NCBI GenBank assembly: GCA_025358455.1
Contig: JANYJP010000003.1
Location: forward strand, 1 to 64,000
Reading direction: 5' to 3'
Source: Bacteroidales bacterium
GTDB lineage: Bacteria > Bacteroidota > Bacteroidia > Bacteroidales > VadinHA17
Length of the DNA: 64,000 nucleotides
Shown here: positions 1-64,000 of the stretch, in pieces
Numbering within the stretch: the stretch's first letter is position 1
Layout of the letters: every line of letters starts with the position of its first letter
The notes under the pieces: model-generated
What the model was told of the DNA's origin: nothing
What the model saw: the letters and a program-made list of their open reading frames with translations, nothing else
Database searches by the model: none
Translations under genes and position numbers: made by a program

Positions 1-8
1 TTTATCAA

Positions 9-884
9 ATGAAGGTAACAGGTTTTACATTTATAAGGAACGCTATAAAATTTGATTATCCCATTGTTGAGGCAATAAAATCGATATTGCCGGTTTGCGA
101 CGATTTTGTAGTCGCGGTCGGCAAATCAGAAGAAAATACCCTGGATTTGATTAGGAGCATCGATAGGAATAAAATAAAGATTGTTGAAACTTTATGGGAC
201 GATTCTCCTGATATGAAAAGAGGGGGTATCGTTTTTGCCAAAGAAACTAATAAAGCATTTCAGGAAATACGGTCGGATACTGACTGGGCCTTTTACATTC
301 AGGGAGATGAGGTGATACATGAAAAGTATCTGGATACTATTGCCGGGGGAATGAAAAGATGGGAAGATGATGAAAGTGTGGATGGGCTGTTATTCAATTA
401 TTTACATTTCTATGGCTCATACGATTATGTTGGTCATTCACCGAGGTGGTATAATCACGAAATAAGAATAATAAAAAATAATAAGGCAATCTATTCCTAT
501 AGAGATGCCCAGGGGTTCAGGAAGGGGAATAACGAAAAACTGAATGTTAAGACGCTAGATGCTTATGTTTATCATTATGGATGGGTGAAAGAACCAGACG
601 TAATGATGAATAAGTTAAGAAACGCCCAGTCATATTATGATGGAATAAAATGGCTCAAAAAAGTAAGCACAAATCACACCTTTGATTATTCATCGATTGA
701 TTCGCTACAGCTGTTTAATGATTCTCATCCTTTGGTTATGAAGGACCACATAGAAAGAAAGAACTGGAATTTTGACTATGATATTTCGTTTAACAAATTA
801 TCCTTCAGATACAAAGGCAAGATTTTTCTTAAAAAATATCTTGGAATAAATTCGTTTTACGAAAACTATATAATAGTTAAATAA
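9..884 (+). CDS. Family 2-like glycosyltransferase
   Basis: Predicted cytoplasmic or membrane-associated glycosyltransferase that would add a sugar to a cell-surface glycan. The N-terminus (MKVTGFTFIRNA) has the look of a GT-A nucleotide-sugar-binding fold, and QGDE near residue 98 sits where the acidic metal/nucleotide-binding residues are expected. No signal peptide or membrane segment is seen. Donor and acceptor cannot be read from the sequence. The frame stays open to the left edge of the window, so an upstream start is not excluded, but ATG 9 gives the usual family N-terminus. No glycan cluster is visible downstream; the next gene is convergent. Confidence 0.75.
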   Translation: MKVTGFTFIRNAIKFDYPIVEAIKSILPVCDDFVVAVGKSEENTLDLIRSIDRNKIKIVETLWDDSPDMKRGGIVFAKETNKAFQEIRSDTDWAFYIQGDEVIHEKYLDTIAGGMKRWEDDESVDGLLFNYLHFYGSYDYVGHSPRWYNHEIRIIKNNKAIYSYRDAQGFRKGNNEKLNVKTLDAYVYHYGWVKEPDVMMNKLRNAQSYYDGIKWLKKVSTNHTFDYSSIDSLQLFNDSHPLVMKDHIERKNWNFDYDISFNKLSFRYKGKIFLKKYLGINSFYENYIIVK

Positions 885-962
885 ATACCTTCACCTCAAT
901 TAATAAAGAGGCAGTGTAGGTTCATGCCATTTAATGACCCCGCGATATGTCAAAGCTATTTA

Positions 963-2081
963 TTAAACTTTAATATAAATCCTGTTTTTATAGAGAAAAT
1001 AGCAAATGTACCAGAGCGAAGCCCAAACAGCCAGGCTGGTAATAATTCCTACTGTCAATGGCCCGCTCCATGAGAAAAATGCATTTGTGAACGGCATGAA
1101 AATTCTGCTTAAGAATCCACTTCCTCCTAATTCGAAAAACAGGTAAATGAATATAGAGTTCATTCCTACTATTTTAAACATATTCTGACCTGTTGCGAAT
1201 AACCTCTTAACGTCAATAAGCCAATAAAAGAGACAGAGAACCAGAATTGCCCAACCGCCGCTCGCGAAAACAAATGAGGAAGTAGCGATTTTCTTAATTA
1301 TCGGCGTAATATTCAGTAAATCAAGTGAAAACCCAATAATTAACCCCGATAAACCTGCAATAATCAATATCTTAATTTTCTTAGCTGCAGTTTTTTCGCT
1401 CATTAAAAGTTTCCCGCAAAGCACTCCCCATACAGTATGGGCTGTTGTTGCGACAGCATTCAATGATGCCCATTCACTTGCCTTGTCAACACCCTCAATT
1501 TTGTTATTAACCCACGCTCCCAGGTTTTCAAAGTTTATCCATGGGTGGGTAAAGTTTTCAACCGGGAAAAACCGGTAAGCAAGATCAATTAATAAAAGGA
1601 GAATAAGAGTAAAAATTAACTGAAATGAAAAGCTTTTATTCCGTATCAGAAAAGCTATGAGATATGTAACTGCAAGTTGTGCAAGTACATCCTGAAATCG
1701 CCAGACGATTATCCCCGGACCAACACAATATAAAGCCCAGCCCAAAAAAAGCAATAGAAACGATCTTTTAAACGCGTGAAGAGTAATTGCTTTTTCTGAG
1801 TCCCCTTTTTTTAACCTGTTAGCCACAGCAAAAGGAATGCTTACACCTACAATAAACATAAAAAAAGGTTGAATAAGATCCCAGAAATGTAATCCATGCC
1901 ACTCATGGTGGCTTAATTCCATAGCAAGAAATTGCATAAAACTACTATTGCATTGCCGGAACTGACCATAAAGATTTGTGCTTTCTCCGGCTAGAAGAAA
2001 CATGGTAAGGCCACGGAAAAAGTCAATTGAATTCACCCTGCCTGCTGCAGGAGTATTAGAAATTTGATCTTTTGTATCCAT
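963..2081 (-). CDS. DUF5009 / heparan-alpha-glucosaminide N-acetyltransferase-like membrane protein
   Basis: Polytopic inner-membrane protein of the NagX/HGSNAT-like acyltransferase group (DUF5009). The N-terminal stretch RVNSIDFFRGLTMFLLAG, the histidine-rich segment HHEWHGLHFWDLIQP near residue 60 and FMFIVGVSIPFA are typical, followed by about ten hydrophobic helices. Relatives are thought to move acetyl groups across the membrane onto sugars; the substrate here is unknown. The 372-residue length fits the family. It is transcribed alone, convergent with the glycosyltransferase. The 277-base spacer to the divergent adaptor gene shows no convincing TAnnTTTG promoter on this strand. Confidence 0.8.
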   Translation of the reverse strand: MDTKDQISNTPAAGRVNSIDFFRGLTMFLLAGESTNLYGQFRQCNSSFMQFLAMELSHHEWHGLHFWDLIQPFFMFIVGVSIPFAVANRLKKGDSEKAITLHAFKRSFLLLFLGWALYCVGPGIIVWRFQDVLAQLAVTYLIAFLIRNKSFSFQLIFTLILLLLIDLAYRFFPVENFTHPWINFENLGAWVNNKIEGVDKASEWASLNAVATTAHTVWGVLCGKLLMSEKTAAKKIKILIIAGLSGLIIGFSLDLLNITPIIKKIATSSFVFASGGWAILVLCLFYWLIDVKRLFATGQNMFKIVGMNSIFIYLFFELGGSGFLSRIFMPFTNAFFSWSGPLTVGIITSLAVWASLWYICYFLYKNRIYIKV

Positions 2082-2358
2082 ATTTAATAATTATAGAAAA
2101 CCTCAGGAAACATTTTTACGCTTTTGTGGTTTGAAATAAATTTAGTTCAGTTTTTTCATAAATCCAAATTCCGGGGTGGAAGAGGGCTTTGCCTATACTT
2201 ACAATCAACCATTGACAATGCGATTTCCTATTCATTTGATACGTTTTGATGTTAAATGATGTTAATTGTTTAATAAAGAATACTTAGTGAGGTAAATTTT
2301 AATAATTTCATACCGGATTTCTCTGTGGAATATTATTGCACTAATTTGAGTATAAAAG

Positions 2359-3696
2359 ATGAAAAGAATATTTATTATTTCTGGTGTTGTATTTGCAATA
2401 ATCGCTTTGATCGTCTTTAACAATCTTATTTCAAAAAAAGGGGATCTTAATGCTTATGTTAAAGTTAAACAAGGTGCATTTGAAATAACTGTTACTAACT
2501 CAGGCGAATTAATTGCAGAAAGATCACTTGACATAAAGGGTCCGGAAATGGGACAAAACAATCAGGGAGGTCGTGGTGGTGATCATGGAGGTATGCGGTT
2601 TATGGAACTTAAAATACAGGATATTGTGCCTGAAGGAACCCTGGTAAATAAAGGCGATTATATAGCTCAGCTTGACAGGTCATCTTATTCGAATACATTA
2701 AAAGATGAGACTGAAACACTGAAGACCTACCAGAACAACGTTGATATGAAAGTACTTGACACAACTGTGGTGCTCACTGACCTGAGAGATGATATTAAAA
2801 ATCAAAAATATTTAGTTGAAGAGGCCACTCTTACGCTTGCACAATCAAAATTTGAACCTCCTGCAACAATACGTCAGGCTGAAATTACACTTGATAAACA
2901 AAAAAGAACCTTACAACAGAAAATCAAGAGTTATCAACTGAGTGTGGCTAAAACCCTTTCTGAAATAAACCACGAGAAACGGCATCTAACCCGGCAAACA
3001 GCCCTGGTAAGTGATCTCCAGGAATTTTTAGTAAAATTTACTATAACTGCACCCTCGGAAGGAATGGTAATTTATAAAAAAGACAGAAACGGATTAAAAC
3101 GGAAAGCTGGTTCAAATTTAAATCCATGGGATCTGGTGATTGCAACTCTTCCTGATCTTACTTCAATGATTTCGAAAGTCTATGTTAATGAAATAGAAGT
3201 TAGTAAGGTACAGGCAGGTCAAAAAGCTAATATAAATGTTGATGCTTTTCCTAAAAAAGCATTTATCGGTACAATCATGACTGTGGCTAATATTGGAGAA
3301 GTGTTACCAAATTCCGATGCGAAAATGTTTGAGGTACAAATAAAAGTAGAAGGTTCTGATCCGGCCTTAAGACCCTCTATGACAACAGGTAATAAGATAA
3401 ATATTAAAACATTTGTCAACGTTGTCTTCATTCCTACAGAATGTGTTCAGGCTGGTTCCGATAGTATACCTTTTGTTTATGTAAAAAATAAAACCAAGCA
3501 TATTGTTGTATTGGGCGAATCGAATGAAAAAAACGTGGTCGTTGAGCAGGGACTTGAACCAGGTGCCTCAATATATGTCATTCCACCTGAAGATCCTGAG
3601 AATTTTAAACTTACTGGTGAGAACCTTATTCAAATTATAAAAGAGCGCATCAAAGCGAAAAAAACTGAAAATGAAAGATTCAGGAAGGAAGTTTAG
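2359..3696 (+). CDS. HlyD-family periplasmic adaptor (membrane fusion) protein, orphan
   Basis: Adaptor subunit of a tripartite efflux or secretion pump. It has one N-terminal membrane anchor (residues 3-23), a lipoyl-like half-motif, a long helical hairpin (about 115-220, rich in Q, K, E and L), a second lipoyl half (ITAPSEGMVIYKK) and beta-barrel segments (VYVNEIEVSKVQAGQ). A glycine-rich insert, GQNNQGGRGGDHGG near residue 67, sits in the first lipoyl region and is unusual. No ABC or RND pump gene or TolC-like gene is adjacent, so its partner must be elsewhere. It converges with the YhhN gene, with only four bases between the stop codons. Confidence 0.85.
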   Translation: MKRIFIISGVVFAIIALIVFNNLISKKGDLNAYVKVKQGAFEITVTNSGELIAERSLDIKGPEMGQNNQGGRGGDHGGMRFMELKIQDIVPEGTLVNKGDYIAQLDRSSYSNTLKDETETLKTYQNNVDMKVLDTTVVLTDLRDDIKNQKYLVEEATLTLAQSKFEPPATIRQAEITLDKQKRTLQQKIKSYQLSVAKTLSEINHEKRHLTRQTALVSDLQEFLVKFTITAPSEGMVIYKKDRNGLKRKAGSNLNPWDLVIATLPDLTSMISKVYVNEIEVSKVQAGQKANINVDAFPKKAFIGTIMTVANIGEVLPNSDAKMFEVQIKVEGSDPALRPSMTTGNKINIKTFVNVVFIPTECVQAGSDSIPFVYVKNKTKHIVVLGESNEKNVVVEQGLEPGASIYVIPPEDPENFKLTGENLIQIIKERIKAKKTENERFRKEV

Positions 3697-3706
3697 CGTG
3701 CTAAAC
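3691..3706. terminator. Short inverted repeat between convergent genes
   Basis: GTTTAGCGTGCTAAAC is a perfect 7-base inverted repeat with a 2-base centre that spans both stop codons. It could act as a weak bidirectional terminator, but the loop is too tight and no T-run follows. Confidence 0.25.
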
Positions 3707-4381
3707 CAGGTTCTCCCTGAACTGTTTCAGATATCCTGAAACAATCAGGAATTGTGCGATAACATAGGTCGACATAATTACTATGCTGGAGTATTCAAAT
3801 GTGTGGCTGAATTTATTTACAGCAATGGCAGAGTCGGATATAACAAATAAAATTGCTCCGGTTAAAACAAGGTAAAAACTCACACTGTTAACCTTTTCAA
3901 TTCTATTTATTGCTCCAGCAAGCATAATCAATATAACAAATGCATAAAGTATTACAGGGATTCTCATGTTATTCAGATCATTATACAGATATGATATTAA
4001 TAGTGTACCATAAAGTATTACCGGTATTAAAAGGTATATACGTTTATTGAATACTGCATTTTTGCCTGGTGTTCCGATAAAAACTGTGAAATACATTATA
4101 TGTGCAAGTAAGAAACCCGCGAGCCCGAAGATGAACATGTTATCATTTCTTTTTGTGAACTCAAGGATTACATCACCCGCCCAGGAAAATATCAATCCCC
4201 CGGCCATTAGCAATCGGATACGATCCTTGTACGGTCTTATATTTATCACAAAAATAATTATTAATACCGGTATTATTAATGCTTTTAATACCAGCTCCAC
4301 CAGGAAAGACGATTGACCTTCGCATACAATAAACAGTAATGAAGAAAGGAAATAGATCAGAGATAAAATTTTTGTTTTCAT
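3701..4381 (-). CDS. YhhN family (lysoplasmalogenase-like) membrane protein
   Basis: Eight-helix integral membrane protein of the YhhN/TMEM86 family, whose studied members hydrolyse lysoplasmalogens. The family signature GGLIFSWAGDVILEF near residue 62 and a second acidic-in-membrane motif, GAILFVISDSAIAVNKF near residue 176, are visible. The 226-residue length is normal. It is monocistronic and convergent with the HlyD-type gene. Enzymatic activity in this organism is inferred only. Confidence 0.8.
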   Translation of the reverse strand: MKTKILSLIYFLSSLLFIVCEGQSSFLVELVLKALIIPVLIIIFVINIRPYKDRIRLLMAGGLIFSWAGDVILEFTKRNDNMFIFGLAGFLLAHIMYFTVFIGTPGKNAVFNKRIYLLIPVILYGTLLISYLYNDLNNMRIPVILYAFVILIMLAGAINRIEKVNSVSFYLVLTGAILFVISDSAIAVNKFSHTFEYSSIVIMSTYVIAQFLIVSGYLKQFRENLV

Positions 4382-4498
4382 AACAGCATAATTGCTATTT
4401 CTTCAACAGAAAAAGACTCTTTATGATTTAAACAATCATTAAAAGTAGTATATTTCCTTTCCTAAAATGAAAATTCTTTAACAATAAAAAAGCATGAT

Positions 4499-5971
4499 AT
4501 GAAGAAACTCACTTTTTATTTAATTTATCTATTATTGCTTTGCTCGTGCACGCAAAAAAGGTTCACGTCAGGTATTACATCAATCAGTTCATCTGATTTT
4601 AATGTAAAAGGAAGAGTGGTTTCGGTTTATACCACAGCCGACAGTACTGATTTCAGACTGTCGCTGACTGATACAGTCAGATTTAAAGAACTGCTTCAAC
4701 CTAAGGAAACACAGATATGTGTTTTTACTGATCCTGATAAAAAGTTCCAAACCTTTCTTGGCATTGGAGGGGCTTTAACAGATGCATCAGCAGAAACCTT
4801 TGCTAAAATGCCCGAACAGAAACAGCGTGAGCTTATGCAGGCGTATTATAGCAAAGAGAAAGGAATTGCTTATTCACTGGCCAGGACCAATATTAATAGT
4901 TGTGATTTTTCGAGTGGAAGCTATACCTATGTAACCGAAGGAGACAAAGAGTTGACATCATTCAATATTAAGCATGATCTGGAGTTTCGTATTCCATTTA
5001 TTAAACAGGCTATAACAGCAGCTGGTGGGAAGCTTACATTATATGCAAGTCCCTGGAGCCCTCCAGCTTTCATGAAAGATACAAAAGACATGCTCCATGG
5101 TGGGAAACTGAATCCTGAATATTTCCAACCATGGGCTTACTATTATACTAAGTTTATCAAAGCTTATGAAAAAGAGGGAATCCCTGTTTGGGGAATAACA
5201 ATTCAGAATGAACCCATGGCGACTCAAACATGGGAATCATGTATCTATACTGCTGATGAAGAGCGGGATTTTCTGAAGAACTATCTGGGGCCCACTATGG
5301 AAAAAGCAGGAATGGGTGATAAGAAAATAATTGTATGGGACCACAACCGTGACCTGATGTACCAGAGGGCTAAAGCAATTTTCGATGATCCGGAAGCTTC
5401 AAAATATGCATGGGGAATGGGATTTCACTGGTATGAGGATTGGACGGGAGGTACCCAGATGTATGATAATGTTGGCCTGGTACATGCTACATGGCCTGAC
5501 AAAAACCTGATGTTCACCGAAGGTTGTGCTGAAAGCTTTAATCCGGCCAGGTACAATCACTGGGGACTTGGAGAGGAATACGGACGTTCGATGATCAATG
5601 ATTTTAATAATGGTACAGTTGGCTGGACTGACTGGAATGTATTACTGGATGAGACGGGCGGACCAAATCATGTCGGTAATTTTTGTTTTGCACCTGTTCA
5701 TTTTAATACAAAAACAGGAGATATCATTTATACTAACTCATATTATTACATCGGACATTTCTCAAAGTTTATCCATCCGGGTGCAAAAAGAATAATCAGC
5801 TCACCAAGTAGAAGCCAGTTGCTAACAACCGCCTTCATTAACGAAGATGGAACCGTAGCAGTAATTGTAATGAACCAGGGAGATAGAAAATTTACTTACA
5901 ATCTGTGTATTGGTAAAAATGCGGCAGAGGTTACAATTCTGCCGCATTCAATCCAGACCTTAGTTTTTTAA
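4499..5971 (+). CDS. Glycoside hydrolase family 30 lipoprotein (glucosylceramidase-like)
   Basis: Exported retaining glycosidase of family GH30 (beta-glucosidase/glucosylceramidase or beta-1,6-glucanase type). A lipoprotein signal ends at LLLCSC, so it should be membrane-anchored. The barrel starts near FLGIGGALTDASAETF. The acid/base glutamate lies in TIQNEP (E238) and the nucleophile in MFTEGCAE (E341). A C-terminal beta-sandwich side domain follows. The 490-residue length fits. The 3' end overlaps the stop of the convergent prolyl oligopeptidase by 12 bases, and the last 50 bases contain a strong hairpin. Exact substrate is not determined. Confidence 0.9.
   Translation: MKKLTFYLIYLLLLCSCTQKRFTSGITSISSSDFNVKGRVVSVYTTADSTDFRLSLTDTVRFKELLQPKETQICVFTDPDKKFQTFLGIGGALTDASAETFAKMPEQKQRELMQAYYSKEKGIAYSLARTNINSCDFSSGSYTYVTEGDKELTSFNIKHDLEFRIPFIKQAITAAGGKLTLYASPWSPPAFMKDTKDMLHGGKLNPEYFQPWAYYYTKFIKAYEKEGIPVWGITIQNEPMATQTWESCIYTADEERDFLKNYLGPTMEKAGMGDKKIIVWDHNRDLMYQRAKAIFDDPEASKYAWGMGFHWYEDWTGGTQMYDNVGLVHATWPDKNLMFTEGCAESFNPARYNHWGLGEEYGRSMINDFNNGTVGWTDWNVLLDETGGPNHVGNFCFAPVHFNTKTGDIIYTNSYYYIGHFSKFIHPGAKRIISSPSRSQLLTTAFINEDGTVAVIVMNQGDRKFTYNLCIGKNAAEVTILPHSIQTLVF
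5918..5948 (-). terminator. Intrinsic terminator of the prolyl oligopeptidase gene, inside the GH30 coding end
   Basis: AATGCGGCAGA and TCTGCCGCATT form a perfect 11-bp stem with a 9-base loop. Read on the minus strand it begins 12 bases after the oligopeptidase stop and is followed by TTTACC, giving a short U-run. On the plus strand it encodes part of the GH30 C-terminus. Confidence 0.7.
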
Positions 5972-8074
5972 GTTCTTTATACCCATATTATATAAGGTAA
6001 ACCCGAAAATATCAGCATATTGTTCAATGCTCTTGCTTACGGGAGTTCCTGCACCGTGTCCTGCTTTTGTTTCAATCCTGATCAAAACCGGATTGTTTCC
6101 GGCCTGTTTATCCTGAAGCTGTGCAGCAAATTTGAAGGAATGAGCAGGCACGACCCTGTCATCGTGATCACCTGTTGTAACAAGTGTTGCAGGATATTTG
6201 ACTCCTTCTTTTACATTCTGAACTGGAGAATATTTATAAATGTATTCAAACATCTCCTTGCTGTCTTCTGCAGTTCCGTAGTCATATGCCCAACCAGCAC
6301 CGGCTGTGAAAGTATGGTATCTGAGCATATCCATCACACCCACTGCCGGAAGTGCAACTTTCATAAGATCAGGGCGCTGAGTCATCACAGCTCCTACCAG
6401 CAAACCCCCGTTTGATCCTCCTCTGATTGCCAGGAATTCAGATGAAGTATATTTCATGGCAATAAGATATTCGCCGGCAGCAATGAAATCGTCAAATACA
6501 TTCTGTTTATTCAGCTTTGTTCCTGCAAGATGCCATTTTACGCCATATTCACCACCACCTCTGATATTAGGTACTGCATAAATACCGCCCATCTGTAGCC
6601 ATAACGCGGTGGGTATGCTGAATCCCGGTGTTGAACTGATACTAAATCCTCCATAGCCATAAAGGATAGTCGGATTTTTGCCATTAAGAACTGTGCCTTT
6701 TCTGAAAGTAATGATCATAGGTATTTTTGTTCCATCCTTGGAATTGTAGAATACCTGAACAGACTCATACTCGTCGCCGTTAAAAGAAACAACGGGCTTC
6801 TTGTATACATCAGAATTTCCGGTTTGAGGATCGAGCTTGTAAATTGTTGAAGGTGTGATGTAGTTTGTAAAGGAGAAATAGACTTCTTTATTATCCTTTT
6901 TTGCTCCGAAACCAGAAGCAGTTCCCACACCCGGAAGAGAAATTTCCCGGACAAGAGCCCCCTTTTTGTCGAACTGTCTGACTTTGGAAATTGCATCGAT
7001 CATATAGTTCGCAAAGAAATAACCTGACCCGGTTGCGGGTTCCAGTACGTTTTCTGTTTCAGGAATAAAATCAGTCCAGTTTTCAACACCCGGTTTTTCT
7101 GCATCGACCGTAACAATTTTCCTGTTTGGGGCATGAAGGTTTGTGACAATAAAGAGTTTTGAACCTTCATTGTCTATAATGTAATTATCATTATCAAAAT
7201 TTTCAACAACAGGAATGAACTTACTTCCTGGTTTTGTCAGATCCTTAATATATAATTCATTACCAGTTGTTGATACCGATGCAGTTACTACCAGATACCT
7301 GTTATCTTCTGTTACTGCCCCGCCTACATATCGCCTCACAATATCTGAACCAAATACTACTTTGTCTTCAGCCTGCTTTGTACCAAGCTTATGAAAATAA
7401 AGTTTGTGGTGATCAGTTTTTGCTGAAAGCTGACTGCCTTTTGGCTTGTCATAGCTTGAGTAATAGAATCCATCATTTCCCTGCCATGAAAGGCCACTGA
7501 ATTTAATATCTATTAAGGTGTCACCAACGATCTCCTTCTTAAAAGCATCCATTACAATTACCTTACGCCAGTCAGATCCGCCTTCAGATACAGAATAGGC
7601 CACTTTGCTGCCGTCTTTTGAAAATTCCATTTCGCCAAGTGAAGTAGTTCCATCAGCTGAAAAGGTATTCGGGTCGAGAAATAATTCAGGTTCTCCGTTA
7701 TCTTTCTGGCGGTAAACAACAAACTGGTTTTGCAGGCCATTGTTTTTGGAATAGTAGGTATAGCCACCCTCAATAAATGGCGGTGTATACTTCTCATAAT
7801 TCCACATTTTTTCAAGTTGTGATTTTATCTCTTCCCGGTAGGGGATATTTGCCAGATATCCAAATGTGACCAGGTTCTGTTCTTTTACCCAGGCAGCAGT
7901 CTCCGGTGATTTATCATCCTCAAGCCAGCGGTAAGGATCCGGAACCTTTGTTCCAAAATAATTATCAGTTACATCCCCCTTTTTTGTTACGGGGTATTCA
8001 ATTTTCTTTTTCACAGGTCCGTTACACGATATCAGAATTGCCATTACAATTGTTGTCAGGATTAGGTTTTTCAT
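5960..8074 (-). CDS. Prolyl oligopeptidase family serine peptidase (S9)
   Basis: Exported S9A peptidase that cleaves short peptides after proline. A lipoprotein-type signal (ILISCNG) leads the protein. An N-terminal seven-bladed propeller (about residues 70-440, starting at PDPYRWLEDD) is followed by an alpha/beta hydrolase domain. The catalytic Ser is S554 in GGSNGG, the Asp is in GDHDDRV and the His in AGHGAG. The 704-residue length matches the family. A good Bacteroidota promoter lies 58-88 bases upstream. The 3' end overlaps GH30 by 12 bases and the terminator is within GH30. Confidence 0.95.
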   Translation of the reverse strand: MKNLILTTIVMAILISCNGPVKKKIEYPVTKKGDVTDNYFGTKVPDPYRWLEDDKSPETAAWVKEQNLVTFGYLANIPYREEIKSQLEKMWNYEKYTPPFIEGGYTYYSKNNGLQNQFVVYRQKDNGEPELFLDPNTFSADGTTSLGEMEFSKDGSKVAYSVSEGGSDWRKVIVMDAFKKEIVGDTLIDIKFSGLSWQGNDGFYYSSYDKPKGSQLSAKTDHHKLYFHKLGTKQAEDKVVFGSDIVRRYVGGAVTEDNRYLVVTASVSTTGNELYIKDLTKPGSKFIPVVENFDNDNYIIDNEGSKLFIVTNLHAPNRKIVTVDAEKPGVENWTDFIPETENVLEPATGSGYFFANYMIDAISKVRQFDKKGALVREISLPGVGTASGFGAKKDNKEVYFSFTNYITPSTIYKLDPQTGNSDVYKKPVVSFNGDEYESVQVFYNSKDGTKIPMIITFRKGTVLNGKNPTILYGYGGFSISSTPGFSIPTALWLQMGGIYAVPNIRGGGEYGVKWHLAGTKLNKQNVFDDFIAAGEYLIAMKYTSSEFLAIRGGSNGGLLVGAVMTQRPDLMKVALPAVGVMDMLRYHTFTAGAGWAYDYGTAEDSKEMFEYIYKYSPVQNVKEGVKYPATLVTTGDHDDRVVPAHSFKFAAQLQDKQAGNNPVLIRIETKAGHGAGTPVSKSIEQYADIFGFTLYNMGIKNLKN

Positions 8075-8131
8075 AAGATTTCATTATAGGTTCATAATTT
8101 GCAGTTTGACTTGATAATAGACTTTCAATAT

Positions 8132-8162
8132 CAAAAGTAATTAATTGGCGGATTTTAACAAA
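8132..8162 (-). promoter_or_regulatory. Bacteroidota promoter of the prolyl oligopeptidase gene
   Basis: On the minus strand TTTG (complement of 8159-8162), a 19-base spacer and TACTTTTG (complement of 8132-8139) match the -33/-7 consensus. It predicts a leader of about 50 bases. Confidence 0.7.
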
Positions 8163-8525
8163 AAAGATTTTGTCAGTTAAATATTCCTGTTAACAACTAA
8201 CCTTAAACGCCTGATTTTTGTCCGGGAATTGCAAGTAAAAATGCTCCTCCGAATTATGTTTTAATTATTAGGTTTGCACCTCAAATTCTTAAAAAAATCG
8301 GGTGGTTATTCAGGTTTCTGGGCTTATGGAGGTGCACTATCAATAAGGTATATATTCTAAAACATATACGTAAAACAAGGGGTGCCAACAGCATTTCCTG
8401 TTTTTCTTATAACTTTTCATAAATATCTGATTTGTAATTCATGGAATTTATTATATTTATATCAACTTTTTGAATTTATTTTGAACCCCTTTAATATTCA
8501 GATCTGCAAAATCTGTTTAACTTAA
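8163..8525. other. Intergenic region with a spaced inverted repeat
   Basis: No gene is recognised. TGCACCTC (8275-8282) and GAGGTGCA (8329-8336) are perfect complements 46 bases apart, and TAGGTTTG (8269-8276) resembles a -7 element for the plus-strand cluster but has no TTTG at the right distance. One plus-strand frame is open for about 60 codons through 8240-8420 but has no ATG start. Confidence 0.3.
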
Positions 8526-9239
8526 ATGAAAAAAATTAAGAAAGTCATATTAATTGTTTCATTATTATTGAGTCATTCCTTATTATATTCAATACCTGCC
8601 GACCCTTCTTCAATTCTTGATAATATATACAATTATAATTTTCGTCAGGCTGCAGACGGGTTGAAAAGTCTGGATATTAAGGACCCTGTTATGGGAGAAA
8701 CTCTGAGTCTTGAGATTGAATGGTGGAAGGCAATGGACAGAGAGGATAATAATCGTTTTTCCGAATTTCTTAAAACTTTACAGCAATTTGAAACCGGGGG
8801 TAAAAATGAACTTGCTGAGCTAATTTCTTCAACATACCGGCTGAGATACTATGCATGCAACAAAAAGAGTTATCTGATTCCTTTTCTATTTATAAAAATT
8901 CAGAAACAAATCAAGACAATTGACCCTGAAAAGCTTAAACACCTGAATGATGGAAAACTTGAGCTTTTTATCATGTACAAATCATTTTTAACTCTTATCA
9001 GGGATAGTTATTTTATTGACGGATTCTTTACAGCTTCTGACAGGAAAAGGGAACTAATTGGAAATATTGAAGGGATTATCAGGAATAGCATATCACCAAA
9101 CAGGACTCTGGGCCGGTATTTTTTAATGAAATATTATATGGATGTTGAAAAAGATAAGTCCAAAGCATTTGTATACTTAAGCGAATTGCATGAACAATAT
9201 CCTCAAAATAAAATTTTTACCCAATTATTAACTAATTAA
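8526..9239 (+). CDS. Exported hypothetical protein, helical-repeat-like
   Basis: Not assigned to a family. An N-terminal signal peptide (MKKIKKVILIVSLLLSH) ends near residue 24 (LYSIPA). The mature part is almost all alpha-helical, with spaced aromatic and alanine positions and a C-terminal segment (AFVYLSELHEQYPQNKIF) that looks like one tetratricopeptide unit. It lies 6 bases upstream of the TM2 gene and is surely co-transcribed with it. A role as a periplasmic partner of the YidD/TM2 cluster is inference. Confidence 0.7.
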   Translation: MKKIKKVILIVSLLLSHSLLYSIPADPSSILDNIYNYNFRQAADGLKSLDIKDPVMGETLSLEIEWWKAMDREDNNRFSEFLKTLQQFETGGKNELAELISSTYRLRYYACNKKSYLIPFLFIKIQKQIKTIDPEKLKHLNDGKLELFIMYKSFLTLIRDSYFIDGFFTASDRKRELIGNIEGIIRNSISPNRTLGRYFLMKYYMDVEKDKSKAFVYLSELHEQYPQNKIFTQLLTN

Positions 9240-9245
9240 TACATT

Positions 9246-9659
9246 ATGAAAAAGGTTTTATTCTTATCATTAGTCCTGGTTTTAACTGGCTTATGCAGTT
9301 ATAACGCAAATGCATCTAATTACACAGCAAATGACAAACTGATTGATCAGATGTTTGTTGTTGCTCCGGAGGTAGTAAACCATACTTTTTCTGATCTGTC
9401 TTTAGTGGCTAATTCACCTGCACCGCTTGCAGCATCAAATAAAGATGCTGTTATTGCTATTGTACTCGATTTCTTTTTAGGTGAATTAGGGGTACATAGA
9501 TTTTATCTTGGGACGGAAGTTTTAACCGGGATAGGATATATCCTGACTTGCGGCGGTATTTTCGGAATAGTCCCACTGGTCGATTTCGTGGTATTGATTA
9601 TTAACAATAAGGACATATCCAAATACGTCAACAATCCGAGATTCTTTATGTGGAACTGA
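9246..9659 (+). CDS. TM2 domain-containing protein with signal peptide
   Basis: Small membrane protein. A cleavable signal (ending near ANASNYTA, residue 24) is followed by a linker of about 45 residues and a TM2 domain: first helix AVIAIVLDFFLGELGV, the conserved turn HRFYLG, then a second helix. TM2 domains form a helical hairpin of unknown molecular role. It follows the hypothetical gene by 6 bases and is closed by a 16-bp-stem terminator, so these two form their own transcription unit at the head of the YidD cluster. Confidence 0.85.
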   Translation: MKKVLFLSLVLVLTGLCSYNANASNYTANDKLIDQMFVVAPEVVNHTFSDLSLVANSPAPLAASNKDAVIAIVLDFFLGELGVHRFYLGTEVLTGIGYILTCGGIFGIVPLVDFVVLIINNKDISKYVNNPRFFMWN

Positions 9660-9689
9660 CCGGATCAGGACAATTAATTTGTTATTTTT

Positions 9690-9737
9690 ATAAGAATTAA
9701 GTATCGGAAGCAATCTCTGATACTTAATTCTTATTTT
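9690..9737 (+). terminator. Strong intrinsic terminator after the TM2 gene
   Basis: ATAAGAATTAAGTATC and GATACTTAATTCTTAT make a perfect 16-bp stem with a 13-base loop, ending in a TTTT run. It separates the first two genes of the cluster from the LolA-like gene, whose ATG is 23 bases further on. Partial readthrough or attenuation is possible because no promoter is obvious between. Confidence 0.8.
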
Positions 9738-9759
9738 GTCTGGTTACATATTGCATTAA

Positions 9760-10467
9760 ATGAATAAAATACAAACACTAGCAGCTGTTTTAGTGCTTTC
9801 ACTTTCACAGGTCAGTATACTTGCGCAGAGTAAGGACCGGGTAAGTGTTACTCAGGAAACCCGGATACTCAGCAGTGGCTCGAAAAGTATTTTTAAATGT
9901 GATATTTATTATAACAAGGAGAAGGATGTCGTAATAACTCATCACTATTATCCAGCTGAGTTTGTTAAAATGTCAAACCGACTTGGTGAATTGAAAATTT
10001 ATTTTCCAGGTAACAATACTGTAACACTTCAGCAAAACGAGGCCTTATCAACTACAAACGAGCTATTATATTATTTTGTTAATAATAAAATGGCTGACCT
10101 TGGTCTTTCAAAAGAGGGATTTAAACTTATTAATACAACCCGTGAAGAAGGAATGATGATCACAATTTGGCAGGCCCCTTCATCATTAACGGTTATTGCA
10201 CAAATAAAAATTGTTTTTAAAGATATGGTCCCGATTTATGCGGAATATCTGGGCCTGGATGGTGGAATAAAGAAAAAAATTTATTACGGCAATTATTCTG
10301 ATTTTAAAATCTTTAGCCTACCCCTGCGCATTACTGAAATAAACTTTGTGAGTAAAACAGATTCAATAATCAGGCTTTCGGTTTTTTCAAATGTCCGCAC
10401 TTCTGGTTTTCCTGATAACAATTATTTTGATTTTAAAATTCCGGATGATGCTAAAATCACTAAGTAG
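9760..10467 (+). CDS. Exported LolA-like hypothetical protein
   Basis: Signal peptide with cleavage after SILAQ (about residue 23). The mature part alternates short beta-strands (KSIFKCDIYY, GELKIYFPG, SLTVIAQIKIVFK, KIYYGNYSDFKI) in the pattern of the LolA/LolB-type open barrel seen in outer-membrane lipoprotein-sorting relatives. The family call is by pattern only. It is the first gene of a four-gene run whose members overlap each other: the YidD start codon lies 20-23 bases before this stop. Confidence 0.65.
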   Translation: MNKIQTLAAVLVLSLSQVSILAQSKDRVSVTQETRILSSGSKSIFKCDIYYNKEKDVVITHHYYPAEFVKMSNRLGELKIYFPGNNTVTLQQNEALSTTNELLYYFVNNKMADLGLSKEGFKLINTTREEGMMITIWQAPSSLTVIAQIKIVFKDMVPIYAEYLGLDGGIKKKIYYGNYSDFKIFSLPLRITEINFVSKTDSIIRLSVFSNVRTSGFPDNNYFDFKIPDDAKITK

Positions 10468-10921
10468 AGGCCTTTTTATAATAATTGTTTTTTCTTATTG
10501 TATAACCAGCCTTGCCCAGGAGCGCATATTTAAGTCTGATATTGAACGGATTAATGCGCAGTTATCCCCGCAACCTAATCAGATTAAACGTACCTATCTA
10601 TATAAGGACGAACCATCAAAATTTAAAAAATTTAATCCGGTGGGTTTGTTACTGGGAGGTACATTGTATTTGTATCAGAATATAGTATCTAAACACATTT
10701 CGGCGGACTGCCTTTATACTCCAAGTTGTTCTGAGTTCAGCAAACAGGCAATTATGCAGGAGGGAATACTTAAAGGGATCATTTTAAGTATTAACCGCGT
10801 GAACAGGTGCAACAGAATTGCCGGCGTAGATCTTAAGCATTACAGTCCTGATACGAAAACCGGCCGTTTCCCCGACCCGGTTTCGAGATACAGAAATGTT
10901 AGACGGCATAATGAAGAATAG
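10445..10921 (+). CDS. yidD: YidD-family membrane insertion factor with N-terminal signal sequence
   Basis: The YidD domain is clear: LYTPSCSEFSKQAI with its cysteines and the downstream segment INRVNRCNRIAGVD. YidD aids insertion of inner-membrane proteins near YidC. The track starts at 10391, but ATG 10445 or 10448 gives a good export signal (LFIIIVFSYCITSLAQ) and overlaps the previous gene by only about 20 bases, so I use it. With about 158 residues it is much longer than classic YidD (about 70-85), because of an N-terminal signal and a linker (KFNPVGLLLGGTLYLYQ) before the domain. Its stop overlaps the next start. Confidence 0.88.
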   Translation: MMLKSLSRGLFIIIVFSYCITSLAQERIFKSDIERINAQLSPQPNQIKRTYLYKDEPSKFKKFNPVGLLLGGTLYLYQNIVSKHISADCLYTPSCSEFSKQAIMQEGILKGIILSINRVNRCNRIAGVDLKHYSPDTKTGRFPDPVSRYRNVRRHNEE

Positions 10922-11789
10922 GAGTATCTCAGGTATTCAGACTGGCCTTATAGCATTTTTCTTAGCATTTTCATCTTTATCTTATTCGCAATACAATGTA
11001 AAATGCGACTTGAAATTTATTTCACATCTGGTAAATAGAGGTGATTATAATGAGGCATTATATTTAACAGACTCAACAGACTGTTCGTCATTGCAATCGA
11101 ATGACAGCATAAATTACTTTCGTGGATGGAGCCTGTATTCACTGAAGCGTTTGTCTGCTTCATCAGTTTCTCTTTTAAAGGTAACGCCAGTGTCGGGATT
11201 TTACCTGAAATCACATTATTTTGCTGCTTATAATTATGCATATTCCGGAGATTACGAAAGTTCTCTGAAAACTCTTTCGGAAATTGTTCAGGATGATGAT
11301 AAGCAGATCTCCCTGACTAATTTTGAAGCTGCAGGTTTTTATCTGCTGCAGGGAGATACTGCAAGATACAGAGAATCGTTTTCTAAAATACGAAGGGGCC
11401 TGTATGAAATTACGGAGTCATCTGATAATCTTCAAAAAATCTCTGATGATTTAAAAATTCATAAATTTAAGTCTCCTGTTGTAGCAGGAATTTTATCCGG
11501 GATTATCCCCGGATCAGGAAAGTTTTATTCTGGAAAGAGAGGTGAAGCTATTTCTGCATTTATCGGAACAACGGGATTAGGATTAGTTACTCTTGAGAAC
11601 TATAGAAAAAGTGGTTTGAGAAGCTTTAAAACAATAATTTTTGGTACTGCGTTTGCGTTCACTTATGTGGCAAATATTTATGGAGCAGTAATGACTGTAA
11701 ATATCATTGAAACAGAATACAGGGACAATGTTAAAAATTCGATCCTTTTCAATTTGCATATTCCTTTGCGTAATACTTTCGACAAATAG
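10911..11789 (+). CDS. Exported repeat protein with C-terminal PGSG membrane segment (DUF5683-like)
   Basis: ATG 10911 is preferred over 10896 because it starts directly before a signal peptide (IAFFLAFSSLSYSQ) and overlaps the yidD stop by 11 bases. Residues 30-180 are helical and TPR-like (LKSHYFAAYNYAYSGDYESS). The C-terminus has the motif AGILSGIIPGSGKFYSGKRG followed by a hydrophobic helical pair. The PGSG-x-x-YSG turn resembles DUF5683 and TM2 hairpins. Function unknown. The next gene is a diverged paralogue. Confidence 0.65.
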   Translation: MKNRSISGIQTGLIAFFLAFSSLSYSQYNVKCDLKFISHLVNRGDYNEALYLTDSTDCSSLQSNDSINYFRGWSLYSLKRLSASSVSLLKVTPVSGFYLKSHYFAAYNYAYSGDYESSLKTLSEIVQDDDKQISLTNFEAAGFYLLQGDTARYRESFSKIRRGLYEITESSDNLQKISDDLKIHKFKSPVVAGILSGIIPGSGKFYSGKRGEAISAFIGTTGLGLVTLENYRKSGLRSFKTIIFGTAFAFTYVANIYGAVMTVNIIETEYRDNVKNSILFNLHIPLRNTFDK

Positions 11790-12660
11790 GATTATTGCAT
11801 CAGATTATTATTCAAATGCCCTGAGAATTTTCTCCGAAGGGCGGTTCTATAGCGCTTCAATTGAGTTTGAGAGAGCACTTTTTTACGAAACTGATATTAT
11901 AAAAATTGCCTGGTGTAAATACTATAAATCCGTATGCTATAAGGAACTCGGGGAAAGCAAGAGGGCGCTGGAAGAGTTAAGCGGAATAAACCCTGTTAGT
12001 TTGTCTGACTCACTTTTCTTTTTAGTTCGCTATGAACAGTCGCTTTGTAATTATTTAAATAATTATCCGGTTCAATCACTCTGGAATATTGATGAAATCA
12101 GAATGCGAATCCCCGACTCTCTGAAAACAATAGATATAATTCCATTGAATGTACTCTGCCTGAATAGTTTAAGAAAGTGGAAAGAAGCAAAAGTTCTTTG
12201 GAATTATTTTTTGGATAATTCAGGATTATCCGATTCAGCAAGGACAGTGATCAGAACTGAGGTATATAATTTGTATGATAAAAGAAATATTCCAAAGTAT
12301 CATTCTACCCGAAAAGCTGAAATATTGTCGGGAATTATTCCTGGTTCAGGGCAGATTTATAGCGGGGCATTCTTCGAGGGCTCTTTTAATTTTGTGTTAA
12401 ATGCAGCAATCCTTGGATATTCGTTTTATGAATTTTATACAAAATATTATTTCACTGGATATATAGTTGGATTAAGTCTGTTTAACAAAACTTATCATGG
12501 AGGCATACACAGGGCTAGTCTGCTTGCAGATGAAAAAAATCTTAATGCGTTAAACAAATTTAACCTTAAAAGCGCTGTTTTGATGATGAAAGTATTAGAG
12601 TTGAGATCTCGCGAAAAAAGCCTGAATTCAGAGTATTCAGATCTTAAAATAAAAAATTAA
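11728..12660 (+). CDS. Exported repeat protein with PGSG membrane segment, paralogue of upstream gene
   Basis: The track start (TTG 11707) is replaced by ATG 11728, which directly precedes a signal peptide (FSICIFLCVILSTNRIIA) and overlaps the previous gene by 62 bases. Helical repeat-like residues 30-190 are followed by AEILSGIIPGSGQIYSGAFF, nearly the same motif as in the upstream gene, and hydrophobic helices. The two genes probably arose by duplication. It is the last gene of the YidD cluster. Function unknown; an inner-membrane role is likely from the conserved hairpin. Confidence 0.65.
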   Translation: MLKIRSFSICIFLCVILSTNRIIASDYYSNALRIFSEGRFYSASIEFERALFYETDIIKIAWCKYYKSVCYKELGESKRALEELSGINPVSLSDSLFFLVRYEQSLCNYLNNYPVQSLWNIDEIRMRIPDSLKTIDIIPLNVLCLNSLRKWKEAKVLWNYFLDNSGLSDSARTVIRTEVYNLYDKRNIPKYHSTRKAEILSGIIPGSGQIYSGAFFEGSFNFVLNAAILGYSFYEFYTKYYFTGYIVGLSLFNKTYHGGIHRASLLADEKNLNALNKFNLKSAVLMMKVLELRSREKSLNSEYSDLKIKN

Positions 12661-12715
12661 TGCAGTCTGTTAAATAAATTATTATTTTTAACTGTAATCT
12701 CTAACCTTAATCAGA

Positions 12716-13903
12716 ATGAAAAAATATCTTACGCTCATTGCTGTTTTTTGTATGCTTCCGGTTTTAGTATTTGGCCAGAGCAAGTTTAATGGTCTCGACA
12801 TGAACATGGGAAATCTCTACAGACTTTCCGATGCAAAAACCAGGTCAATAAGTCCTGAAAACTTTTCGGGAGAAAAAGGTAAAGCAGGTATGGCAGCTTT
12901 AACTGATAAGGACAAACCAAATGCTGCCAATGCGTCTAATGCCGCACGCGACCTGGGACAGGGATGGAAAGTAAACCCATTCATAAAAATCAAATCAGGA
13001 GAGACGTTTACTCTTGCTGAAATAGACGGGCCAGGTGCAATCCAGCATATATGGATGACCCCGACAGGCAACTGGCGGTATTCAATTCTGAGAGTTTACT
13101 GGGATGATGAAACAGAGCCATCAATTGAGTGTCCGGTAGGCGATTTCTTTGGAATGGGGTGGGGAGTATATGCACCTCTTTCTTCTATGGCGATATGTGT
13201 GAACCCCGGAAGCGCATTTAATTGTTACTGGGTAATGCCATTCCGGAAAAAGTGCAGGATAACCATGGAAAATATTAATGATTCTGAAGCTATGAATTTA
13301 TACTACCAGATCGATTACACGCTGACAGAAGTGCCTGCTGATGCAGGTTATTTCCATGCCCAGTTCCGAAGATCAAATCCGGACGAAACATCCATTTACA
13401 CCATAAATGACGGTATTAAGGGAAAAGGACAATATGTAGGAGTCTATCTTGCAATGGGCATTCATAATAACGGCTGGTGGGGTGAAGGAGAGATCAAATT
13501 CTTTATTGACGGAGACTTACAGTTTCCAACAATATGTGGTACCGGGACTGAAGATTATTTTTGTGGCTCTTATGATTTTGATACAAATAAAAAGAATCAG
13601 GCCGGAGTGGATGATTCAAATTATACTGAATTCTGTACTCCATATACCGGATTACATCAGGTAATCAGGGGAGACGGTCATTATAATGTCATGCAGCGTT
13701 TTGGTATGTACAGATGGCATATATTAGATCCTGTTCGTTTTGAAAAAGATCTTAAAATAACCATTCAGGATCTTGGGTGGCATAAAGCCGGCAGGTATCT
13801 GAAACAACAGTCAGATATTGCATCAACCTGTTTCTGGTATCAGACAGAACCTCATGCTAAATTCCCTAAGCTTCCGGAATGGCAGAAGCTTGAAGTAAAC
13901 TAA
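12716..13903 (+). CDS. DUF2961 / GH172 glycoside hydrolase
   Basis: Secreted enzyme of the DUF2961 family, which includes GH172 alpha-D-fructofuranosidase and related arabinofuranosidase activities; members act as trimers or multiples of trimers. A signal peptide (LPVLVFGQ) is present. The family hallmarks GAIQHIWMT near residue 103, ECPVGDFFGMGWG near 140 and GTGTEDYFCGSYDF near 280 are visible. The 395-residue length is normal. A role in arabinan breakdown would fit the pentose genes in this window, but the substrate cannot be read from sequence. It converges with the HAD gene. Confidence 0.88.
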   Translation: MKKYLTLIAVFCMLPVLVFGQSKFNGLDMNMGNLYRLSDAKTRSISPENFSGEKGKAGMAALTDKDKPNAANASNAARDLGQGWKVNPFIKIKSGETFTLAEIDGPGAIQHIWMTPTGNWRYSILRVYWDDETEPSIECPVGDFFGMGWGVYAPLSSMAICVNPGSAFNCYWVMPFRKKCRITMENINDSEAMNLYYQIDYTLTEVPADAGYFHAQFRRSNPDETSIYTINDGIKGKGQYVGVYLAMGIHNNGWWGEGEIKFFIDGDLQFPTICGTGTEDYFCGSYDFDTNKKNQAGVDDSNYTEFCTPYTGLHQVIRGDGHYNVMQRFGMYRWHILDPVRFEKDLKITIQDLGWHKAGRYLKQQSDIASTCFWYQTEPHAKFPKLPEWQKLEVN

Positions 13904-13921
13904 TTTGGCAGGACTGTCAAT

Positions 13922-14617
13922 TCAGGCTTTTGTAATCGAAAGTACTTCCCAGCCTCTTTTTACAGATTCTTTTAAAAGTTTCTTATCGGGATTAACACAT
14001 ACCGGATGTCCTACTGAGCTAAGTATAGGCAGGTCATCAATGGAATCACCGTAATACCATGATTGCCAAGGATCTATATTGTTAGTATTACAATACTGTG
14101 TTAACCTGATTACCTTCTCTTTACCGAAACAAAACAAACCAACCGGGTGTCCTGTATAAATTCCATTTTTTAATTTAAGCTCGGAGCAGATTATGTCATC
14201 CATCTCCAGATAATTGGCAACTTCCCGGCATACAGGTAATATAGCTGATGAAAGAAGTACAACTCTGATTCCGTGAATTTTATGAAAATTGATTTTTTCG
14301 CGAATTTCGGGACGGATAGTTTTTACCAAACGATCCTTAAACATTTCAGCGGAGAAATCTTTCAATGATGACTCGGAAACGCCTTTAAGCCAACCAACAA
14401 GTGAATTGATTAATTTAACAGTATCCCTTAACTTAAACTTGTATAACAAAGAGACATAGGTACCTCTCAGCAGATCAATTATATTAATAAGTTTTTTTTC
14501 ATAAGCATACTGAATTAAAACCTTGCCGCTGTTCGTACTTATCACTGTGCGATCAAGGTCAAAAAATGCGATGCCATTTTTATCCGGATTATTATCTTTT
14601 GAAAAAATGGTTTCCAT
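13922..14617 (-). CDS. HAD-IB family phosphatase (SerB-like)
   Basis: Cytoplasmic haloacid-dehalogenase-fold hydrolase of subclass IB. The catalytic motif I is FFDLDRTVIST (residues 18-28), motif II is LLSSAI near 120, and motif III/IV is YYGDSIDDLPIL near 188. Members remove phosphate from small metabolites such as phosphoserine or from lipid-linked phosphates. The substrate is not evident. It lies 77 bases downstream of the TolB-like gene on the same strand and may be co-transcribed. The spacer carries a degenerate repeat-like segment (14651-14678). Confidence 0.85.
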   Translation of the reverse strand: METIFSKDNNPDKNGIAFFDLDRTVISTNSGKVLIQYAYEKKLINIIDLLRGTYVSLLYKFKLRDTVKLINSLVGWLKGVSESSLKDFSAEMFKDRLVKTIRPEIREKINFHKIHGIRVVLLSSAILPVCREVANYLEMDDIICSELKLKNGIYTGHPVGLFCFGKEKVIRLTQYCNTNNIDPWQSWYYGDSIDDLPILSSVGHPVCVNPDKKLLKESVKRGWEVLSITKA

Positions 14618-14650
14618 CCGGATTGTATATGGTGTTTAAAGCTGATAAGC

Positions 14651-14678
14651 AAACCTTCGTGACCTTTGCGGTTAAAAA
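14651..14678. repeat. Possible degenerate dispersed intergenic repeat
   Basis: Complement reads roughly TTAACCGCAAAGGTCACGAA, which resembles a common low-complexity intergenic repeat (ACCACAAAG / CACGAAGG type) of Bacteroidota genomes. Recognition is by recollection only; a second loosely similar tract lies at 25391-25410. Confidence 0.25.
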
Positions 14679-14694
14679 GATACCATTTGGAAAT

Positions 14695-16221
14695 TTATTT
14701 CCCTGAATTACTTACAAAAGCAACCTGTTTGCTATCGGGGCTCCATGAGGGTACGTTAATTGTTCCCTGACCACCATATAGATAAGCTAATACTTTTATT
14801 TCTCCTCCGTTAACAGGCATTATTCTCAACATTACCCTTTTATAGGAAGGGTGGCTGTTTGGATCTATATCAAGCGGGAAAGAGATAAGCACTATCCATT
14901 TTCCATCAGGAGAGATATGCGGGAACCAGTTATTGTATTTGTCAAAAGTAATCTGCTCCCTGCCTGAACCATCAGGTTTCATGCGCCAGATCTGCATTGT
15001 TCCTGTATGATTGCCATTGTAGTAAATATATTTCCCATCGGGGGAATATTCACAACCGTCAACATGTTCACCGGCTTTTATATCAGTCAATGCAACCTCT
15101 TTTCCACCGTTAATTGAATTCCGGTACAGGTTAAAAACAGTTTTTCCATCGCGCATAGCAACATAAACAACCTCTTTATTATTTGGTGCCCATCCATGAA
15201 AGTAAGAAGGTGTTTTTTCTGTAATCATTTTAGGCTCTCCACCTGTTAAAGGAAGAATATAAACAGAGGAACCTCCTCCGGGCAAACCCTGTCTTTGACT
15301 GCTGACAGCCAGTAATTTGCCATCAAATGAAATGCCATGATCATTATTATTATTGTTGGCTGATCCGGTATTTAGTTTTACAATTTCACCTCCGGTAACC
15401 GGGATAGTATATAATGATCCGTCCATATTGAAAAGAAGTTTCTTGCCGTCGGGCATCCAGTTAGGAGCTTCGAACCTTCCGGCTCTTTCATAGATTACCA
15501 ATCTTTTTCCGTCAGATACATTTATGGTTTCCATTCTGCATCCAAGGTATCCTGAAGAGCCTGGGTTGTAAGCATCGCCTACTGGTTGATCAATTCTTAG
15601 GTTCCAGATCTTAACTTCCTCTGTTACTTCAGGATTGTGTGAACATATGAACGGACCAGCAAGTACTTCATCGGGGAGGTTTCCCATTTCATGTGTGCCA
15701 ATAATCTCAAGAGCTTTACCCGTGTGGGCTGCTCTAAAAGTGATTTTCTTACCAATCCTTTCGATCTGCATAATATTAAATGATGAATCTGCTGCAAATA
15801 TCTCATCCTGAGGATCCCTCATTGCTGCTCCGGCTGATACCCGCCATTGAAGCGCTGTCATCCCGTCACCGTGAAGAGCTGCAGTTATATGGGATGATTT
15901 TTCATCTGTTGTCTCCCTGATCATCCACCCGGTTTTCCTGTGTGCCTCTTTACCCTTACCAACAAACCCGAAATTGGCTGTCATTATGAAATCGCCTTTG
16001 ATCTTGTTGAAGAGATAGTGGAATTCATCTCTTTCAAACCAGATGTTATAGCCGCCTCCCATAAGTGTATAACTCTGATCAGTTTGATTATAAACAGCAG
16101 AGCCGGTTTTTTTGGGATTCCCTATATCAGAATTATTCTGAAAAACGCCCACCTGCCCCGATTGGGATTGAACTACATTGAAAGAGGTCCACATTGCTAA
16201 AAGAGTTATTAAGTACTTCAT
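14695..16221 (-). CDS. TolB-like beta-propeller protein with N-terminal carbohydrate-binding-like domain
   Basis: Exported protein: signal peptide ends near FNVVQSQSG. Residues 30-210 form a beta-rich jelly-roll-like region (KGDFIMTANFGFVGKGKEA) resembling DUF1349/laminin-G-type domains. Residues about 235-508 hold repeated PD40 blades (APNWMPDGKKLLFNMDG, GCEYSPDGKYIYYNG, FPHISPDGKWIVL), the six-bladed TolB propeller. Such proteins are surface or periplasmic binders; no Tol-Pal genes are nearby. It leads the HAD phosphatase on the same strand. Confidence 0.85.
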   Translation of the reverse strand: MKYLITLLAMWTSFNVVQSQSGQVGVFQNNSDIGNPKKTGSAVYNQTDQSYTLMGGGYNIWFERDEFHYLFNKIKGDFIMTANFGFVGKGKEAHRKTGWMIRETTDEKSSHITAALHGDGMTALQWRVSAGAAMRDPQDEIFAADSSFNIMQIERIGKKITFRAAHTGKALEIIGTHEMGNLPDEVLAGPFICSHNPEVTEEVKIWNLRIDQPVGDAYNPGSSGYLGCRMETINVSDGKRLVIYERAGRFEAPNWMPDGKKLLFNMDGSLYTIPVTGGEIVKLNTGSANNNNNDHGISFDGKLLAVSSQRQGLPGGGSSVYILPLTGGEPKMITEKTPSYFHGWAPNNKEVVYVAMRDGKTVFNLYRNSINGGKEVALTDIKAGEHVDGCEYSPDGKYIYYNGNHTGTMQIWRMKPDGSGREQITFDKYNNWFPHISPDGKWIVLISFPLDIDPNSHPSYKRVMLRIMPVNGGEIKVLAYLYGGQGTINVPSWSPDSKQVAFVSNSGK

Positions 16222-16290
16222 ATTTAAGTTTTAAGGAGTTATTAGGCAAATATGTATCTGAAATAATTATTCATATAAAGTTAATAGTAT

Positions 16291-16322
16291 TTTGGCAACA
16301 CAAACATCCTGAAATATTTTTG
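16291..16322 (+). promoter_or_regulatory. Bacteroidota promoter of the metV-metF fusion gene
   Basis: TTTG (16291-16294), a 20-base spacer and TATTTTTG (16315-16322) match the consensus exactly. The predicted transcript would have a leader of about 220 bases before the ATG. Confidence 0.65.
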
Positions 16323-16386
16323 CTATTGATATAGAGACACAAATAATCAGGTAATTTTAGCAGTAAACAAAAGAAATTGAATTATT

Positions 16387-16518
16387 TTGTCATTGAAATC
16401 GACAGACACCGACATTAACAATCAATTTTTAATCGCTGTCTGGGCAACTGACCTCATTCCTGGAAGAGATGATTATGCAATAAGGTTTGCAGGAAATTTC
16501 CAGGACGGCGCTAATTAG
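16387..16518 (+). other. Coding-like stretch without ATG in the metVF leader
   Basis: A frame from TTG 16387 to TAG 16518 reads like real protein (FLIAVWATDLIPGRDDYAIR) but has no ATG. It may be a leader ORF with a rare start, or the decayed 3' end of a lost gene. The 331-base gap otherwise holds only the promoter and a GGAAATTTCC palindrome (16493-16502). Confidence 0.3.
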
Positions 16519-16552
16519 TTGAGATTCTGTTTTAATTATATACATTTTAAAA

Positions 16553-17992
16553 ATGTCAGGTATAAAACCCGCACGCAGATGGCAACCGGCTTTTTATCCA
16601 TTCAAACGGGAGAAGTTCAGCAGACGCGTTCTGGCAAAAACCGAACTGTATATTAAGGGGCCTTTGTTTGGGTGCCGTATGTGTGGCAACTGTCTTCTTC
16701 AGGAAACCGCATTAATATGCCCCATGGAATGCCCCAAAGGTATCAGGAATGGTCCTTGCGGTGGCATTACCCCTGAAAAAATGTGTTATGTGGATGAAAC
16801 CAGAAAATGTATCTGGTACGCTATTTATAAAAGAGCGTTAAACACAGGGAGAGAAGAAACATTACTTGAGATTCTGCCTCCTATTGACTGGAGTAAGACA
16901 GGTACCGAAACCTGGGGTGATGTTTTCAGACAGGTGAGAATTGTTGGTCCGGGCAAGTTCTTTGGCGGGATCCTTTCAAAAGACAAAATAAAAAAGGAAG
17001 AAACCTGGAATAGTATTTTTAAAACAATACGTCAGCCTGAATGGTGGCAGGGCGATTCTGATTATCATCCTGCCCCGGCAGGAGAACCAGCTTCAGATCT
17101 GGAACGCCAGTTGCGTAATGGAAAGTTCGTTGTAGCCACGGAAGTGACACCCCCGATAAGTTCAGGAACCGAGAAACTAATAAGAGACATCAGTTCAGTA
17201 AAACCTTATGTGACTGCCATAAATTTTACTGATTCTTCATCGGCTAATCCTAAGATGTCAAGTCTTGCCTGCTGCAAAGTAGCTCTTGATCTGGAAACTG
17301 AACCGGTTTTACAGATTGCATCCCGTGATACTACAAGAACGGGTCTTCAGTCAACTGCAGTCGGAATTAACACATTGGGAATAAGGAATATACTCTGTAT
17401 AACAGGTGATAGTGCCAGGATTGGCCCTGTTCCTACGAGCAATATGAATGTTGTTGATATCGATTCCGTACAGATGCTCTGGATTCTCAGAAGAATGAGA
17501 GATGAGAGAATATATCTCGATGGCCGCACGATGAAAGAAACTCCAAAGTTCTTCCTCGGGGCAGCAACATCTCCTTTTTCTTCGGATCCTGTATTACAGG
17601 CCATTAAAGACCATAAAAAAATAAATGCCGGCGCCCAGTTTTTCCAGACAAACCTTATTTTCGATCCCAAAAGGCTTGATCCCTGGCTTGAACAGCTTGA
17701 CAAGAGAAACTTATTAAATAAGGTTTATTTGCTTATCGGGATTGCTCCTCTTAAAAGTTATAAGATAGCACTCTACCTGCATACAAAAGTCCCTGGTGTC
17801 AGTCTGCCTGAGAGTATTCTGAAACGTATGGAAAAAGCAGGCGAATCAGCTCCTGAGGAAGGTATTCAGATAGCTCTTGAAATGATTACATCAATTAAGC
17901 TTAAACAGGGTATAAATGGTATTCATTTAATGACATTAGGATGGGAATCATCAGTTCAGAGGCTTGTGACAGAATCAGGACTGAATAAGTAA
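16553..17992 (+). CDS. MetV-MetF fusion: methylenetetrahydrofolate reductase with N-terminal MTHFR_C zinc/cysteine domain
   Basis: Cytoplasmic one-carbon enzyme that would reduce 5,10-methylene-THF to 5-methyl-THF. Residues about 35-110 form a cysteine-rich domain of the MetV/MTHFR_C type (GCRMCGNCLLQET, CPMECPKGIRNGPCGG). Residues about 190-479 are a MetF-type TIM barrel (VVATEVTPPIS, GIRNILCITGD, KFFLGAATSPF, GAQFFQTNLIFD). In acetogens MetV and MetF are separate subunits; here they are one chain with MetV first. No homocysteine methyltransferase or folate gene is adjacent. The long leader may carry regulation. Confidence 0.85.
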   Translation: MSGIKPARRWQPAFYPFKREKFSRRVLAKTELYIKGPLFGCRMCGNCLLQETALICPMECPKGIRNGPCGGITPEKMCYVDETRKCIWYAIYKRALNTGREETLLEILPPIDWSKTGTETWGDVFRQVRIVGPGKFFGGILSKDKIKKEETWNSIFKTIRQPEWWQGDSDYHPAPAGEPASDLERQLRNGKFVVATEVTPPISSGTEKLIRDISSVKPYVTAINFTDSSSANPKMSSLACCKVALDLETEPVLQIASRDTTRTGLQSTAVGINTLGIRNILCITGDSARIGPVPTSNMNVVDIDSVQMLWILRRMRDERIYLDGRTMKETPKFFLGAATSPFSSDPVLQAIKDHKKINAGAQFFQTNLIFDPKRLDPWLEQLDKRNLLNKVYLLIGIAPLKSYKIALYLHTKVPGVSLPESILKRMEKAGESAPEEGIQIALEMITSIKLKQGINGIHLMTLGWESSVQRLVTESGLNK

Positions 17993-18031
17993 AGATTTAA
18001 AGTGACTTCGAAATTTGATAATGTGATTGAG

Positions 18032-18039
18032 TATATTTG
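18032..18039 (+). promoter_or_regulatory. Candidate -7 element of xylBA
   Basis: TATATTTG fits the Bacteroidota -7 consensus; TTCG 21 bases upstream is a one-mismatch -33 box. The leader would be only about 10 bases. Confidence 0.45.
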
Positions 18040-18054
18040 ATGTGAAAAATATAT

Positions 18055-19533
18055 ATGTTATTATTAGGAATTGATTTGGGAAGTTCTTCAGTTAAAGCTT
18101 CAGTGATAGACGGAGAAAACGGTAAATGCCTGACGACAGCCTTTTATCCAAAGGATGAAATGAAGATTATAGCTAATAAACCCGGATGGGCTGAACAGAA
18201 TACTGAGGTCTGGTGGAATAATCTTAAAGCATCTGTTTCTGAGTGCACCTCAATACTTGGACCAAAGAAACAGGCCATAGGGGCAATAGGAATATCTTAC
18301 CAGATGCACGGTCTGGTTACTGTTGACAAGTTCAATAAAGTACTTCGTCCAGCAATAATCTGGTGCGATAGCAGGGCGGTAGAATATGGTGAAAAAGCGT
18401 TTAATTCATTAGGTAAAGATTTTTGTCTTTCACACCTGTTGAATTCACCTGGCAATTTTACTGCTTCAAAACTTGCATGGGTTAAAGAAAACGAACCTGA
18501 ATTATTCGATAACATCCATAAGATAATGCTCCCCGGCGACTATATAGCTCTAAAGCTAACCGGAGAGCTGACTACTTCATTTACAGGACTTTCTGAAGGC
18601 ATTTTCTGGGATTTTTCCGAAAATCGTGTCTCTGATGAACTTATGGATTATTACGGCTTTAACAAGAGCATCCTGCCTGAGGCTAAGCCTTCATACTCGA
18701 TTCAGGGTACCCTTTTAAAGTCAGTTGCATCAGATCTTGGATTGCCGGCTGGAATACCTGTTTCTTACAGGGCTGGTGATCAGCCAAATAATGCTCTTTC
18801 CCTTAATGTTCTTAATCCCGGGGAAGTAGCTGCTACAGCCGGTACTTCAGGTGTTATTTATGGTGTTACCGACAATAAAAAGTTTGATCTGCTTTCAAGA
18901 GTAAATACATTTCTTCATGTAAACCATACAATTACAAATACACGCCTGGGAGTATTATTATGTATAAATGGAACAGGGATCCTGAATTCATGGCTGCGCA
19001 GGTATACAAATGGTAAATTGTCGTATAATGACATGAATGATCAGGCCGAAAAAATTGCCCCTGGCTCAGAGGGACTAAGTATACTGCCATTTGGTAACGG
19101 GGCAGAAAGGATGTTGGGAAATAAAGATAAGGGAGCACATATTGCCGGTTTGAACTTTAATAGTCATACTAACGCTCATTTGTTCAGGGCAGCTCAGGAG
19201 GGGATAGCTTTCTCATTCCGTTTCGGGCTCGATGTTATGAAAGATACAGGACTTAACCCGCAGGTTATAAGAGCTGGTGAGTCAAATATGTTCCTGAGCA
19301 GAGTTTTCAGAGAAACCTTATCGAATATTACCGGTACCGTGATTCACCTTTATAATACCGATGGATCAATAGGAGCTGCCCGGGGTGCGGGAATCGGCCG
19401 CGGTTATTTTAAATCAGAAAATGAAGCATTCAGAGGACTTGTTGTTCTTGGTGCCACAGAACCGGAAATGAAAGGATCACATGAAATAGAAGAGGCATAT
19501 CTGAAATGGAAAAATTTGCTGATGAACTTATAA
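18055..19533 (+). CDS. xylB: Xylulokinase
   Basis: FGGY-family sugar kinase that phosphorylates D-xylulose to D-xylulose 5-phosphate in the cytoplasm. It starts with the phosphate-1 motif LGIDLGSSSVKAS, has the substrate loop ISYQMHGLV near residue 80 (the QMHG signature of xylulokinases), ATAGTSGVIYGV near 262 for ATP phosphate binding, and the C-terminal GGY-equivalent DGSIGAARGAGIG. The 492-residue length is typical. It lies 63 bases upstream of xylA. No xylose transporter or regulator is beside them. Confidence 0.95.
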   Translation: MLLLGIDLGSSSVKASVIDGENGKCLTTAFYPKDEMKIIANKPGWAEQNTEVWWNNLKASVSECTSILGPKKQAIGAIGISYQMHGLVTVDKFNKVLRPAIIWCDSRAVEYGEKAFNSLGKDFCLSHLLNSPGNFTASKLAWVKENEPELFDNIHKIMLPGDYIALKLTGELTTSFTGLSEGIFWDFSENRVSDELMDYYGFNKSILPEAKPSYSIQGTLLKSVASDLGLPAGIPVSYRAGDQPNNALSLNVLNPGEVAATAGTSGVIYGVTDNKKFDLLSRVNTFLHVNHTITNTRLGVLLCINGTGILNSWLRRYTNGKLSYNDMNDQAEKIAPGSEGLSILPFGNGAERMLGNKDKGAHIAGLNFNSHTNAHLFRAAQEGIAFSFRFGLDVMKDTGLNPQVIRAGESNMFLSRVFRETLSNITGTVIHLYNTDGSIGAARGAGIGRGYFKSENEAFRGLVVLGATEPEMKGSHEIEEAYLKWKNLLMNL

Positions 19534-19596
19534 CTATTGATTTTCGAGCGCCACGATTAGTAAAATTAATGTATAGTCATTTAATAACTTTTCACT

Positions 19597-20919
19597 ATGA
19601 TTTACAAAGGTAAAAAAGAAGCATATCCCGGGATCGGGAAAATTGAATTCGAAGGTAAAAAATCGAAACATCCCCTGGCATTCAAATGGTATAATCCTGA
19701 GGAAATAGTATCGGGGAAAAAGATGAAAGATCATATGCGGTTTGCTATTGCATACTGGCATTCATTTTGCGGCGATGGTTCCGACCCGTTTGGAAATGCC
19801 ACAAGGATTTACCCCTGGAAGGATGCCGGCAATGATGATAAAACGAAACAACGACTCGATGCAGCATTTGAGTTTATTACAAAAATCGGTGCAGGTTATT
19901 ATTGTTTTCATGATACTGATATTGTAGGCGACGGTACTGTTTTTGAAATTGAAAAACGTCTTGAAAAGATAATTCCTGTTATTAAAAAGATGCAGGAACA
20001 GACCGGCGTTAAACTCCTGTGGGGAACAGCAAACCTCTTTTCAAATCCCAGGTATATGAATGGTGCTGCGACTAATCCTGATTTTGCTGTTGTGGCTAAT
20101 GCAGCTGTGCAGCTTAAGAATGCAATTGCAGCTACTGTTGCACTTGGGGGAGAGAATTATGTATTCTGGGGCGGAAGGGAAGGTTATATGAGCCTGCATA
20201 ACACCAACATGAAAAGAGAACTTGAACATATGGGAATAATGCTTTCCATGGCCCGCGATTATGGCAGGAAAATCGGATTTAAAGGGACTTTCCTAGTCGA
20301 ACCTAAACCGATGGAACCTTCAAAACATCAGTATGATTTTGATGTCGCTACCATCATAGGGTTTTTACGTCAGCATGGGCTGGATAAAGATTTTAAACTT
20401 AATATTGAAGTTAACCATGCTACTCTTGCCGGTCATACATTTCAGCATGAGTTGCAGGTAGCTGCAGATGCAGGTCTTCTTGGCAGTATTGATGCCAATA
20501 AAGGCGATTACCAGAATGGCTGGGATACTGATGAGTTCCCAACAAATATATATGAGGTTACGGAAGCAATGATGGTTATCCTTCAGGCAGGCGGATTTAC
20601 TACCGGAGGTATTAATTTTGATGCTAAGGTAAGACGAAACTCAACTGACCCTGAAGATCTTTTTATTGCGCATATAAGCGGTATGGACACTTTCGCCAGG
20701 GCTCTTGTTATCGCTGATAAAATTCTGAAAGACAGTGATTACCTGAAGTTAAGAAAGAAAAGGTACATATCCTTCGATAAAGGTTACGGGAATGATTTTG
20801 AGAAAGGGAAACTTACTATTGAAAAACTGCGGGATCTGGCACATGAGATAGGGGAGCCGGAAACAAGAAGCGGAAAACAGGAGCTGTACGAGCAGCTTAT
20901 AAATATGTATCTGGCTTAG
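19597..20919 (+). CDS. xylA: Xylose isomerase
   Basis: Converts D-xylose to D-xylulose. The protein has the long-type (class II) N-terminus ([12 protein letters not shown]-like, here [17 protein letters not shown]), the catalytic histidine in [11 protein letters not shown] near residue 107, metal-binding [18 protein letters not shown] near 230, the second metal site in [11 protein letters not shown] near 270 and the DANKGD segment near 305. At 440 residues it matches Bacteroides xylose isomerases. It is the second gene of the xylBA pair. Its 3' end is followed by a 140-base spacer with only a weak inverted repeat (CCCACC/GGTGGG, 20990-21016). Confidence 0.97.
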
Positions 20920-21059
20920 TATCTGCTAACTGAACAAATCACAGTAATGTTAATGGCTTCAACTGTACACCGCTCCACCTGCGATTTTGCCCACCTCCAG
21001 ACTATTACCTGGTGGGGTTCTGCTGAATTGATACCCCGGATTTTTTATCTGCATCCATA

Positions 21060-21449
21060 TTATTTAATTGAAGTGGTAATCTGAAATTTTGGCTGAATCA
21101 TGATGGTTTTTTTAACCTTGCAAAGTTCAGCGACGTTGATTACTGAAGCTATATACTTCTCAGGAAAGTCAACAGGTAACTGAATATCAAGGTTTATCTC
21201 GGTGGGCAACCCTGATTCAGGGTCATTTACCACATTCTGGACAATTATGATACCTTCAGTGGGTATCTTCCGGTTATCGCAGAATGATTTCACATATATT
21301 CCTGCACATGTCCCGATTGATGCAAGAAACAAATCAAAAGGTGAGGGTGCTGAATTTTCTCCTCCACCGTTAACAGGCTGGTCAGTTTTTATTGAGTGTC
21401 CGTGTAAATGAGCAGTAATCACCTTACCGCCATCAAATGTTATTTCCAT
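21060..21449 (-). CDS. OsmC family protein
   Basis: Small peroxiredoxin-like protein of the OsmC/Ohr family. The pattern GENSAPSPFDLFLASIGTC (residues 30-48) with the conserved cysteine C48, and a second conserved cysteine in VAELCKVKK near residue 110, are the thiol pair used to reduce organic peroxides. At 129 residues it is the short YhfA-like form. It is transcribed alone toward xylA. A -7-like TACCTTTG lies about 115 bases upstream but has no matching -33 box. Confidence 0.88.
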   Translation of the reverse strand: MEITFDGGKVITAHLHGHSIKTDQPVNGGGENSAPSPFDLFLASIGTCAGIYVKSFCDNRKIPTEGIIIVQNVVNDPESGLPTEINLDIQLPVDFPEKYIASVINVAELCKVKKTIMIQPKFQITTSIK

Positions 21450-21620
21450 TTCTTGATTATATTTCAGTAAATTTTAATTAATTCAGTATGTGCCTGCGCC
21501 ATATTCAAGTGCAGTCATGTTCTTCTTTAAAGGTATAAGTTTTACCGTTTTCAAAAAATCATACAAAGGTATATGTTTTAAACAAAATAACCGCTTCCGT
21601 TTTATTGGAGGCGGTTATTG

Positions 21621-21693
21621 TCGGCTCGGAGGGGATCGAACCCTCGACCCCATGATTAAGAGTCACGTGCTCTACCAGCTGAGCTACGAACCG
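21621..21693 (-). tRNA. tRNA-Lys (CTT)
   Basis: On the minus strand the sequence folds into a complete cloverleaf: acceptor CGGTTCG/CGAGCCG, D arm with AGCTCAGCTGGTAGAGC, anticodon stem CGTGA/TCATG around loop CTCTTAA (anticodon CTT, at 21658-21660), and T arm GAGGG-TTCGATC-CCCTC. Length 73 with discriminator A; the terminal CCA is not encoded. The 76-residue ORF drawn across it in the track is spurious. Confidence 0.97.
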
Positions 21694-21707
21694 GATTTTT
21701 CGGTGCG

Positions 21708-21715
21708 CAAAAATA
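21708..21715 (-). promoter_or_regulatory. Candidate -7 element of the tRNA-Lys gene
   Basis: Complement reads TATTTTTG, matching TAnnTTTG, 14 bases before the tRNA 5' end. No clear -33 box; it overlaps the space next to the class-V aminotransferase stop. Confidence 0.45.
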
Positions 21716-21720
21716 GTTAA

Positions 21721-23226
21721 TTAATCGATATTAAACCAGTTTGAATATTTAAAGTTTTCATTTTCAATTGAACTGGTATTAATGAATTCATTTGTATGGT
21801 TGTCGTAATGATAATCTTTTTGCCACTCCTGAACATTCTCAATAGTTTGTCTTATAGCGCCGGTTATAAATAAAAGTTCTTCATCTTTCATGGTCGGATG
21901 AAGTGATAATCTTATCCAACCTGGCTTCATAGACAGGTCACCGGAATCAATTTTATCGGTTATCTCTTTTGACTCACTGAAACTGACTTTAAGTAGAAAA
22001 TGGCCATATGTGCCTGCACATGAACAACCACCTCTCACCTGAATCCCAAACCTATCATTCAAAAGCTTGGTAATCAGATTGTGGTGCATCTTCTCTACAT
22101 AAAATGAGAAAACACCAAGCCTCTTTTTAACATTCGAAGCTAGAATATGCAGATCTTTAATTCCCGACAATTCCCTGAACGCAATTTTAATAAGTTCCTC
22201 TTCCCTGAGACGAATCATTTTAGTATCCATCTTCTCTTTCAGGCTCACCGCCAGCGCAGCTTTAATACCCTGAAGGAATCCGGGTGTTCCTCCATCTTCT
22301 TTAGTCTCTATATCTGTAATATACCTGTATCCACCCCATCTGTTGGTCCATTGAACCGTTCCTCCACCCGGCGAATCAGGGGTTTCATTCCTGTAAAGTT
22401 CTTTGCTGAAGATCAATACTCCGGCACTGCCCGGGCCACCGAGAAACTTATGAGGGGAGAAAAATATTGCGTCAAGTTGTTCCATCTTATCGGCAGGATG
22501 CATGTCAATGTCAACGTAAGGAGCAGATGCAGCAAAATCTACAAAACAATATCCTTTGTGTTCATGCATTATACGGGCAAGTTCATTATAAGGGGGAATA
22601 TAACCGGTTACATTGGAACAGGCAGAAAATGAACCAATCAGCAGAGGACGATCTTTATACTTAATAATTGCTTTCCGTAATGAATCAGGATTAACAGTCA
22701 GATCATGATTTGGGTCAAGTACTACGACTTCGGCAAGTGTTTCAAACCAGGAGGTGTGATTTGAATGATGCTCTGTATGGGTAAGAAATACAACAGGACG
22801 GTTTTCGTTTGGTATATCTTTGCATTGGCCATACTCTCCATTTGTGAAGGCACAAAATTTTATAGCCTGCTCGGGAACCTTCAGTCCGATTATCCTCTGA
22901 AGTTTTGCTATAGCCGATGTCATACCAGCCCCTGTAAATATCAGAATATCATTGTCATTAGCATGAACATGGTGCTTTACAATCTTTTGTGCATGGTGAT
23001 AGGCATCAGTCATAGCTTTACCGGTAGCTGATGACTCCGAATGAGTATTTCCAACCATTGGGCCTATATCTTCAGAAAGTATTTTTTCTATAGGCTTATA
23101 TAGTCTGCCACTCGCTATCCAGTCAGCATATATCATTTTCTTTATGCCGTATGGCGTTTCAACTTCAGTATCGATCCCTACTATATTCCTGCGATACTGA
23201 TCAAAATAGTTCTCGAGCTCTGTCAT
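21721..23226 (-). CDS. Class-V aminotransferase-fold PLP enzyme (cysteine desulfurase-like)
   Basis: PLP enzyme of fold type I, class V. The Schiff-base lysine is K260 in SPHKFLGGPGSAGV, GNTHSESSATGKAM near residue 55 is a phosphate-binding region, CFVDFAASAPYVDID near 225 holds the PLP aspartate, and a cysteine motif GGCSCAGTYGH is near residue 400. It resembles cysteine desulfurases but at 501 residues is about 90 longer, and no Suf or Isc genes are near. The substrate is uncertain: desulfurase, epimerase or lyase are possible. It is monocistronic with a very good promoter 60-90 bases upstream. Confidence 0.85.
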   Translation of the reverse strand: MTELENYFDQYRRNIVGIDTEVETPYGIKKMIYADWIASGRLYKPIEKILSEDIGPMVGNTHSESSATGKAMTDAYHHAQKIVKHHVHANDNDILIFTGAGMTSAIAKLQRIIGLKVPEQAIKFCAFTNGEYGQCKDIPNENRPVVFLTHTEHHSNHTSWFETLAEVVVLDPNHDLTVNPDSLRKAIIKYKDRPLLIGSFSACSNVTGYIPPYNELARIMHEHKGYCFVDFAASAPYVDIDMHPADKMEQLDAIFFSPHKFLGGPGSAGVLIFSKELYRNETPDSPGGGTVQWTNRWGGYRYITDIETKEDGGTPGFLQGIKAALAVSLKEKMDTKMIRLREEELIKIAFRELSGIKDLHILASNVKKRLGVFSFYVEKMHHNLITKLLNDRFGIQVRGGCSCAGTYGHFLLKVSFSESKEITDKIDSGDLSMKPGWIRLSLHPTMKDEELLFITGAIRQTIENVQEWQKDYHYDNHTNEFINTSSIENENFKYSNWFNID

Positions 23227-23287
23227 TAATGTTTCATAGTAAAATTAAATTCTTAAAGCAGGTTAATAACCAATTAAAAATTCGCTT

Positions 23288-23318
23288 CAAAATTAGCTTT
23301 AACTATTGATTTGGCAAA
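23288..23318 (-). promoter_or_regulatory. Bacteroidota promoter of the class-V PLP enzyme gene
   Basis: On the minus strand TTTG (complement of 23315-23318), 19 bases, then TAATTTTG (complement of 23288-23295). It predicts a leader of about 55 bases. Confidence 0.7.
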
Positions 23319-23471
23319 ACTGAAATACTAATTGTGACAAGAGATCCCATGCAACCACTATTAGTATCTGAAGGTAATACCCGGAAAAAATTAATAAAGT
23401 TTTTTGAACTCTTTGGGTATAAATCCTCTTTCTTTGTGTTCAAGTTTTAATTCCTTACAAAGCCAACGGAT

Positions 23472-25376
23472 ATGAAGAGAACTCTTATAATATCAATCCT
23501 GATAATTTGTTCAATGTTAATAAAAGGGCAGAAGCTTAATAAAGTCGCAGATTCTTTTATTTCAATAACAGATAAAATGATTTCTTTCTCTCCTTCATCA
23601 ATCAAAATTGGAGGTTACATAGGAGATAAAATGAATTTGGTAATCAGGCAAAGAATTAAATCACAGGATGTTGCACATCTTATAGAACCATTTAAACATA
23701 AGAGTGAAACAAGCCTGTGGCAGAGTGAGTTCTGGGGAAAATGGATACAATCGGCAATTGCTTCATATGATTATGACCACGATCCGGAGATGCTGGTTAT
23801 TATAAAAAATGCTGTAATTGAATTACTGGCTACCCAGATGCCGGACGGTTATATTGGCAATTATTCTGATTCCTCCCAGCTGAAACAGTGGGATATATGG
23901 GGAAGAAAATATACTTTGCTTGGCTTGCTTGCATACTACGACCTTACAGGTGATAATGCAGCTTTAAAAGGGTCATGCAGACTGGCAGACCATTTGCTCA
24001 GCCAGGTTGGACCAGGAAAGGCGGACATTGTAAAGACAGGGAATTATCGTGGAATGCCAAGCAGTTCAATACTTGAACCAATGGTATATCTCTACAGAAA
24101 AACAAACGATAAAAGATATCTCAATTTTGCAAAGTATATAGTTGCCCAATGGGAAACAACTGACGGGCCAAAACTTATAAGCAGTGCCCTTGCAGGGATT
24201 CCTGTAGCTGAGAGATTCCCTCATCCTCAAGTCTGGTGGTCGTATGAGAATGGACAGAAAGCTTACGAAATGATGTCGTGTTATGATGGATTACTTGAGC
24301 TTTACCGGATAACAGGAGAATCAAAATATCTGAAGGCAGTTGAAATGGCAGTAACCAGTGTAATTAAAAATGAAATTAACATAGCAGGGTCAGGAACTGC
24401 TTTTGAGTGCTTTTATAATGGTGCAAAGTATCAGTCAGAGCCCACCTATCATACAATGGAGACATGTGTAACAATGACATGGATGAAGCTCTGTTTTAAT
24501 CTTTTAAGGATAACAGAAAATCCGCTGTATGCTGATCAGATAGAAGTATCGACATATAATGCACTTATGGCTTCATTAAAGTTCGACGGAACACAGATTG
24601 CGAAGTATAGCCCCCTGGTTGGAGTACGGCATGCAGGAGAGGAGCAGTGCGGAATGCATATAAACTGCTGTAATGCCAATGGGCCAAGAGCATTTATGAT
24701 GCTTCCGGGATTTGCCATTATGGGTGGACAAAATGCGATATTCATAAATTTATACGGAAAAAATAATTCAGTAGTACCGGTAAGTGCAACGAACAAGGTA
24801 AGCATTGATCAGATTTCTGATTACCCAGTCACTGATATTATTGAGTTTGTTATTAATCCGGATAAATCCGGGAATTTCACAATTGCTTTTCGTATCCCTT
24901 CCTGGAGTGAAAAAACTGTTTTAACTGTAAATGGATCAGAGGTGTCTGGAGTAACTGCCGGAAAATATATGAAAATAACCCGGGTTTGGAATAAATCAGA
25001 TAAAGTTATTTTGAAACTGGATCTTACAGGAAGACTTATTACACTGAACGGGCAGAATGCTATTCTCAGGGGACCGGTTGTTCTTGCCAGAGATACCAGA
25101 TTTAGTGATGGATTTATTTACGAATCAGCTGTTGTGAAAGAAACTAAGGGATCTGTTGATTTGTTACCATCACAGAATAAACCTGCAAATATCTGGATGT
25201 CATTTACTGCGCCTCTGGTTCTTGGGACAGACCTTGAAGGTGATTTCCGTAATCCAAAACAGGTTAATTTTTGTGATTTTGCATCGGCCGGGAACACATG
25301 GGGTGAGGATTCCCGTTACAGGGTTTGGATACCACAGACGCTCAATGTTATGAAGGCTGATTATAAATCATATTAA
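23472..25376 (+). CDS. GH127-like (DUF1680) beta-L-arabinofuranosidase family protein
   Basis: Exported alpha/alpha-barrel glycosidase of the DUF1680 family. A signal peptide (ISILIICSMLIKGQ) is present. The GH127 active site uses a zinc-bound cysteine held by Glu, Cys, Cys and Cys; here METCVTMTW (E330, C332) and NCCNAN (C399-C400) supply them. The barrel covers about residues 90-420, followed by beta-sandwich domains. It shows only distant resemblance to the second GH127 at 41.3 kb. Not in an operon; convergent with the SDR gene. The activity on beta-L-arabinofuranosides is a family inference. Confidence 0.85.
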   Translation: MKRTLIISILIICSMLIKGQKLNKVADSFISITDKMISFSPSSIKIGGYIGDKMNLVIRQRIKSQDVAHLIEPFKHKSETSLWQSEFWGKWIQSAIASYDYDHDPEMLVIIKNAVIELLATQMPDGYIGNYSDSSQLKQWDIWGRKYTLLGLLAYYDLTGDNAALKGSCRLADHLLSQVGPGKADIVKTGNYRGMPSSSILEPMVYLYRKTNDKRYLNFAKYIVAQWETTDGPKLISSALAGIPVAERFPHPQVWWSYENGQKAYEMMSCYDGLLELYRITGESKYLKAVEMAVTSVIKNEINIAGSGTAFECFYNGAKYQSEPTYHTMETCVTMTWMKLCFNLLRITENPLYADQIEVSTYNALMASLKFDGTQIAKYSPLVGVRHAGEEQCGMHINCCNANGPRAFMMLPGFAIMGGQNAIFINLYGKNNSVVPVSATNKVSIDQISDYPVTDIIEFVINPDKSGNFTIAFRIPSWSEKTVLTVNGSEVSGVTAGKYMKITRVWNKSDKVILKLDLTGRLITLNGQNAILRGPVVLARDTRFSDGFIYESAVVKETKGSVDLLPSQNKPANIWMSFTAPLVLGTDLEGDFRNPKQVNFCDFASAGNTWGEDSRYRVWIPQTLNVMKADYKSY

Positions 25377-25390
25377 AGGCGTTAAGGAAG

Positions 25391-25410
25391 GACGAAGAGA
25401 CGAAGAGACA
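25391..25410. repeat. Short tandem repeat GACGAAGA x2
   Basis: GACGAAGAGACGAAGAGAC is two and a half copies of an 8-base unit in the convergent spacer after GH127. It resembles the dispersed low-complexity tract type noted at 14651. Confidence 0.45.
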
Positions 25411-25420
25411 AAAATTTGGA

Positions 25421-25450
25421 TAATAAGCTAAATCGTGTTTTTAGCTATTA
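25421..25450. terminator. Bidirectional hairpin between GH127 and SDR genes
   Basis: GCTAAA (25427-25432) pairs with TTTAGC (25440-25445), extended by four to five A-T pairs with one bulged A. It lies between two convergent genes; A- and T-rich flanks suit termination in both directions. Confidence 0.45.
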
Positions 25451-25487
25451 CCGATCTTTTAGTCCCTATAACTAATGGGTTCTGTGG

Positions 25488-26303
25488 TTAATGGGATTTG
25501 ATTTTGTAATGGTCCTCAAGGATCATTCTGAATAACTTACCAGGTAAAACATACTTAAGGACTACAGCAATCTTCTGTTCAAAAGAGGCGATAATATATC
25601 TTTGACGAGGATTTTTGGATTCCGCGATCTTTACTAATTTTTTTGCCAGAACAACGGGTTCCCATCCATTGGTTTCATCCTTCTCAATTATTGCGAGAGA
25701 CCTTTCATACTGTTCGTGGTAAGGATCATTTACTCCGGTGGGAGCAAGAAAATTTCTCCTGTTGGCAGAATTACTTGTGTGGAAATCTCCGGGATTGATA
25801 AGTACAATTCTGATATTGAACTGTTTTACTTCCATCCTTAGTGCTTCACTGAAACCCTCAATTGCAAATTTCCCGGCTGAGTAGAATCCCTGGAAAGGCA
25901 AACCCATTAATCCTCCGATGGAACTGAAATTAATAATCGTTCCTCCACCCTGTTTTCTCATAACAGGTAATACCTCCCTGGTAAGATTTACCATTCCAAT
26001 GAAGTTAGTATCCATCTGGAGTTTAATGTTCTCTTCAGGAGAAGTTTCAATTGGTCCTCCGGTGTGCATGCCGGCATTGTTTATCAAGACATCTATTCTG
26101 CCCTCTTTTCCCAAGACAGTTGAAACAGCCCGTTTGATTGAATCAAAATCCATAAGATCCATTTTCAGATAGTTAATCTGATTTTCCGATCCGGTTTCTT
26201 TTCTGACAGTGCCGTAAACTATATGGCCATTTTCGGCAAGCAGACTTGCGGTTTGTTTTCCAAATCCAGATGAGATTCCAGTAATAAGAATGACTTTTTT
26301 CAT
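25488..26303 (-). CDS. Short-chain dehydrogenase/reductase, candidate 3-ketosphinganine reductase
   Basis: Classical SDR: cofactor motif TGISSGFGKQT (residues 7-17), structural NNAG near 75, catalytic serine in INFSSIGG, and the YSAGK dyad (Y141, K145). The C-terminal tail with hydrophobic segment YVLPGKLFRMI is like membrane-associated SDRs that act on lipids. It lies 57 bases downstream of serine palmitoyltransferase on the same strand, so reduction of 3-ketosphinganine to sphinganine is the likely job. That role is an inference from position; other retinol- or steroid-like SDR activities are possible. Confidence 0.82.
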   Translation of the reverse strand: MKKVILITGISSGFGKQTASLLAENGHIVYGTVRKETGSENQINYLKMDLMDFDSIKRAVSTVLGKEGRIDVLINNAGMHTGGPIETSPEENIKLQMDTNFIGMVNLTREVLPVMRKQGGGTIINFSSIGGLMGLPFQGFYSAGKFAIEGFSEALRMEVKQFNIRIVLINPGDFHTSNSANRRNFLAPTGVNDPYHEQYERSLAIIEKDETNGWEPVVLAKKLVKIAESKNPRQRYIIASFEQKIAVVLKYVLPGKLFRMILEDHYKIKSH

Positions 26304-26360
26304 ATTTTTTTACCCCTCATTTCTCCATGCCTTTAAACGGCTTGGGGCCGTTTTGTATAA

Positions 26361-27566
<1,206 letters not shown>

Positions 27567-27579
27567 TTAGAATAGAGCT

Positions 27580-27609
27580 CAAATTTAGGAAAAAAAGTAT
27601 AATATGAAA
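27580..27609 (-). promoter_or_regulatory. Candidate promoter of the spt-SDR operon
   Basis: Complement of 27580-27587 reads TAAATTTG; complement of 27606-27609 reads TTTC, a one-mismatch -33 box, 18 bases away. Leader about 25 bases. Confidence 0.5.
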
Positions 27610-27821
27610 GTATAGATGGTCTTTTACTTAGATTATTGATCTGAAATTACTCGAAATGACCTCTTTTATTTATGTTTGGATAACTATTTTTTATTATATC
27701 TAAGATGGCCTAAATACCTGATGTGCTAAATATTGGAAGCTACTAACCTGAAGCACTCCCGGCACATGGAGTTCTGAAGTTACTCTTTGCTGATTTTTAG
27801 TTAAAATTTGCGTTCATATTA

Positions 27822-27853
27822 TTTGGAAACTAATAATATGAGGTTTACTTTTG
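27822..27853 (+). promoter_or_regulatory. Bacteroidota promoter of the metal-transport operon
   Basis: TTTG (27822-27825), a 20-base spacer and TACTTTTG (27846-27853) match the consensus exactly. Transcription would start near 27860 and give a leader of about 125 bases. Confidence 0.75.
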
Positions 27854-27879
27854 TGCGCGTAAACAAATTTGAGAATTTA

Positions 27880-27912
27880 ATGGACGACGACCCGGCGAAT
27901 ATATTAATTTAA
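27880..27912 (+). CDS. Candidate leader peptide MDDDPANILI
   Basis: A ten-codon ORF about 20 bases after the predicted transcription start and 72 bases before the PRC/MgtE_N/CBS gene. Three aspartates followed by proline directly after the start resemble acidic/proline-rich openings that stall or destabilise ribosomes at low magnesium, such as the EPDP stretch in enterobacterial MgtL. No Shine-Dalgarno sequence precedes it, as is usual in this phylum. Coding is unproven: short ORFs arise by chance. Confidence 0.4.
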   Translation: MDDDPANILI

Positions 27913-27951
27913 CCTCTGGTATAGAAGGGTCCCCGGTCGAACTGGCCACTT

Positions 27952-27979
27952 CCTCCTGTATCAGAAACAGATAAGGAGG
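27952..27979 (+). promoter_or_regulatory. Hairpin masking the Shine-Dalgarno sequence
   Basis: CCTCCT pairs with AGGAGG, then one bulged G, then TATC with GATA, around a 7-base loop (AGAAACA). The right arm contains the whole AAGGAGG ribosome-binding site of the gene starting at 27985, so folding should block translation. Upstream, CGACC (27888-27892) and GGTCG (27935-27939) could form a second stem that overlaps the leader ORF. No known riboswitch class was recognised. Confidence 0.65.
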
Positions 27980-27984
27980 TGACA

Positions 27985-29259
27985 ATGACATCACTCACAA
28001 CATTTTATTTAAGCGGAATAATAGGTAAAGAAGCATTTGGCGCTGACGGCGATGCTATTGGTGTGATCAAAGATTTGCTGGTAAATACGGTTCCTTCAGG
28101 ACTAACAGATCCTAATAATCAACTTGTTACTGGCGTCAGGCTGAAGATACACAAAGAAACAAAATTCTATTCCTTTAGTAGTTTCAGGGTTGTAAAGGCA
28201 AGAGAAAAGCTAAATGTAAGCTGCACAGGTTTGGTTGCGCTTGGCAAGGATGATGTCGATAACGGACTATTACTCGTGGAGAATATTCTCGACAAACAGA
28301 TAGTTGACCTTAATGGCCGCAAGCTGGTAAGGGTTAATGATGTGAGACTTGCAACGCTGCCTACAGGAACATTTGCCATAGCTGTTGATATAGGCACTGA
28401 AGGCATTCTGCGAAGGATCGGGATCTCAGTTCCCATAAAAAGTCTTCTTTCTCTTTTCAATGTTAATATAGCTGCAAAATTCATTCTTTGGGATGATGTT
28501 CAGGCAATTGATCATTCAAATTCTAACATAAGGCTTTCTAAGAGTTATTCGAAACTGCATACTTTGCACCCTTCTGATCTTGCTGATATACTTGAAGATC
28601 TGGGTAAAAAATCCAGTATGTCAATATTCTCCTCCCTTGATGAAGAAAAAGCTGCTGATGTTCTCGAAGAACTTGAAACTCATACACAGGTTCATATTGT
28701 TGAAAATATGCCTGTAAACAAAGCAGCTGATGTGCTTGAAAAAATGCCGGCTGATGAGGTGGCAGATATTCTTGATGAACTTGAAGAGGAAAGAGCTGAA
28801 CAGCTTCTTAAAGAGATGGATACTGAGTCATCGCAGGAAGTAAGGGATTTGCTTGAATATGATGATGACCTCGTTGGTAGTATTATGACAACAGATTATC
28901 TGTCATTCAGCGCCTCCAAAACTGTTGAAGAGGTTCTTAAGGAACTAAGACTAAAGAAACCTGAATCTGTAGAGCTTTATAATATGTTTGTTACAGAGTC
29001 AAATGATGAACTTATTGGCACCTTTAACCTGCGCGACCTGGTTGTTGCAGAACCCAATGAAAGTGTTAGCCAGATAATGAAATCTCATCCTCTTTATCTT
29101 TTGGATAATCAGAAAACAGGCGCAATTGCTGAGCTGGTTTCCAAATACAACCTTCTTGCAGTCCCCGTTGTTGATCAGAATAATCTGCTTCAGGGAATGG
29201 TAGTAGTGGATGACGTTGTTGAAGATCTTATTAATAAAAGAAGGACCAAAAAACGATAA
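27985..29259 (+). CDS. PRC-barrel / MgtE N-terminal / CBS-domain protein
   Basis: Soluble protein without membrane helices. Residues about 1-170 hold two PRC-barrel-like units (second begins LNGRKLVRVNDVRL). Residues about 185-285 are MgtE_N helical repeats (LHPSDLADILEDLG, KAADVLEKMPADEVADIL). Residues about 290-420 are a CBS pair (VGSIMTTDYLSFSA; LLAVPVVDQNNLLQG). It is the magnesium-sensing half of MgtE without the channel. The track GTG 27979 is part of the Shine-Dalgarno sequence AAGGAGG; ATG 27985 is the right start. The Nramp gene follows after 12 bases, so it probably gates or senses metal for that transporter. Confidence 0.88.
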   Translation: MTSLTTFYLSGIIGKEAFGADGDAIGVIKDLLVNTVPSGLTDPNNQLVTGVRLKIHKETKFYSFSSFRVVKAREKLNVSCTGLVALGKDDVDNGLLLVENILDKQIVDLNGRKLVRVNDVRLATLPTGTFAIAVDIGTEGILRRIGISVPIKSLLSLFNVNIAAKFILWDDVQAIDHSNSNIRLSKSYSKLHTLHPSDLADILEDLGKKSSMSIFSSLDEEKAADVLEELETHTQVHIVENMPVNKAADVLEKMPADEVADILDELEEERAEQLLKEMDTESSQEVRDLLEYDDDLVGSIMTTDYLSFSASKTVEEVLKELRLKKPESVELYNMFVTESNDELIGTFNLRDLVVAEPNESVSQIMKSHPLYLLDNQKTGAIAELVSKYNLLAVPVVDQNNLLQGMVVVDDVVEDLINKRRTKKR

Positions 29260-29271
29260 CTTTAAGCGCTT

Positions 29272-30528
29272 ATGTTCAGACTTAGACTTAAGGAATCCAA
29301 ATTTCTTAAACAACTGGCTATATTCCTTGCTATTCTCGGTCCGGGAATTATTACAGGAAGTGTTGATAATGATGCAGGTGGTATTACAGTATATTCAGTT
29401 GCTGGTGCAGAATACGGGTACAGTCTTATATGGACCTTAATCCCTTCTTTTATTGTTTTGCTGGTTATCCAGGAAATGAACGCCCGCATGGGTATCGTTA
29501 CAGGTAAAGGCTTATCTGATCTGATACGTGAGAATGCAGGTATGAAAATTACATTTTTTATTTTCATAGGCTTGCTATTTTCAAACATAGGTAATACTAC
29601 AACTGAATTCGCGGGTGTTGCAGGAAGTATGGAGATATTTGGAGTAAGTAAATATATTTCGGTTCCTGTTGCAGCTATACTTGTATGGTTGCTGGTTGTG
29701 AAAGGCACTTATAAGATTGCAGAGCGAATATTTTTGATATTCAGTATGTCATTGCTTACCTACGTGGTATCGGCGCTAATGAGTAAACCTCATTGGTCAG
29801 AAATTGGAAGCTCAATTTTACATCCACAACTTGAAATGAATACACAGAGTCTTGCTATGGTAATTGCTCTTGTCGGAACTACAATTGCTCCGTGGATGCA
29901 GTTTTATATGCAATCTTCTGTAATTGAGAAGGGTCTGAAAATGAAGAACTACAGATACACTGTTATTGATATTACGGTGGGATGCATTGTAACTGTAGTG
30001 GTTGCATTTTTTATTATGGTAGCCTGCGGTTCAACATTGCACCCAAGTGGAATTCTGATAAACGAAGCAAAAGATGCCGCTCTGGCATTAAAACCTTTAG
30101 CAGGTGCACTCGCTTCACAGGTTTTTGCATTTGGTCTTTTTGTTGCGTCTGTTTTCTCTGCCACTATTTTGCCGCTCGCAACTGCTTTCTATGTTTCCGA
30201 AGCATTCGGGTTCGAAGCAGGTATTGATAAGAAATGGGATGAGGCAAAGGAGTTCTATACTTTATATACAGGGATATTGGTTATATCGGCCATTATCATT
30301 CTCATCCCAAATGCACCGCTTATTAAGATTTCAGTCTGGTCGCAGGTAATCAATGGAGTTTTACTTCCGGTTGTGCTGGTAAGCATGATTCTTCTGATTA
30401 ACAATAAAAAGATTATGGGTAACTATGTAAATAACCTCGCACAAAACATTATTGGATGGAGTGCAGTTATTGTTCTTACAGGGTTGTCCCTGATACTTCT
30501 TATTCTGCCTCTGATCAGCAAGCTCTAA
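29272..30528 (+). CDS. Nramp-family divalent metal transporter lacking canonical binding residues
   Basis: Polytopic inner-membrane transporter with about eleven helices. Helix 1 reads GPGIITGSVDNDAGGI (residues 23-38), where canonical Mn/Fe Nramps have DPGN; the asparagine is replaced by glycine. Helix 6 reads TTIAPWMQFYMQSS near residue 206, with alanine where the metal-selecting methionine lies. Such changes are known in Nramp branches that move other ions, including magnesium. Together with the MgtE_N-CBS partner 12 bases upstream this suggests a Mg2+-linked system, an inference. The 418-residue length is normal. Confidence 0.88.
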   Translation: MFRLRLKESKFLKQLAIFLAILGPGIITGSVDNDAGGITVYSVAGAEYGYSLIWTLIPSFIVLLVIQEMNARMGIVTGKGLSDLIRENAGMKITFFIFIGLLFSNIGNTTTEFAGVAGSMEIFGVSKYISVPVAAILVWLLVVKGTYKIAERIFLIFSMSLLTYVVSALMSKPHWSEIGSSILHPQLEMNTQSLAMVIALVGTTIAPWMQFYMQSSVIEKGLKMKNYRYTVIDITVGCIVTVVVAFFIMVACGSTLHPSGILINEAKDAALALKPLAGALASQVFAFGLFVASVFSATILPLATAFYVSEAFGFEAGIDKKWDEAKEFYTLYTGILVISAIIILIPNAPLIKISVWSQVINGVLLPVVLVSMILLINNKKIMGNYVNNLAQNIIGWSAVIVLTGLSLILLILPLISKL

Positions 30529-30564
30529 AACACCAGCTATGTTAATTATTTTGTACATTATAAT

Positions 30565-32124
30565 ATGAAAATCTGTCCCTTTCTCAGAAATACATTTCTT
30601 ACACTGATAATTATTATTCTTTCATCTGACTTAATTTTCTCCCAGAAAAAAAACGAAGATAATTTTCTGGGAAAGGCCGACCTTTACAGAGCAAAGATTA
30701 ATGCGCTGGGATATCTTGACGACACTCTTAATATCAGGAAGTTCGGAAATATTTCAGATGCAATATGGGGTTATGCCGAGCTCGGAATGCAGGAGTTCAA
30801 ATCTTCGGCGCTTCTGATCAAAACCCTTGAAGAGGAAGGCTTTAAAGTCGAAAAAGGAGTTGCAGGAATTCCTACCTGTTTCGTTGCATCATGGGGAGAT
30901 GGTAAGCCTGTAATTGGCATCCTTGGTGAATTTGATGCTTTGCCGGGATTATCTCAAAAAGCTCTCAGCCCTCTTCAGATACCTCTTGTTGAAGGTGCAC
31001 CCGGACATGGATGCGGTCACAATATGATGGGAACCGCGGGTATAGCTGCCGCAATTGCTGTTAAGAAAAGTATGGAAAAAAGCAATATTAGGGGAACAAT
31101 AAAGTTTTTCGGATCACCTGCTGAAGAGACAGTTATAAGCCGGCCTTATATGGTAAAGGCCGGCGTATTTCAAGATATTGATGCTGTGATAGATAATCAC
31201 ACCTCTTCAGATATGTCAACCAGTTATGGAGTCAGCGGAAGTGCAGTAATGTCTGTGGTTTTTTCTTTTAAAGGCAAAACTGCCCACGCTGCTGCAGCCC
31301 CGTGGGACGGAAGAAGCGCACTTGATGGCGTGGAACTTATGAATGTTGCATCCAATTATCTGCGTGAGCATCTATTCTATACTAATCGTCTGCATTATGT
31401 TATAACTGAAGGTGGGGAGGCTCCGAATGTTGTTCCCGACAAGGCATCGGTATGGTATTACATAAGAAATACAGATGACAGACTTGAGGAGATGTATAAA
31501 CGAGTTTTAGATTGTGCCAAAGGCGCAGCCATTGCTTCCGGATCAACCCTCGATAGTGTTAACGTTCTGACAGCAATCCATCAGCGGCACTCTAACAGGG
31601 GAATGGCCCAAACAATTCAGAAAAACATAGAGCTAATTGGCCTTCCGGAATGGACCGGGAAGGAACAGGCTTTTGCAAAATCTCTTCAGAAAGAGCTTGG
31701 AGCAAAAGAGATTGGATATCCAACAAAAATTAAATCATTGATCAAACCTTCTGATGAACAGGTTGGAGGAGGTTCTTCTGATGTCGGTGAAGTCACATTG
31801 ATTGCACCTACAGCTACACTTAATTTTCCGGGGGGAGTGCCGGGGGAGATCGGTCATCACTGGTCGACTGTTGCTGCAGGCTATGGTTCAGCAGCATGGA
31901 AGGGACTTAATGCAGGAGCAAAAGTTATGGCCGGAACAGCACTTGATCTGCTGACAAAACCAAAGCTTCTCACAGAGATAAAAAGTGAATTTGCTGAATA
32001 TTCGAAAACTCATCCCTATAAATCTTTCCTTCCTGAAGGGACCAAACCCCCACTTATGCTGAACAAGGAGCTTATGGAGAAGTATCGTGACGCGATGGCT
32101 AAGATTGGTCAGGACGAAAAATGA
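30565..32124 (+). CDS. M20-family amidohydrolase (AbgB-like), exported
   Basis: Zinc-dependent amidohydrolase or carboxypeptidase of the M20D group, similar in layout to aminobenzoyl-glutamate hydrolase subunit B. An export signal (LIIIILSSDLIFSQ) is present. Metal ligands and catalytic residues are in GEFDALPG near residue 126, GHGCGHNMMGT near 148, and GSPAEET near 185. A dimerisation lid lies between about 215 and 330. The 519-residue length is slightly more than usual because of the signal and a C-terminal extension. It is 36 bases after the Nramp gene, so readthrough is possible but a shared function is not evident. Confidence 0.88.
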   Translation: MKICPFLRNTFLTLIIIILSSDLIFSQKKNEDNFLGKADLYRAKINALGYLDDTLNIRKFGNISDAIWGYAELGMQEFKSSALLIKTLEEEGFKVEKGVAGIPTCFVASWGDGKPVIGILGEFDALPGLSQKALSPLQIPLVEGAPGHGCGHNMMGTAGIAAAIAVKKSMEKSNIRGTIKFFGSPAEETVISRPYMVKAGVFQDIDAVIDNHTSSDMSTSYGVSGSAVMSVVFSFKGKTAHAAAAPWDGRSALDGVELMNVASNYLREHLFYTNRLHYVITEGGEAPNVVPDKASVWYYIRNTDDRLEEMYKRVLDCAKGAAIASGSTLDSVNVLTAIHQRHSNRGMAQTIQKNIELIGLPEWTGKEQAFAKSLQKELGAKEIGYPTKIKSLIKPSDEQVGGGSSDVGEVTLIAPTATLNFPGGVPGEIGHHWSTVAAGYGSAAWKGLNAGAKVMAGTALDLLTKPKLLTEIKSEFAEYSKTHPYKSFLPEGTKPPLMLNKELMEKYRDAMAKIGQDEK

Positions 32125-32147
32125 CTTTTATAATTTGAAATGAAGCG

Positions 32148-32155
32148 TAACTTTG
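32148..32155 (+). promoter_or_regulatory. Candidate -7 element of the acyltransferase gene
   Basis: TAACTTTG matches TAnnTTTG; no TTTG at 19-20 bases upstream. Leader about 35 bases. Confidence 0.4.
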
Positions 32156-32196
32156 CAGCAAATCTAACTTGACAATTTTTATTTCAGATTCCGCTA

Positions 32197-32979
32197 ATGA
32201 AAGGCTATTTTGATTCAACATCTTATCATACTCCTGAAAAAGAGCATTTATCGATTAAAGATAGAATTCTACTCAATAACTGGTTTTACTTCGCCCTGCG
32301 ATATGCAGCGGTTGTTTTTAAAACCAGAAAAAAAGCTATCAGAAAAATTTACGATACAAAAGCCTGGACGGATTCCTCGTTCGAGATATTCAGGTTCATT
32401 GAGAAGACAGGCGGGAAATTTCATATTACAGGGATGGAAAACATTACCAGATCTGACAGCCCTGTACTCTTTATCAGTAATCATATGAGTACTCTTGAGA
32501 CTATGATTCTTCCATCTATTATTGGTCCTCACCGGGAACTTACATTTGTTGTAAAGGAAAGCCTGGTAAAGCATCCGCTTTTTGGCGATATTATGAGATC
32601 GCGTAACCCTATAGTTGTTGGTCGTGCAGATCCTCGAAAGGATTTTAAAGCTGTAATGAACGGGGGAGTGGAACTGCTGTCAAAAGGAGTATCAATAATA
32701 ATATTTCCCCAGAGCACAAGAAGCCTGGAATTCAAACCCGAGGAGTTTAACTCTCTTGGGGTTAAACTGGCAAAAAAAGCTGGAGTGGAGGTAGTTCCCG
32801 TGGCAATAAAAACCGATTTCTGGGGAAACGGGAAATGGATAAAAGAACTCGGCCCGATTGACAGCAAAAAATCCATTCATATAAAATTTGGTGAACCATT
32901 CCTGGTAACAGGAAACGGCAAAGAGGAAAACCAGAAAATCATTCAGTTTATTCAGTCTTCACTTGAAGAGTGGAAATAA
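32197..32979 (+). CDS. Lysophospholipid acyltransferase family protein with variant motifs
   Basis: PlsC-like acyltransferase that would add an acyl chain to a lysophospholipid or another lipid head. Motif I is NHMSTLE: H96 is kept but the usual HX4D aspartate is glutamate (E101). Motif III is FPQSTRS, where FPEGTRS is usual. The PLP/PVA-type motif IV is seen as VVPVAIKTDFWG. No cleavable signal. The 260-residue length is normal. It may belong to a lipid-acylating subfamily distinct from glycerol-phosphate acyltransferase; together with the spt-SDR pair an N- or O-acylation role in complex lipids is possible but unproven. Confidence 0.8.
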   Translation: MKGYFDSTSYHTPEKEHLSIKDRILLNNWFYFALRYAAVVFKTRKKAIRKIYDTKAWTDSSFEIFRFIEKTGGKFHITGMENITRSDSPVLFISNHMSTLETMILPSIIGPHRELTFVVKESLVKHPLFGDIMRSRNPIVVGRADPRKDFKAVMNGGVELLSKGVSIIIFPQSTRSLEFKPEEFNSLGVKLAKKAGVEVVPVAIKTDFWGNGKWIKELGPIDSKKSIHIKFGEPFLVTGNGKEENQKIIQFIQSSLEEWK

Positions 32980-33126
32980 TTTCGCCGGTGTAATTTATTC
33001 ATTAACGGCATTAAGTAATTGTTTCTAACAGGTTCTTTGGAGATCCCCTTTCTCCCAACTTCCAGGGGGTTGAGGAAAAATGAAAGAATCTTTAAGTGTA
33101 ATTCTTACATTTAAATTAATTTTTAC

Positions 33127-33134
33127 TAGATTTG
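33127..33134 (+). promoter_or_regulatory. Candidate -7 element of the arabinose operon
   Basis: TAGATTTG matches the -7 consensus 120 bases before the symporter gene; the -33 box is poor. About 20 bases downstream lies the A/T-rich inverted repeat AAAGAAA-AAA-TTTCTTT (33156-33172), a possible regulator site or weak hairpin. Confidence 0.45.
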
Positions 33135-33253
33135 TTGAGAATTAATCATAATACGAAAGAAAAAATTTCTTTTAATTTGATCTATTTGCCTTAATAAACG
33201 AATATTTATTTTTTCATATAACCTAAGTATTAATAATAAAAAAATCAATTATT

Positions 33254-34933
33254 ATGGCAACATTAGACTGGATCATACTGATCTTATTTTTCTCATGTCT
33301 TGTTGGAATTGTACTCTGGGTAATCAGGCACAAAAAGGACAATACGAGTGATTATTTTCTTTCTGGCCGCAGTGAAACATGGCTGGCTGTAGGTGCTGCA
33401 ATTTTTGCAGCAAACATTGGTTCTGAACACCTGGTAGGTCTTTCCGGCGCTGGGGCAGAGAGCGGAATGGCAATGGCTCATTGGGAGATGCATGGATGGA
33501 TGATATTGGTTCTGGGTTGGGTATTTGTGCCTTTCTATGCACATAGTAAGGTATTTACAATGCCAGAGTTTCTTTCGAAACGATTTAACAAGAACACAAG
33601 TTCCACACTTTCGATTATCACACTTGTGAGTTATGTTTTAACAAAAGTTTCAGTAACAGCTTTTACGGGAGGTATTTTCCTTCAATCTGTAATTGGTATC
33701 GATTTCTGGTATGGAGCCATAGGCCTCGTGCTGTTAACTGGTATTTTTACTGTCCTTGGTGGCATGAAAGGTATCATGACTATTTCAGTCATACAGGCGC
33801 CTATTCTTATTATTGGTGCTTTCACAATTCTGATCCTAGCTCTTATAAAAGTTGGCGACGGCGGTATACTCAATGGCTGGCATGAAGTTGTAAAATATGC
33901 GAGTAGCAATGGCATGACCAACATGCATCTTGTTCATCCCAAAGGTGATATGTGGTATGAAAAATTTCCGGGGGTAAGTGTCTTTTTTGGGGCAGCAATT
34001 ATTGGCTTCTGGTACTGGTGCACCGACCAGCATATAGTACAGAGAGCGCTTGCGGCAAAAGATCTGAATAATGCCCGTAAAGGAGCTATTCTTGCCGGGT
34101 TTCTTAAAATTCTCCCTGTATTCATATTTTTAATTCCGGGAATAGTAGCTGCTGCCTTGCGCGCTAAAGGAGTTCTCATCTTCACCGACAATAACGAAGC
34201 CTACGGTAGCCTGGTAAGTAAATTGTTACCCGTGGGGGTTAAAGGAATAGTTGTTGTTGGTTTTATTGCTGCCCTTATGACTTCACTGGCTGCACACTTT
34301 AACTCCTCAGCAACTTTATTTACTATAGATTTCTATAAGAACTACCGACCCGGCGCCAGTGAACATCGCCTCGTTGTAGTTGGACGTATTGCAACAATTA
34401 CCGTAGTTGTACTAGGTTTAATCTGGATCCCCATTATGAAAAGTATTGGGTCAGTACTTTATGAATATTTGCAAAATGTTCAGTCGTTGATAGCACCTGC
34501 AATTGCTGCAGTGTTCCTTTTAGGTGTATTCAACCGGAAAATCACTCCAAAGGCAGGCGAATGGGGATTGTTAATTGGCGCATTAATTGGTCTTTTCAGA
34601 CTTTGTTTAATGATTTTCGATCCGGGTAGCAGTTTTAATGAAGCTACGCAGAAAATGATTATTGATCCATCGCTTCATACTGGTATTTTTGCAATCCTCC
34701 AAATTAACTGGATCCATTTCTGTATAGCACTCTTCTTCTTTACAATGTTATTAATGGTTGTTATCAGTATGTTTACTCCAAAAGCAGGAGAACAACAATT
34801 ACAGGGGATAACATATTTCTCACAATCACCAGAACAGATTAAAGAAACACGTGATAGCTGGAACGCATGGGATATTGTTACTTCACTTATCGTATTAGCT
34901 GTTTGTGTTGCATTCTATATTTATTTCTGGTAA
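33254..34933 (+). CDS. Sodium/solute symporter (SSS/SGLT family), probable arabinose transporter
   Basis: Inner-membrane sodium-coupled sugar transporter with about 14 helices. Helix 1 to 2 carries AANIGSEHLVGLSGAGAESG (residues 50-69), typical of the SGLT branch, and the family signature SLAAHFNSSATLFTIDFYK is near residue 346. The 559-residue length fits. It heads the araA-araR-araD-araB operon with a 46-base gap to araA, so L-arabinose is the likely cargo; galactose-type SGLTs are close relatives and cannot be excluded. Confidence 0.9.
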   Translation: MATLDWIILILFFSCLVGIVLWVIRHKKDNTSDYFLSGRSETWLAVGAAIFAANIGSEHLVGLSGAGAESGMAMAHWEMHGWMILVLGWVFVPFYAHSKVFTMPEFLSKRFNKNTSSTLSIITLVSYVLTKVSVTAFTGGIFLQSVIGIDFWYGAIGLVLLTGIFTVLGGMKGIMTISVIQAPILIIGAFTILILALIKVGDGGILNGWHEVVKYASSNGMTNMHLVHPKGDMWYEKFPGVSVFFGAAIIGFWYWCTDQHIVQRALAAKDLNNARKGAILAGFLKILPVFIFLIPGIVAAALRAKGVLIFTDNNEAYGSLVSKLLPVGVKGIVVVGFIAALMTSLAAHFNSSATLFTIDFYKNYRPGASEHRLVVVGRIATITVVVLGLIWIPIMKSIGSVLYEYLQNVQSLIAPAIAAVFLLGVFNRKITPKAGEWGLLIGALIGLFRLCLMIFDPGSSFNEATQKMIIDPSLHTGIFAILQINWIHFCIALFFFTMLLMVVISMFTPKAGEQQLQGITYFSQSPEQIKETRDSWNAWDIVTSLIVLAVCVAFYIYFW

Positions 34934-34979
34934 AAGTATTATTACAAAAAATTAAATAATAAATGAATTTTTAAATGTT

Positions 34980-36473
34980 ATGAAAAAAACTGACAAATCT
35001 GAAATCTGGTTTGTAACCGGCACCCAACATCTCTATGGTCCTGAGACTCTTAGGCAGGTTGCTGCTGACTCTGCCAGAATAGCTTCGGCTCTCGATAAAT
35101 CACCAATAATATCTCAGAAAGTGATTTTTAAACCTATACTGACAACTCCTGATTCAATAACTGAACTTTGCACTGAGGCAAATAATACTGAAAACTGCAT
35201 TGGTCTTATAACCTGGATGCATACATTCTCTCCTGCTAAAATGTGGATAAGGGGTTTATCCATTCTTAATAAACCTTTTCTACATTTCCATACGCAACTT
35301 AACAGAGACATCCCATGGGAATCAATTGACATGAACTTCATGAATCTTAATCAGTCGGCCCACGGTGACCGTGAATTTGGGTTTATAAGTGCAAGGATGA
35401 GGTTGAACAGGAAAGTGGTTGTCGGTCATTATGAGGACCCTGAAGCTGTAGAACGAATAGCGGTATGGATAAGAGCTGCATCGGCATATAATGATGCAAT
35501 TAATATGAAAGTAGCAAGGTTTGGTGACAATATGCGTGATGTCGCAGTAACTGAGGGAAACAAAGTAAGTGCCCAGATGAAAATGGGATACTCCGTTTAC
35601 GGTTTTGGGATAGGTGATCTGGTAAAATCAGTGAACGAAGTATCTCCGTCATCCATTAAAATTTTACTTGCTGAATATGGATCAGAATATAAGTTGACTA
35701 AAGCTGTTGCTTCTTCTGATACTTTAAAAGAAGCTGCCAGAATTGAGCTTGGTATGGAAGCATTCCTGAATGCCGGGGACTTTAAAGCATTTACAACAAC
35801 GTTCGAAGATCTGCATGGTCTCAAACAACTACCGGGTCTGGCTGTGCAAAGGCTTATGGCCAAAGGGTTTGGATTTGGTGCTGAAGGGGACTGGAAAACT
35901 GCAGCACTTGTGCGTTCCATGAAAGTTATGGCCGCCGGTCTGAAAGGTGGTACTTCATTCATGGAAGATTACACGTATCATTTCGATCCGACAGGCATGA
36001 GAGTCCTGGGTGCTCATATGCTTGAAGTTTGCCCCTCAATTGCACTGGCTAAACCTTCAGTTGAGGTACATCCGCTCTCAATCGGAGGAAAAGATGATCC
36101 GGCCAGACTTGTCTTCAAAACTGCTCCGGGGAGTGCAATTAACGTTTCTGTTATTGATCTTGGCAACAGGTTCAGAATGATAGTTAATGAAGTTGAAGTA
36201 GTTAAATGTCCTGATATGCCAAACCTTCCGGTCGCAAGTGTACTGTGGAAGCCATTACCTGATCTTAAGACAGGTGCAGCAGCATGGATACTTGCAGGGG
36301 GAGCTCATCATACCGGATTCAGTACTTCAATAGATTCTGAATACCTTGAGGATTTTGCCGGAATGATGGGAATTGAATTTGTCAAGATTGATGAAAAGTG
36401 TGATCTTACTGAATTCAAAAAGGAACTCAGATGGAATGAGGTATATTATCATATTTCGAACGGAATAATATAA
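34980..36473 (+). CDS. araA: L-arabinose isomerase
   Basis: Cytoplasmic Mn-dependent isomerase converting L-arabinose to L-ribulose. The N-terminus [17 protein letters not shown] is the family hallmark. Metal/catalytic residues appear in [10 protein letters not shown] and [10 protein letters not shown] (E near 306 and 331) and in [10 protein letters not shown] and GAHHTGFS (histidines near 348 and 442). The 497-residue length is standard. Second gene of the arabinose operon. Confidence 0.97.
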
Positions 36474-36525
36474 CTTTCGAGCTAATTAAAAACTTTTAAT
36501 CTGACAGGAAATTAACTGATAAAAT

Positions 36526-37227
36526 ATGAAGCTTTATTCAAAGTACACAAGGTATCTGGTCGCGGTTGACTGTATTATATTCGGTTATGACATCCTTGAA
36601 AAGGAGATAAAGCTTCTTCTTATTAAACGAAGTTTTGATCCCGCGAAGGGCAGATGGTCACTGGAAGGTGGTTTCGTTGACGAAAATGAAAGTATTGATC
36701 AAGCAGCTTGCAGAATTCTCCGTAAGCTCACAGGACTGGAATCTATTTATATGAAGCAATCTTATACTTATGGAGAAACTGATAGGGATTCCGGAGCCAG
36801 GGTGATCTCCACGGTATATTTTGCTCTTATCGCGATAAGAGATATCAATCAAGAACTTACCCAACAGAATGGAGCACACTGGAGATCAATTGCGAGATTG
36901 CCTGATTTGATCTTTGACCACCCTGCTATGGTTAAAAGAGCGCTTGCCGATTTGAAGAATCAGATTAAAGTCAAGCCAGTGGGCTTTGAACTGCTGCCTG
37001 AAAAATTCACGCTTGTTCAACTTCAGGATCTTTATGAAGCTATTTACCAGAGAAAAGTGGATAAAAGGAATTTCAGGAAAAAGATATTATCAATGGGAAT
37101 TCTTGAAAAGCTTGATGAAAAGGAGAGGGAGACATCAAAGAAAGGAGCATATTATTATAAGTTTGAAAAGGACAAATATGAGGAGTTAAAAAAGAACGGC
37201 TTCTATTTCAATCTGGATGTCAACTAA
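36526..37227 (+). CDS. araR: Nudix-related transcriptional regulator AraR (NrtR-like)
   Basis: Sugar-responsive regulator with an N-terminal Nudix-like domain and a C-terminal winged helix (about residues 150-233, KRNFRKKILSMGILEKLDE). The Nudix box is degenerate: GGFVDENESIDQAACRILRK keeps the glycine and one glutamate but lacks the REXXEE catalytic acids, so it should bind an effector rather than hydrolyse a nucleotide. In Bacteroides such proteins repress arabinose genes and respond to L-arabinose. Its place between araA and araD supports this. The gene end overlaps the track start of araD. Confidence 0.88.
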   Translation: MKLYSKYTRYLVAVDCIIFGYDILEKEIKLLLIKRSFDPAKGRWSLEGGFVDENESIDQAACRILRKLTGLESIYMKQSYTYGETDRDSGARVISTVYFALIAIRDINQELTQQNGAHWRSIARLPDLIFDHPAMVKRALADLKNQIKVKPVGFELLPEKFTLVQLQDLYEAIYQRKVDKRNFRKKILSMGILEKLDEKERETSKKGAYYYKFEKDKYEELKKNGFYFNLDVN

Positions 37228-37252
37228 AAATAAGTGCCTAAAGTTAAAAGAC

Positions 37253-37945
37253 ATGCTCGAAAAATTAAAAAATGAAGTATTTAGAACCAACCTCGATCTG
37301 GTTAAGAAAGGATTAGTTATACATACCTGGGGAAATGTAAGCGGAAGAGATAAGGAAAGTGGACTTATAGTGATTAAACCGTCAGGGGTAAGCTATGAAT
37401 CTATGAAGCCTGACGATATGGTGGTAATTGATATTGAGGGTAAGGTTGTGGAAGGTAAATTCAAACCCTCAACTGATGCTCCTACACATCTGATCCTTTA
37501 TAAAACCTACGATTCGATAGGAGGAATTGTACATACTCATTCCACTTATGCAACATCATGGGCTCAGGCCGGGAAACCTATTCCTCCTTTCGGAACAACT
37601 CATGCTGACCATTATTATGGTGAAGTTCCCTGTACAAGATTACTGACAGACAATGAGATAGGAATCAATTACGAAATAAATACAGGAAAGGTTATCATTG
37701 AAACGCTGGGATTAGTTAGCCCGTTAATTTTACCATCAGTTCTTGTAAACAGTCATGGTCCATTCTGCTGGGGAAAAGATCCTGAAAGTGCTGTCTACAA
37801 TGCTGTTGCGTTAGAAGAAATTGCCAGGATGGCTTTTTATACTGTCCTGCTGGGCAGAACTGAGCCGGTGGAAAAATCTCTTCTGGATAAACATTTTAAA
37901 AGAAAACATGGGAAGGATGCCTATTATGGGCAATCCGGATCTTAA
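37253..37945 (+). CDS. araD: L-ribulose-5-phosphate 4-epimerase
   Basis: Class II aldolase-fold enzyme that converts L-ribulose 5-phosphate to D-xylulose 5-phosphate. Zinc ligands lie in GGIVHTHSTYATSWAQ (two histidines) and VNSHGPFCWG. TWGNVSGRD near residue 25 is the phosphate-binding loop. I use ATG 37253 (MLEKLKNEVF, the normal family start); the track ATG 37217 would add 12 residues and overlap araR by 11 bases. Length about 230 is normal. Third metabolic gene of the arabinose operon. Confidence 0.95.
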   Translation: MLEKLKNEVFRTNLDLVKKGLVIHTWGNVSGRDKESGLIVIKPSGVSYESMKPDDMVVIDIEGKVVEGKFKPSTDAPTHLILYKTYDSIGGIVHTHSTYATSWAQAGKPIPPFGTTHADHYYGEVPCTRLLTDNEIGINYEINTGKVIIETLGLVSPLILPSVLVNSHGPFCWGKDPESAVYNAVALEEIARMAFYTVLLGRTEPVEKSLLDKHFKRKHGKDAYYGQSGS

Positions 37946-37965
37946 TAATGTAAACCTATTAAATT

Positions 37966-39633
37966 ATGACTAAGAAATTTGTAATAGGGATCGATTACGG
38001 AACAGACTCAGTTCGTTCGGTTGTTGTTGAAACAGGTAATGGTGAAATTGCAGGAACATCGGTATTTGAATATCCAAGATGGAGAAAAGGACTTTTTTGT
38101 GATCCTTCGATCAATCAGTTCCGGCAGCATCCCCTCGATTATACGGAAGGTCTGGAGTATTCTGTTAAGGGCGCTATTAAAGGATTAACTGCTGATACAG
38201 TTAAAAATATAGTTGGAATTACCGTTGATACAACAGGGTCTACGCCGGTAGCTGTTGACAAAGATGGCGTTCCTCTCTCTCTCAAACCCGGATTTGAAAA
38301 CAACCCTGACGCCATGTTTGTATTATGGAAAGACCATACAGGTGTTAAGGAAGCTGCAGAGATCAACGAATTAGCCAGATTATGGGGAGGTATTGATTTT
38401 ACAAAATATGAAGGAGGTATATATTCATCAGAGTGGTTCTGGGCCAAAATCCTTCATGTATTACGTAACAGCAGGGAGGTACGGAAAGATGCGTGGTCAT
38501 GGGTTGAACATTGTGATTGGATTCCGGCTTTATTAACAGGCAATACCAAACCTGCGGAAATTAAGAGGAGCCGCTGTGCAGCAGGACATAAAGCAATGTG
38601 GCATGCTGATTTTAATGGTTTGCCTGATCAGAAATTTCTTTCAAAACTCGATCCTCTGCTGACTGGCCTGCGTGAACGGCTTTATAATGAAACATTCACC
38701 AGCGATATTGAAGTTGGTGTGCTTTCAGAGGAATGGGCAAAAAAACTTGGTCTTCCAGGTAATGTAAAAGTAGGTGTCGGTACATTCGACGCACATTCAG
38801 GTGCCGTTGGTGGTGAGATAAAACCATATCAGCTGGTTAAGGTTATGGGTACATCTACCTGCGACATGATTGTTGCACCTATGGATGAAGTGGGGAACAA
38901 ACTTGTGGCTGGTATCTGCGGCCAGGTTGACGGTTCAATTATTCCAGGAATGCTTGGTCTTGAAGCCGGACAATCGGCATTCGGAGATATTTATGCCTGG
39001 TTTGGTGGATTGTTGTTGTGGCCTGTAAATGAGATAATTGCAAAGATGAACTGGATTGATGAAAAAACCAGGGAAAGGATTAAGATTGAGACTGCAGACA
39101 AAATTATAGCAGAATTAAGCAAACAGGCAGAAGCTTTAACAGTAGAAGATACTGGTATTGTAGCGCTTGACTGGATGAATGGAAGAAGGACCCCTGATGC
39201 TAACCAGGCACTTAAAGGTGCGATAACCGGGTTATCACTTGGATCTGATTCCCCAAGGATCTTTAAAGCGCTTGTTGAGGCTACGGCATTCGGATCAAAA
39301 ATGATTAATGAAAGATTTATTTCAGAAGGCATCAGGATCGATGGAGTAATAGCTATTGGTGGTGTTGCTAAAAAGAATCCATTTGTGATGCAGATAGTCG
39401 CTGATGTTCTGAACATGCCGATAAAGGTTGCAAGTTCAGATCAGACCTGTGCTTTGGGTTCAGCAATGGCAGCATCGGTTGTTGCAGGAATTCATAAAGA
39501 TATCTCATCAGCCCAGAAAGTGATGGGTGGCGGATTTGAAAAAGAATATCATCCTGACCCTGTCAGAGCAAAGAAATATGAAATACTGTTCAGGAAATAT
39601 AAAGAGCTTGGTGTACTGGTTGAGAAAGGATAG
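37966..39633 (+). CDS. araB: Ribulokinase
   Basis: FGGY-family kinase that phosphorylates L-ribulose. It has FVIGIDYGTDSVRSVVVE at the N-terminus, the TTGSTPVAVD substrate region near residue 90, VMGTSTCDMIVAP near 297, and the C-terminal IAIGGVAKKNPFVMQI near 463. The 555-residue length is typical of AraB rather than xylulokinase. It follows araD by 20 bases. The track places the start of the next gene inside it, which is corrected below. Confidence 0.96.
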   Translation: MTKKFVIGIDYGTDSVRSVVVETGNGEIAGTSVFEYPRWRKGLFCDPSINQFRQHPLDYTEGLEYSVKGAIKGLTADTVKNIVGITVDTTGSTPVAVDKDGVPLSLKPGFENNPDAMFVLWKDHTGVKEAAEINELARLWGGIDFTKYEGGIYSSEWFWAKILHVLRNSREVRKDAWSWVEHCDWIPALLTGNTKPAEIKRSRCAAGHKAMWHADFNGLPDQKFLSKLDPLLTGLRERLYNETFTSDIEVGVLSEEWAKKLGLPGNVKVGVGTFDAHSGAVGGEIKPYQLVKVMGTSTCDMIVAPMDEVGNKLVAGICGQVDGSIIPGMLGLEAGQSAFGDIYAWFGGLLLWPVNEIIAKMNWIDEKTRERIKIETADKIIAELSKQAEALTVEDTGIVALDWMNGRRTPDANQALKGAITGLSLGSDSPRIFKALVEATAFGSKMINERFISEGIRIDGVIAIGGVAKKNPFVMQIVADVLNMPIKVASSDQTCALGSAMAASVVAGIHKDISSAQKVMGGGFEKEYHPDPVRAKKYEILFRKYKELGVLVEKG

Positions 39634-39709
39634 AACTAACTTGGTGAAAGTTTGTGTTTTAGCGCCATGGTGGCAAAAAGATAATGTAAGATATTTTAAT
39701 ATTGTTCCT

Positions 39710-41272
39710 ATGAAAAAATCAAGTGTCTTTTTATCAATTTTATTTATTCTGTCAGTTTTTCAGATAAACGCCCAGGATAAGGTCAGGGTTAACCAGCTGG
39801 TAATCGTTGCTAATAACCCCGGAACTGTAATAGATAAAGATATTTATGGCCATTTTTCTGAACACCTGGGAGCCTGTATTTATGGTGGTATATGGGTTGG
39901 AACAGATTCAAAAATACCGAATACATATGGGATCAGGAATGATGTTCTGTTAGCATTGCGCGAAATAAAAGTGCCTAATCTTCGCTGGCCAGGTGGTTGT
40001 TTTGCCGATACATACCATTGGAAGGATGGTATCGGGCCGAAGGAAAAGAGAACTTCAATAGTAAATACCAATTGGGGTGGCATAACTGAAGACAATTCAT
40101 TTGGTACTCATGAGTTTATGAAGCTCACGGAACTTCTGGGTTGCGACGCTTACATAAACGGCAACGTTGGTTCAGGTTCAGTCAGGGAAATGGCCGAATG
40201 GATTGAATACCTTACTTCCGACTCTGAAAACCCTATGACCAAACTTCGTAAAGAGAATGGAAGAGACAAACCATGGAAACTAAAATACTTTGCAATAGGT
40301 AATGAGAACTGGGGTTGCGGAGGAAATATGACAGACGAGTTTTATGCAAATACCATGCGTCAATACTCAACATTTCTTAACGACTATGCAGATAATAAGC
40401 TTTATCGTGTGGCATGTGGTCCCTCTGACTATAATTTTGCCTGGACAGAAACTCTGATGAAAGATGCCGGAACACGATCTATGTTCCAGGGTTTATCAAT
40501 ACATTATTATTCAGTTGTTGATGGATGGGGTTTTAAAGGATCAGCAACTAAGTTCGATGAAAGGGAATGGTTCGAAACAATGAGGCTTAATCTGCAGATG
40601 GACAATATTATAAAGGGCCACGCTGCTATAATGGACCGTTATGATCCGCAAAAAACTAAAGGTCTTGTAATAGATGAATGGGGCAATTGGTTCAATGTTG
40701 AACCGGGAACAAATCCCGGGTTTCTTTATCAGCAGAATTCAATGCGTGATGCCGTTACTGCAGCAATTCATCTTAATATATTTAATCAACATGCCGACAG
40801 AGTAAAGTCTGCAAACCTGGCACAGATGGTGAATGTTCTTCAGTCTGTAATTCTGACAAAGGATGACAAGATGGTACTTACTCCTACGTATTATGTATTC
40901 AGGATGTTCAAAGTTCATCAGGATGCTCAGCTTTTGAATATCGATCTGAGATGTGAAGATTATGTCAACGGAAGTAAAAAAATACAGGCAATTTCAGCTT
41001 CAGCTTCTGTTGATAAAGAAGGCAAAGTGCACATTTCCCTGGCAAATCTTAATCCAAATAAGCCTGTAGTACTAACATGTCCTGTAATTGGCGATACTTA
41101 TAAAAAGGTAACCGGAGAGATTCTTACATCATCTGAAATGAACTCATTTAACAGTTTTGAAACGCCCGATGTTGTAAAACCAGTAACCTTTAACGGATTT
41201 AGTATGAAGGAAGGGATACTTACAATAACTTTGCCATCAAAATCAGTTGTTGTATTAGAACTTACAAAATAA
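39710..41272 (+). CDS. GH51 alpha-L-arabinofuranosidase, exported
   Basis: Secreted glycosidase removing terminal alpha-L-arabinofuranose from arabinan or arabinoxylan. The start at ATG 39710 gives a proper signal peptide (MKKSSVFLSILFILSV) ending in INAQ; the track start 39527 would overlap araB by 107 bases and add 61 unrelated residues. The GH51 TIM barrel shows YGHFSEHLGACIYGG, RWPGGCFADTYHWKDG, the acid/base in AIGNENWGCGG and the nucleophile in VIDEWGNWF. A C-terminal beta-sandwich follows. It lies directly after araB and before GH127. Confidence 0.94.
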   Translation: MKKSSVFLSILFILSVFQINAQDKVRVNQLVIVANNPGTVIDKDIYGHFSEHLGACIYGGIWVGTDSKIPNTYGIRNDVLLALREIKVPNLRWPGGCFADTYHWKDGIGPKEKRTSIVNTNWGGITEDNSFGTHEFMKLTELLGCDAYINGNVGSGSVREMAEWIEYLTSDSENPMTKLRKENGRDKPWKLKYFAIGNENWGCGGNMTDEFYANTMRQYSTFLNDYADNKLYRVACGPSDYNFAWTETLMKDAGTRSMFQGLSIHYYSVVDGWGFKGSATKFDEREWFETMRLNLQMDNIIKGHAAIMDRYDPQKTKGLVIDEWGNWFNVEPGTNPGFLYQQNSMRDAVTAAIHLNIFNQHADRVKSANLAQMVNVLQSVILTKDDKMVLTPTYYVFRMFKVHQDAQLLNIDLRCEDYVNGSKKIQAISASASVDKEGKVHISLANLNPNKPVVLTCPVIGDTYKKVTGEILTSSEMNSFNSFETPDVVKPVTFNGFSMKEGILTITLPSKSVVVLELTK

Positions 41273-41277
41273 AACAA

Positions 41278-43698
41278 ATGAATAAGTTTTTAAAGGTTAT
41301 ATTGACAATCGCCGGTTTTGCCCTGTTGTTATCCGGGTGTGTTAAAAAGCCTTCTGCAGGTGCAGATTACCCTATCCAACCTGTTCCTTTTACTGAAGTT
41401 AAACTTACAGATAACTTCTGGGCCCCGCGGATTATGAAGAATGCATCGGTAACAATCCCGATTGCTTTTGGGTATTGTGAATCGACAGGAAGAGTAAAAA
41501 ACTTCGAGATTGCAGGCAAGTTGGATACCGGTAAATTTCAGACTATATATCCATTCGACGATTCTGATGTATATAAAATTATTGAAGGCGCCAGTTACTC
41601 GCTTCAGACATTACCTGATCCAAAACTTGAAAGCTATCTTGATACCCTTATCTATAAGATTGGCCGGGCACAGGAAGATGACGGATATCTCTATACGAAT
41701 CGTACAATAGCAGAGATGCATGGAGGTGTGGGATTACATGAATGGGCAGGCAAAAACAGGTGGGAACTCGATTCAGTTCTAAGCCATGAGCTCTATAATC
41801 TTGGCCACCTCTACGAGGCAGCAGTTGCTCATTATCAGGCTACCGGTAAACGTACTCTGCTTGATATTGCTTTAAAATCGGCCGATCTTGTGAATAAGGA
41901 TTTTGGATGGGACAGGGAAAAAGTTTATCCGGGGCACCAGGTAATTGAAATGGGACTTGTGAAACTATACAGGGTGACAGGTGAAAAGAAATATCTCGAT
42001 CTGGCAAAGTTTTTTCTTGATGTACGAGGCCCCAAAGGTCAGCAGTATAATCAGGCCGATAAAAAGCCGGTTGATCAGACTGAGGCAGTCGGTCATGCTG
42101 TACGTGCAACATATATGTATTCAGGTATGGCCGATATAGCGGCAATTGAGAATGACAAAGCCTATCTGAATGCCATTACCAGAATTTGGGAAGATATTGT
42201 TTATAAAAAGATGTATATAACAGGAGGAATAGGTGCTTCAGGAGGAAATGAAGGATTTGCCGACCCATATGTTTTGCCCAATATGTCTGCATATTGCGAA
42301 ACATGCGCATCAATAGGGGATATATTCACCAATGAAAGACTCTTCCTGCTGCATGGTCAGGCTAAATACATTGATGTACTTGAAAAAACACTATATAATT
42401 CGATGCTTTCAGGAGTATCCCTGTCAGCAGACCGGTTTTTTTATCCTAATCCTCTCGAGTCGAATGGGCAGCATTTGCGCCAGGAATGGTTCGGATGCGC
42501 ATGTTGTCCTTCGAACGTCGCGAGATTTGTTCCCGCAATTCCGGGATATATATACGCGGTTAGTAATAAAGAGCTTTACATAAACCTGTTTATTTCAAAT
42601 AATGCGAGTATTACTCTGAACAAAAAAAAAGTCAGCATTTCACAAAAGGCAAATTTCCCCTGGGATGGGAAGGTTGATATATCCGTCAACCCCGGGAGCC
42701 GTGAAAAATTTGATCTTAAAATAAGGATTCCCGGATGGGCGATAAATGAAGCGCTGCCAGGTGATCTTTACCGGTTTACAGATTCGAATACTGATCCTGT
42801 CAGTATTAGTGTTAATGGTAAAAAGTACCAGGTTTCAAAGCTGACTGACGGTTATATTGTAATCTCAAGAAGCTGGAAAAAAGGCGACCATGTTAGTGTT
42901 GATTTTCCTATGCCGGTGCGTAAAGTTATTGCCGACGAACGGGTTAAGGATGATACTGAAAAGATGGCATTTCAGAGGGGACCGGTAATTTATTGTGCCG
43001 AATGGCCTGATAATGATACAGGAAATGTGCTTGACCTGGTTGTTAAGAAAGATGCAGCCTTTACCACTGAATTCGTCACTTCGCTTCTTGGAGGAGCACA
43101 AATTATTAAAACAACCGGGTTTGAGACAAAACGAACACTTGATAATAAGGTCGAACTTCTTAATGAGAAACCGGTAACCATGATACCATATGCTTTATGG
43201 AATAACCGTGGGGCGGGCCAGATGATGGTTTGGCTTCCAACCTCTGCACAATCGGCCCGACCCTTGCCTGCTCCTACAATTGCCAATCGCAGCAAGGTTA
43301 GGACCAGCAAGATGACCAAAGATATAAAGGCTGTAAATGATCAGATTTTGCCTGCAAACTCCAATGACCACTCGGTTCCTTATTATCACTGGTGGCCAGA
43401 TAACAATAAATGGGAGTGGATAGAATATGATTTTGAAAAACCTGAAACTATCTCTAAAACAAGTGTTTATTGGTACGATGACGGTCCGGATGGCGGCTGC
43501 CGCGTGCCCGATGCATGGGAAATTCTCTATCTGAATAGCAATATCTGGGAACCTGTTACCTCCAAAGCTTCATATAAAGTAACAAAAGATGAATTGAACA
43601 GGTTGTCGTTTAGCCCCGTTAAAGCAACTGCAATTAAAATAAAGGTTAAGTTAAATAGGGATTTTTCAAGCGGTATATATGAATGGATAGTCGAATAA
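41278..43698 (+). CDS. GH127 beta-L-arabinofuranosidase lipoprotein
   Basis: Exported lipoprotein (LLLSGC lipobox) of family GH127. The zinc-cysteine site is complete: AYCETCASIG (E341, C343) and GCACCPSN (C409, C410; C409/C410 correspond to the conserved pair holding the nucleophile). The alpha/alpha barrel covers about residues 40-420, beta-sandwiches follow, and the last 100 residues (WEWIEYDFEKPETISKTSVY) look like a discoidin-type carbohydrate-binding module, making it longer (806) than the usual 630-660. It begins 5 bases after the GH51 stop, so both are translated from one message. Confidence 0.92.
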   Translation: MNKFLKVILTIAGFALLLSGCVKKPSAGADYPIQPVPFTEVKLTDNFWAPRIMKNASVTIPIAFGYCESTGRVKNFEIAGKLDTGKFQTIYPFDDSDVYKIIEGASYSLQTLPDPKLESYLDTLIYKIGRAQEDDGYLYTNRTIAEMHGGVGLHEWAGKNRWELDSVLSHELYNLGHLYEAAVAHYQATGKRTLLDIALKSADLVNKDFGWDREKVYPGHQVIEMGLVKLYRVTGEKKYLDLAKFFLDVRGPKGQQYNQADKKPVDQTEAVGHAVRATYMYSGMADIAAIENDKAYLNAITRIWEDIVYKKMYITGGIGASGGNEGFADPYVLPNMSAYCETCASIGDIFTNERLFLLHGQAKYIDVLEKTLYNSMLSGVSLSADRFFYPNPLESNGQHLRQEWFGCACCPSNVARFVPAIPGYIYAVSNKELYINLFISNNASITLNKKKVSISQKANFPWDGKVDISVNPGSREKFDLKIRIPGWAINEALPGDLYRFTDSNTDPVSISVNGKKYQVSKLTDGYIVISRSWKKGDHVSVDFPMPVRKVIADERVKDDTEKMAFQRGPVIYCAEWPDNDTGNVLDLVVKKDAAFTTEFVTSLLGGAQIIKTTGFETKRTLDNKVELLNEKPVTMIPYALWNNRGAGQMMVWLPTSAQSARPLPAPTIANRSKVRTSKMTKDIKAVNDQILPANSNDHSVPYYHWWPDNNKWEWIEYDFEKPETISKTSVYWYDDGPDGGCRVPDAWEILYLNSNIWEPVTSKASYKVTKDELNRLSFSPVKATAIKIKVKLNRDFSSGIYEWIVE

Positions 43699-43828
43699 TG
43701 TTCACCCCAAATAAGGTTTAAAGGAGAAAATAACTGATTTTTACGGACATCCTGTACAAAAAGGCGATGGACAGGAACCTGGAATCCAGGAAATCAAGTG
43801 ATAATAAAATATCTGATATTAATATTTA

Positions 43829-46027
43829 ATGATAAGTAAATATGTAATATTTCTGCCAGAGGTTGAGGAAACTGTAAGTGGGGAGTTTGTGCAGTGTCTC
43901 GAAAAGATAACTGACAGCCGGTTCGCAGACAATAAAGCCGTAAAGCTGAATATTTTTACAGCAGTCAATGACTATAATGAATATCTTGCTGTGAATGAAG
44001 AATTCAGGAACTTGATTATGAATCATTTTGGAGATAAGTATCCTGCATTTAATATTTCAGTTCATCCCCCGGAACGGCCATGGAAAGTTGTAGTTGAGGC
44101 AGGCTTTATGAATGCCGGACCCGGTGAACTTATAAGTAAATTGTATCATTCAACTCCATACATTGTAAAGGTATCGGATTCATTGAAGGAGGTCTGGGCG
44201 GGAGGTCTTGGAGCAGGACTTTACCCTGATGATATTCGGAAAGCTTCTAAGACGGCATTTAATCTGATGAAAGGAATACCCATGCGAAAATTATTTTTTG
44301 CTTTATTAATTTGCACATCCATGCCCTCGTACCTGGCAGCGCAGGATGCTGTATCCAAAATCAGGCTCAACCAGATAGGATTTTATCCCGATGCACAAAA
44401 AATCGCTGTAGTAACTGAAGATATTGATGGTGTTTTTGTAGTAAAATCCAGCACCTCCGGAGAGGTGGTTTTTACATCAAAACTCAGTTCTTCCCACAAA
44501 TCTTCATTCTCTCCTAAAGTAACACGTATAGCTGATTTTTCAGCTCTTACTAAGCCCGGGAGTTATAAGGTGAGTGTTGCAGGAATCGGGGATTCCTATT
44601 CATTTGAAATAGGGACTAAAGTTTTTTGTAACCTTACTAAGGCGCTTATTAAAGGATTTTATTATCAGAGAATGTCTACTCCAATATTGCCTGAATATGC
44701 AGGAAAATGGAGTCGTGCAGATGGGCATCCTGACAATCATATACTTATACATCCTGCAGCAGCCTCTCCTGGTCGATCCGCCGGAACTATTATCTCCTGT
44801 CCGAAAGGCTGGTACGATGCCGGAGACTATAATAAATACATAGTGAACAGTGGTATAACAATGGGGACGTTACTTTCATTGTACGAAGATTTTCCATCAT
44901 ATTTTGATACCCTGAATACAAATATTCCTGAAAGCGGAAATAAAGCTCCTGACCTGTTAAATGAAATTGCATGGAACCTTCGCTGGATGCTGACTATGCA
45001 GGATCCTTATGATGGAGGAGTATACAATAAAGTAACAAATGCCAATTTCGATGATTTCGTAATGCCCTCAGTTTGTGTTACACCAAGGTATGTAGTTCCC
45101 AAAGGAACTGCTGCAACTCTCGATTTTGCAGCAGTAATGGCACAGTCTTCCCGGGTTTTCCATAAGTTCAAAAAAGTATTTCCGGGATTAGCCGATTCCT
45201 GTATGAAGTCGGCGGTAAAAGCCTGGGAATGGGCAGTTAAAAACCCTGGTGTACCCTATGACCAGGATAAGATGAACAAGGAATTCTCACCCGTGATAAA
45301 TACAGGCGGATACGGGGATTCAGATTTCACTGATGAATTTATCTGGGCCGCAGCTGAATTATTTTTAACAACAAAAAAAGCAAGCTATTATAATGCCACT
45401 AATATGTTTCCTGACACACTTAATCCGTTGCCTTCCTGGGGAAACGTAAGGCTGCTTGGATATTATTCTCTGGCAAGGTTTGAAAAGAAATTGAGAGGAG
45501 GAGCAAAGAAAGATTTTCCAATTCTTAAAGCCCGTTTAATACGAACTGCCGACAGATTAACGACAGGCGTTTCCGGGCGTTCATATCAGACAGTTATGGG
45601 AAGATCTGTTGCAGATTATGAATGGGGAAGCAATTCAATTGCTGCAAATCAGGGAATACTGCTGATTCAGGCATACAGGCTTACATGCGACAGGAAATAC
45701 ATTCAGTATGCGCTTGGCAATCTGGATTATATAATGGGGCGAAATGCAACAGGGTATTCGTTCGTAACAGGCGAAGGACACAAAACGCCAATGTTCCCTC
45801 ATCACCGTCCGTCAGAGGCTGACGGCATTTCAGATCCTATACCAGGGTTAATTGTTGGCGGGCCAAATCCGGGCCAGCAGGATGGATGTAAAACTTATCC
45901 TTCAAAAGTTCCTGATGAATCATATACTGATGCAGTATGTTCATATGCATCGAATGAAATCGCAATTAACTGGAATGCACCGGCAGCATATCTAGCAGGT
46001 GCATTAGAAGCATTGTTTGATAAATGA
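43829..46027 (+). CDS. Rid-like domain fused in frame to a GH9 glycosidase
   Basis: One continuous ORF. Residues 1-151 resemble a Rid/YjgF-type cytoplasmic domain (AVKLNIFTAVNDYNEYLAVN; PAFNISVHPPERPWKVVVE), a by-eye call. Residue 152 is a methionine that opens a perfect signal peptide (MRKLFFALLICTS, ending YLAAQ). Then comes a CelD-type Ig-like domain (about 175-265) and a GH9 alpha/alpha barrel: GWYDAGDYNKY holds the catalytic base aspartates, TGEGHKTPMFPHHRPSEADG the active-site loop and ASNEIAINWN the acid. GH9 enzymes cut beta-1,4-glucans. The secreted enzyme probably starts at ATG 44282. Either the stop codon between two genes was lost or this is a true fusion. Confidence 0.8.
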   Translation: MISKYVIFLPEVEETVSGEFVQCLEKITDSRFADNKAVKLNIFTAVNDYNEYLAVNEEFRNLIMNHFGDKYPAFNISVHPPERPWKVVVEAGFMNAGPGELISKLYHSTPYIVKVSDSLKEVWAGGLGAGLYPDDIRKASKTAFNLMKGIPMRKLFFALLICTSMPSYLAAQDAVSKIRLNQIGFYPDAQKIAVVTEDIDGVFVVKSSTSGEVVFTSKLSSSHKSSFSPKVTRIADFSALTKPGSYKVSVAGIGDSYSFEIGTKVFCNLTKALIKGFYYQRMSTPILPEYAGKWSRADGHPDNHILIHPAAASPGRSAGTIISCPKGWYDAGDYNKYIVNSGITMGTLLSLYEDFPSYFDTLNTNIPESGNKAPDLLNEIAWNLRWMLTMQDPYDGGVYNKVTNANFDDFVMPSVCVTPRYVVPKGTAATLDFAAVMAQSSRVFHKFKKVFPGLADSCMKSAVKAWEWAVKNPGVPYDQDKMNKEFSPVINTGGYGDSDFTDEFIWAAAELFLTTKKASYYNATNMFPDTLNPLPSWGNVRLLGYYSLARFEKKLRGGAKKDFPILKARLIRTADRLTTGVSGRSYQTVMGRSVADYEWGSNSIAANQGILLIQAYRLTCDRKYIQYALGNLDYIMGRNATGYSFVTGEGHKTPMFPHHRPSEADGISDPIPGLIVGGPNPGQQDGCKTYPSKVPDESYTDAVCSYASNEIAINWNAPAAYLAGALEALFDK
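44282..44347 (+). other. Internal start and signal peptide of the GH9 enzyme
   Basis: ATG 44282 is followed by a basic n-region, a hydrophobic core and an AAQ cleavage site within 22 residues. An export signal in the middle of a 732-residue ORF strongly suggests an internal translation start for the secreted GH9 part. Confidence 0.7.
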
Positions 46028-46053
46028 TTAAGTATAAATATAACCTTCAAAAA

Positions 46054-48057
46054 ATGAAATTAACCACAGTATTTTTTATTTCTCTTCTGACTTTGATCAG
46101 TTGTCAGAATGAACAGGCAAATCTTAAATTGCCTTCGCTTATCAGCGATAATATGTTACTTCAGCAAAAAGCTGATATAAAGATCTGGGGGAAAGCTTCT
46201 CCCGGTCAGAAAATAAATGTTTCTGCCAGCTGGAAAGCAGCTGGTCAGGCAAATGCAGCTGAAAATGGTAAATGGTCAGTAATGCTAAGAACACCGGAAG
46301 CAGGGGGCCCGTATAAAATTACTGTTTCAGCAAAAGATACCAGTATTACTGTTAACAATGTTCTCATAGGCGAAGTATGGTTTTGTTCCGGTCAGTCGAA
46401 TATGGAAATGCCTCTTGAAGGTTGGCTTCCAAATGACACAATAATGTATTCGGCTAAAATGATTGAATCTGCTTCAATACCTGAAATACGTCTTTTTAAT
46501 GTTCTTAAAAATGTATCAGGGGAACCACTTGAGGATTGTACAGGCAGGTGGGAAGTAAGTAGTCCTTCAAGTGTAAAGCCGTTTAGTGCTACTGCATATT
46601 TTTTCGGGAGAAAGCTTTATAGTGAATTACACATACCGGTCGGTTTAATTGAATCTGCCTGGGGAGGTACTCCCTCAGAAGCATGGACTTCAGCAGCGTC
46701 GCTTGAAAACTCCGGCGAGTTTGTGTCTGACATTAAAGCAATAAAAGAGTCTGCCCCTCTTGTAAAGGATTTTCAGAAATGGCTGAGTGGTCATCAACAG
46801 GTTGATGTAAAGCCACTTGGAGATGATCAATGGAAGAACCTTGTTTTTAATGATACGAACATTCCATCGCCCGCATTCAACGATAAGGATTGGCCCGTAA
46901 TGGCCTTACCAAAGCTTTTTGAGAATGTTATCGGTGATTTTGACGGAGCAATCTGGTTCAGGAAAACGATCGATATACTTCAGCCCATGGCGGGTAAAGA
47001 TCTGACTCTTTCATTAGGTCCAATAGATGACATGGATCGTACCTATTTCAATGGAGAACTAGTAGGATCTACTGAAGCTGCTGGTTTCTGGCAGGCTGAC
47101 AGAAATTATTTGGTTCCTGCAGGAATTGTCAGGACCGGACCTAATACTATATCTGTCAGGGTTCTTGACACGCAGGGTGGCGGGGGTATCTATGGACTTC
47201 CGGGGAAAATGAAACTTTCAATAAAAGCCAATTCATCTGTGTCTCTTCCTCTTGATGGCGATTGGAAATATCAGCCGGTATCTGAATTGGTTGCCAATAA
47301 ATTCTTCATTTATGATATTTCTAAAAATGAGTTTCTAAACAGGAAAAGGCCAAAATCAATAGGTCCGAACACGCCAACTGCTTTATATAATGCAATGGTT
47401 TATCCGGTATTGCCTTACCGGATAAAAGGTGCAATCTGGTATCAGGGTGAGTCCAATGTTGGAAGGGCGGATCAATACACTAAGATATTTCCGGCTATGA
47501 TTCAAAACTGGAGGGAAGCGTGGGGAATAAAAGACTTCCCGTTTTATTTCGTTCAGATTGCTCCCTACGTGTATTCAAATGTCGATTCTACAGAATCCGC
47601 CTTTTTACGCGAAGCTCAGGAGAAAGCACTGGTATTGCCTAATACAGGCATGGCTGTGACGTTTGACATTGCAACTGTAATGAATATACATCCACCATTC
47701 AAAAAAGAAGTTGGTGAAAGGCTTGCGAACATGGAACTGGCAAAAGATTTCGGAAAGGAAGTTCCTGTTTCGGGACCGGTTTACAAATCTTTGTCCGTTG
47801 AAGGGAATATTGTTAAAATTCAGTTCGATAATTCCGAAGGAGGCCTGATGCTAAAAGGATCGTCTGAATTTGAAATTGCAGGTAAGAATGGTAAATATGT
47901 TAAAGCCCGGGCAAAAATTGTCAATAATGAATTAGTGGTGTCATCTCCTGATATAAAGAATCCGGTTTCAGTAAGGTATTGCTGGAGAAACGGAGCAGTA
48001 GCTTCTTTGTTCAATAACGCGGGTTTACCAGCATCTCAGTTCAGAACAAAAGAATAG
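46054..48057 (+). CDS. Sialate O-acetylesterase-like SGNH esterase lipoprotein
   Basis: Exported carbohydrate esterase that would remove acetyl groups from polysaccharide. Lipobox LISCQ; SGNH serine in CSGQSNMEMPL near residue 112; second motif WYQGESN near 464; a jelly-roll insert (WFRKTIDILQP) splits the domain as in the SIAE family. The track ATG 46024 overlaps the GH9 stop (ATGA) and adds ten residues; ATG 46054 gives a cleaner lipoprotein signal, and either is possible. It belongs to the same run as GH9 and GalM. Confidence 0.88.
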   Translation: MKLTTVFFISLLTLISCQNEQANLKLPSLISDNMLLQQKADIKIWGKASPGQKINVSASWKAAGQANAAENGKWSVMLRTPEAGGPYKITVSAKDTSITVNNVLIGEVWFCSGQSNMEMPLEGWLPNDTIMYSAKMIESASIPEIRLFNVLKNVSGEPLEDCTGRWEVSSPSSVKPFSATAYFFGRKLYSELHIPVGLIESAWGGTPSEAWTSAASLENSGEFVSDIKAIKESAPLVKDFQKWLSGHQQVDVKPLGDDQWKNLVFNDTNIPSPAFNDKDWPVMALPKLFENVIGDFDGAIWFRKTIDILQPMAGKDLTLSLGPIDDMDRTYFNGELVGSTEAAGFWQADRNYLVPAGIVRTGPNTISVRVLDTQGGGGIYGLPGKMKLSIKANSSVSLPLDGDWKYQPVSELVANKFFIYDISKNEFLNRKRPKSIGPNTPTALYNAMVYPVLPYRIKGAIWYQGESNVGRADQYTKIFPAMIQNWREAWGIKDFPFYFVQIAPYVYSNVDSTESAFLREAQEKALVLPNTGMAVTFDIATVMNIHPPFKKEVGERLANMELAKDFGKEVPVSGPVYKSLSVEGNIVKIQFDNSEGGLMLKGSSEFEIAGKNGKYVKARAKIVNNELVVSSPDIKNPVSVRYCWRNGAVASLFNNAGLPASQFRTKE

Positions 48058-48117
48058 AAAAGATAATTCGCCGGAGAGTAAAGTTTATTACTTTAGCAAA
48101 ACTAAATTTTATTAAAC

Positions 48118-49242
48118 ATGAAAAGAATTCTATTCCTAACACTTACACTGGTTGCGGTTTTATTTACTGCCTGTAATCAGTCTTCAAAAAATAAGGAGAT
48201 GGTCAAAAAAGATGTTTTCGGTAGCCGCGACGGGAAAGAGGTTTATCTTCTGACCCTGACAAATAAAGCTGGCAATGTTATCAGGCTTACCAATTTCGGA
48301 GCAAAAATAACATGGATCGAAGTACCTGACAAAAACGGGAAAAAAGACAATATCACCTTCGGATATGACACCTTTAACGAGACTGTTAACGGGGATATGT
48401 CTTATGGATCTGTACCAGGCAGATATGCAAACAGAATTGCTAAGGGTAAATTTACTATCGATGGCATTGAATATCATACACCTCTGAATGACGGACCAAA
48501 TACTCTTCATGGTGGGTCAAAAGGATGGCACAGTGTCGTTTGGAATACAGAGATATTGAAAGAGAGTAAAATCCCGGCGGTTAAATTCACTTATGTAAGC
48601 CCCGATATGGAAGAAGGCTTCCCTGGTACAGTGAAGGTTTCTATAGTATACTCCTGGACCGATAACAATGAAATTGTTATGGATTATTCTTATTCAACAG
48701 ACAAGAAGACAATAGTAAATGTTACAAACCATGCATATTTTAATCTTCATGGAGCAGGTAACGGTGATATTCTTGATCATATTGTAACTTTAAAAGCTTC
48801 GGCATTTACACCTGTTGATTCTGTTATGATCCCAACGGGAGAGATTCGTCCCGTTGCCGAAACTCCTTTTGATTTCACATCACCTCATGCAATAGGTGAA
48901 AGGATAGGTGAAAAATATGATCAGCTCATTTTAGGGAAAGGATATGATCACAACTTTATACTTGATAATAAAGATGAGGTTGATGTTACCGTATATGAGC
49001 CTGTAAGCGGTCGCATGCTTGAAGTAATTACAGATCAGCCCGGAATGCAGCTATATACCGGTAACTTTCTTGATGGAACAAAAACTGGCCATGGCGGAAA
49101 ACCTTATAACTACAGATCTGGTATGTGTCTTGAATCAGATCATTATCCCGATAGTCCGAATCATCCTGAATTCCCCAGTACAATCATTAACCCTGGAGAA
49201 ACATTGAAAACAACAACAATTTACAGATTTTCAGTTAAATAG
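48118..49242 (+). CDS. galM: Aldose 1-epimerase, lipoprotein
   Basis: Mutarotase interconverting alpha and beta anomers of aldoses, here exported (lipobox LFTACN). Substrate residues appear in NTLHGGSKGWHS near residue 135, the catalytic histidine in NHAYFNLHGAG near 208, and the catalytic glutamate in CLESDHYPDSPNHPEF near 340. The 374-residue length fits. A mutarotase outside the cytoplasm would supply the right anomer to the symporter upstream. It lies 60 bases after the esterase gene. Confidence 0.93.
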   Translation: MKRILFLTLTLVAVLFTACNQSSKNKEMVKKDVFGSRDGKEVYLLTLTNKAGNVIRLTNFGAKITWIEVPDKNGKKDNITFGYDTFNETVNGDMSYGSVPGRYANRIAKGKFTIDGIEYHTPLNDGPNTLHGGSKGWHSVVWNTEILKESKIPAVKFTYVSPDMEEGFPGTVKVSIVYSWTDNNEIVMDYSYSTDKKTIVNVTNHAYFNLHGAGNGDILDHIVTLKASAFTPVDSVMIPTGEIRPVAETPFDFTSPHAIGERIGEKYDQLILGKGYDHNFILDNKDEVDVTVYEPVSGRMLEVITDQPGMQLYTGNFLDGTKTGHGGKPYNYRSGMCLESDHYPDSPNHPEFPSTIINPGETLKTTTIYRFSVK

Positions 49243-49268
49243 ATAACAATCCAAAATATTTATCAATT

Positions 49269-50579
49269 ATGACTACAAGACGTGTTTTTATTAGAAATGG
49301 TGCTTTGGCAACTGCCGGACTGGCACTTGTTCCGACTTTATCAAGTGCTCTTGCCGGATGTGCGCCCTCTGACCGAATTAATATAGGTCTGATTGGATGC
49401 AATGGTATGGGCTTTGCTGATCTTAGTGCATTTCTTGAACATCCTCAGGTAGAATGTATTGCTCTTTGTGACATCGACGAGAATGTACTGAATCGCAGAG
49501 CTGCTGATGTTGAGAAAATCCGGGGTAAGAAACCCGCAAACCTTTATAAGGACTGGCGTAAAGTGATTGATAATAAAGACATAAATCTTGTAATAGTCGG
49601 AACTCCTGATCATTGGCATTGTATGATTATGGCAGCTGCGTGTGAAGCCGGTAAGGATGTTTATTGTGAAAAACCGATCGGAAGAACTATCGGGGAATGT
49701 AATATAATGGTAAATGCTGCAAAGAAATATAAGAGTGTAGTGCAGGTTGGTCAGTGGCAGAGGAGCGACCCTCACTGGCAGGATGCTGTTAATTTCATTC
49801 AATCCGGCAAACTTGGTAAAATAAGGCTTGTCAGAGTATTTTCATACCAGGGCTGGTGCCCGTCGATCCCTGTTGTGGCAGATGAACCTGTTCCTGCAGG
49901 TGTAGACTACGATATGTGGCTCGGGCCTTCTCCTTCCCGTCCTTTTAACCGAAATCGATTTCACTTTACATTCAGATGGTTCTGGGATTATGCAGGCGGA
50001 CTTATGACTGACTGGGGTGTTCATCTGCTTGATTATGCCTTATATGGAATGAATGTTACAACTCCCAAGTCTGTAATGGCTATGGGAGGGAAATATGGTT
50101 ATCCGTCAGATGCTTGCGAAACACCTGACAGCTTACAGGCAATTTATGAATTCGATGGATTTAACGTTATGTGGGATCACGCTATTGGAATTAATGACGG
50201 CGCATACGGCCGCAATCATGGATTGGGATTTGTAGGTGAGAATGGCACACTGGTAATTGACCGCGATGGATGGGAAGTTATTCCTGAAGATGTAAATGGT
50301 AAGATCCGTATGGAAGCTGTCCCGCTTAAAAAGGGAACCGGTCAGGGACTGAAGAATCATGTAAAGAATCACCTCGATTGTATAGCCAGCAGAAATCCCA
50401 ATACAAATGCAAGTATTGAGATTGGCGCTCATATTGCCAAATTTTCGGCTCTGGGAAATATTGCCTACCGCACCGGTAAAAAACTGGTTTGGGATGGAAC
50501 AAAATTCACAAACGATATTGATGCAAATAGTTACCTGATACCCAATTACAGGGGACCATGGAAACTACCAGTGGTATAG
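49269..50579 (+). CDS. Gfo/Idh/MocA family oxidoreductase, Tat-type signal
   Basis: NAD(P)-dependent sugar oxidoreductase. The N-terminus MTTRRVFIRNGALATAG has a twin-arginine signal, followed by a possible lipobox (LAGCAP). The Rossmann motif is IGLIGCNGMG, the family motif is CEKPIGRT near residue 136, and the Gfo/Idh C-terminal domain follows with WDYAGGLMTDWGVHLLDY. Length 436 is normal for exported Bacteroidota members. Substrate unknown; some relatives act as retaining glycosidases through NAD. Last gene of the arabinose block, closed by a hairpin. Confidence 0.88.
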   Translation: MTTRRVFIRNGALATAGLALVPTLSSALAGCAPSDRINIGLIGCNGMGFADLSAFLEHPQVECIALCDIDENVLNRRAADVEKIRGKKPANLYKDWRKVIDNKDINLVIVGTPDHWHCMIMAAACEAGKDVYCEKPIGRTIGECNIMVNAAKKYKSVVQVGQWQRSDPHWQDAVNFIQSGKLGKIRLVRVFSYQGWCPSIPVVADEPVPAGVDYDMWLGPSPSRPFNRNRFHFTFRWFWDYAGGLMTDWGVHLLDYALYGMNVTTPKSVMAMGGKYGYPSDACETPDSLQAIYEFDGFNVMWDHAIGINDGAYGRNHGLGFVGENGTLVIDRDGWEVIPEDVNGKIRMEAVPLKKGTGQGLKNHVKNHLDCIASRNPNTNASIEIGAHIAKFSALGNIAYRTGKKLVWDGTKFTNDIDANSYLIPNYRGPWKLPVV

Positions 50580-50602
50580 CTTTTTTCTAAACTGATACAC
50601 TT

Positions 50603-50638
50603 CGCCGGATCTGAATAAATATCTTTTCAGTTCCGGCG
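50603..50638 (+). terminator. Hairpin after the Gfo/Idh gene
   Basis: CGCCGGA-T-CTGA pairs with TCAG-T-TCCGGCG (11 pairs, one T-T mismatch) around a 12-base loop, followed by TTTC. It marks the end of the arabinose block before the sigma-factor gene. Confidence 0.65.
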
Positions 50639-50772
50639 TTTCAGTATAGTCATCTTCAAAGCTGGATGATAAATATGTTTTATACGAGATTATATCAGCA
50701 TTGTCGATTAATAAAATTATTAACTTACGCTGGGAAAATCAGGTAAATTTCTTCGGGCTATTAATAGTCTTC

Positions 50773-51363
50773 ATGAACAATAATCAGACAGATATAAAGG
50801 GCGAGTCAGTGCTGGTAAAGGAGTTGTCAAAAGGTAATATCCTGGCATTTAATACATTATTCAGGGAGTATGGAAAGCGATTGTATCGTTTTGCATTTGG
50901 GTATTTGAAATCAGAGGATGAGGCTGAAGAACTGGTTCAGGAGGTTTTTACAATAATTTGGGAGAAAAGGGCAGATTTGAAAGAGGAGTTATCTTTTAAA
51001 GCATATCTGTTTACAATTGCATTTAATATAATAAGGAAACATTTCAGAACAAAAGCTCAACTCTCTGAATTTTTCAAAACTGGTGCCGGCGATGATCTCG
51101 ACATGCAGACCTCTCAGAAAATCAATTACGATTCCTTATATCAGTATATTACCGAACTGGTGAATCAATTGCCTGAGAAGAGAAGAATTATTTTTGAAAA
51201 AAGCAGATTTGAAGGATTAAGTATAAAAGAAATAGCGGAAGAATTTAAAATAAGTCATAAGACTGTGGAAAATCAGTTGACAGAAGCCTTGAAATTTATC
51301 AGAACCAATCTTAATAAAGAAAGTATACCTGCAATTTTATTTTTTGTGCTATTCGTTTCATAA
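50773..51363 (+). CDS. ECF RNA polymerase sigma factor (FecI-like)
   Basis: Extracytoplasmic-function sigma factor. Region 2 is LKSEDEAEELVQEVFTIIWE and region 4 is KEIAEEFKISHKTVENQL. The track start is TTG 50701; ATG 50773 (MNNNQTDIKGES) gives the normal length of about 196 residues. It should be held by the FecR-type anti-sigma factor encoded downstream and released when SusC, with its STN domain, binds its glycan. The 380-base gap to fecR is unusually long. Confidence 0.92.
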   Translation: MNNNQTDIKGESVLVKELSKGNILAFNTLFREYGKRLYRFAFGYLKSEDEAEELVQEVFTIIWEKRADLKEELSFKAYLFTIAFNIIRKHFRTKAQLSEFFKTGAGDDLDMQTSQKINYDSLYQYITELVNQLPEKRRIIFEKSRFEGLSIKEIAEEFKISHKTVENQLTEALKFIRTNLNKESIPAILFFVLFVS

Positions 51364-51743
51364 TTAATCAAATAGAATTATTAATATTTTTTTTTCATTT
51401 TGCTGATAGGTGTACATGAGCGGAAGTGGATATTAATATATATAAAGTAAGATTTAAACCTGTTGATTAGATAAAATGGCTGGAGGTTACTCAGCAATAG
51501 TTACCCGTTATATTTCATCTGTTTTAGTAGTTCTAATAATGAAACATACTCTGGAACTATCCTGAACAGTGAAGAATAAATACAGCAAAGAGTTATTAAT
51601 AAATTATGGTTAGTTAGTTAGTTGAGGTAAAAGCAGTTCTTCTCAAACGAAGAACTGCTTCCTATCCTTCAATATATTTTAAACTGAATCTGATTTTAAA
51701 AGGCAGGAAATTTTGACTAAGAACTTATAACAGAAATTATTGT
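51364..51743 (+). other. Long sigma/anti-sigma spacer
   Basis: This 380-base gap holds a T-tract (51389-51398 area), a possible 29-codon ORF (51476-51565, MAGGYSAIVTRYISSVLVVL), a GTTA tandem repeat (near 51609-51622) and a strong hairpin (51631-51660). No standard gene is recognised. Confidence 0.4.
51631..51660 (+). terminator. Perfect hairpin between sigma factor and FecR genes
   Basis: AAGCAGTTCTTC and GAAGAACTGCTT form a 12-bp perfect stem with the loop TCAAAC. No T-run follows (CCTATCC), so it could be an attenuator, a processing site or a stability element rather than a classic terminator. Confidence 0.6.
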
Positions 51744-52784
51744 ATGGCAGTAATTGACTTTGATGGTGAAATATTAAGTCGTTATTTTAAAGGAGTTCAT
51801 CCTGAAATGGATGCATCTTATATTGATGCAGTTTTCTGTGACAGTAGTAAAGAGAAGGAACTAAAACGTTATTTATCAAAACATTTTGATGAATTATTGT
51901 CTGAAGATGATGAAGAAGGAAGGAACCTGGATCATGTCCTTTACAAAATACATTATGATATTAATACAAAACTTGCAGGAAGCAAGAATAGAAGAATATC
52001 AGCATTATTAAAATGGTCTTTCCGCATAGCCGGTATGATAATTCTTCCAATTGTTATTTTTTGGGGTATAAAGGGAAATCTAAACTACAATGCCGGAAAA
52101 GAGACATGGGTTGAAATTAAGGCGCCGGCATGGACACGAGCTCAGTTCAGTCTTCCTGATGGCACAATAGGATGGCTGAATAGTAATTCAAGCGTAAAAT
52201 ATAAAGGGAATTTTACTAATGACCGTCAGGTTACATTAAATGGAGAAGCTTTTTTTGATGTATTTAAGGATAAAACCAGACCATTTAAAGTAAATGCAAA
52301 TGAAATTGTAGTGAAGGTATTAGGTACCCGTTTTAACATTGCCACTTATGATAATGAAAAAAATGTTGAGGTGGTTCTGGAAGAAGGCGAAATAGAAATA
52401 AATGACAGTGGGAAGCTTAATTCCTTAATTATGAGGCCCAATGATCTGGTTAGCTTTGATAAAACCCTCAAAAATCTTTCTAAAGAGGTAGTTGAACCCC
52501 AGAAATACCTGTCGTGGACCGAAGGAAAACTGGCATTCAGGAATGACCCACTGGATGTTATCGCAAGGAGATTGGAAAGATGGTATAATATTGATATTGA
52601 AATAAACGGTAACGTGTCTCAGGATCTTAGATTACGGGCAACCTTTGTAGACGAAAGTGTAGAACAGGTTTTGTACTTCCTGAAACGCAGTTTACCAATA
52701 GAATATAAGATTGAAGAAGGAGGACAGGTAAATGACGGGACATATTCTAAAATGAAAGTGTTAATATCCCCCAAAACCAGATAA
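51744..52784 (+). CDS. FecR-family anti-sigma factor
   Basis: Single-pass inner-membrane regulator. The cytoplasmic N-terminus (residues 1-92) would bind the sigma factor; one membrane helix lies at about 93-112 (SFRIAGMIILPIVIFWGI). The periplasmic FecR domain starts with FSLPDGTIGWLNSNSSVKY and has GEAFFDVFKDKTRPFKV and VLGTRFNIATYDNE. A C-terminal DUF4974 segment (DPLDVIARRLERWYNIDI) would contact the STN domain of SusC. The 346-residue length is typical. Confidence 0.92.
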   Translation: MAVIDFDGEILSRYFKGVHPEMDASYIDAVFCDSSKEKELKRYLSKHFDELLSEDDEEGRNLDHVLYKIHYDINTKLAGSKNRRISALLKWSFRIAGMIILPIVIFWGIKGNLNYNAGKETWVEIKAPAWTRAQFSLPDGTIGWLNSNSSVKYKGNFTNDRQVTLNGEAFFDVFKDKTRPFKVNANEIVVKVLGTRFNIATYDNEKNVEVVLEEGEIEINDSGKLNSLIMRPNDLVSFDKTLKNLSKEVVEPQKYLSWTEGKLAFRNDPLDVIARRLERWYNIDIEINGNVSQDLRLRATFVDESVEQVLYFLKRSLPIEYKIEEGGQVNDGTYSKMKVLISPKTR

Positions 52785-52834
52785 TCTAAAAAACATTATA
52801 ATACTGCCTATGAAATGATTCTTTGTAAGCAAAA

Positions 52835-52863
52835 ACAGGAAAGCGTTGGACCCGCTTCCCTGT
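52835..52863 (+). terminator. Hairpin in the spacer between fecR and susC
   Basis: ACAGGAAAGCG pairs with CGCTTCCCTGT (10 of 11 pairs) around a 7-base loop; a T-rich stretch (CTACTTTTT) follows 16 bases later. It may end the regulator transcript or attenuate susC expression. Confidence 0.5.
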
Positions 52864-52918
52864 ATGATTTGCTAAGCTACTTTTTAAAAAATAACCTAAC
52901 TAAAAACGTTTCAAAGTT

Positions 52919-55900
52919 ATGAAAAAAATTTTTGATTTACGGGTGAGTTCTTACCCAATCCTAAAAAAACTAATCATGGGACTTAAAATTGCAATACTTC
53001 TTGCTGTTGTTAGTGTTACAACGGTTCTTGCATCGGATTCATACTCGCAGGGGGCAAAGGTTTCGATTGACATGAAGAATGCCCCCCTGGAAAAGGTAAT
53101 GGATGAAATTGAAAGACAAACCGAATTTTATTTCATTTTTAACCAGAAACAGATAGATGTTAACAGAGTTGTTGATATTCAGGTTGAAAACAGACTTATC
53201 ACAGATATTCTTCCCGAATTATTAAAAGGAACTAATGTCAACTTCGCCATTCTCGACAGAAAAATACTGTTAACCACTGAACCTCTTGGCAATAGTGATG
53301 CAATTGCTATTGCATCGATTATTGATCAACAGCAGACAAAATTATCGGGTACAATAAAAGATGCTCTTACAGGTGACGCAATGCCGGGAGTAAATGTTCA
53401 GATTAAAGGGACTATATTGGGTTCTATAGCAGACGTTGACGGAATTTACTCAATCAATATTTCTGACCCAAATGTTGTGTTGGTATTTTCATTTGTTGGA
53501 TATAAAACCATAGAGGTCCCAACCGGAGGAAAATTTTCAGTCGATGTTAAACTTGAACCTGATATGGCAGGACTTGACGAAGTTGTGGTTATTGGATACG
53601 GCACTGTTAAGAAAAAAGATTTAACAGGTTCTGTAGGCTCAATTCCTGCCAATGAAATTAAAGATTTGGCATCAACACGAATAGAACAGGCTCTATCAGG
53701 AAAATTAGCTGGTGTTCAGGTAAAAGCTACCTCAGGGGAACCAGGCGCTGCACCACAAATCAGGATCAGAGGGATTGGTAGTATTTCAGCGGGAGTTGAT
53801 CCGTTATATGTTGTAGACGGATTCCCAACAGACAATATACAAATGTTAAATCCTAATGATATCGAAACAGTTGATATTTTAAAAGATGCATCAGCGACAG
53901 CAATATATGGATCAAGAGGATCAAACGGAGTAGTACTTATTACTACCAAAAGAGGTAAGGCAGGTCCGGCCAACTTCACTTTTGATACATATTTTGGTTA
54001 TTCAAAGGTGGAGAAGATCCCCAAAATGAAAAACTCTATTGATCAGGCTAATTGGTTTCTTGATGGTATGAGAAATAAAAATATAGATGCAGGGAATAAC
54101 GTTTCAGGTGATCCTACCCTTTGGAAAGCTCCGGTACCAAAGATTATTATGGATCTTTTGGATGGAACAAATACTACTGATCAGGAGGCTCTGGACGGAA
54201 TCTTTCGTACTGCTGGTCAAAAAAGTTACCAGTTATCAGCTTCAGGTGGTAATGAAAATGTGAAATATGTTGTAAGTGGAGAATATTTGGACCAGGATGG
54301 GATTGTTGTAAACAGCAATTTCAAAAGATATTCATTCCGTAGTAATATTGATGCTCAGTTATCAAAGAAATTAGCAATAAAAGTTAATCTTAATCCATCT
54401 TATACTCAACAGGTTACACTTCCGGTAACTGGTGAAGGTTGTTGTCTGGGTTCAAATATTGTTGCGGCTGCTTTGCAGATTCATAATTTCTATCCGTTAC
54501 TAAACCCTGATGGCAGCTATTTCAATTATGACGGACTACCAGCTTTAGCAGCTGTTTATAATCCTCTGGCAGTTGCAAGAGAAAGTAAACCTGAACTGAA
54601 TAGTTTACGTCTTTTAGGAAACATAAATGCGGAATATAGCATAACTAATGATCTGAAATTAAATGTAATGATGGGAACCAGTGTAGTTGGATTTAAAAAC
54701 AGACGTTTCAGACCTTCTCTTGATGTGTTTTTTAAAGAACCTGCAACAGGAAGAGATGAAGCAAGTCTTGTCTATAACTGGCTGACAGAATATACGTTGA
54801 ATTATAAAAAGACTATTGGCAAACACAATTTTACAGGTCTGGCCGGTTATACTGTTCAGAAACAAAAAGGTTATTCTAACTTCCTTGAGAGCACTCTTTT
54901 CCCAAATAACCTGGTACCTACATTAAGTGCTGTCAGTGGAATAACAGCAGGTAGTTCTGACATTAGCTCATGGTCATTAATTTCCTATCTGGCCAGGATC
55001 AACTATATATTTAATAATAAATACTATCTGACCAGCTCAATCCGTGCTGATGGGTCTTCGCGTTTCGGCAGTGAGAAGAGATACGCCGTTTTTCCATCTG
55101 CAGCTATTGCATGGAAAATTTCCGAAGAGAATTTTATGAAAAGTATAGCTGTTGTTTCCAACTTTAAGTTGAGAGTCAGTTATGGAGAATCTGGAAATAA
55201 TAACATTGGTGACTATTCACAATACGCAACAATCGCTTACCAGAAATATCCGTTTGGAGAAACATCGGTTGGAGGTATTGCCCCAAATGCAATAGCAAAT
55301 CCTAGCCTGACATGGGAAAAACAACGTCAGTTTAATGTTGGTATTGATGCAGGATTATACAAAGACAGGATTTCTGTTTCAGTTGATAATTTCAAATCTG
55401 TTAACTCTGATTTGTTATTAAATGTGAACATACCAGGGATAACAGGATTTATATCTACTCTGAAAAATATCGGAGAAGTTCAGAATCATGGGTGGGAGTT
55501 TGTACTCAGCACAAAAAACCTTGTTGGAAAATTTGAATGGTCGACTGATTTTAACCTCTCTACGTACAAAAATAAAGTAACTAAATTAGGACCTCAGGGC
55601 GACCCAATTTATTCTGGTAATAACGTAACTATGATTGGACAACCCATCGGTATGTTTTACGGTTATATTACTGATGGTATTTTCAAGAATGCTGCCGAAT
55701 TGGCGGCTGGTCCGATTTATAACCCGGGTGCTGCTGACAGATCAAGGGTTGGTGATATAAGATTTAAAGATATCAGCGGACCTGATGGTATTCCTGACGG
55801 AGTTATTAATAACCTCGATAATACAATCATGGGCAATCCTTATCCCAAATTTTATTATGGTATGACCAACAAATTTGCTTATAAAAGCTTTGCCTTAATA

Positions 55901-56347
55901 GCAAGTTTTCAAGGTTCGCAGGGAAATGATGTATTATGTGTTACCAGAGATGCAGGTTACAGTGGAAGATCACGCGTACGTGGATACGCTTATACAAATA
56001 ACTACTGGAAATCTGAAGAAGATCCGGGAGATGGTAAAACATTCAGGCCAAACGATACCCCAACAGGTGGTACCCGCAGACCTAACCAGAACTGGATTGA
56101 TGACGGATCATTTCTAAGGGTAACCAACATAACCCTTAGTTATATCTTACCGGAAAAAATTTCCAAAAAACTCACCCTCAATTCTCTGAGAGTATATGCT
56201 ACCGCTACTAATCCATTCCTGTTCACAAATTACGTTTCCTTTAACCCGGATGTAAGCTTCAGGGGCAACCCACTTCAGCCGGGTAATGAGGCAAATGATT
56301 ATCCTTTAGGGAAGGGAATGATTTTTGGTATAAATGCAGCTTTTTGA
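52919..56347 (+). CDS. SusC/RagA-type TonB-dependent outer-membrane transporter with STN domain
   Basis: Outer-membrane glycan importer. After a long signal region (residues 1-45) comes the STN signalling domain (about 50-125, ISIDMKNAPLEKVMDEIE-like), a CarboxypepD_reg-like domain (about 140-225), the plug beginning VVVIGYGTVKKKDLTGSV near 225, and a 22-strand barrel ending in an aromatic residue (GINAAF). The STN domain indicates sigma/anti-sigma control and explains the upstream pair. The 1142-residue length is typical. SusD follows after 30 bases. Confidence 0.95.
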   Translation: MKKIFDLRVSSYPILKKLIMGLKIAILLAVVSVTTVLASDSYSQGAKVSIDMKNAPLEKVMDEIERQTEFYFIFNQKQIDVNRVVDIQVENRLITDILPELLKGTNVNFAILDRKILLTTEPLGNSDAIAIASIIDQQQTKLSGTIKDALTGDAMPGVNVQIKGTILGSIADVDGIYSINISDPNVVLVFSFVGYKTIEVPTGGKFSVDVKLEPDMAGLDEVVVIGYGTVKKKDLTGSVGSIPANEIKDLASTRIEQALSGKLAGVQVKATSGEPGAAPQIRIRGIGSISAGVDPLYVVDGFPTDNIQMLNPNDIETVDILKDASATAIYGSRGSNGVVLITTKRGKAGPANFTFDTYFGYSKVEKIPKMKNSIDQANWFLDGMRNKNIDAGNNVSGDPTLWKAPVPKIIMDLLDGTNTTDQEALDGIFRTAGQKSYQLSASGGNENVKYVVSGEYLDQDGIVVNSNFKRYSFRSNIDAQLSKKLAIKVNLNPSYTQQVTLPVTGEGCCLGSNIVAAALQIHNFYPLLNPDGSYFNYDGLPALAAVYNPLAVARESKPELNSLRLLGNINAEYSITNDLKLNVMMGTSVVGFKNRRFRPSLDVFFKEPATGRDEASLVYNWLTEYTLNYKKTIGKHNFTGLAGYTVQKQKGYSNFLESTLFPNNLVPTLSAVSGITAGSSDISSWSLISYLARINYIFNNKYYLTSSIRADGSSRFGSEKRYAVFPSAAIAWKISEENFMKSIAVVSNFKLRVSYGESGNNNIGDYSQYATIAYQKYPFGETSVGGIAPNAIANPSLTWEKQRQFNVGIDAGLYKDRISVSVDNFKSVNSDLLLNVNIPGITGFISTLKNIGEVQNHGWEFVLSTKNLVGKFEWSTDFNLSTYKNKVTKLGPQGDPIYSGNNVTMIGQPIGMFYGYITDGIFKNAAELAAGPIYNPGAADRSRVGDIRFKDISGPDGIPDGVINNLDNTIMGNPYPKFYYGMTNKFAYKSFALIASFQGSQGNDVLCVTRDAGYSGRSRVRGYAYTNNYWKSEEDPGDGKTFRPNDTPTGGTRRPNQNWIDDGSFLRVTNITLSYILPEKISKKLTLNSLRVYATATNPFLFTNYVSFNPDVSFRGNPLQPGNEANDYPLGKGMIFGINAAF

Positions 56348-56377
56348 TGAACGGTTATAATTATAAAGTAAACTGAT

Positions 56378-57802
56378 ATGAAAAAAATAATATATATGGT
56401 TGCATTGATATCGATTATCATGATATCGTGCAAAAAGGATTTCCTGGATATAATCCCTGAATCTACTGTAACAACTGAACTCTTGTATAAAACGGATAAA
56501 GATTTTCAGGATGCAGTAACAGGTTGTTACACTGCATTAAGAGATCAATATGCGAATATGTATGTATTGGGAGATGTGCGTAGCGATGATGCATGGCATG
56601 CACTCGGCAATAACGTGAGTATGAATGCTATTAATGCCTTCTCGGAAAGAAGTAGTGAAAGTATTTATGCAAGTACCTGGCGAAATTACTACCTGGTTAT
56701 ATCCAGGGCTAATACGCTTTTATCAAAGATTGAAGGAAAAGACGAAGCTGTTATTATAAATAAAACCAGACATATTGCTGAAGCAAAATTTCTCAGGGCT
56801 CTTGCCTATTTTGATTTAACAAGAATCTTTGGTGCTGTACCAATGGTAACAATTCCCGTTTCAATTGAAGAATCATACAAGGTAGGTAGAACAAGTGTGC
56901 CTGAAATTTATGCTAATGTCATTATCCCTGATTTATTAGATGCAGAAGGCGGATTATCAGTCAAGTACACTGGCACAAATATCGGAAGAGCTACCTCAGG
57001 GGCAGCTAAATCTTTGTTAGGCAAAGCTTATTTATATCAGAAAGATTTCGCTAAAGCTGAAGCAAAATTTAAGGAAGTGACTACCCTCGGGTATGCATTA
57101 CTGCCCAAGTACAGTGATTTGTTTGATTATACAAAAAATGAACATCACAGTGAATATGTTTTCGATATTGAATATATAGCCGGTGGTCTGGGACTTGGAA
57201 GTCACTTTACCAATTCTTTTATACCAAAATCAACGGGAGCATTTGCAGATACTTATTTTGGTATCAAAGGTGGACTCGGGGAACTGAATACGCCTACAAT
57301 GGAATTATTCAACGCGTTCACTCCTAATGACCCAAGAAGATTAATTACTGTGGACACAAACAAGATATTCTACAAGTTTATTCAGATATCTACTTTCACA
57401 AAAAAATACGTAACTCCCGTAGCCAGCCTTAATGATAGTCCTGCAAACTGGAAAGTAATTCGTTATGCAGATGTATTATTAATGTATGCAGAAGCGCTTA
57501 ATGAAAATAATAAGACTGCGGAGGCGCTTACTTATTTAAATCTGATCAGAACCAGAGTCGGCCTGGCTGGCTATACCGGTTTATCTAAAGATCAGGCACG
57601 TGACATGATTTATCTTGAACGCAGGCTTGAGCTCGGGATGGAAGGTCACAGATGGTTTGACCTCGTTCGTACTGGTCGGGCTCTTACTGTTATGGCATCC
57701 ACAGGAATGAAAGATTATAATGTAGTTTATCCTATACCTTTAAGGGAAATTCAGGTCATTAATAATCCTACAGTATTTGCTCAAAATCTCGGGTATGACT
57801 AA
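56378..57802 (+). CDS. SusD/RagB-type glycan-binding lipoprotein
   Basis: Cell-surface lipoprotein that lids the SusC barrel and binds the glycan. Lipobox MISCKKDFLD; helical TPR-like scaffold (AEAKFLRALAYFDLTRIFG near residue 132) and the conserved C-terminus (RRLELGMEGHRWFDLVRTGR near 408; PIPLREIQ). The 474-residue length is slightly short for the family. Second gene of the SusCD pair, followed by a strong terminator-like palindrome. Confidence 0.95.
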   Translation: MKKIIYMVALISIIMISCKKDFLDIIPESTVTTELLYKTDKDFQDAVTGCYTALRDQYANMYVLGDVRSDDAWHALGNNVSMNAINAFSERSSESIYASTWRNYYLVISRANTLLSKIEGKDEAVIINKTRHIAEAKFLRALAYFDLTRIFGAVPMVTIPVSIEESYKVGRTSVPEIYANVIIPDLLDAEGGLSVKYTGTNIGRATSGAAKSLLGKAYLYQKDFAKAEAKFKEVTTLGYALLPKYSDLFDYTKNEHHSEYVFDIEYIAGGLGLGSHFTNSFIPKSTGAFADTYFGIKGGLGELNTPTMELFNAFTPNDPRRLITVDTNKIFYKFIQISTFTKKYVTPVASLNDSPANWKVIRYADVLLMYAEALNENNKTAEALTYLNLIRTRVGLAGYTGLSKDQARDMIYLERRLELGMEGHRWFDLVRTGRALTVMASTGMKDYNVVYPIPLREIQVINNPTVFAQNLGYD

Positions 57803-57830
57803 GAGTGGCCAAGGAAATTAAATGATCAGA

Positions 57831-57864
57831 CAATTGCCTCAATTATTTTTAATTGAGGCAATTG
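57831..57864 (+). terminator. Perfect 15-bp palindrome after susD
   Basis: CAATTGCCTCAATTA and TAATTGAGGCAATTG form a perfect stem around TTTT. GATC arms flank it. It separates susCD from the GH92 gene; full termination or tuned readthrough is possible because no T-run follows. Confidence 0.7.
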
Positions 57865-58053
57865 ATGATCGTTTAAATCAATCATCATGTTTTATCTCAT
57901 AGGTATTGCATTGAAAATATGATAGTTGTACTATGATGTTACCCCTTTGACACACTTTTCGACATCCCCCGTAAATGCAAAACCATAATTACCATATTTC
58001 ATGTCATCATGTTTTGCAAACTGAACTTAATTAAAAATAACAAGCTATAAATC
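57865..58053 (+). other. GH92 upstream region
   Basis: Contains the direct repeat TCATCATGTTTT (57882-57893 and 58004-58015) and the small inverted repeat ATAGT-TGT-ACTAT (57922-57934). No TAnnTTTG match with proper spacing. A regulator-controlled promoter is possible. Confidence 0.3.
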
Positions 58054-60339
58054 ATGATTAATCTACGGCATATTTTGAATTTTTTTTTATTAGCGGTAAT
58101 TATTATTACTGTTACCTGGTACCAATCCCTTGCACAGGAGACTTCCAATATTAAATACATTGACCCTACTATAGGCAATGTTGCCCCATTACTTAATACT
58201 AACAGACCAGTTGTTAATCTCCCAAACCAGATGGTGAGAATGTTCCCTATGCGTTATGATCATCTCGATCTTCAGATAACCGGGTTCCCTTTACTTGCAT
58301 TAAATATCATCACACCCCAGGTTATTTTTTCAGTAAAACCCTCTGTTGGTGAAATTTCTGACACCAGTTGGAACAGACGATTAAACTACGATCAGGACTT
58401 TGAAATAACGAGGCCATGGTATTATTCGACCTTAATAACTGATGATGATATTAAGACAGAATATACCGTTGGTGAACATTCAGGGATTTACCGTTTTACT
58501 TTCCCCGCAGGAGTTAAAAAGAATCTTTTACTTTCTCATAATTATGCGGGCGGTCTTTATGACATTGAGAATACAAATGAGATCTACGGAACTGAATTTG
58601 TTGTCGATGCAATTCATCAACAGAAAGGAACAGCATATTTATATGGTGCTTTTTCAGGTACCCCGGAAAGTGGAAAGAATCAGGGTGAAAAAGACTGGGG
58701 TAAATACTCTGTTGGCTGGTGGGGTGGAGCAAAGCCCGGCAAGATGGCAGGAGAAAAAGCCTGGATAAGTTATAAAGAAAAAGATCCTTCAGTAGTCGAA
58801 TTCCGTTATGCCATATCTTTCATTAGCCGTGAACAGGCCAGAAAGAATTTTGAAGAGCTTAAAGGTGTTACTTTTGATAAGCTGAAGGAAAAAGGTAAAT
58901 CAGAATGGACAAAAGTTATTGATCAGATAAAAGTCGAAGGAGGAACTGAAGCACAAAAGCGCACTTTTTACACTGCCTTATATCGTTGTTATGCACGAAT
59001 GACTAATGTAACAGAGGATGGTAAGTATTTCAGTGGTTATGATAAAACAACACATACCGACAAGAGGCCATTTTATGTTGATGACTATTCCTGGGGCAAC
59101 TTTTTAGCATTACACCCATTATATATAATTCTTAATCCTGAACGTGAAGCTGATATGCTTCAGTCATATGTTCGTATGTACCAGGAGAGCGGATGGATGC
59201 CTGACTATCCCAAGGTTTTTGGTGATCGTGAGGGCATGTTTGCATTCCATTCAGCAGTCATGTTTCTTGATGCCTATCGTAAAGGGGTCCGTAATTTCGA
59301 TGTTGATAAAGCATTCGAAGGTATGCTTAAAAGTGCTGAAGAAGCTACTATGCTTCCATCCAGAAATGGTCCGAAAGGAGCCTTGGAGGATTTTTATAAC
59401 GAAAAAGGGTATTATCCCGCTCTTCATCCTGGAGAACCTGAAACTGATAGTGTTGCCCTGGGTAAACATGGACAAAAACGATCAGCTGTTGCCATAACGT
59501 TAGGACATAGCACTGATGCATGGGCATTAAGTGAAATGGCTAAAGAATTAGGAAAGACAGACGTTTATGAAAAGTTTGCTCCCAAAGCAAAAAACTATAA
59601 AAACCTGTGGAATTCAGAGTCAGCCTTTTTTCTTCCAAAAGATGATAAAGGAAATTGGATTAATATTGATCCCAAATTTCCGGAAGGATCATCAGGAGAG
59701 TATTATAATGAGAACAACGGATGGATATATCTTTGGAACGTTCAACACGATATTGAAGGGTTGATCGGATTATTTGGAAGCGCAGAAAAAATGGAACAAA
59801 AACTCGATCAGCTTTTTATTGAGAGATTGGACCGTGGTAAGGTTGCATTCTATACAAAATTCCCTGACCAGACCGGTTTAATTGGAAACTATGGGATTGG
59901 TAACCAGGTTTCATTCTTTATTCCATACATTTATAATTATACCAACTCTCCATGGAAGACACAAAAAATGACACGTCTGTTATTAGATACCTGGTTCAAA
60001 GATGACATTTTTGGAGTACCGGGAGATGAAGACGGCGGATCGATGTCAGCATTTGTGGTATTTTCTTCCATGGGTTTCTACCCGGTTAAACCCGGAATCC
60101 CAATGTATACAATTACCAGTCCTTTATTTAATAAAGTCACCATTGATCTTCCAAATGGGAAAGCATTTACACTCATTGCAAAAAACAATTCAAGGACAAA
60201 TAAGTATATTCAGTCAGCCAAATTAAATGGCAAAGTATTATCAACTCCCTGGTTTTCACATAATGACTTGATAAACGGGGGAACTCTGGTACTGGACATG
60301 GGAGAAAAACCAAGCAAAACATGGGGTGTATCAAAGTAA
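58054..60339 (+). CDS. GH92-family alpha-mannosidase
   Basis: Exported calcium-dependent exo-alpha-mannosidase family. Signal peptide (ends QSLAQ). The N-terminal beta-sandwich begins IKYIDPTIGN; the alpha/alpha barrel holds YVDDYSWGNFLALHPL near residue 345 and the family signature PGDEDGGSMSAFVVFSSMGF near 655, in which GDEDGGSMSA replaces the commoner GNDDCGQMSA. The first 150 residues are divergent from standard GH92. At 761 residues it is normal. The sequence supports family membership; linkage is not determinable. It is the first enzyme of the PUL. Confidence 0.9.
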   Translation: MINLRHILNFFLLAVIIITVTWYQSLAQETSNIKYIDPTIGNVAPLLNTNRPVVNLPNQMVRMFPMRYDHLDLQITGFPLLALNIITPQVIFSVKPSVGEISDTSWNRRLNYDQDFEITRPWYYSTLITDDDIKTEYTVGEHSGIYRFTFPAGVKKNLLLSHNYAGGLYDIENTNEIYGTEFVVDAIHQQKGTAYLYGAFSGTPESGKNQGEKDWGKYSVGWWGGAKPGKMAGEKAWISYKEKDPSVVEFRYAISFISREQARKNFEELKGVTFDKLKEKGKSEWTKVIDQIKVEGGTEAQKRTFYTALYRCYARMTNVTEDGKYFSGYDKTTHTDKRPFYVDDYSWGNFLALHPLYIILNPEREADMLQSYVRMYQESGWMPDYPKVFGDREGMFAFHSAVMFLDAYRKGVRNFDVDKAFEGMLKSAEEATMLPSRNGPKGALEDFYNEKGYYPALHPGEPETDSVALGKHGQKRSAVAITLGHSTDAWALSEMAKELGKTDVYEKFAPKAKNYKNLWNSESAFFLPKDDKGNWINIDPKFPEGSSGEYYNENNGWIYLWNVQHDIEGLIGLFGSAEKMEQKLDQLFIERLDRGKVAFYTKFPDQTGLIGNYGIGNQVSFFIPYIYNYTNSPWKTQKMTRLLLDTWFKDDIFGVPGDEDGGSMSAFVVFSSMGFYPVKPGIPMYTITSPLFNKVTIDLPNGKAFTLIAKNNSRTNKYIQSAKLNGKVLSTPWFSHNDLINGGTLVLDMGEKPSKTWGVSK

Positions 60340-60385
60340 TACATGATCAGAATAAGAAAAGAAATATCAAATAGTTAAAGACTAC

Positions 60386-60409
60386 CCGGATGGTTGCATG
60401 ACCATCCGG
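60386..60409 (+). terminator. Hairpin after GH92
   Basis: CCGGATGGT and ACCATCCGG make a perfect 9-bp stem with the loop TGCATG. It abuts the first base of the GH92 remnant at 60410. Confidence 0.55.
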
Positions 60410-60625
60410 ATTGATTTACCAAATGTGAAAACATTTGCACTTATTTCGAACAAAAATTCAAGGACAAATAAATATATACAAACTGCATCCTTAAATGGGA
60501 AGACATTAAATACTCCGTGGTTTTAGCATGACAATATTATTAATGTAGAAACTTTGGTTCTGGAGATGGGAGAAAAGCCGGTACAGTGGAATAATCAATA
60601 TATGGCTTTAATAAATTGTAATTAG
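60410..60625 (+). pseudogene. Remnant of a second GH92 gene (C-terminal tail)
   Basis: The translated stretch IDLPNVKTFALISNKNSRTN, and the following residues to MGEKPVQW, align without gaps with the C-terminus of the intact GH92 upstream (IDLPNGKAFTLIAKNNSRTN onward). An in-frame TAG at 60524 breaks it after TPWF, and the N-terminal 90% is absent. AATTCAAGGACAAATAA is identical in both copies (60187-60203 and 60455-60471). It is the decayed end of a tandem duplicate deleted down to its tail. Confidence 0.88.
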
Positions 60626-60649
60626 TAGCTCGGTAAAATGCTGTAAATC

Positions 60650-62233
60650 ATGAAAAAATTAATTATTATCCTGATTTTACTTTTTTGGATCACAGGAGTA
60701 AAAGCCCAGTTATCTCAGAAATCCGATCCGGATTTTGAAGTCTCAGCAAGTCTTTATCCCTGGGATGTTCACGATGAGGGTATCAATGTTATGCTTGATA
60801 ATCTGACAGGAATGGCGGGGGTAAACTCAGTATACCTGATAGCAGTAATGCATCAGGAACATCGTCCGTTTCTTGGTCCTGAAGGAACAGGACCATGGCA
60901 CTATATCCATAATCCTGCCCGGCCAGAATGGTACGCTGAAGATTCCCGCGCTTATTTTCATCCACAGATGAGTTTATATGGTCGGATTAAACCGTTTATG
61001 TCTGACAATTCATGGCTAAGTGAAACCGATTGGCTCAAAGTGGTGATAGATGCTGCAAGGGCCAGGGGACTCAAAGTTGGGGTAGAGGTTTCTCATACCT
61101 ACCTACCAAAATCAATTTATAAAAATAATCCCGAGTATCAACAAATTGACATAAATGGCAAACCAATCGGACCCATGGGCACACCCTGCCCGAATAACCC
61201 TGATATCCGGGAGTATCTGTTGGCTCTTTATGGGGATCTCGCCAGAAATTATGATGTTGACTTTGTTCAGACCTGCATGTTATTATTTCCTGATGGGTAT
61301 ACCAGGAATAGCATCTGCTTTTGCGAATCGTGCCAGAAAGAGGCAAAAGCCATGGGTTTTGACATGACAGCTGCAATTCCGGTACTAAGAGACAATCCTA
61401 ATGCTCAGCCACAGTTAGATCACGCGCTGAACTTCAAAAGAACAACAACTTCAAAAATATACAAGATGGTAATTGATCGGATTTATAAGGAAAATCCGAA
61501 AATTGATTTCAGGATTAATGACCTCAATAACAGACCTTCCGGATTGTATCTTGAAGATCTGAAAGGGTATATCACTTCAGTTCATATGTCAACTCATACT
61601 GAGCAGAATGGTTACGAAAGATCAGACAGGAAATCAAGGATGGAAACAATTCGGTATTTTCTGGGGCCCGATGTTCCCCTCATCCCGGGTATCCCGGTTC
61701 GGATATTCGCTACTCCTGCCATTGTTAAGTCGAGCATTAAAATTTCGGTGGATAACGGGGCAAAAGGAATCGCTCTAAAGCATTATGATGGTGCATCCTA
61801 TTCATTATTACGGGCTGTTCGTGACGGACTTAGTGCCGCAGGCGTCAAAGGATTTTCCTCTCATTCGGGTATGGAAGTAGAAAGCATGAAGCTTAATGGA
61901 TATATTCCTGATTCATGTCTGATAGAACATTGTGTGAAAACTACCGGAACCGGATCAGCCAAATCGATATTTGTTAATGAATCAGGAATTTATGATGTTC
62001 AGATATCATATGTTGATGAAAAAGACGGGCAGGGAACAATAAATCTTTCAGTCGGTGGTAAACAAAAATCATCCTGGAAATTGAATGAAGATACAGATTG
62101 CTGGAAGGTAAAAACTATCCGTAATGTTAAAATTAAAAAAGGTGATGAAATATTAATAACCGGTATCGCCAATGGGAAAGAATGTGCACGTGTAGATTAT
62201 ATTGATTTTCTAAATATTAATCAGAAACATTAA
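60650..62233 (+). CDS. Exported TIM-barrel protein, putative glycoside hydrolase, with C-terminal binding module
   Basis: Family not recognised. A signal peptide ends at GVKAQ. Residues about 30-400 look like a (beta/alpha)8 barrel: ARARGLKVGVEVSHTYLP, NYDVDFVQTCMLLFPDG, the zinc-like cysteine pair CFCESCQKEA near residue 223, IDFRINDLNNRPSG and ISVDNGAKGIALKHYDGASY. The last 120 residues (MEVESMKLNGYIPDS; TINLSVGGKQKSSWK) resemble a beta-sandwich carbohydrate-binding module. Position after GH92 in a PUL suggests action on the same glycan. Catalytic residues are not assigned. Confidence 0.7.
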   Translation: MKKLIIILILLFWITGVKAQLSQKSDPDFEVSASLYPWDVHDEGINVMLDNLTGMAGVNSVYLIAVMHQEHRPFLGPEGTGPWHYIHNPARPEWYAEDSRAYFHPQMSLYGRIKPFMSDNSWLSETDWLKVVIDAARARGLKVGVEVSHTYLPKSIYKNNPEYQQIDINGKPIGPMGTPCPNNPDIREYLLALYGDLARNYDVDFVQTCMLLFPDGYTRNSICFCESCQKEAKAMGFDMTAAIPVLRDNPNAQPQLDHALNFKRTTTSKIYKMVIDRIYKENPKIDFRINDLNNRPSGLYLEDLKGYITSVHMSTHTEQNGYERSDRKSRMETIRYFLGPDVPLIPGIPVRIFATPAIVKSSIKISVDNGAKGIALKHYDGASYSLLRAVRDGLSAAGVKGFSSHSGMEVESMKLNGYIPDSCLIEHCVKTTGTGSAKSIFVNESGIYDVQISYVDEKDGQGTINLSVGGKQKSSWKLNEDTDCWKVKTIRNVKIKKGDEILITGIANGKECARVDYIDFLNINQKH

Positions 62234-62248
62234 AAAAAAATTGAAATT

Positions 62249-63931
62249 ATGACTGATGGAATTCTTGCGTTGCTAGCGGCAATACCAATTCTTGCAATCT
62301 TTATTCTGATGGTGGGTTTTCGCTGGCCCGCGACTAAAGCTATGCCTTTCGCATTTTTTATTACATTGCTCTTAGCCCTGTTTGTATGGAAGACACCAAT
62401 GAACTGGATATTAGCTTCGAGTTTGAATGGAGTTTTTATAGCCCTGACGATCATTCTTATAGTATTTGGAGCACTGACATTACTTTTTTCACTGAGAGAA
62501 AGCGGAGCACTTACGATAATTAATGAAGGCTTCTCCTATGTGTCATCCGACAGAAGGATCCAAACAATCATTATTGCATGGATGTTTGGGGGATTTCTTG
62601 AAGCATCAGCAGGATTTGGAGCACCAATAGCTCTCGTTGCACCTTTGCTTCTTTCGATTGGGTTTCCGGCGATGGCATCAGTTATGGTTGCTCTGGTAGG
62701 AAATAGTACTCCGGTATCGTTTGGTACTGTTGGAACACCGACATTAATCGGAATAGGGACATCACTGAATACGCCCTCAATCCTTAGTACTCTCTCAGAA
62801 CACGGAATGACGTATAGCGAATTTATTCATAAAATCGGAGTATGGACTGCTATCCAGCATTTTATTCCGGGGATGTTAATGCCTCTGATAATGGTCGTTT
62901 TGCTGACCAGATTCTTTGGCGAACGGAAAAGTATAAGAGAGGGTCTGGCAATCTGGCCATATGCAATTTTTGCTGGTCTTTGTTTTGTTGTCCCGTCACT
63001 CATTGTCGCCATATTTCTTGGACCGGAATTCCCTAGTCTTATCGGCGGATTAGTAGGTTTAATTATACTGGTACCTGCCACGAAAGCCGGCTTCCTGGTA
63101 CCAAAGAAAGTATGGGATTTCCCTGACAAAAAATTGTGGGAACCAAACTGGACAGGCTCGATATCTATGAATAGTCACATCTCAAAAAATCACATCAGCA
63201 TATTTAAAGCATGGTTGCCTTATATTCTTATTGGTGTTCTGCTTGTTACAGCAAGAGTAAGCTTTCTTCCTTTCAGTGCATGGTTGAAAACAGTTACACT
63301 GGCATCCCCTAAACTTTTTGGAACGTCAGTGGTTGCCAGTTTCGAGATTCTGAATAACCCGGGTGTGATGCCCTTTATGTTGATTTCACTGTTTTGTATT
63401 CCACTCTATAAGATGAATAAAAACCAGGTTGGAATTGCATGGAAAGGGGCAATTAAAAGTATCAGAAATCCCTTGATAGCCATGGTTTTTACAGTACCTA
63501 TGGTAAGAATTATGATGCAATCGGGCACAAATCCAAATGATTACCTGAGTATGCCCGTTGCTATGGCCCAATACATAGTAGATTTGTTTAAGGGTGCCTG
63601 GCCGTTAGTGGATTCATTTACAGGCGCTCTGGGTGCTTTTATTGCCGGATCGAATGCTGTATCGAATATGCTTTTTTCACTTTTCCAGTATTCAATTGCT
63701 GACGATCTTGGTATATCACATATCATAATTGTTGCCCTTCAGAACGTCGGAGGAGCATTGGGGAACCTTATAAACGTTCAGAAAATTGTTACGGGATGCG
63801 CTACTGTTGGATTAATTGGTATAGAGGGATTGATTATAAAACGAAATCTTCTCCCATTGGTATTTATTACTCTGCTGACAGGAATAATAGGTCTTCTGTT
63901 AGTGTATGTAATTTCTCCAGGTGTATTTTAA
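62249..63931 (+). CDS. L-lactate permease family transporter
   Basis: Polytopic inner-membrane transporter of the LctP/LldP family (about 13 helices). The hallmarks GFLEASAGFGAPIALVAPLL near residue 112, GNSTPVSFGTVGTPTLIGIG near 150, FIAGSNAVSNMLFSLFQ near 465 and QNVGGALGNLINVQKIV near 498 are all present. It moves L-lactate or glycolate with protons. Length 560 is normal. It follows the TIM-barrel gene by 15 bases, so it is in the PUL transcript, an uncommon place for this family. It could import a carboxylate set free from the glycan, which is speculative. Confidence 0.92.
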   Translation: MTDGILALLAAIPILAIFILMVGFRWPATKAMPFAFFITLLLALFVWKTPMNWILASSLNGVFIALTIILIVFGALTLLFSLRESGALTIINEGFSYVSSDRRIQTIIIAWMFGGFLEASAGFGAPIALVAPLLLSIGFPAMASVMVALVGNSTPVSFGTVGTPTLIGIGTSLNTPSILSTLSEHGMTYSEFIHKIGVWTAIQHFIPGMLMPLIMVVLLTRFFGERKSIREGLAIWPYAIFAGLCFVVPSLIVAIFLGPEFPSLIGGLVGLIILVPATKAGFLVPKKVWDFPDKKLWEPNWTGSISMNSHISKNHISIFKAWLPYILIGVLLVTARVSFLPFSAWLKTVTLASPKLFGTSVVASFEILNNPGVMPFMLISLFCIPLYKMNKNQVGIAWKGAIKSIRNPLIAMVFTVPMVRIMMQSGTNPNDYLSMPVAMAQYIVDLFKGAWPLVDSFTGALGAFIAGSNAVSNMLFSLFQYSIADDLGISHIIIVALQNVGGALGNLINVQKIVTGCATVGLIGIEGLIIKRNLLPLVFITLLTGIIGLLLVYVISPGVF

Positions 63932-64000
63932 CCATATATCCTTATCAGATCCGCTAGCTTTTTTTATTCAGATTGATCTAAAATTACCAGCGGTATATAA

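Follow-up and report, generated by a model that had tools for sequence, protein, structure and literature searches.

In the 64,000-nt stretch of Bacteroidales DNA analysed here (hereafter the window), we identify a ten-codon upstream open reading frame (uORF) with an acidic, proline-containing start ahead of an operon for an MgtE-type Mg2+-sensing protein and an NRMT-type transporter, and we consider it likely that this uORF is a cis-acting leader peptide which, together with a translational attenuator, controls Mg2+ uptake through ribosome drop-off at an MD[DE]xP start when Mg2+ is low. What computation shows is the coding start and how it is conserved, the association with three Mg2+-transporter families, and the three-arm switch with its geometry; drop-off of the ribosome and the control of drop-off by Mg2+ are inferred, in the absence of expression or ribosome data. 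A preliminary description of this DNA had read the locus as a possible case of ribosome-based Mg2+ sensing, a proposal now supported by conservation, by occurrence before three transporter families and by a predicted RNA switch, with the drop-off mechanism itself still an inference. As criteria, we asked whether the leader of a Mg2+ transporter holds a short translated ORF, whether the first codons of that ORF specify acids and proline, whether the RNA can adopt alternative structures according to the position at which a ribosome stops, and whether the transporter has NRMT-type ion-site residues.

The uORF (27880–27912, plus strand) reads ATG GAC GAC GAC CCG GCG AAT ATA TTA ATT TAA and encodes MDDDPANILI, from the ATG at 27880 to the TAA ending at 27912, exactly as previously described. 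Promoters of the Bacteroidetes type have the consensus TTTG at −33 and TAnnTTTG at −7, and both elements could be read on the plus strand upstream of the uORF: TTTG at 27822–27825 and, 20 nt further on, the −7 element TACTTTTG (TAnnTTTG) at 27846–27853, the latter also conserved among leaders. In the window this −7 element ends 26 nt 5′ of the uORF ATG, and 68 of the 87 orthologous leaders have an equivalent element 20–30 nt, mostly 25–27, ahead of their uORF ATG, compared to 6.5% in mononucleotide shuffles of the upstream sequence, in agreement with the consensus promoter noted earlier ahead of the ORF. Given the position of the −7 element, transcription probably starts ~20 nt upstream of the uORF, too short a distance to accommodate an aptamer ahead of it. 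The pattern ATGGAYGANNNNCCNGCG occurs only once in the window's own genome, at this very leader. The divergent neighbour (26361–27548, minus strand) is a serine palmitoyltransferase (NCBIfam equivalog, 677.6 bits), as in ordinary Bacteroidota sphingolipid synthesis.

The first gene downstream (27985–29259, plus strand) encodes a protein with Pfam matches to MgtE_N (3.1e-27), CBS (4.7e-14) and the PRC barrel (1e-5), which by domain content is the Mg2+-sensing half of the MgtE channel without its pore. Its start is probably the ATG at 27985, preferred over a GTG at 27979, with the Shine–Dalgarno sequence (SD) AGGAGG at 27974–27979 ahead of it. The second gene (29272–30528, plus strand) encodes an Nramp-related transporter of the NRMT (Mg2+) type (Pfam Nramp, 1.4e-94), whose nearest solved structure is EleNRMT (7QIA; 2e-113, with an alignment spanning 409 residues), the match to MntH reaching only 1.6e-24. 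Its ion-site segments are DNDAGG in TM1 and TTIAPW in TM6, versus DPGN and MPH in canonical Nramp proteins, and NDAGG and TTIAPW are shared with 7QIA, so that the criterion of NRMT-type ion-site residues is met. Judged by its sequence, the second gene product resembles the Mg2+ transporter NRMT far more than the Mn2+-type MntH; Mg2+ transport itself is untested, and the likeness to EleNRMT, the closest solved relative, bears on the regulated gene and not on the leader. A magnesium-sensor-type gene in an MgtE_N/CBS–Nramp operon had been proposed in the preliminary description, and the NRMT-like character of the Nramp protein, together with the occurrence of this leader start before CorA and full-length MgtE genes, makes the link to Mg2+ stronger than was known then. 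The stand-alone MgtE sensing module (MgtE_N and CBS, with a PRC barrel) directly adjoins the Nramp-type transporter gene and, by analogy with MgtE, where MgtE_N/CBS gates the channel, may gate the NRMT. PRC/MgtE_N/CBS and NRMT operons were also encountered in Verrucomicrobia/Akkermansiaceae and Acidobacteria bins (L092, L093, L095, L096 and L112), with NRMT proteins 73–81% identical; neither a leader uORF nor an Rfam riboswitch was found in these five operons, which likely reflect horizontal gene transfer without the regulation, or binning errors.

Upstream regions for comparison were gathered mostly without reference to the leader, by a contig scan with the Nramp protein and by collecting relatives via the MgtE_N protein, and regions found by DNA pattern were also added to the ortholog set. 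This yielded 92 distinct regions, many from metagenome-assembled genomes, of which 87 are from Bacteroidota and the remaining five are the leaderless Verrucomicrobia/Akkermansiaceae and Acidobacteria copies. M-[DE]-[DE]-x-P was found within ~125 nt of the main gene in 80 of the 87 distinct Bacteroidota leaders, the other seven having MDGDP (two), MGEDP, MDADP, MEEGS (two) and, in one, ATA for ATG followed by DDDP. With substitutions mapped on the MgtE_N protein tree, four changes at codon positions 1 and 2, versus 44 at position 3, were counted for codons 2, 3 and 5 (binomial p = 4e-17), and the peptide start is therefore under selection; untranslated sites just 5′ of the uORF each underwent 13–36 changes on the same tree. 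Codons 2–4 specify two acidic residues in 69 leaders and three in 18, never fewer, with at least two persisting even where one of the three has been lost, and Pro5 is found in 85/87 leaders, the two without proline being those with MEEGS. The criterion of early acidic residues and proline is thus met, with at least two acids in 87/87. Conservation is limited to the first 5–6 codons and ends after codon 6, beyond which the tail is variable in sequence and the total length ranges from 9 to 23 codons, indicating selection on the start of the nascent chain and not on the finished peptide. There is, in addition, a preference for GAC as the Asp2 codon (78/87 leaders) and for GCG at codon 6 (most NRMT leaders), beyond what the peptide alone explains; in the window, the stretch concerned is 27883–27897. 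Protein-level conservation of a short ORF with an acidic/proline start in orthologous leaders, proposed earlier as a check, proved clearly positive, and the coding claim, until now unproven, rests on a coding pattern of substitutions across 87 leaders that satisfies the criterion of a short translated ORF, although translation was not measured. The 87 leaders, like the 22 pattern matches described below, share ancestry, and p-values that ignore kinship are overstated. In the leader with ATA in place of the uORF ATG (L024), the DDDP codons are kept, and sequencing error, an unusual start codon or a dying uORF may lie behind this. The Bacteroides luti DSM 26991 leader (L081) has the uORF MDEGPADIFSLLLT, followed by a stop.

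The association with Mg2+ transporters was also evident genome-wide. The blind DNA pattern ATGGAYGANGGNCCNGCG, scanned in 393 Bacteroidales genomes, gave 22 matches versus two for the reversed pattern used as control, and all 22 precede Mg2+-transporter operons, 19 of them MgtE_N/NRMT and three CorA (Pfam CorA 1e-51, 8e-50 and 2e-34). Targeted scans added six CorA and three MgtE genes with an M[DE][DE]xP uORF; for CorA these correspond to 6 of 90 sampled upstream regions, with none on the antisense strand. The uORFs of CorA leaders include MDEGPRYRKIKL, MDEGPYHSRINY, MDDGPYHQQTRVFTCG and MDEVPDYRQIKY, and those of full-length MgtE genes are MDDVPGYIKQVY (L227), MEEDPYRSYSREKETMC (L228) and MDDVPDYHSCNNTREHKQKY (L268), each followed by a stop. 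A looser pattern, ATGGAYGANGTNCCN, was at chance level genome-wide, yet it led to one further MgtE leader. Past the uORF, the RNA of CorA and MgtE leaders has no sequence relationship with that of NRMT leaders, only the peptide start being shared. No M[DE][DE]xP uORF was present at 28 of 30 MgtE genes or at any of the three MgtA-type ATPase genes found, and the leader is therefore not on every Mg2+ gene; the window genome's own CorA (L185, G000:C119) and MgtA-type ATPase (L259, G000:C83) genes both lack it. The strict pattern, applied to 396 genomes from across the class, gave three matches versus three for the control, with no Mg2+-transporter match near any of the three. At the sensitivity of the strict pattern, the motif was thus not seen outside Bacteroidales.

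Between the uORF and the MgtE_N gene, three RNA arms can be delineated on the plus strand. Arm 1 (TCTGGTATAGAAGGG, 27915–27929) is complementary to part of arm 2 (TCCTCCTGTATCAGA, 27951–27965; predicted helix 1:2), and an overlapping part of arm 2 (GGCCACTTCCT, 27944–27954) is complementary to arm 3, which consists of the SD AGGAGG and the bases that follow it (27974–27984; predicted helix 2:3). Arm 2 as a whole spans 27944–27965, and its pairings with arm 1 and with arm 3 are mutually exclusive: the former would free the SD and the latter would mask it. The minimum free energy fold of the window leader is no more stable than that of shuffles (z = −0.10), so that fold stability alone lends no support, and the bistable arrangement was tested separately. 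Because RNAalifold on blind alignments gave a weak consensus or none, the arms were scored leader by leader, against shuffles and against partners slid by 1–3 columns. The three-arm score was 18.0 versus 8.4 in dinucleotide shuffles (p = 5e-39, overstated since the leaders are related), and in the alignment of near relatives helix 1:2 was paired in 79.5% of cells versus 42–49% with slid partners and helix 2:3 in 85.9% versus 33–59%. Compensatory double changes in the two helices showed no excess over the slid controls. Between clades, arms are replaced outright (CTGGTATAGAAGGG, CTGTAAGG, GTTCCGGGAGAAT) with complementarity kept.

The uORF stop tracks arm 1 and not a fixed uORF length, an in-frame stop lying at −12 to +10 nt of the arm-1 start in 60/73 leaders, compared to 42 and 22 for the other frames. 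The front edge of a ribosome lies 16 nt beyond its P site, and when this value was adopted and only RNA past the edge was folded, a ribosome modelled at codon 5 left arm 1 uncovered, while at the stop it lay over this arm. Mean unpaired probability of the SD was 0.31 after abortion at codon 5 versus 0.12 with the ribosome at the stop, and the change followed the predicted direction in 70/79 leaders (p = 1.4e-11), nine running opposite to it and others changing little; in the window leader, it went from 0.57 (codon 5) to 0.05 (stop). Exposure of the SD dropped between edge positions 37 and 46, that is, at arm 1. Shuffling arm 1 abolished the ON state (SD unpaired 0.125) and shuffling arm 2 the OFF state (0.316), while modelled SD exposure in the native ON state is just moderate. 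By prediction, then, the leader has an RNA switch that responds to the position at which the ribosome stopped, and the corresponding criterion is met in so far as prediction against shuffled controls can meet it.

In the mechanism we propose, transcription would start ~20 nt ahead of the uORF and, with enough Mg2+, the whole uORF would be translated, placing the front edge of the stopped ribosome over arm 1; arm 2 would then pair with arm 3 and mask the SD of the MgtE_N/NRMT operon (OFF). At low Mg2+, ribosomes carrying the Met-Asp-Asp/Glu-x-Pro nascent chain would be unstable and drop off near codon 5, and arm 1, left free, would pair with arm 2 and expose the SD (ON). Drop-off at MD[DE]xP is the explanation we favour because methionine followed by two acids and a proline resembles the dissociation-prone sequences of MgtL and mgtQ. 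The EPDP of MgtL causes ribosome dissociation at low Mg2+, and early acidic pairs in E. coli also lead to dissociation, although di-acidic starts do not always destabilise ribosomes (PMC11282234), and Asp2 and Glu5 of Salmonella mgtQ provide a precedent for acid-dependent dissociation (PMC8092293).

MgtL, the mgtA leader peptide of Salmonella and E. coli, is like the window uORF in coming from a short 5′-terminal uORF that precedes a Mg2+ transporter, with acidic residues and proline within its first five codons, and in that aborted translation switches an RNA structure and turns the gene on. It differs in governing Rho-dependent transcription termination, whereas the predicted Bacteroidales switch masks the SD, and in its E2-P3-D4-P5 arrangement, whereas the Bacteroidales acidic pair precedes a single proline; moreover, MgtL is enterobacterial and no homology of peptide, RNA or transporter with the Bacteroidales leader was seen. 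Salmonella mgtQ, an eight-codon ORF between mgtC and mgtB, is a similarly tiny ORF with Asp2, Pro4 and Glu5, whose acids lower mgtQ translation and raise that of the Mg2+ transporter via competing stems at the downstream ribosome-binding site (PMC8092293). mgtQ, however, lies inside its operon with a strong SD of its own, unlike the Bacteroidales uORF, which opens the transcript, and its layout has four arms, with a ribosome on stem 1 favouring ON, whereas a ribosome on the Bacteroidales arm 1 is predicted to favour OFF. The arrangement reported here, with a promoter-proximal uORF and an SD masked by completed translation, differs from both. Shin et al. (2014; PMC4072509) report that the M-box, a Mg2+ riboswitch, governs mgtE–nramp operons in other bacteria. 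These M-box (ykoK) operons are of the same type, with an MgtE-type protein and NRMT under leader-RNA control by Mg2+, but the Bacteroidales leader, ~125 nt long and centred on the uORF, has no M-box match. No RNA or transporter shared between enterobacterial and Bacteroidales leaders is evident, and peptides of this length can neither establish nor rule out common descent; an independent origin of the latter is probable. To our knowledge, a ribosome-based Mg2+ switch of this kind has so far been described solely from enterobacteria; our literature search found no Bacteroidota case, a weak negative as subscription papers lay mostly outside it.

Among other explanations, the one hardest to set aside accepts the leader peptide and three-arm switch as real but takes the signal to be a slowing or arrest of elongation (through the charging of Asp-, Glu- or Pro-tRNA, or through EF-P or ABC-F activity) and not Mg2+. 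A ribosome stalled at codon 5 would free arm 1 just as a dropped one would, so that RNA geometry cannot separate the two, and an influence of EttA on MgtL translation (PMC11282234) also speaks for this reading. We nevertheless regard it as unlikely, since the leader precedes Mg2+ transporters of three families and not amino-acid genes, and has just a single proline codon besides its two or three acidic ones, with exchange of D and E tolerated. In amino-acid attenuators, by contrast, one regulatory codon is repeated in a conserved run. An amino-acid biosynthesis attenuator was rejected on the same count, no run of codons for an amino acid made downstream being present and the downstream genes being those of Mg2+ transporters.

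Far less credible is that the conserved block forms a Mg2+ or Mn2+ aptamer in which the reading frame is incidental. The near invariance of ATGGACGA, with GAC favoured at codon 2 and GCG frequent at codon 6, might suggest as much, but the changes fall at third codon positions (44 versus 4), spellings such as MEEDP, MEEGS, MGEDP, MDGDP and GAT-GAT-GAT exist, CorA and MgtE leaders share the peptide start alone and not the RNA after it, and just ~20 nt separate the transcription start from the ATG; nor was there any Rfam metal-riboswitch match. Known riboswitches (M-box/ykoK and others in Rfam) were sought separately with covariance models and no metal riboswitch was matched in any leader searched, that of the window included, the sole Rfam match being a SAM riboswitch elsewhere in L098. 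We give slightly less weight still to the uORF encoding a small functional protein, or acting by translational coupling alone without sensing anything: it is indeed a coding sequence, but one conserved only in its first 5–6 codons, with a variable tail, a stop that follows arm 1 instead of a fixed length, and no overlap with the main gene. Ten codons are few, and one such locus alone could arise by chance, yet a meaningless ORF is already refuted by conservation and coding signal in 87 leaders and by 22 blind matches that all lie at Mg2+-transporter operons.

Mg2+ sensing through destabilisation of ribosomes by acidic nascent chains has rested on a few enterobacterial leaders. On balance, though with less assurance than we attach to the attenuator itself, we lean towards the view that Bacteroidales independently evolved a ribosome-based Mg2+ sensor of general use, conserved solely in the nascent start Met-(Asp/Glu)-(Asp/Glu)-x-Pro and reused before NRMT, CorA and MgtE in combination with RNA switches of common layout but differing sequence. 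If so, the Mg2+-dependent instability that acidic nascent chains impose on ribosomes would be a signal of wide use and no enterobacterial peculiarity. Finding the same peptide logic in a second lineage, combined with other RNA and other transporters, would demonstrate that the sensor is the ribosome itself. It would also supply a natural series of peptides (DD, DE or EE, then x and P) defining the trigger, and would identify how Mg2+ probably controls uptake in a major bacterial group of gut and environment whose searched leaders lack an M-box. The generality of nascent-chain Mg2+ sensing then becomes a question for a simple reporter test.

Some CorA leaders show further variations. In the L122, L126, L129 and L224 operons a small ORF lies between the leader and corA, which starts ~260–300 nt after the uORF start, and in L129 this small ORF, MLNKIKRSKKGLLITCTLLMCYAMYFHFHPPQ followed by a stop, is directly behind the leader. 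In another CorA leader (L206), the hairpin formed by arms 2 and 3 has a T run behind it (AAGCCTCC...GGAGGCTTTTTTT), which hints that its OFF state might also end transcription.

Follow-up and report, generated by a model that had tools for sequence, protein, structure and literature searches.

A conserved acidic leader peptide and two mutually exclusive RNA helices as the probable Mg2+-responsive control of an MgtE_N/NRMT operon in Bacteroidales

The Shine-Dalgarno (SD) sequence of a transporter operon in a Bacteroidales bacterium is predicted to be buried in an RNA hairpin, which raises the question of what opens it and in response to which signal. The operon lies in the stretch of 64,000 nucleotides analysed here (contig JANYJP010000003.1, positions 1 to 64,000, hereafter the window). 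The initial annotation, made from the letters of the window, had read a leader of about 125 bases as an on/off translation switch belonging to no known riboswitch class and placed ahead of a metal-transporter operon. The elements of the locus are the following.

27822 to 27853, + strand: Bacteroidota-type promoter, read from the sequence, with a -33 element TTTG (27822-27825), a 20-nt spacer and a -7 element TACTTTTG (27846-27853)
27973 to 27979, + strand: Shine-Dalgarno sequence AAGGAGG of the transporter operon, seen in the sequence and conserved in relatives
27985 to 29259, + strand: regulated first gene, a PRC-barrel/MgtE_N/CBS protein of 424 aa (Pfam MgtE_N 3e-27, CBS 5e-14, PRC 1e-5)
29272 to 30528, + strand: second gene, an NRMT-type (Nramp-related) Mg2+ transporter with EleNRMT (7qia, E 2e-113) as its best PDB match

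The promoter would place the transcription start at about 27859, in agreement with the leader length estimated before, and the same TTTGG...TTTACTTTTG arrangement also precedes the leader ORF described below in most of the homologous upstream regions. The operon adjoins, in divergent orientation, a serine palmitoyltransferase gene of the Bacteroidota type (NF047600, 26361-27548, - strand). The conserved start of the first gene is the ATG at 27985; the GTG start listed by the program at 27979 overlaps the SD. The expectation of a metal-transporter operon was borne out, the two genes encoding an MgtE_N/CBS protein and an NRMT-type transporter. In the alignment, the second gene product is much closer to EleNRMT than to MntH (1.6e-24) and carries both NRMT binding-site motifs, as DAGG (DxxG) and TTIA (TxxA). 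In NRMTs, DxxG in helix 1 and TxxA/T in helix 6 replace the DxxN and A/CxxM motifs (PMC8806188). NRMT genes are known to be paired with a gene for an MgtE N-domain, some of them under M-box control in clostridia (PMC4072509), and the window has this type of operon, with the MgtE_N and CBS gene directly upstream of the NRMT gene. In the partner protein a PRC-barrel domain stands ahead of the MgtE_N and CBS domains. No MgtE channel domain was found in the window's genome, which does have a CorA and an MgtA-type ATPase, neither of them preceded by an M-D-[D/E] leader.

The AAGGAGG ends 5 nt before the ATG, and its burial stands on re-examination with a modified geometry: in place of a 10-bp stem, the predicted fold of the 3' part of the leader (-18.0 kcal/mol) contains 8 bp (27947-27954/27974-27981) and an inner 4 bp (27956-27959/27967-27970). 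Pairing starts 5 nt further upstream than the limits of 27952-27987 given initially, and the ATG falls outside it. Folding of the whole leader is no better than that of shuffled sequences (z of 0.14 and -0.56), and the AAGGAGG word, which had been considered rare, is counted 7 times in the window for 8.1 expected, and yet is conserved at this site in relatives. Since the window leader alone is not unusually stable and the frequency of its SD word is as expected, the case for the hairpin rests on relatives. The 98 unique upstream sequences compared came from homologs in the genus, order and class of the window and from contigs of named genomes; across 86 homologous leaders the mean z of the hairpin region is -3.2, and the region also covaries. 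The CGACC/GGTCG pairing suggested as a competitor is not conserved, its downstream GGTCG being present in 7 of 87 leaders, and the conserved competitor is a helix formed by 27915-27929 and 27951-27965. When any downstream 5-mer complementary to codons 3-6 of the leader ORF is counted, 36 of the 87 leaders have one against 26 +/- 4 after shuffling, which is a weak hint at most. The failure to recognise yybP-ykoY, M-box or NiCo by eye is confirmed by Rfam covariance models, with no riboswitch at gathering thresholds in the window and none in 13 corA/mgtE loci scanned; a permissive scan of 27700-28150 returned a chance miRNA (E 3.9) as its sole match.

The leader would thus contain two alternative helices, designated A and B, with the following parts.

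27915 to 27929, + strand: 5' arm of helix A (anti-anti-SD; 27915-27924 and 27926-27929), pairing with 27956-27965 and 27951-27954 at -21.0 kcal/mol
27933 to 27945, + strand: apical hairpin within helix A (27933-27937/27941-27945), with 70% of cells paired and 3 pairs showing two-sided changes
27947 to 27965, + strand: shared segment used by both helices, comprising the 3' arm of helix A (27951-27965) and the anti-SD arm of helix B (27947-27959)
27967 to 27981, + strand: 3' arm of helix B, masking the SD (the hairpin noted originally), 8+4 bp, with 87.6% of cells paired

Helix A is predicted when the transcript is folded up to the SD, its 3' arm being the anti-SD, and helix B when the part after the leader stop is folded. 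Because they have the anti-SD segment in common, the two helices exclude each other; in the folding models helix A would sequester the anti-SD and free the SD, and helix B would mask it. Mean z values over the 86 leaders are -2.85 for helix A and -3.18 for helix B. A covariance alignment of homologous leaders had been recommended as a check, and in an alignment of 34 sequences, scored against 500 shuffles, the pairing is conserved and both helices carry two-sided changes: 12 pairs in helix A (covariation 0.267 versus 0.206 +/- 0.013 in the shuffles) and 5 in helix B (0.153 versus 0.118 +/- 0.008), neither score being reached in any of the 500 shuffles. Sliding the pairing partners abolishes the covariation of both helices, and RNAalifold chooses helix A unprompted. 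The idea of an on/off switch of translation by SD masking is therefore upheld in its principle, as two mutually exclusive helices that covary in homologous leaders. At equilibrium, the mean accessibility of the SD is 0.20 with the whole leader free and 0.14 with a ribosome at the stop codon; the shift goes in the predicted direction in 70 of 86 leaders, but is small. Equilibrium folding of these 86 leaders usually gives helix B even without a ribosome and does not support a purely thermodynamic switch. Since helix B is favoured in either state, the switch would have to be kinetic, helix A presumably forming during transcription before the SD is made.

In the upstream part of the leader, what is conserved is not an RNA fold but an ORF, whose variation is that of codons, and the data favour a translated leader peptide over a ligand-binding aptamer as the sensor.

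27880 to 27912, + strand: leader ORF ATGGACGACGACCCGGCGAATATATTAATTTAA, encoding MDDDPANILI and a stop, conserved in homologous leaders and proposed as a Mg2+-sensing leader peptide

In 87 of the 98 unique upstream regions an ORF of the form M-[D/E/G]-x-x-P, with S in a single case, is found 93-134 nt ahead of the gene. Its consensus is M-D-[D/E]-x-P, with Asp2 in 85, Asp or Glu3 in 80 and Pro5 in 86 of these 87. Asp is replaced by Glu at codon 3 in 23 of the 87, codon 4 is unconstrained (G, D, Y, L, E, V, F), and in the Pro codon the first two bases are fixed and the third varies (T43, G41, C2, A1). The MD[D/E]xP form is found within that interval in 78 of 98 regions against 1e-4 per shuffled region, a contrast between related sequences that is not an independent-sample probability. 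Conservation is limited to the first five or six residues, the peptide being 8 to 25 residues long; two Chitinophagaceae have MDEGEP and MDESEP leaders. The pattern ATGGAYGAYNNNCCNGCG occurs a single time in the window's own genome, at the leader ORF, and in one relative (L032, identical to record L068) the ORF and the hairpin are both lost. A short ORF with an acidic and Pro-containing N-terminus and with codon periodicity is thus present in the great majority of leaders, its translation being predicted. The Asp2 codon is GAC in 78 of 85 leaders despite A+T-rich surroundings, and codon 6 (27895-27897 in the window) is GCG in 66 of the 68 leaders with Ala there, a preference that suggests an additional constraint at the RNA level, beyond the peptide model. 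On contig CAIKVR010000027.1 the MgtE_N gene is present twice (L095 and L099), the copies being close together in opposite orientation, and each has its own MDDDPAIRNLV leader. On contig JAPLDG010000205.1 (L085), the leader ORF MDDLPARSILNY... is only about 35 nt before the gene and the hairpin region is absent, by either a deletion or an assembly error.

The ORF and the helices are tied together by the position of the stop codon. In the window the stop codon occupies 27910-27912 and the 5' arm of helix A begins at 27915. Helix A was found in 85 of 86 leaders, and its 5' arm was counted as masked when at least 40% of it is covered by a ribosome with its A site at the stop codon. With this definition, a terminating ribosome masks the arm in 98% of the 85 leaders, as compared with 22% and 29% for the other two frames, and in 81 of 85 the arm stays free with the ribosome at codon 5. 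This placement of the stop codon relative to helix A is our best argument both for translation of the ORF and for a fold that would depend on whether its translation is completed. By comparison and prediction, the leader has mutually exclusive structures whose formation would depend on where the ribosome stands, as in mechanisms of the mgtL/mgtQ type.

Taken together, these data lead us to propose, with a probability of about 0.75, that the MgtE_N/NRMT operon is controlled by a leader-peptide translational attenuator most probably set by Mg2+. The ribosome would initiate on the leader ORF. With ample Mg2+, it would elongate to the stop codon and cover the 5' arm of helix A; helix A being blocked, the anti-SD would be free to pair with AAGGAGG in helix B and the operon would be off. 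When Mg2+ is scarce, the ribosome would be destabilised by the two or three acidic residues after the initiator Met and by the subsequent Pro (intrinsic ribosome destabilisation); it would stall or drop off at about codons 2-5 and leave the 5' arm of helix A free. Helix A would then form first on the growing transcript and capture the anti-SD, so that the SD would be open and the operon on. What the comparison of leaders shows is an ORF followed by two helices that exclude each other, the placement of its stop codon and a link to Mg2+ importers; that Mg2+ is the signal, that the ribosome drops off instead of stalling, and the on/off polarity are what we infer. Asp and Glu at the N-terminus have a destabilising effect on the ribosome, which is offset by high Mg2+ (PMC9718836). 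In the leaders the acidic residues at positions 2-3 and the Pro at 5 would act where no preceding chain fills the tunnel. Several points were counted against this reading. Two or three acidic residues are fewer than in strong artificial destabilising runs, and the CorA gene of the window's genome, like 12 of 26 CorA loci at the class level, has no such leader. The equilibrium predictions, the GCG preference at codon 6 and the corA leaders without Pro described below were also weighed against it.

Further members were sought by a pattern search, which gave, besides the transporters reported here, mostly chance matches inside genes. In a genome of the same genus without NRMT, a MDEDPCRCNLDVKSP leader stands before a gene (L178) that matches MgtE_N and within which the contig ends, and a second MgtE leader is MDEDSYKLKKSYQPFL (L215). 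Two CorA leaders are MDDYPADGNQRVKP and MDDYPPER (L179, L180), and an M-D-[D/E] leader precedes 24 of 31 CorA loci (an order-level sample of 30, plus L179). The A/B arrangement is predicted in 23 corA and mgtE leaders, with mean z of -3.4 and -3.2. Same-genus genomes lacking NRMT have the leader before MgtE (G004) or before CorA (G030 and G016, with MDDYYLCC and MDDYHLCR, respectively); Pro is missing from some corA leaders, such as MDDYYLCC and MDDYYYSLVLN. In the class-level CorA sample (n=26), seven loci are of the SD-switch type, seven have an overlapping out-of-frame start and 12 are without leader. The overlapping starts (L245, L247, L248, L249, L251, L252 and L257) are ATGGACGATGATN-like and read MDDD, MNDD or MEDD. 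The corA ATG is nested 7 nt within them and there is no intervening hairpin region, possibly a different use of the same peptide. Genes for MgtA-type ATPases, examined as a fourth family, had the leader in none of 18 cases with readable upstream DNA and served as an internal control. The genes behind the leader thus carry the NRMT, MgtE_N and CorA domains of importers, as in mgtL/mgtQ-type systems, and the same operon is elsewhere preceded by an M-box.

This last arrangement occurs in Desulfosporosinus acididurans (L116) and in a Clostridiales MAG (L112), both with the same MgtE_N/NRMT operon, where an M-box (RF00380; 103 and 97 bits, respectively) lies upstream of the leader ORF. The M-box is followed by a terminator-like hairpin, by an ORF that has an SD of its own and finally by helices A and B, which mask GGAGGG; the ORFs are MDTDPDGRCFYLNIAWGEF or MDIDPSNRSLSQNFIWRDYI (MDTDP/MDIDP). 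From the M-box to the A/B helices the series spans 1593-2005 in L116 and 702-1077 in L112, as two Mg2+ checkpoints in tandem. The hairpins of these two leaders were considered as intrinsic terminators, a reading set aside because GGAGGG is followed after 7 nt by the gene starts, GTG and TTG, which makes SD masking at least as likely. Another locus (L103) has the M-box alone. The presence of the M-box before this operon indicates that in Firmicutes the operon answers to Mg2+ through a known sensor, which the leader peptide accompanies.

Several other explanations could be issued for the same data. The real two-state structure with its SD masking, the metal-transporter operon and the GCG bias in codon 6 would all suit a riboswitch proper, in which a ligand (Mg2+, Mn2+ or another) would bind directly to the leader RNA and drive the change between helices A and B, the ORF being incidental. 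We consider it unlikely: Rfam gave no match in the window or in the corA/mgtE relatives, nothing is conserved beyond the ORF codons and helices A and B, the conserved upstream block follows codon rules with its stop codon placed relative to helix A, and seven CorA loci retain the ORF in the form of an overlapping frame. The leader peptide could also sense charged Asp-tRNA or Pro-tRNA by classical attenuation, not Mg2+. Its conserved codons are those for Asp and Pro, and a ribosome stalled at codon 5 would act identically on helix A. This proposal is nevertheless quite improbable, since the regulated genes belong to three unrelated families of Mg2+ importers and not to Asp or Pro genes, the D to E changes at codon 3 (23/87) would be intolerable for a sensor of Asp-tRNA, some corA leaders lack the Pro, and the leader co-occurs with the M-box.

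A third possibility is a small functional protein encoded by the ORF that would act in trans, perhaps on the transporter, the hairpins being a separate matter. The N-terminal conservation is indeed very strong, but it stops after five or six residues in peptides of very variable length, the stop is locked to helix A and the same start precedes unrelated transporters, which makes a trans-acting product very improbable. As for a constitutive SD hairpin that would tune translation without switching, the dominance of helix B in equilibrium predictions fits it; the conservation of helix A, which covaries more than B and excludes it through the anti-SD, together with the ORF and the placement of its stop, leaves this last explanation hardly any credit.

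A wider reading can also be proposed, which we regard as fairly likely: across Bacteroidota and some Clostridia the ribosome itself would be the Mg2+ sensor, an M-D-[D/E]-(x-P) leader having been recruited before at least three unrelated importer families (NRMT, MgtE, CorA), retained through importer swaps and used with more than one mode of coupling. These modes would be the SD switch, the SD switch behind an M-box, and the overlapping out-of-frame start, ATGGACGATGATN, before CorA in another family. Reach across lineages is here that of the sampled genomes. In the openly licensed literature, leader-peptide sensing of Mg2+ was found only in enteric bacteria (mgtL, mgtQ, corL), with an animal channel mRNA as an analogy; we found there no leader-peptide Mg2+ switch in Bacteroidota, nor the peptide motif, the stop-linked SD switch, the use with three importers, the phyla or the tandem with the M-box. 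The working principle is already known from enteric bacteria. The same acidic peptide recurs, with the same stop geometry, before three importer families in Bacteroidota and beside the M-box in Clostridia, which bears on whether this kind of sensing is an isolated case or a widespread solution. Bacteroidota include dominant gut bacteria, and to our knowledge few cis-regulatory leaders are known for this phylum. If the proposal is true, Bacteroidota would gain a Mg2+ regulon in which no Mg2+ riboswitch has been found, an importer behind such a leader would be predicted to carry Mg2+, and the natural leader variants would make the drop-off hypothesis testable.

Among known systems, mgtQ of Salmonella depends on its acidic residues for the translation of mgtB, through alternative stem-loops masking the RBS (PMC8092293). 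Its acidic residues stand at positions 2 and 5 and its Pro at position 4. Like the leader studied here, it is a very short acidic and Pro-containing ORF before a Mg2+ importer, with alternative stem-loops of which one masks the importer RBS; control is translational and, as proposed for ours, on in low Mg2+ (PMC8092293). In mgtQ, the ribosome must open stem 1:2, which overlaps the ORF, so that loss of the start codon lowers mgtB; in the Bacteroidota leader, helix A is at or after the stop and blocked by the finishing ribosome, so that loss of the start codon should raise expression. Moreover, mgtQ is intergenic in mgtCBRU and mgtB encodes a P-type ATPase, whereas the leaders described here precede NRMT, MgtE and CorA in Bacteroidota and Clostridia.

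The EPDP sequence of mgtL raises mgtA at low Mg2+ by intrinsic ribosome destabilisation (PMC11282234, PMC11552253). The two leaders share an acidic and Pro-containing N-terminus, two exclusive folds and, as proposed for ours, inefficient translation at low Mg2+ that turns the importer on. They differ in the output, Rho-dependent transcription termination for mgtL and SD masking in the window, and in the peptide, EPDP versus MDDxP, with no common ancestry implied. The corL leader of enteric corA is also an ORF before CorA, whose translation is inverse to corA expression (PMC11552253). Its action is Rho-dependent, and it has fewer acidic residues. We know of no sequence shared between corL and the Bacteroidota leaders. 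The M-box (ykoK leader, RF00380), present ahead of the ORF in L116 and L112, is the regulator of this same MgtE_N/NRMT operon in clostridia (PMC4072509); it is an aptamer RNA with a transcription terminator, found neither in the window nor in the scanned Bacteroidota leaders. In animals, the Mg2+-sensitive uORFs of TRPM7 are reported to restrain the translation of a Mg2+ channel when Mg2+ is high (PMC4227784); this system is eukaryotic, has no RNA switch of the A/B kind, and is an analogy only. Peptides of 8 to 25 residues are too short for a test of homology, and the resemblance between the Bacteroidota and the enteric leaders is likely the result of convergence.
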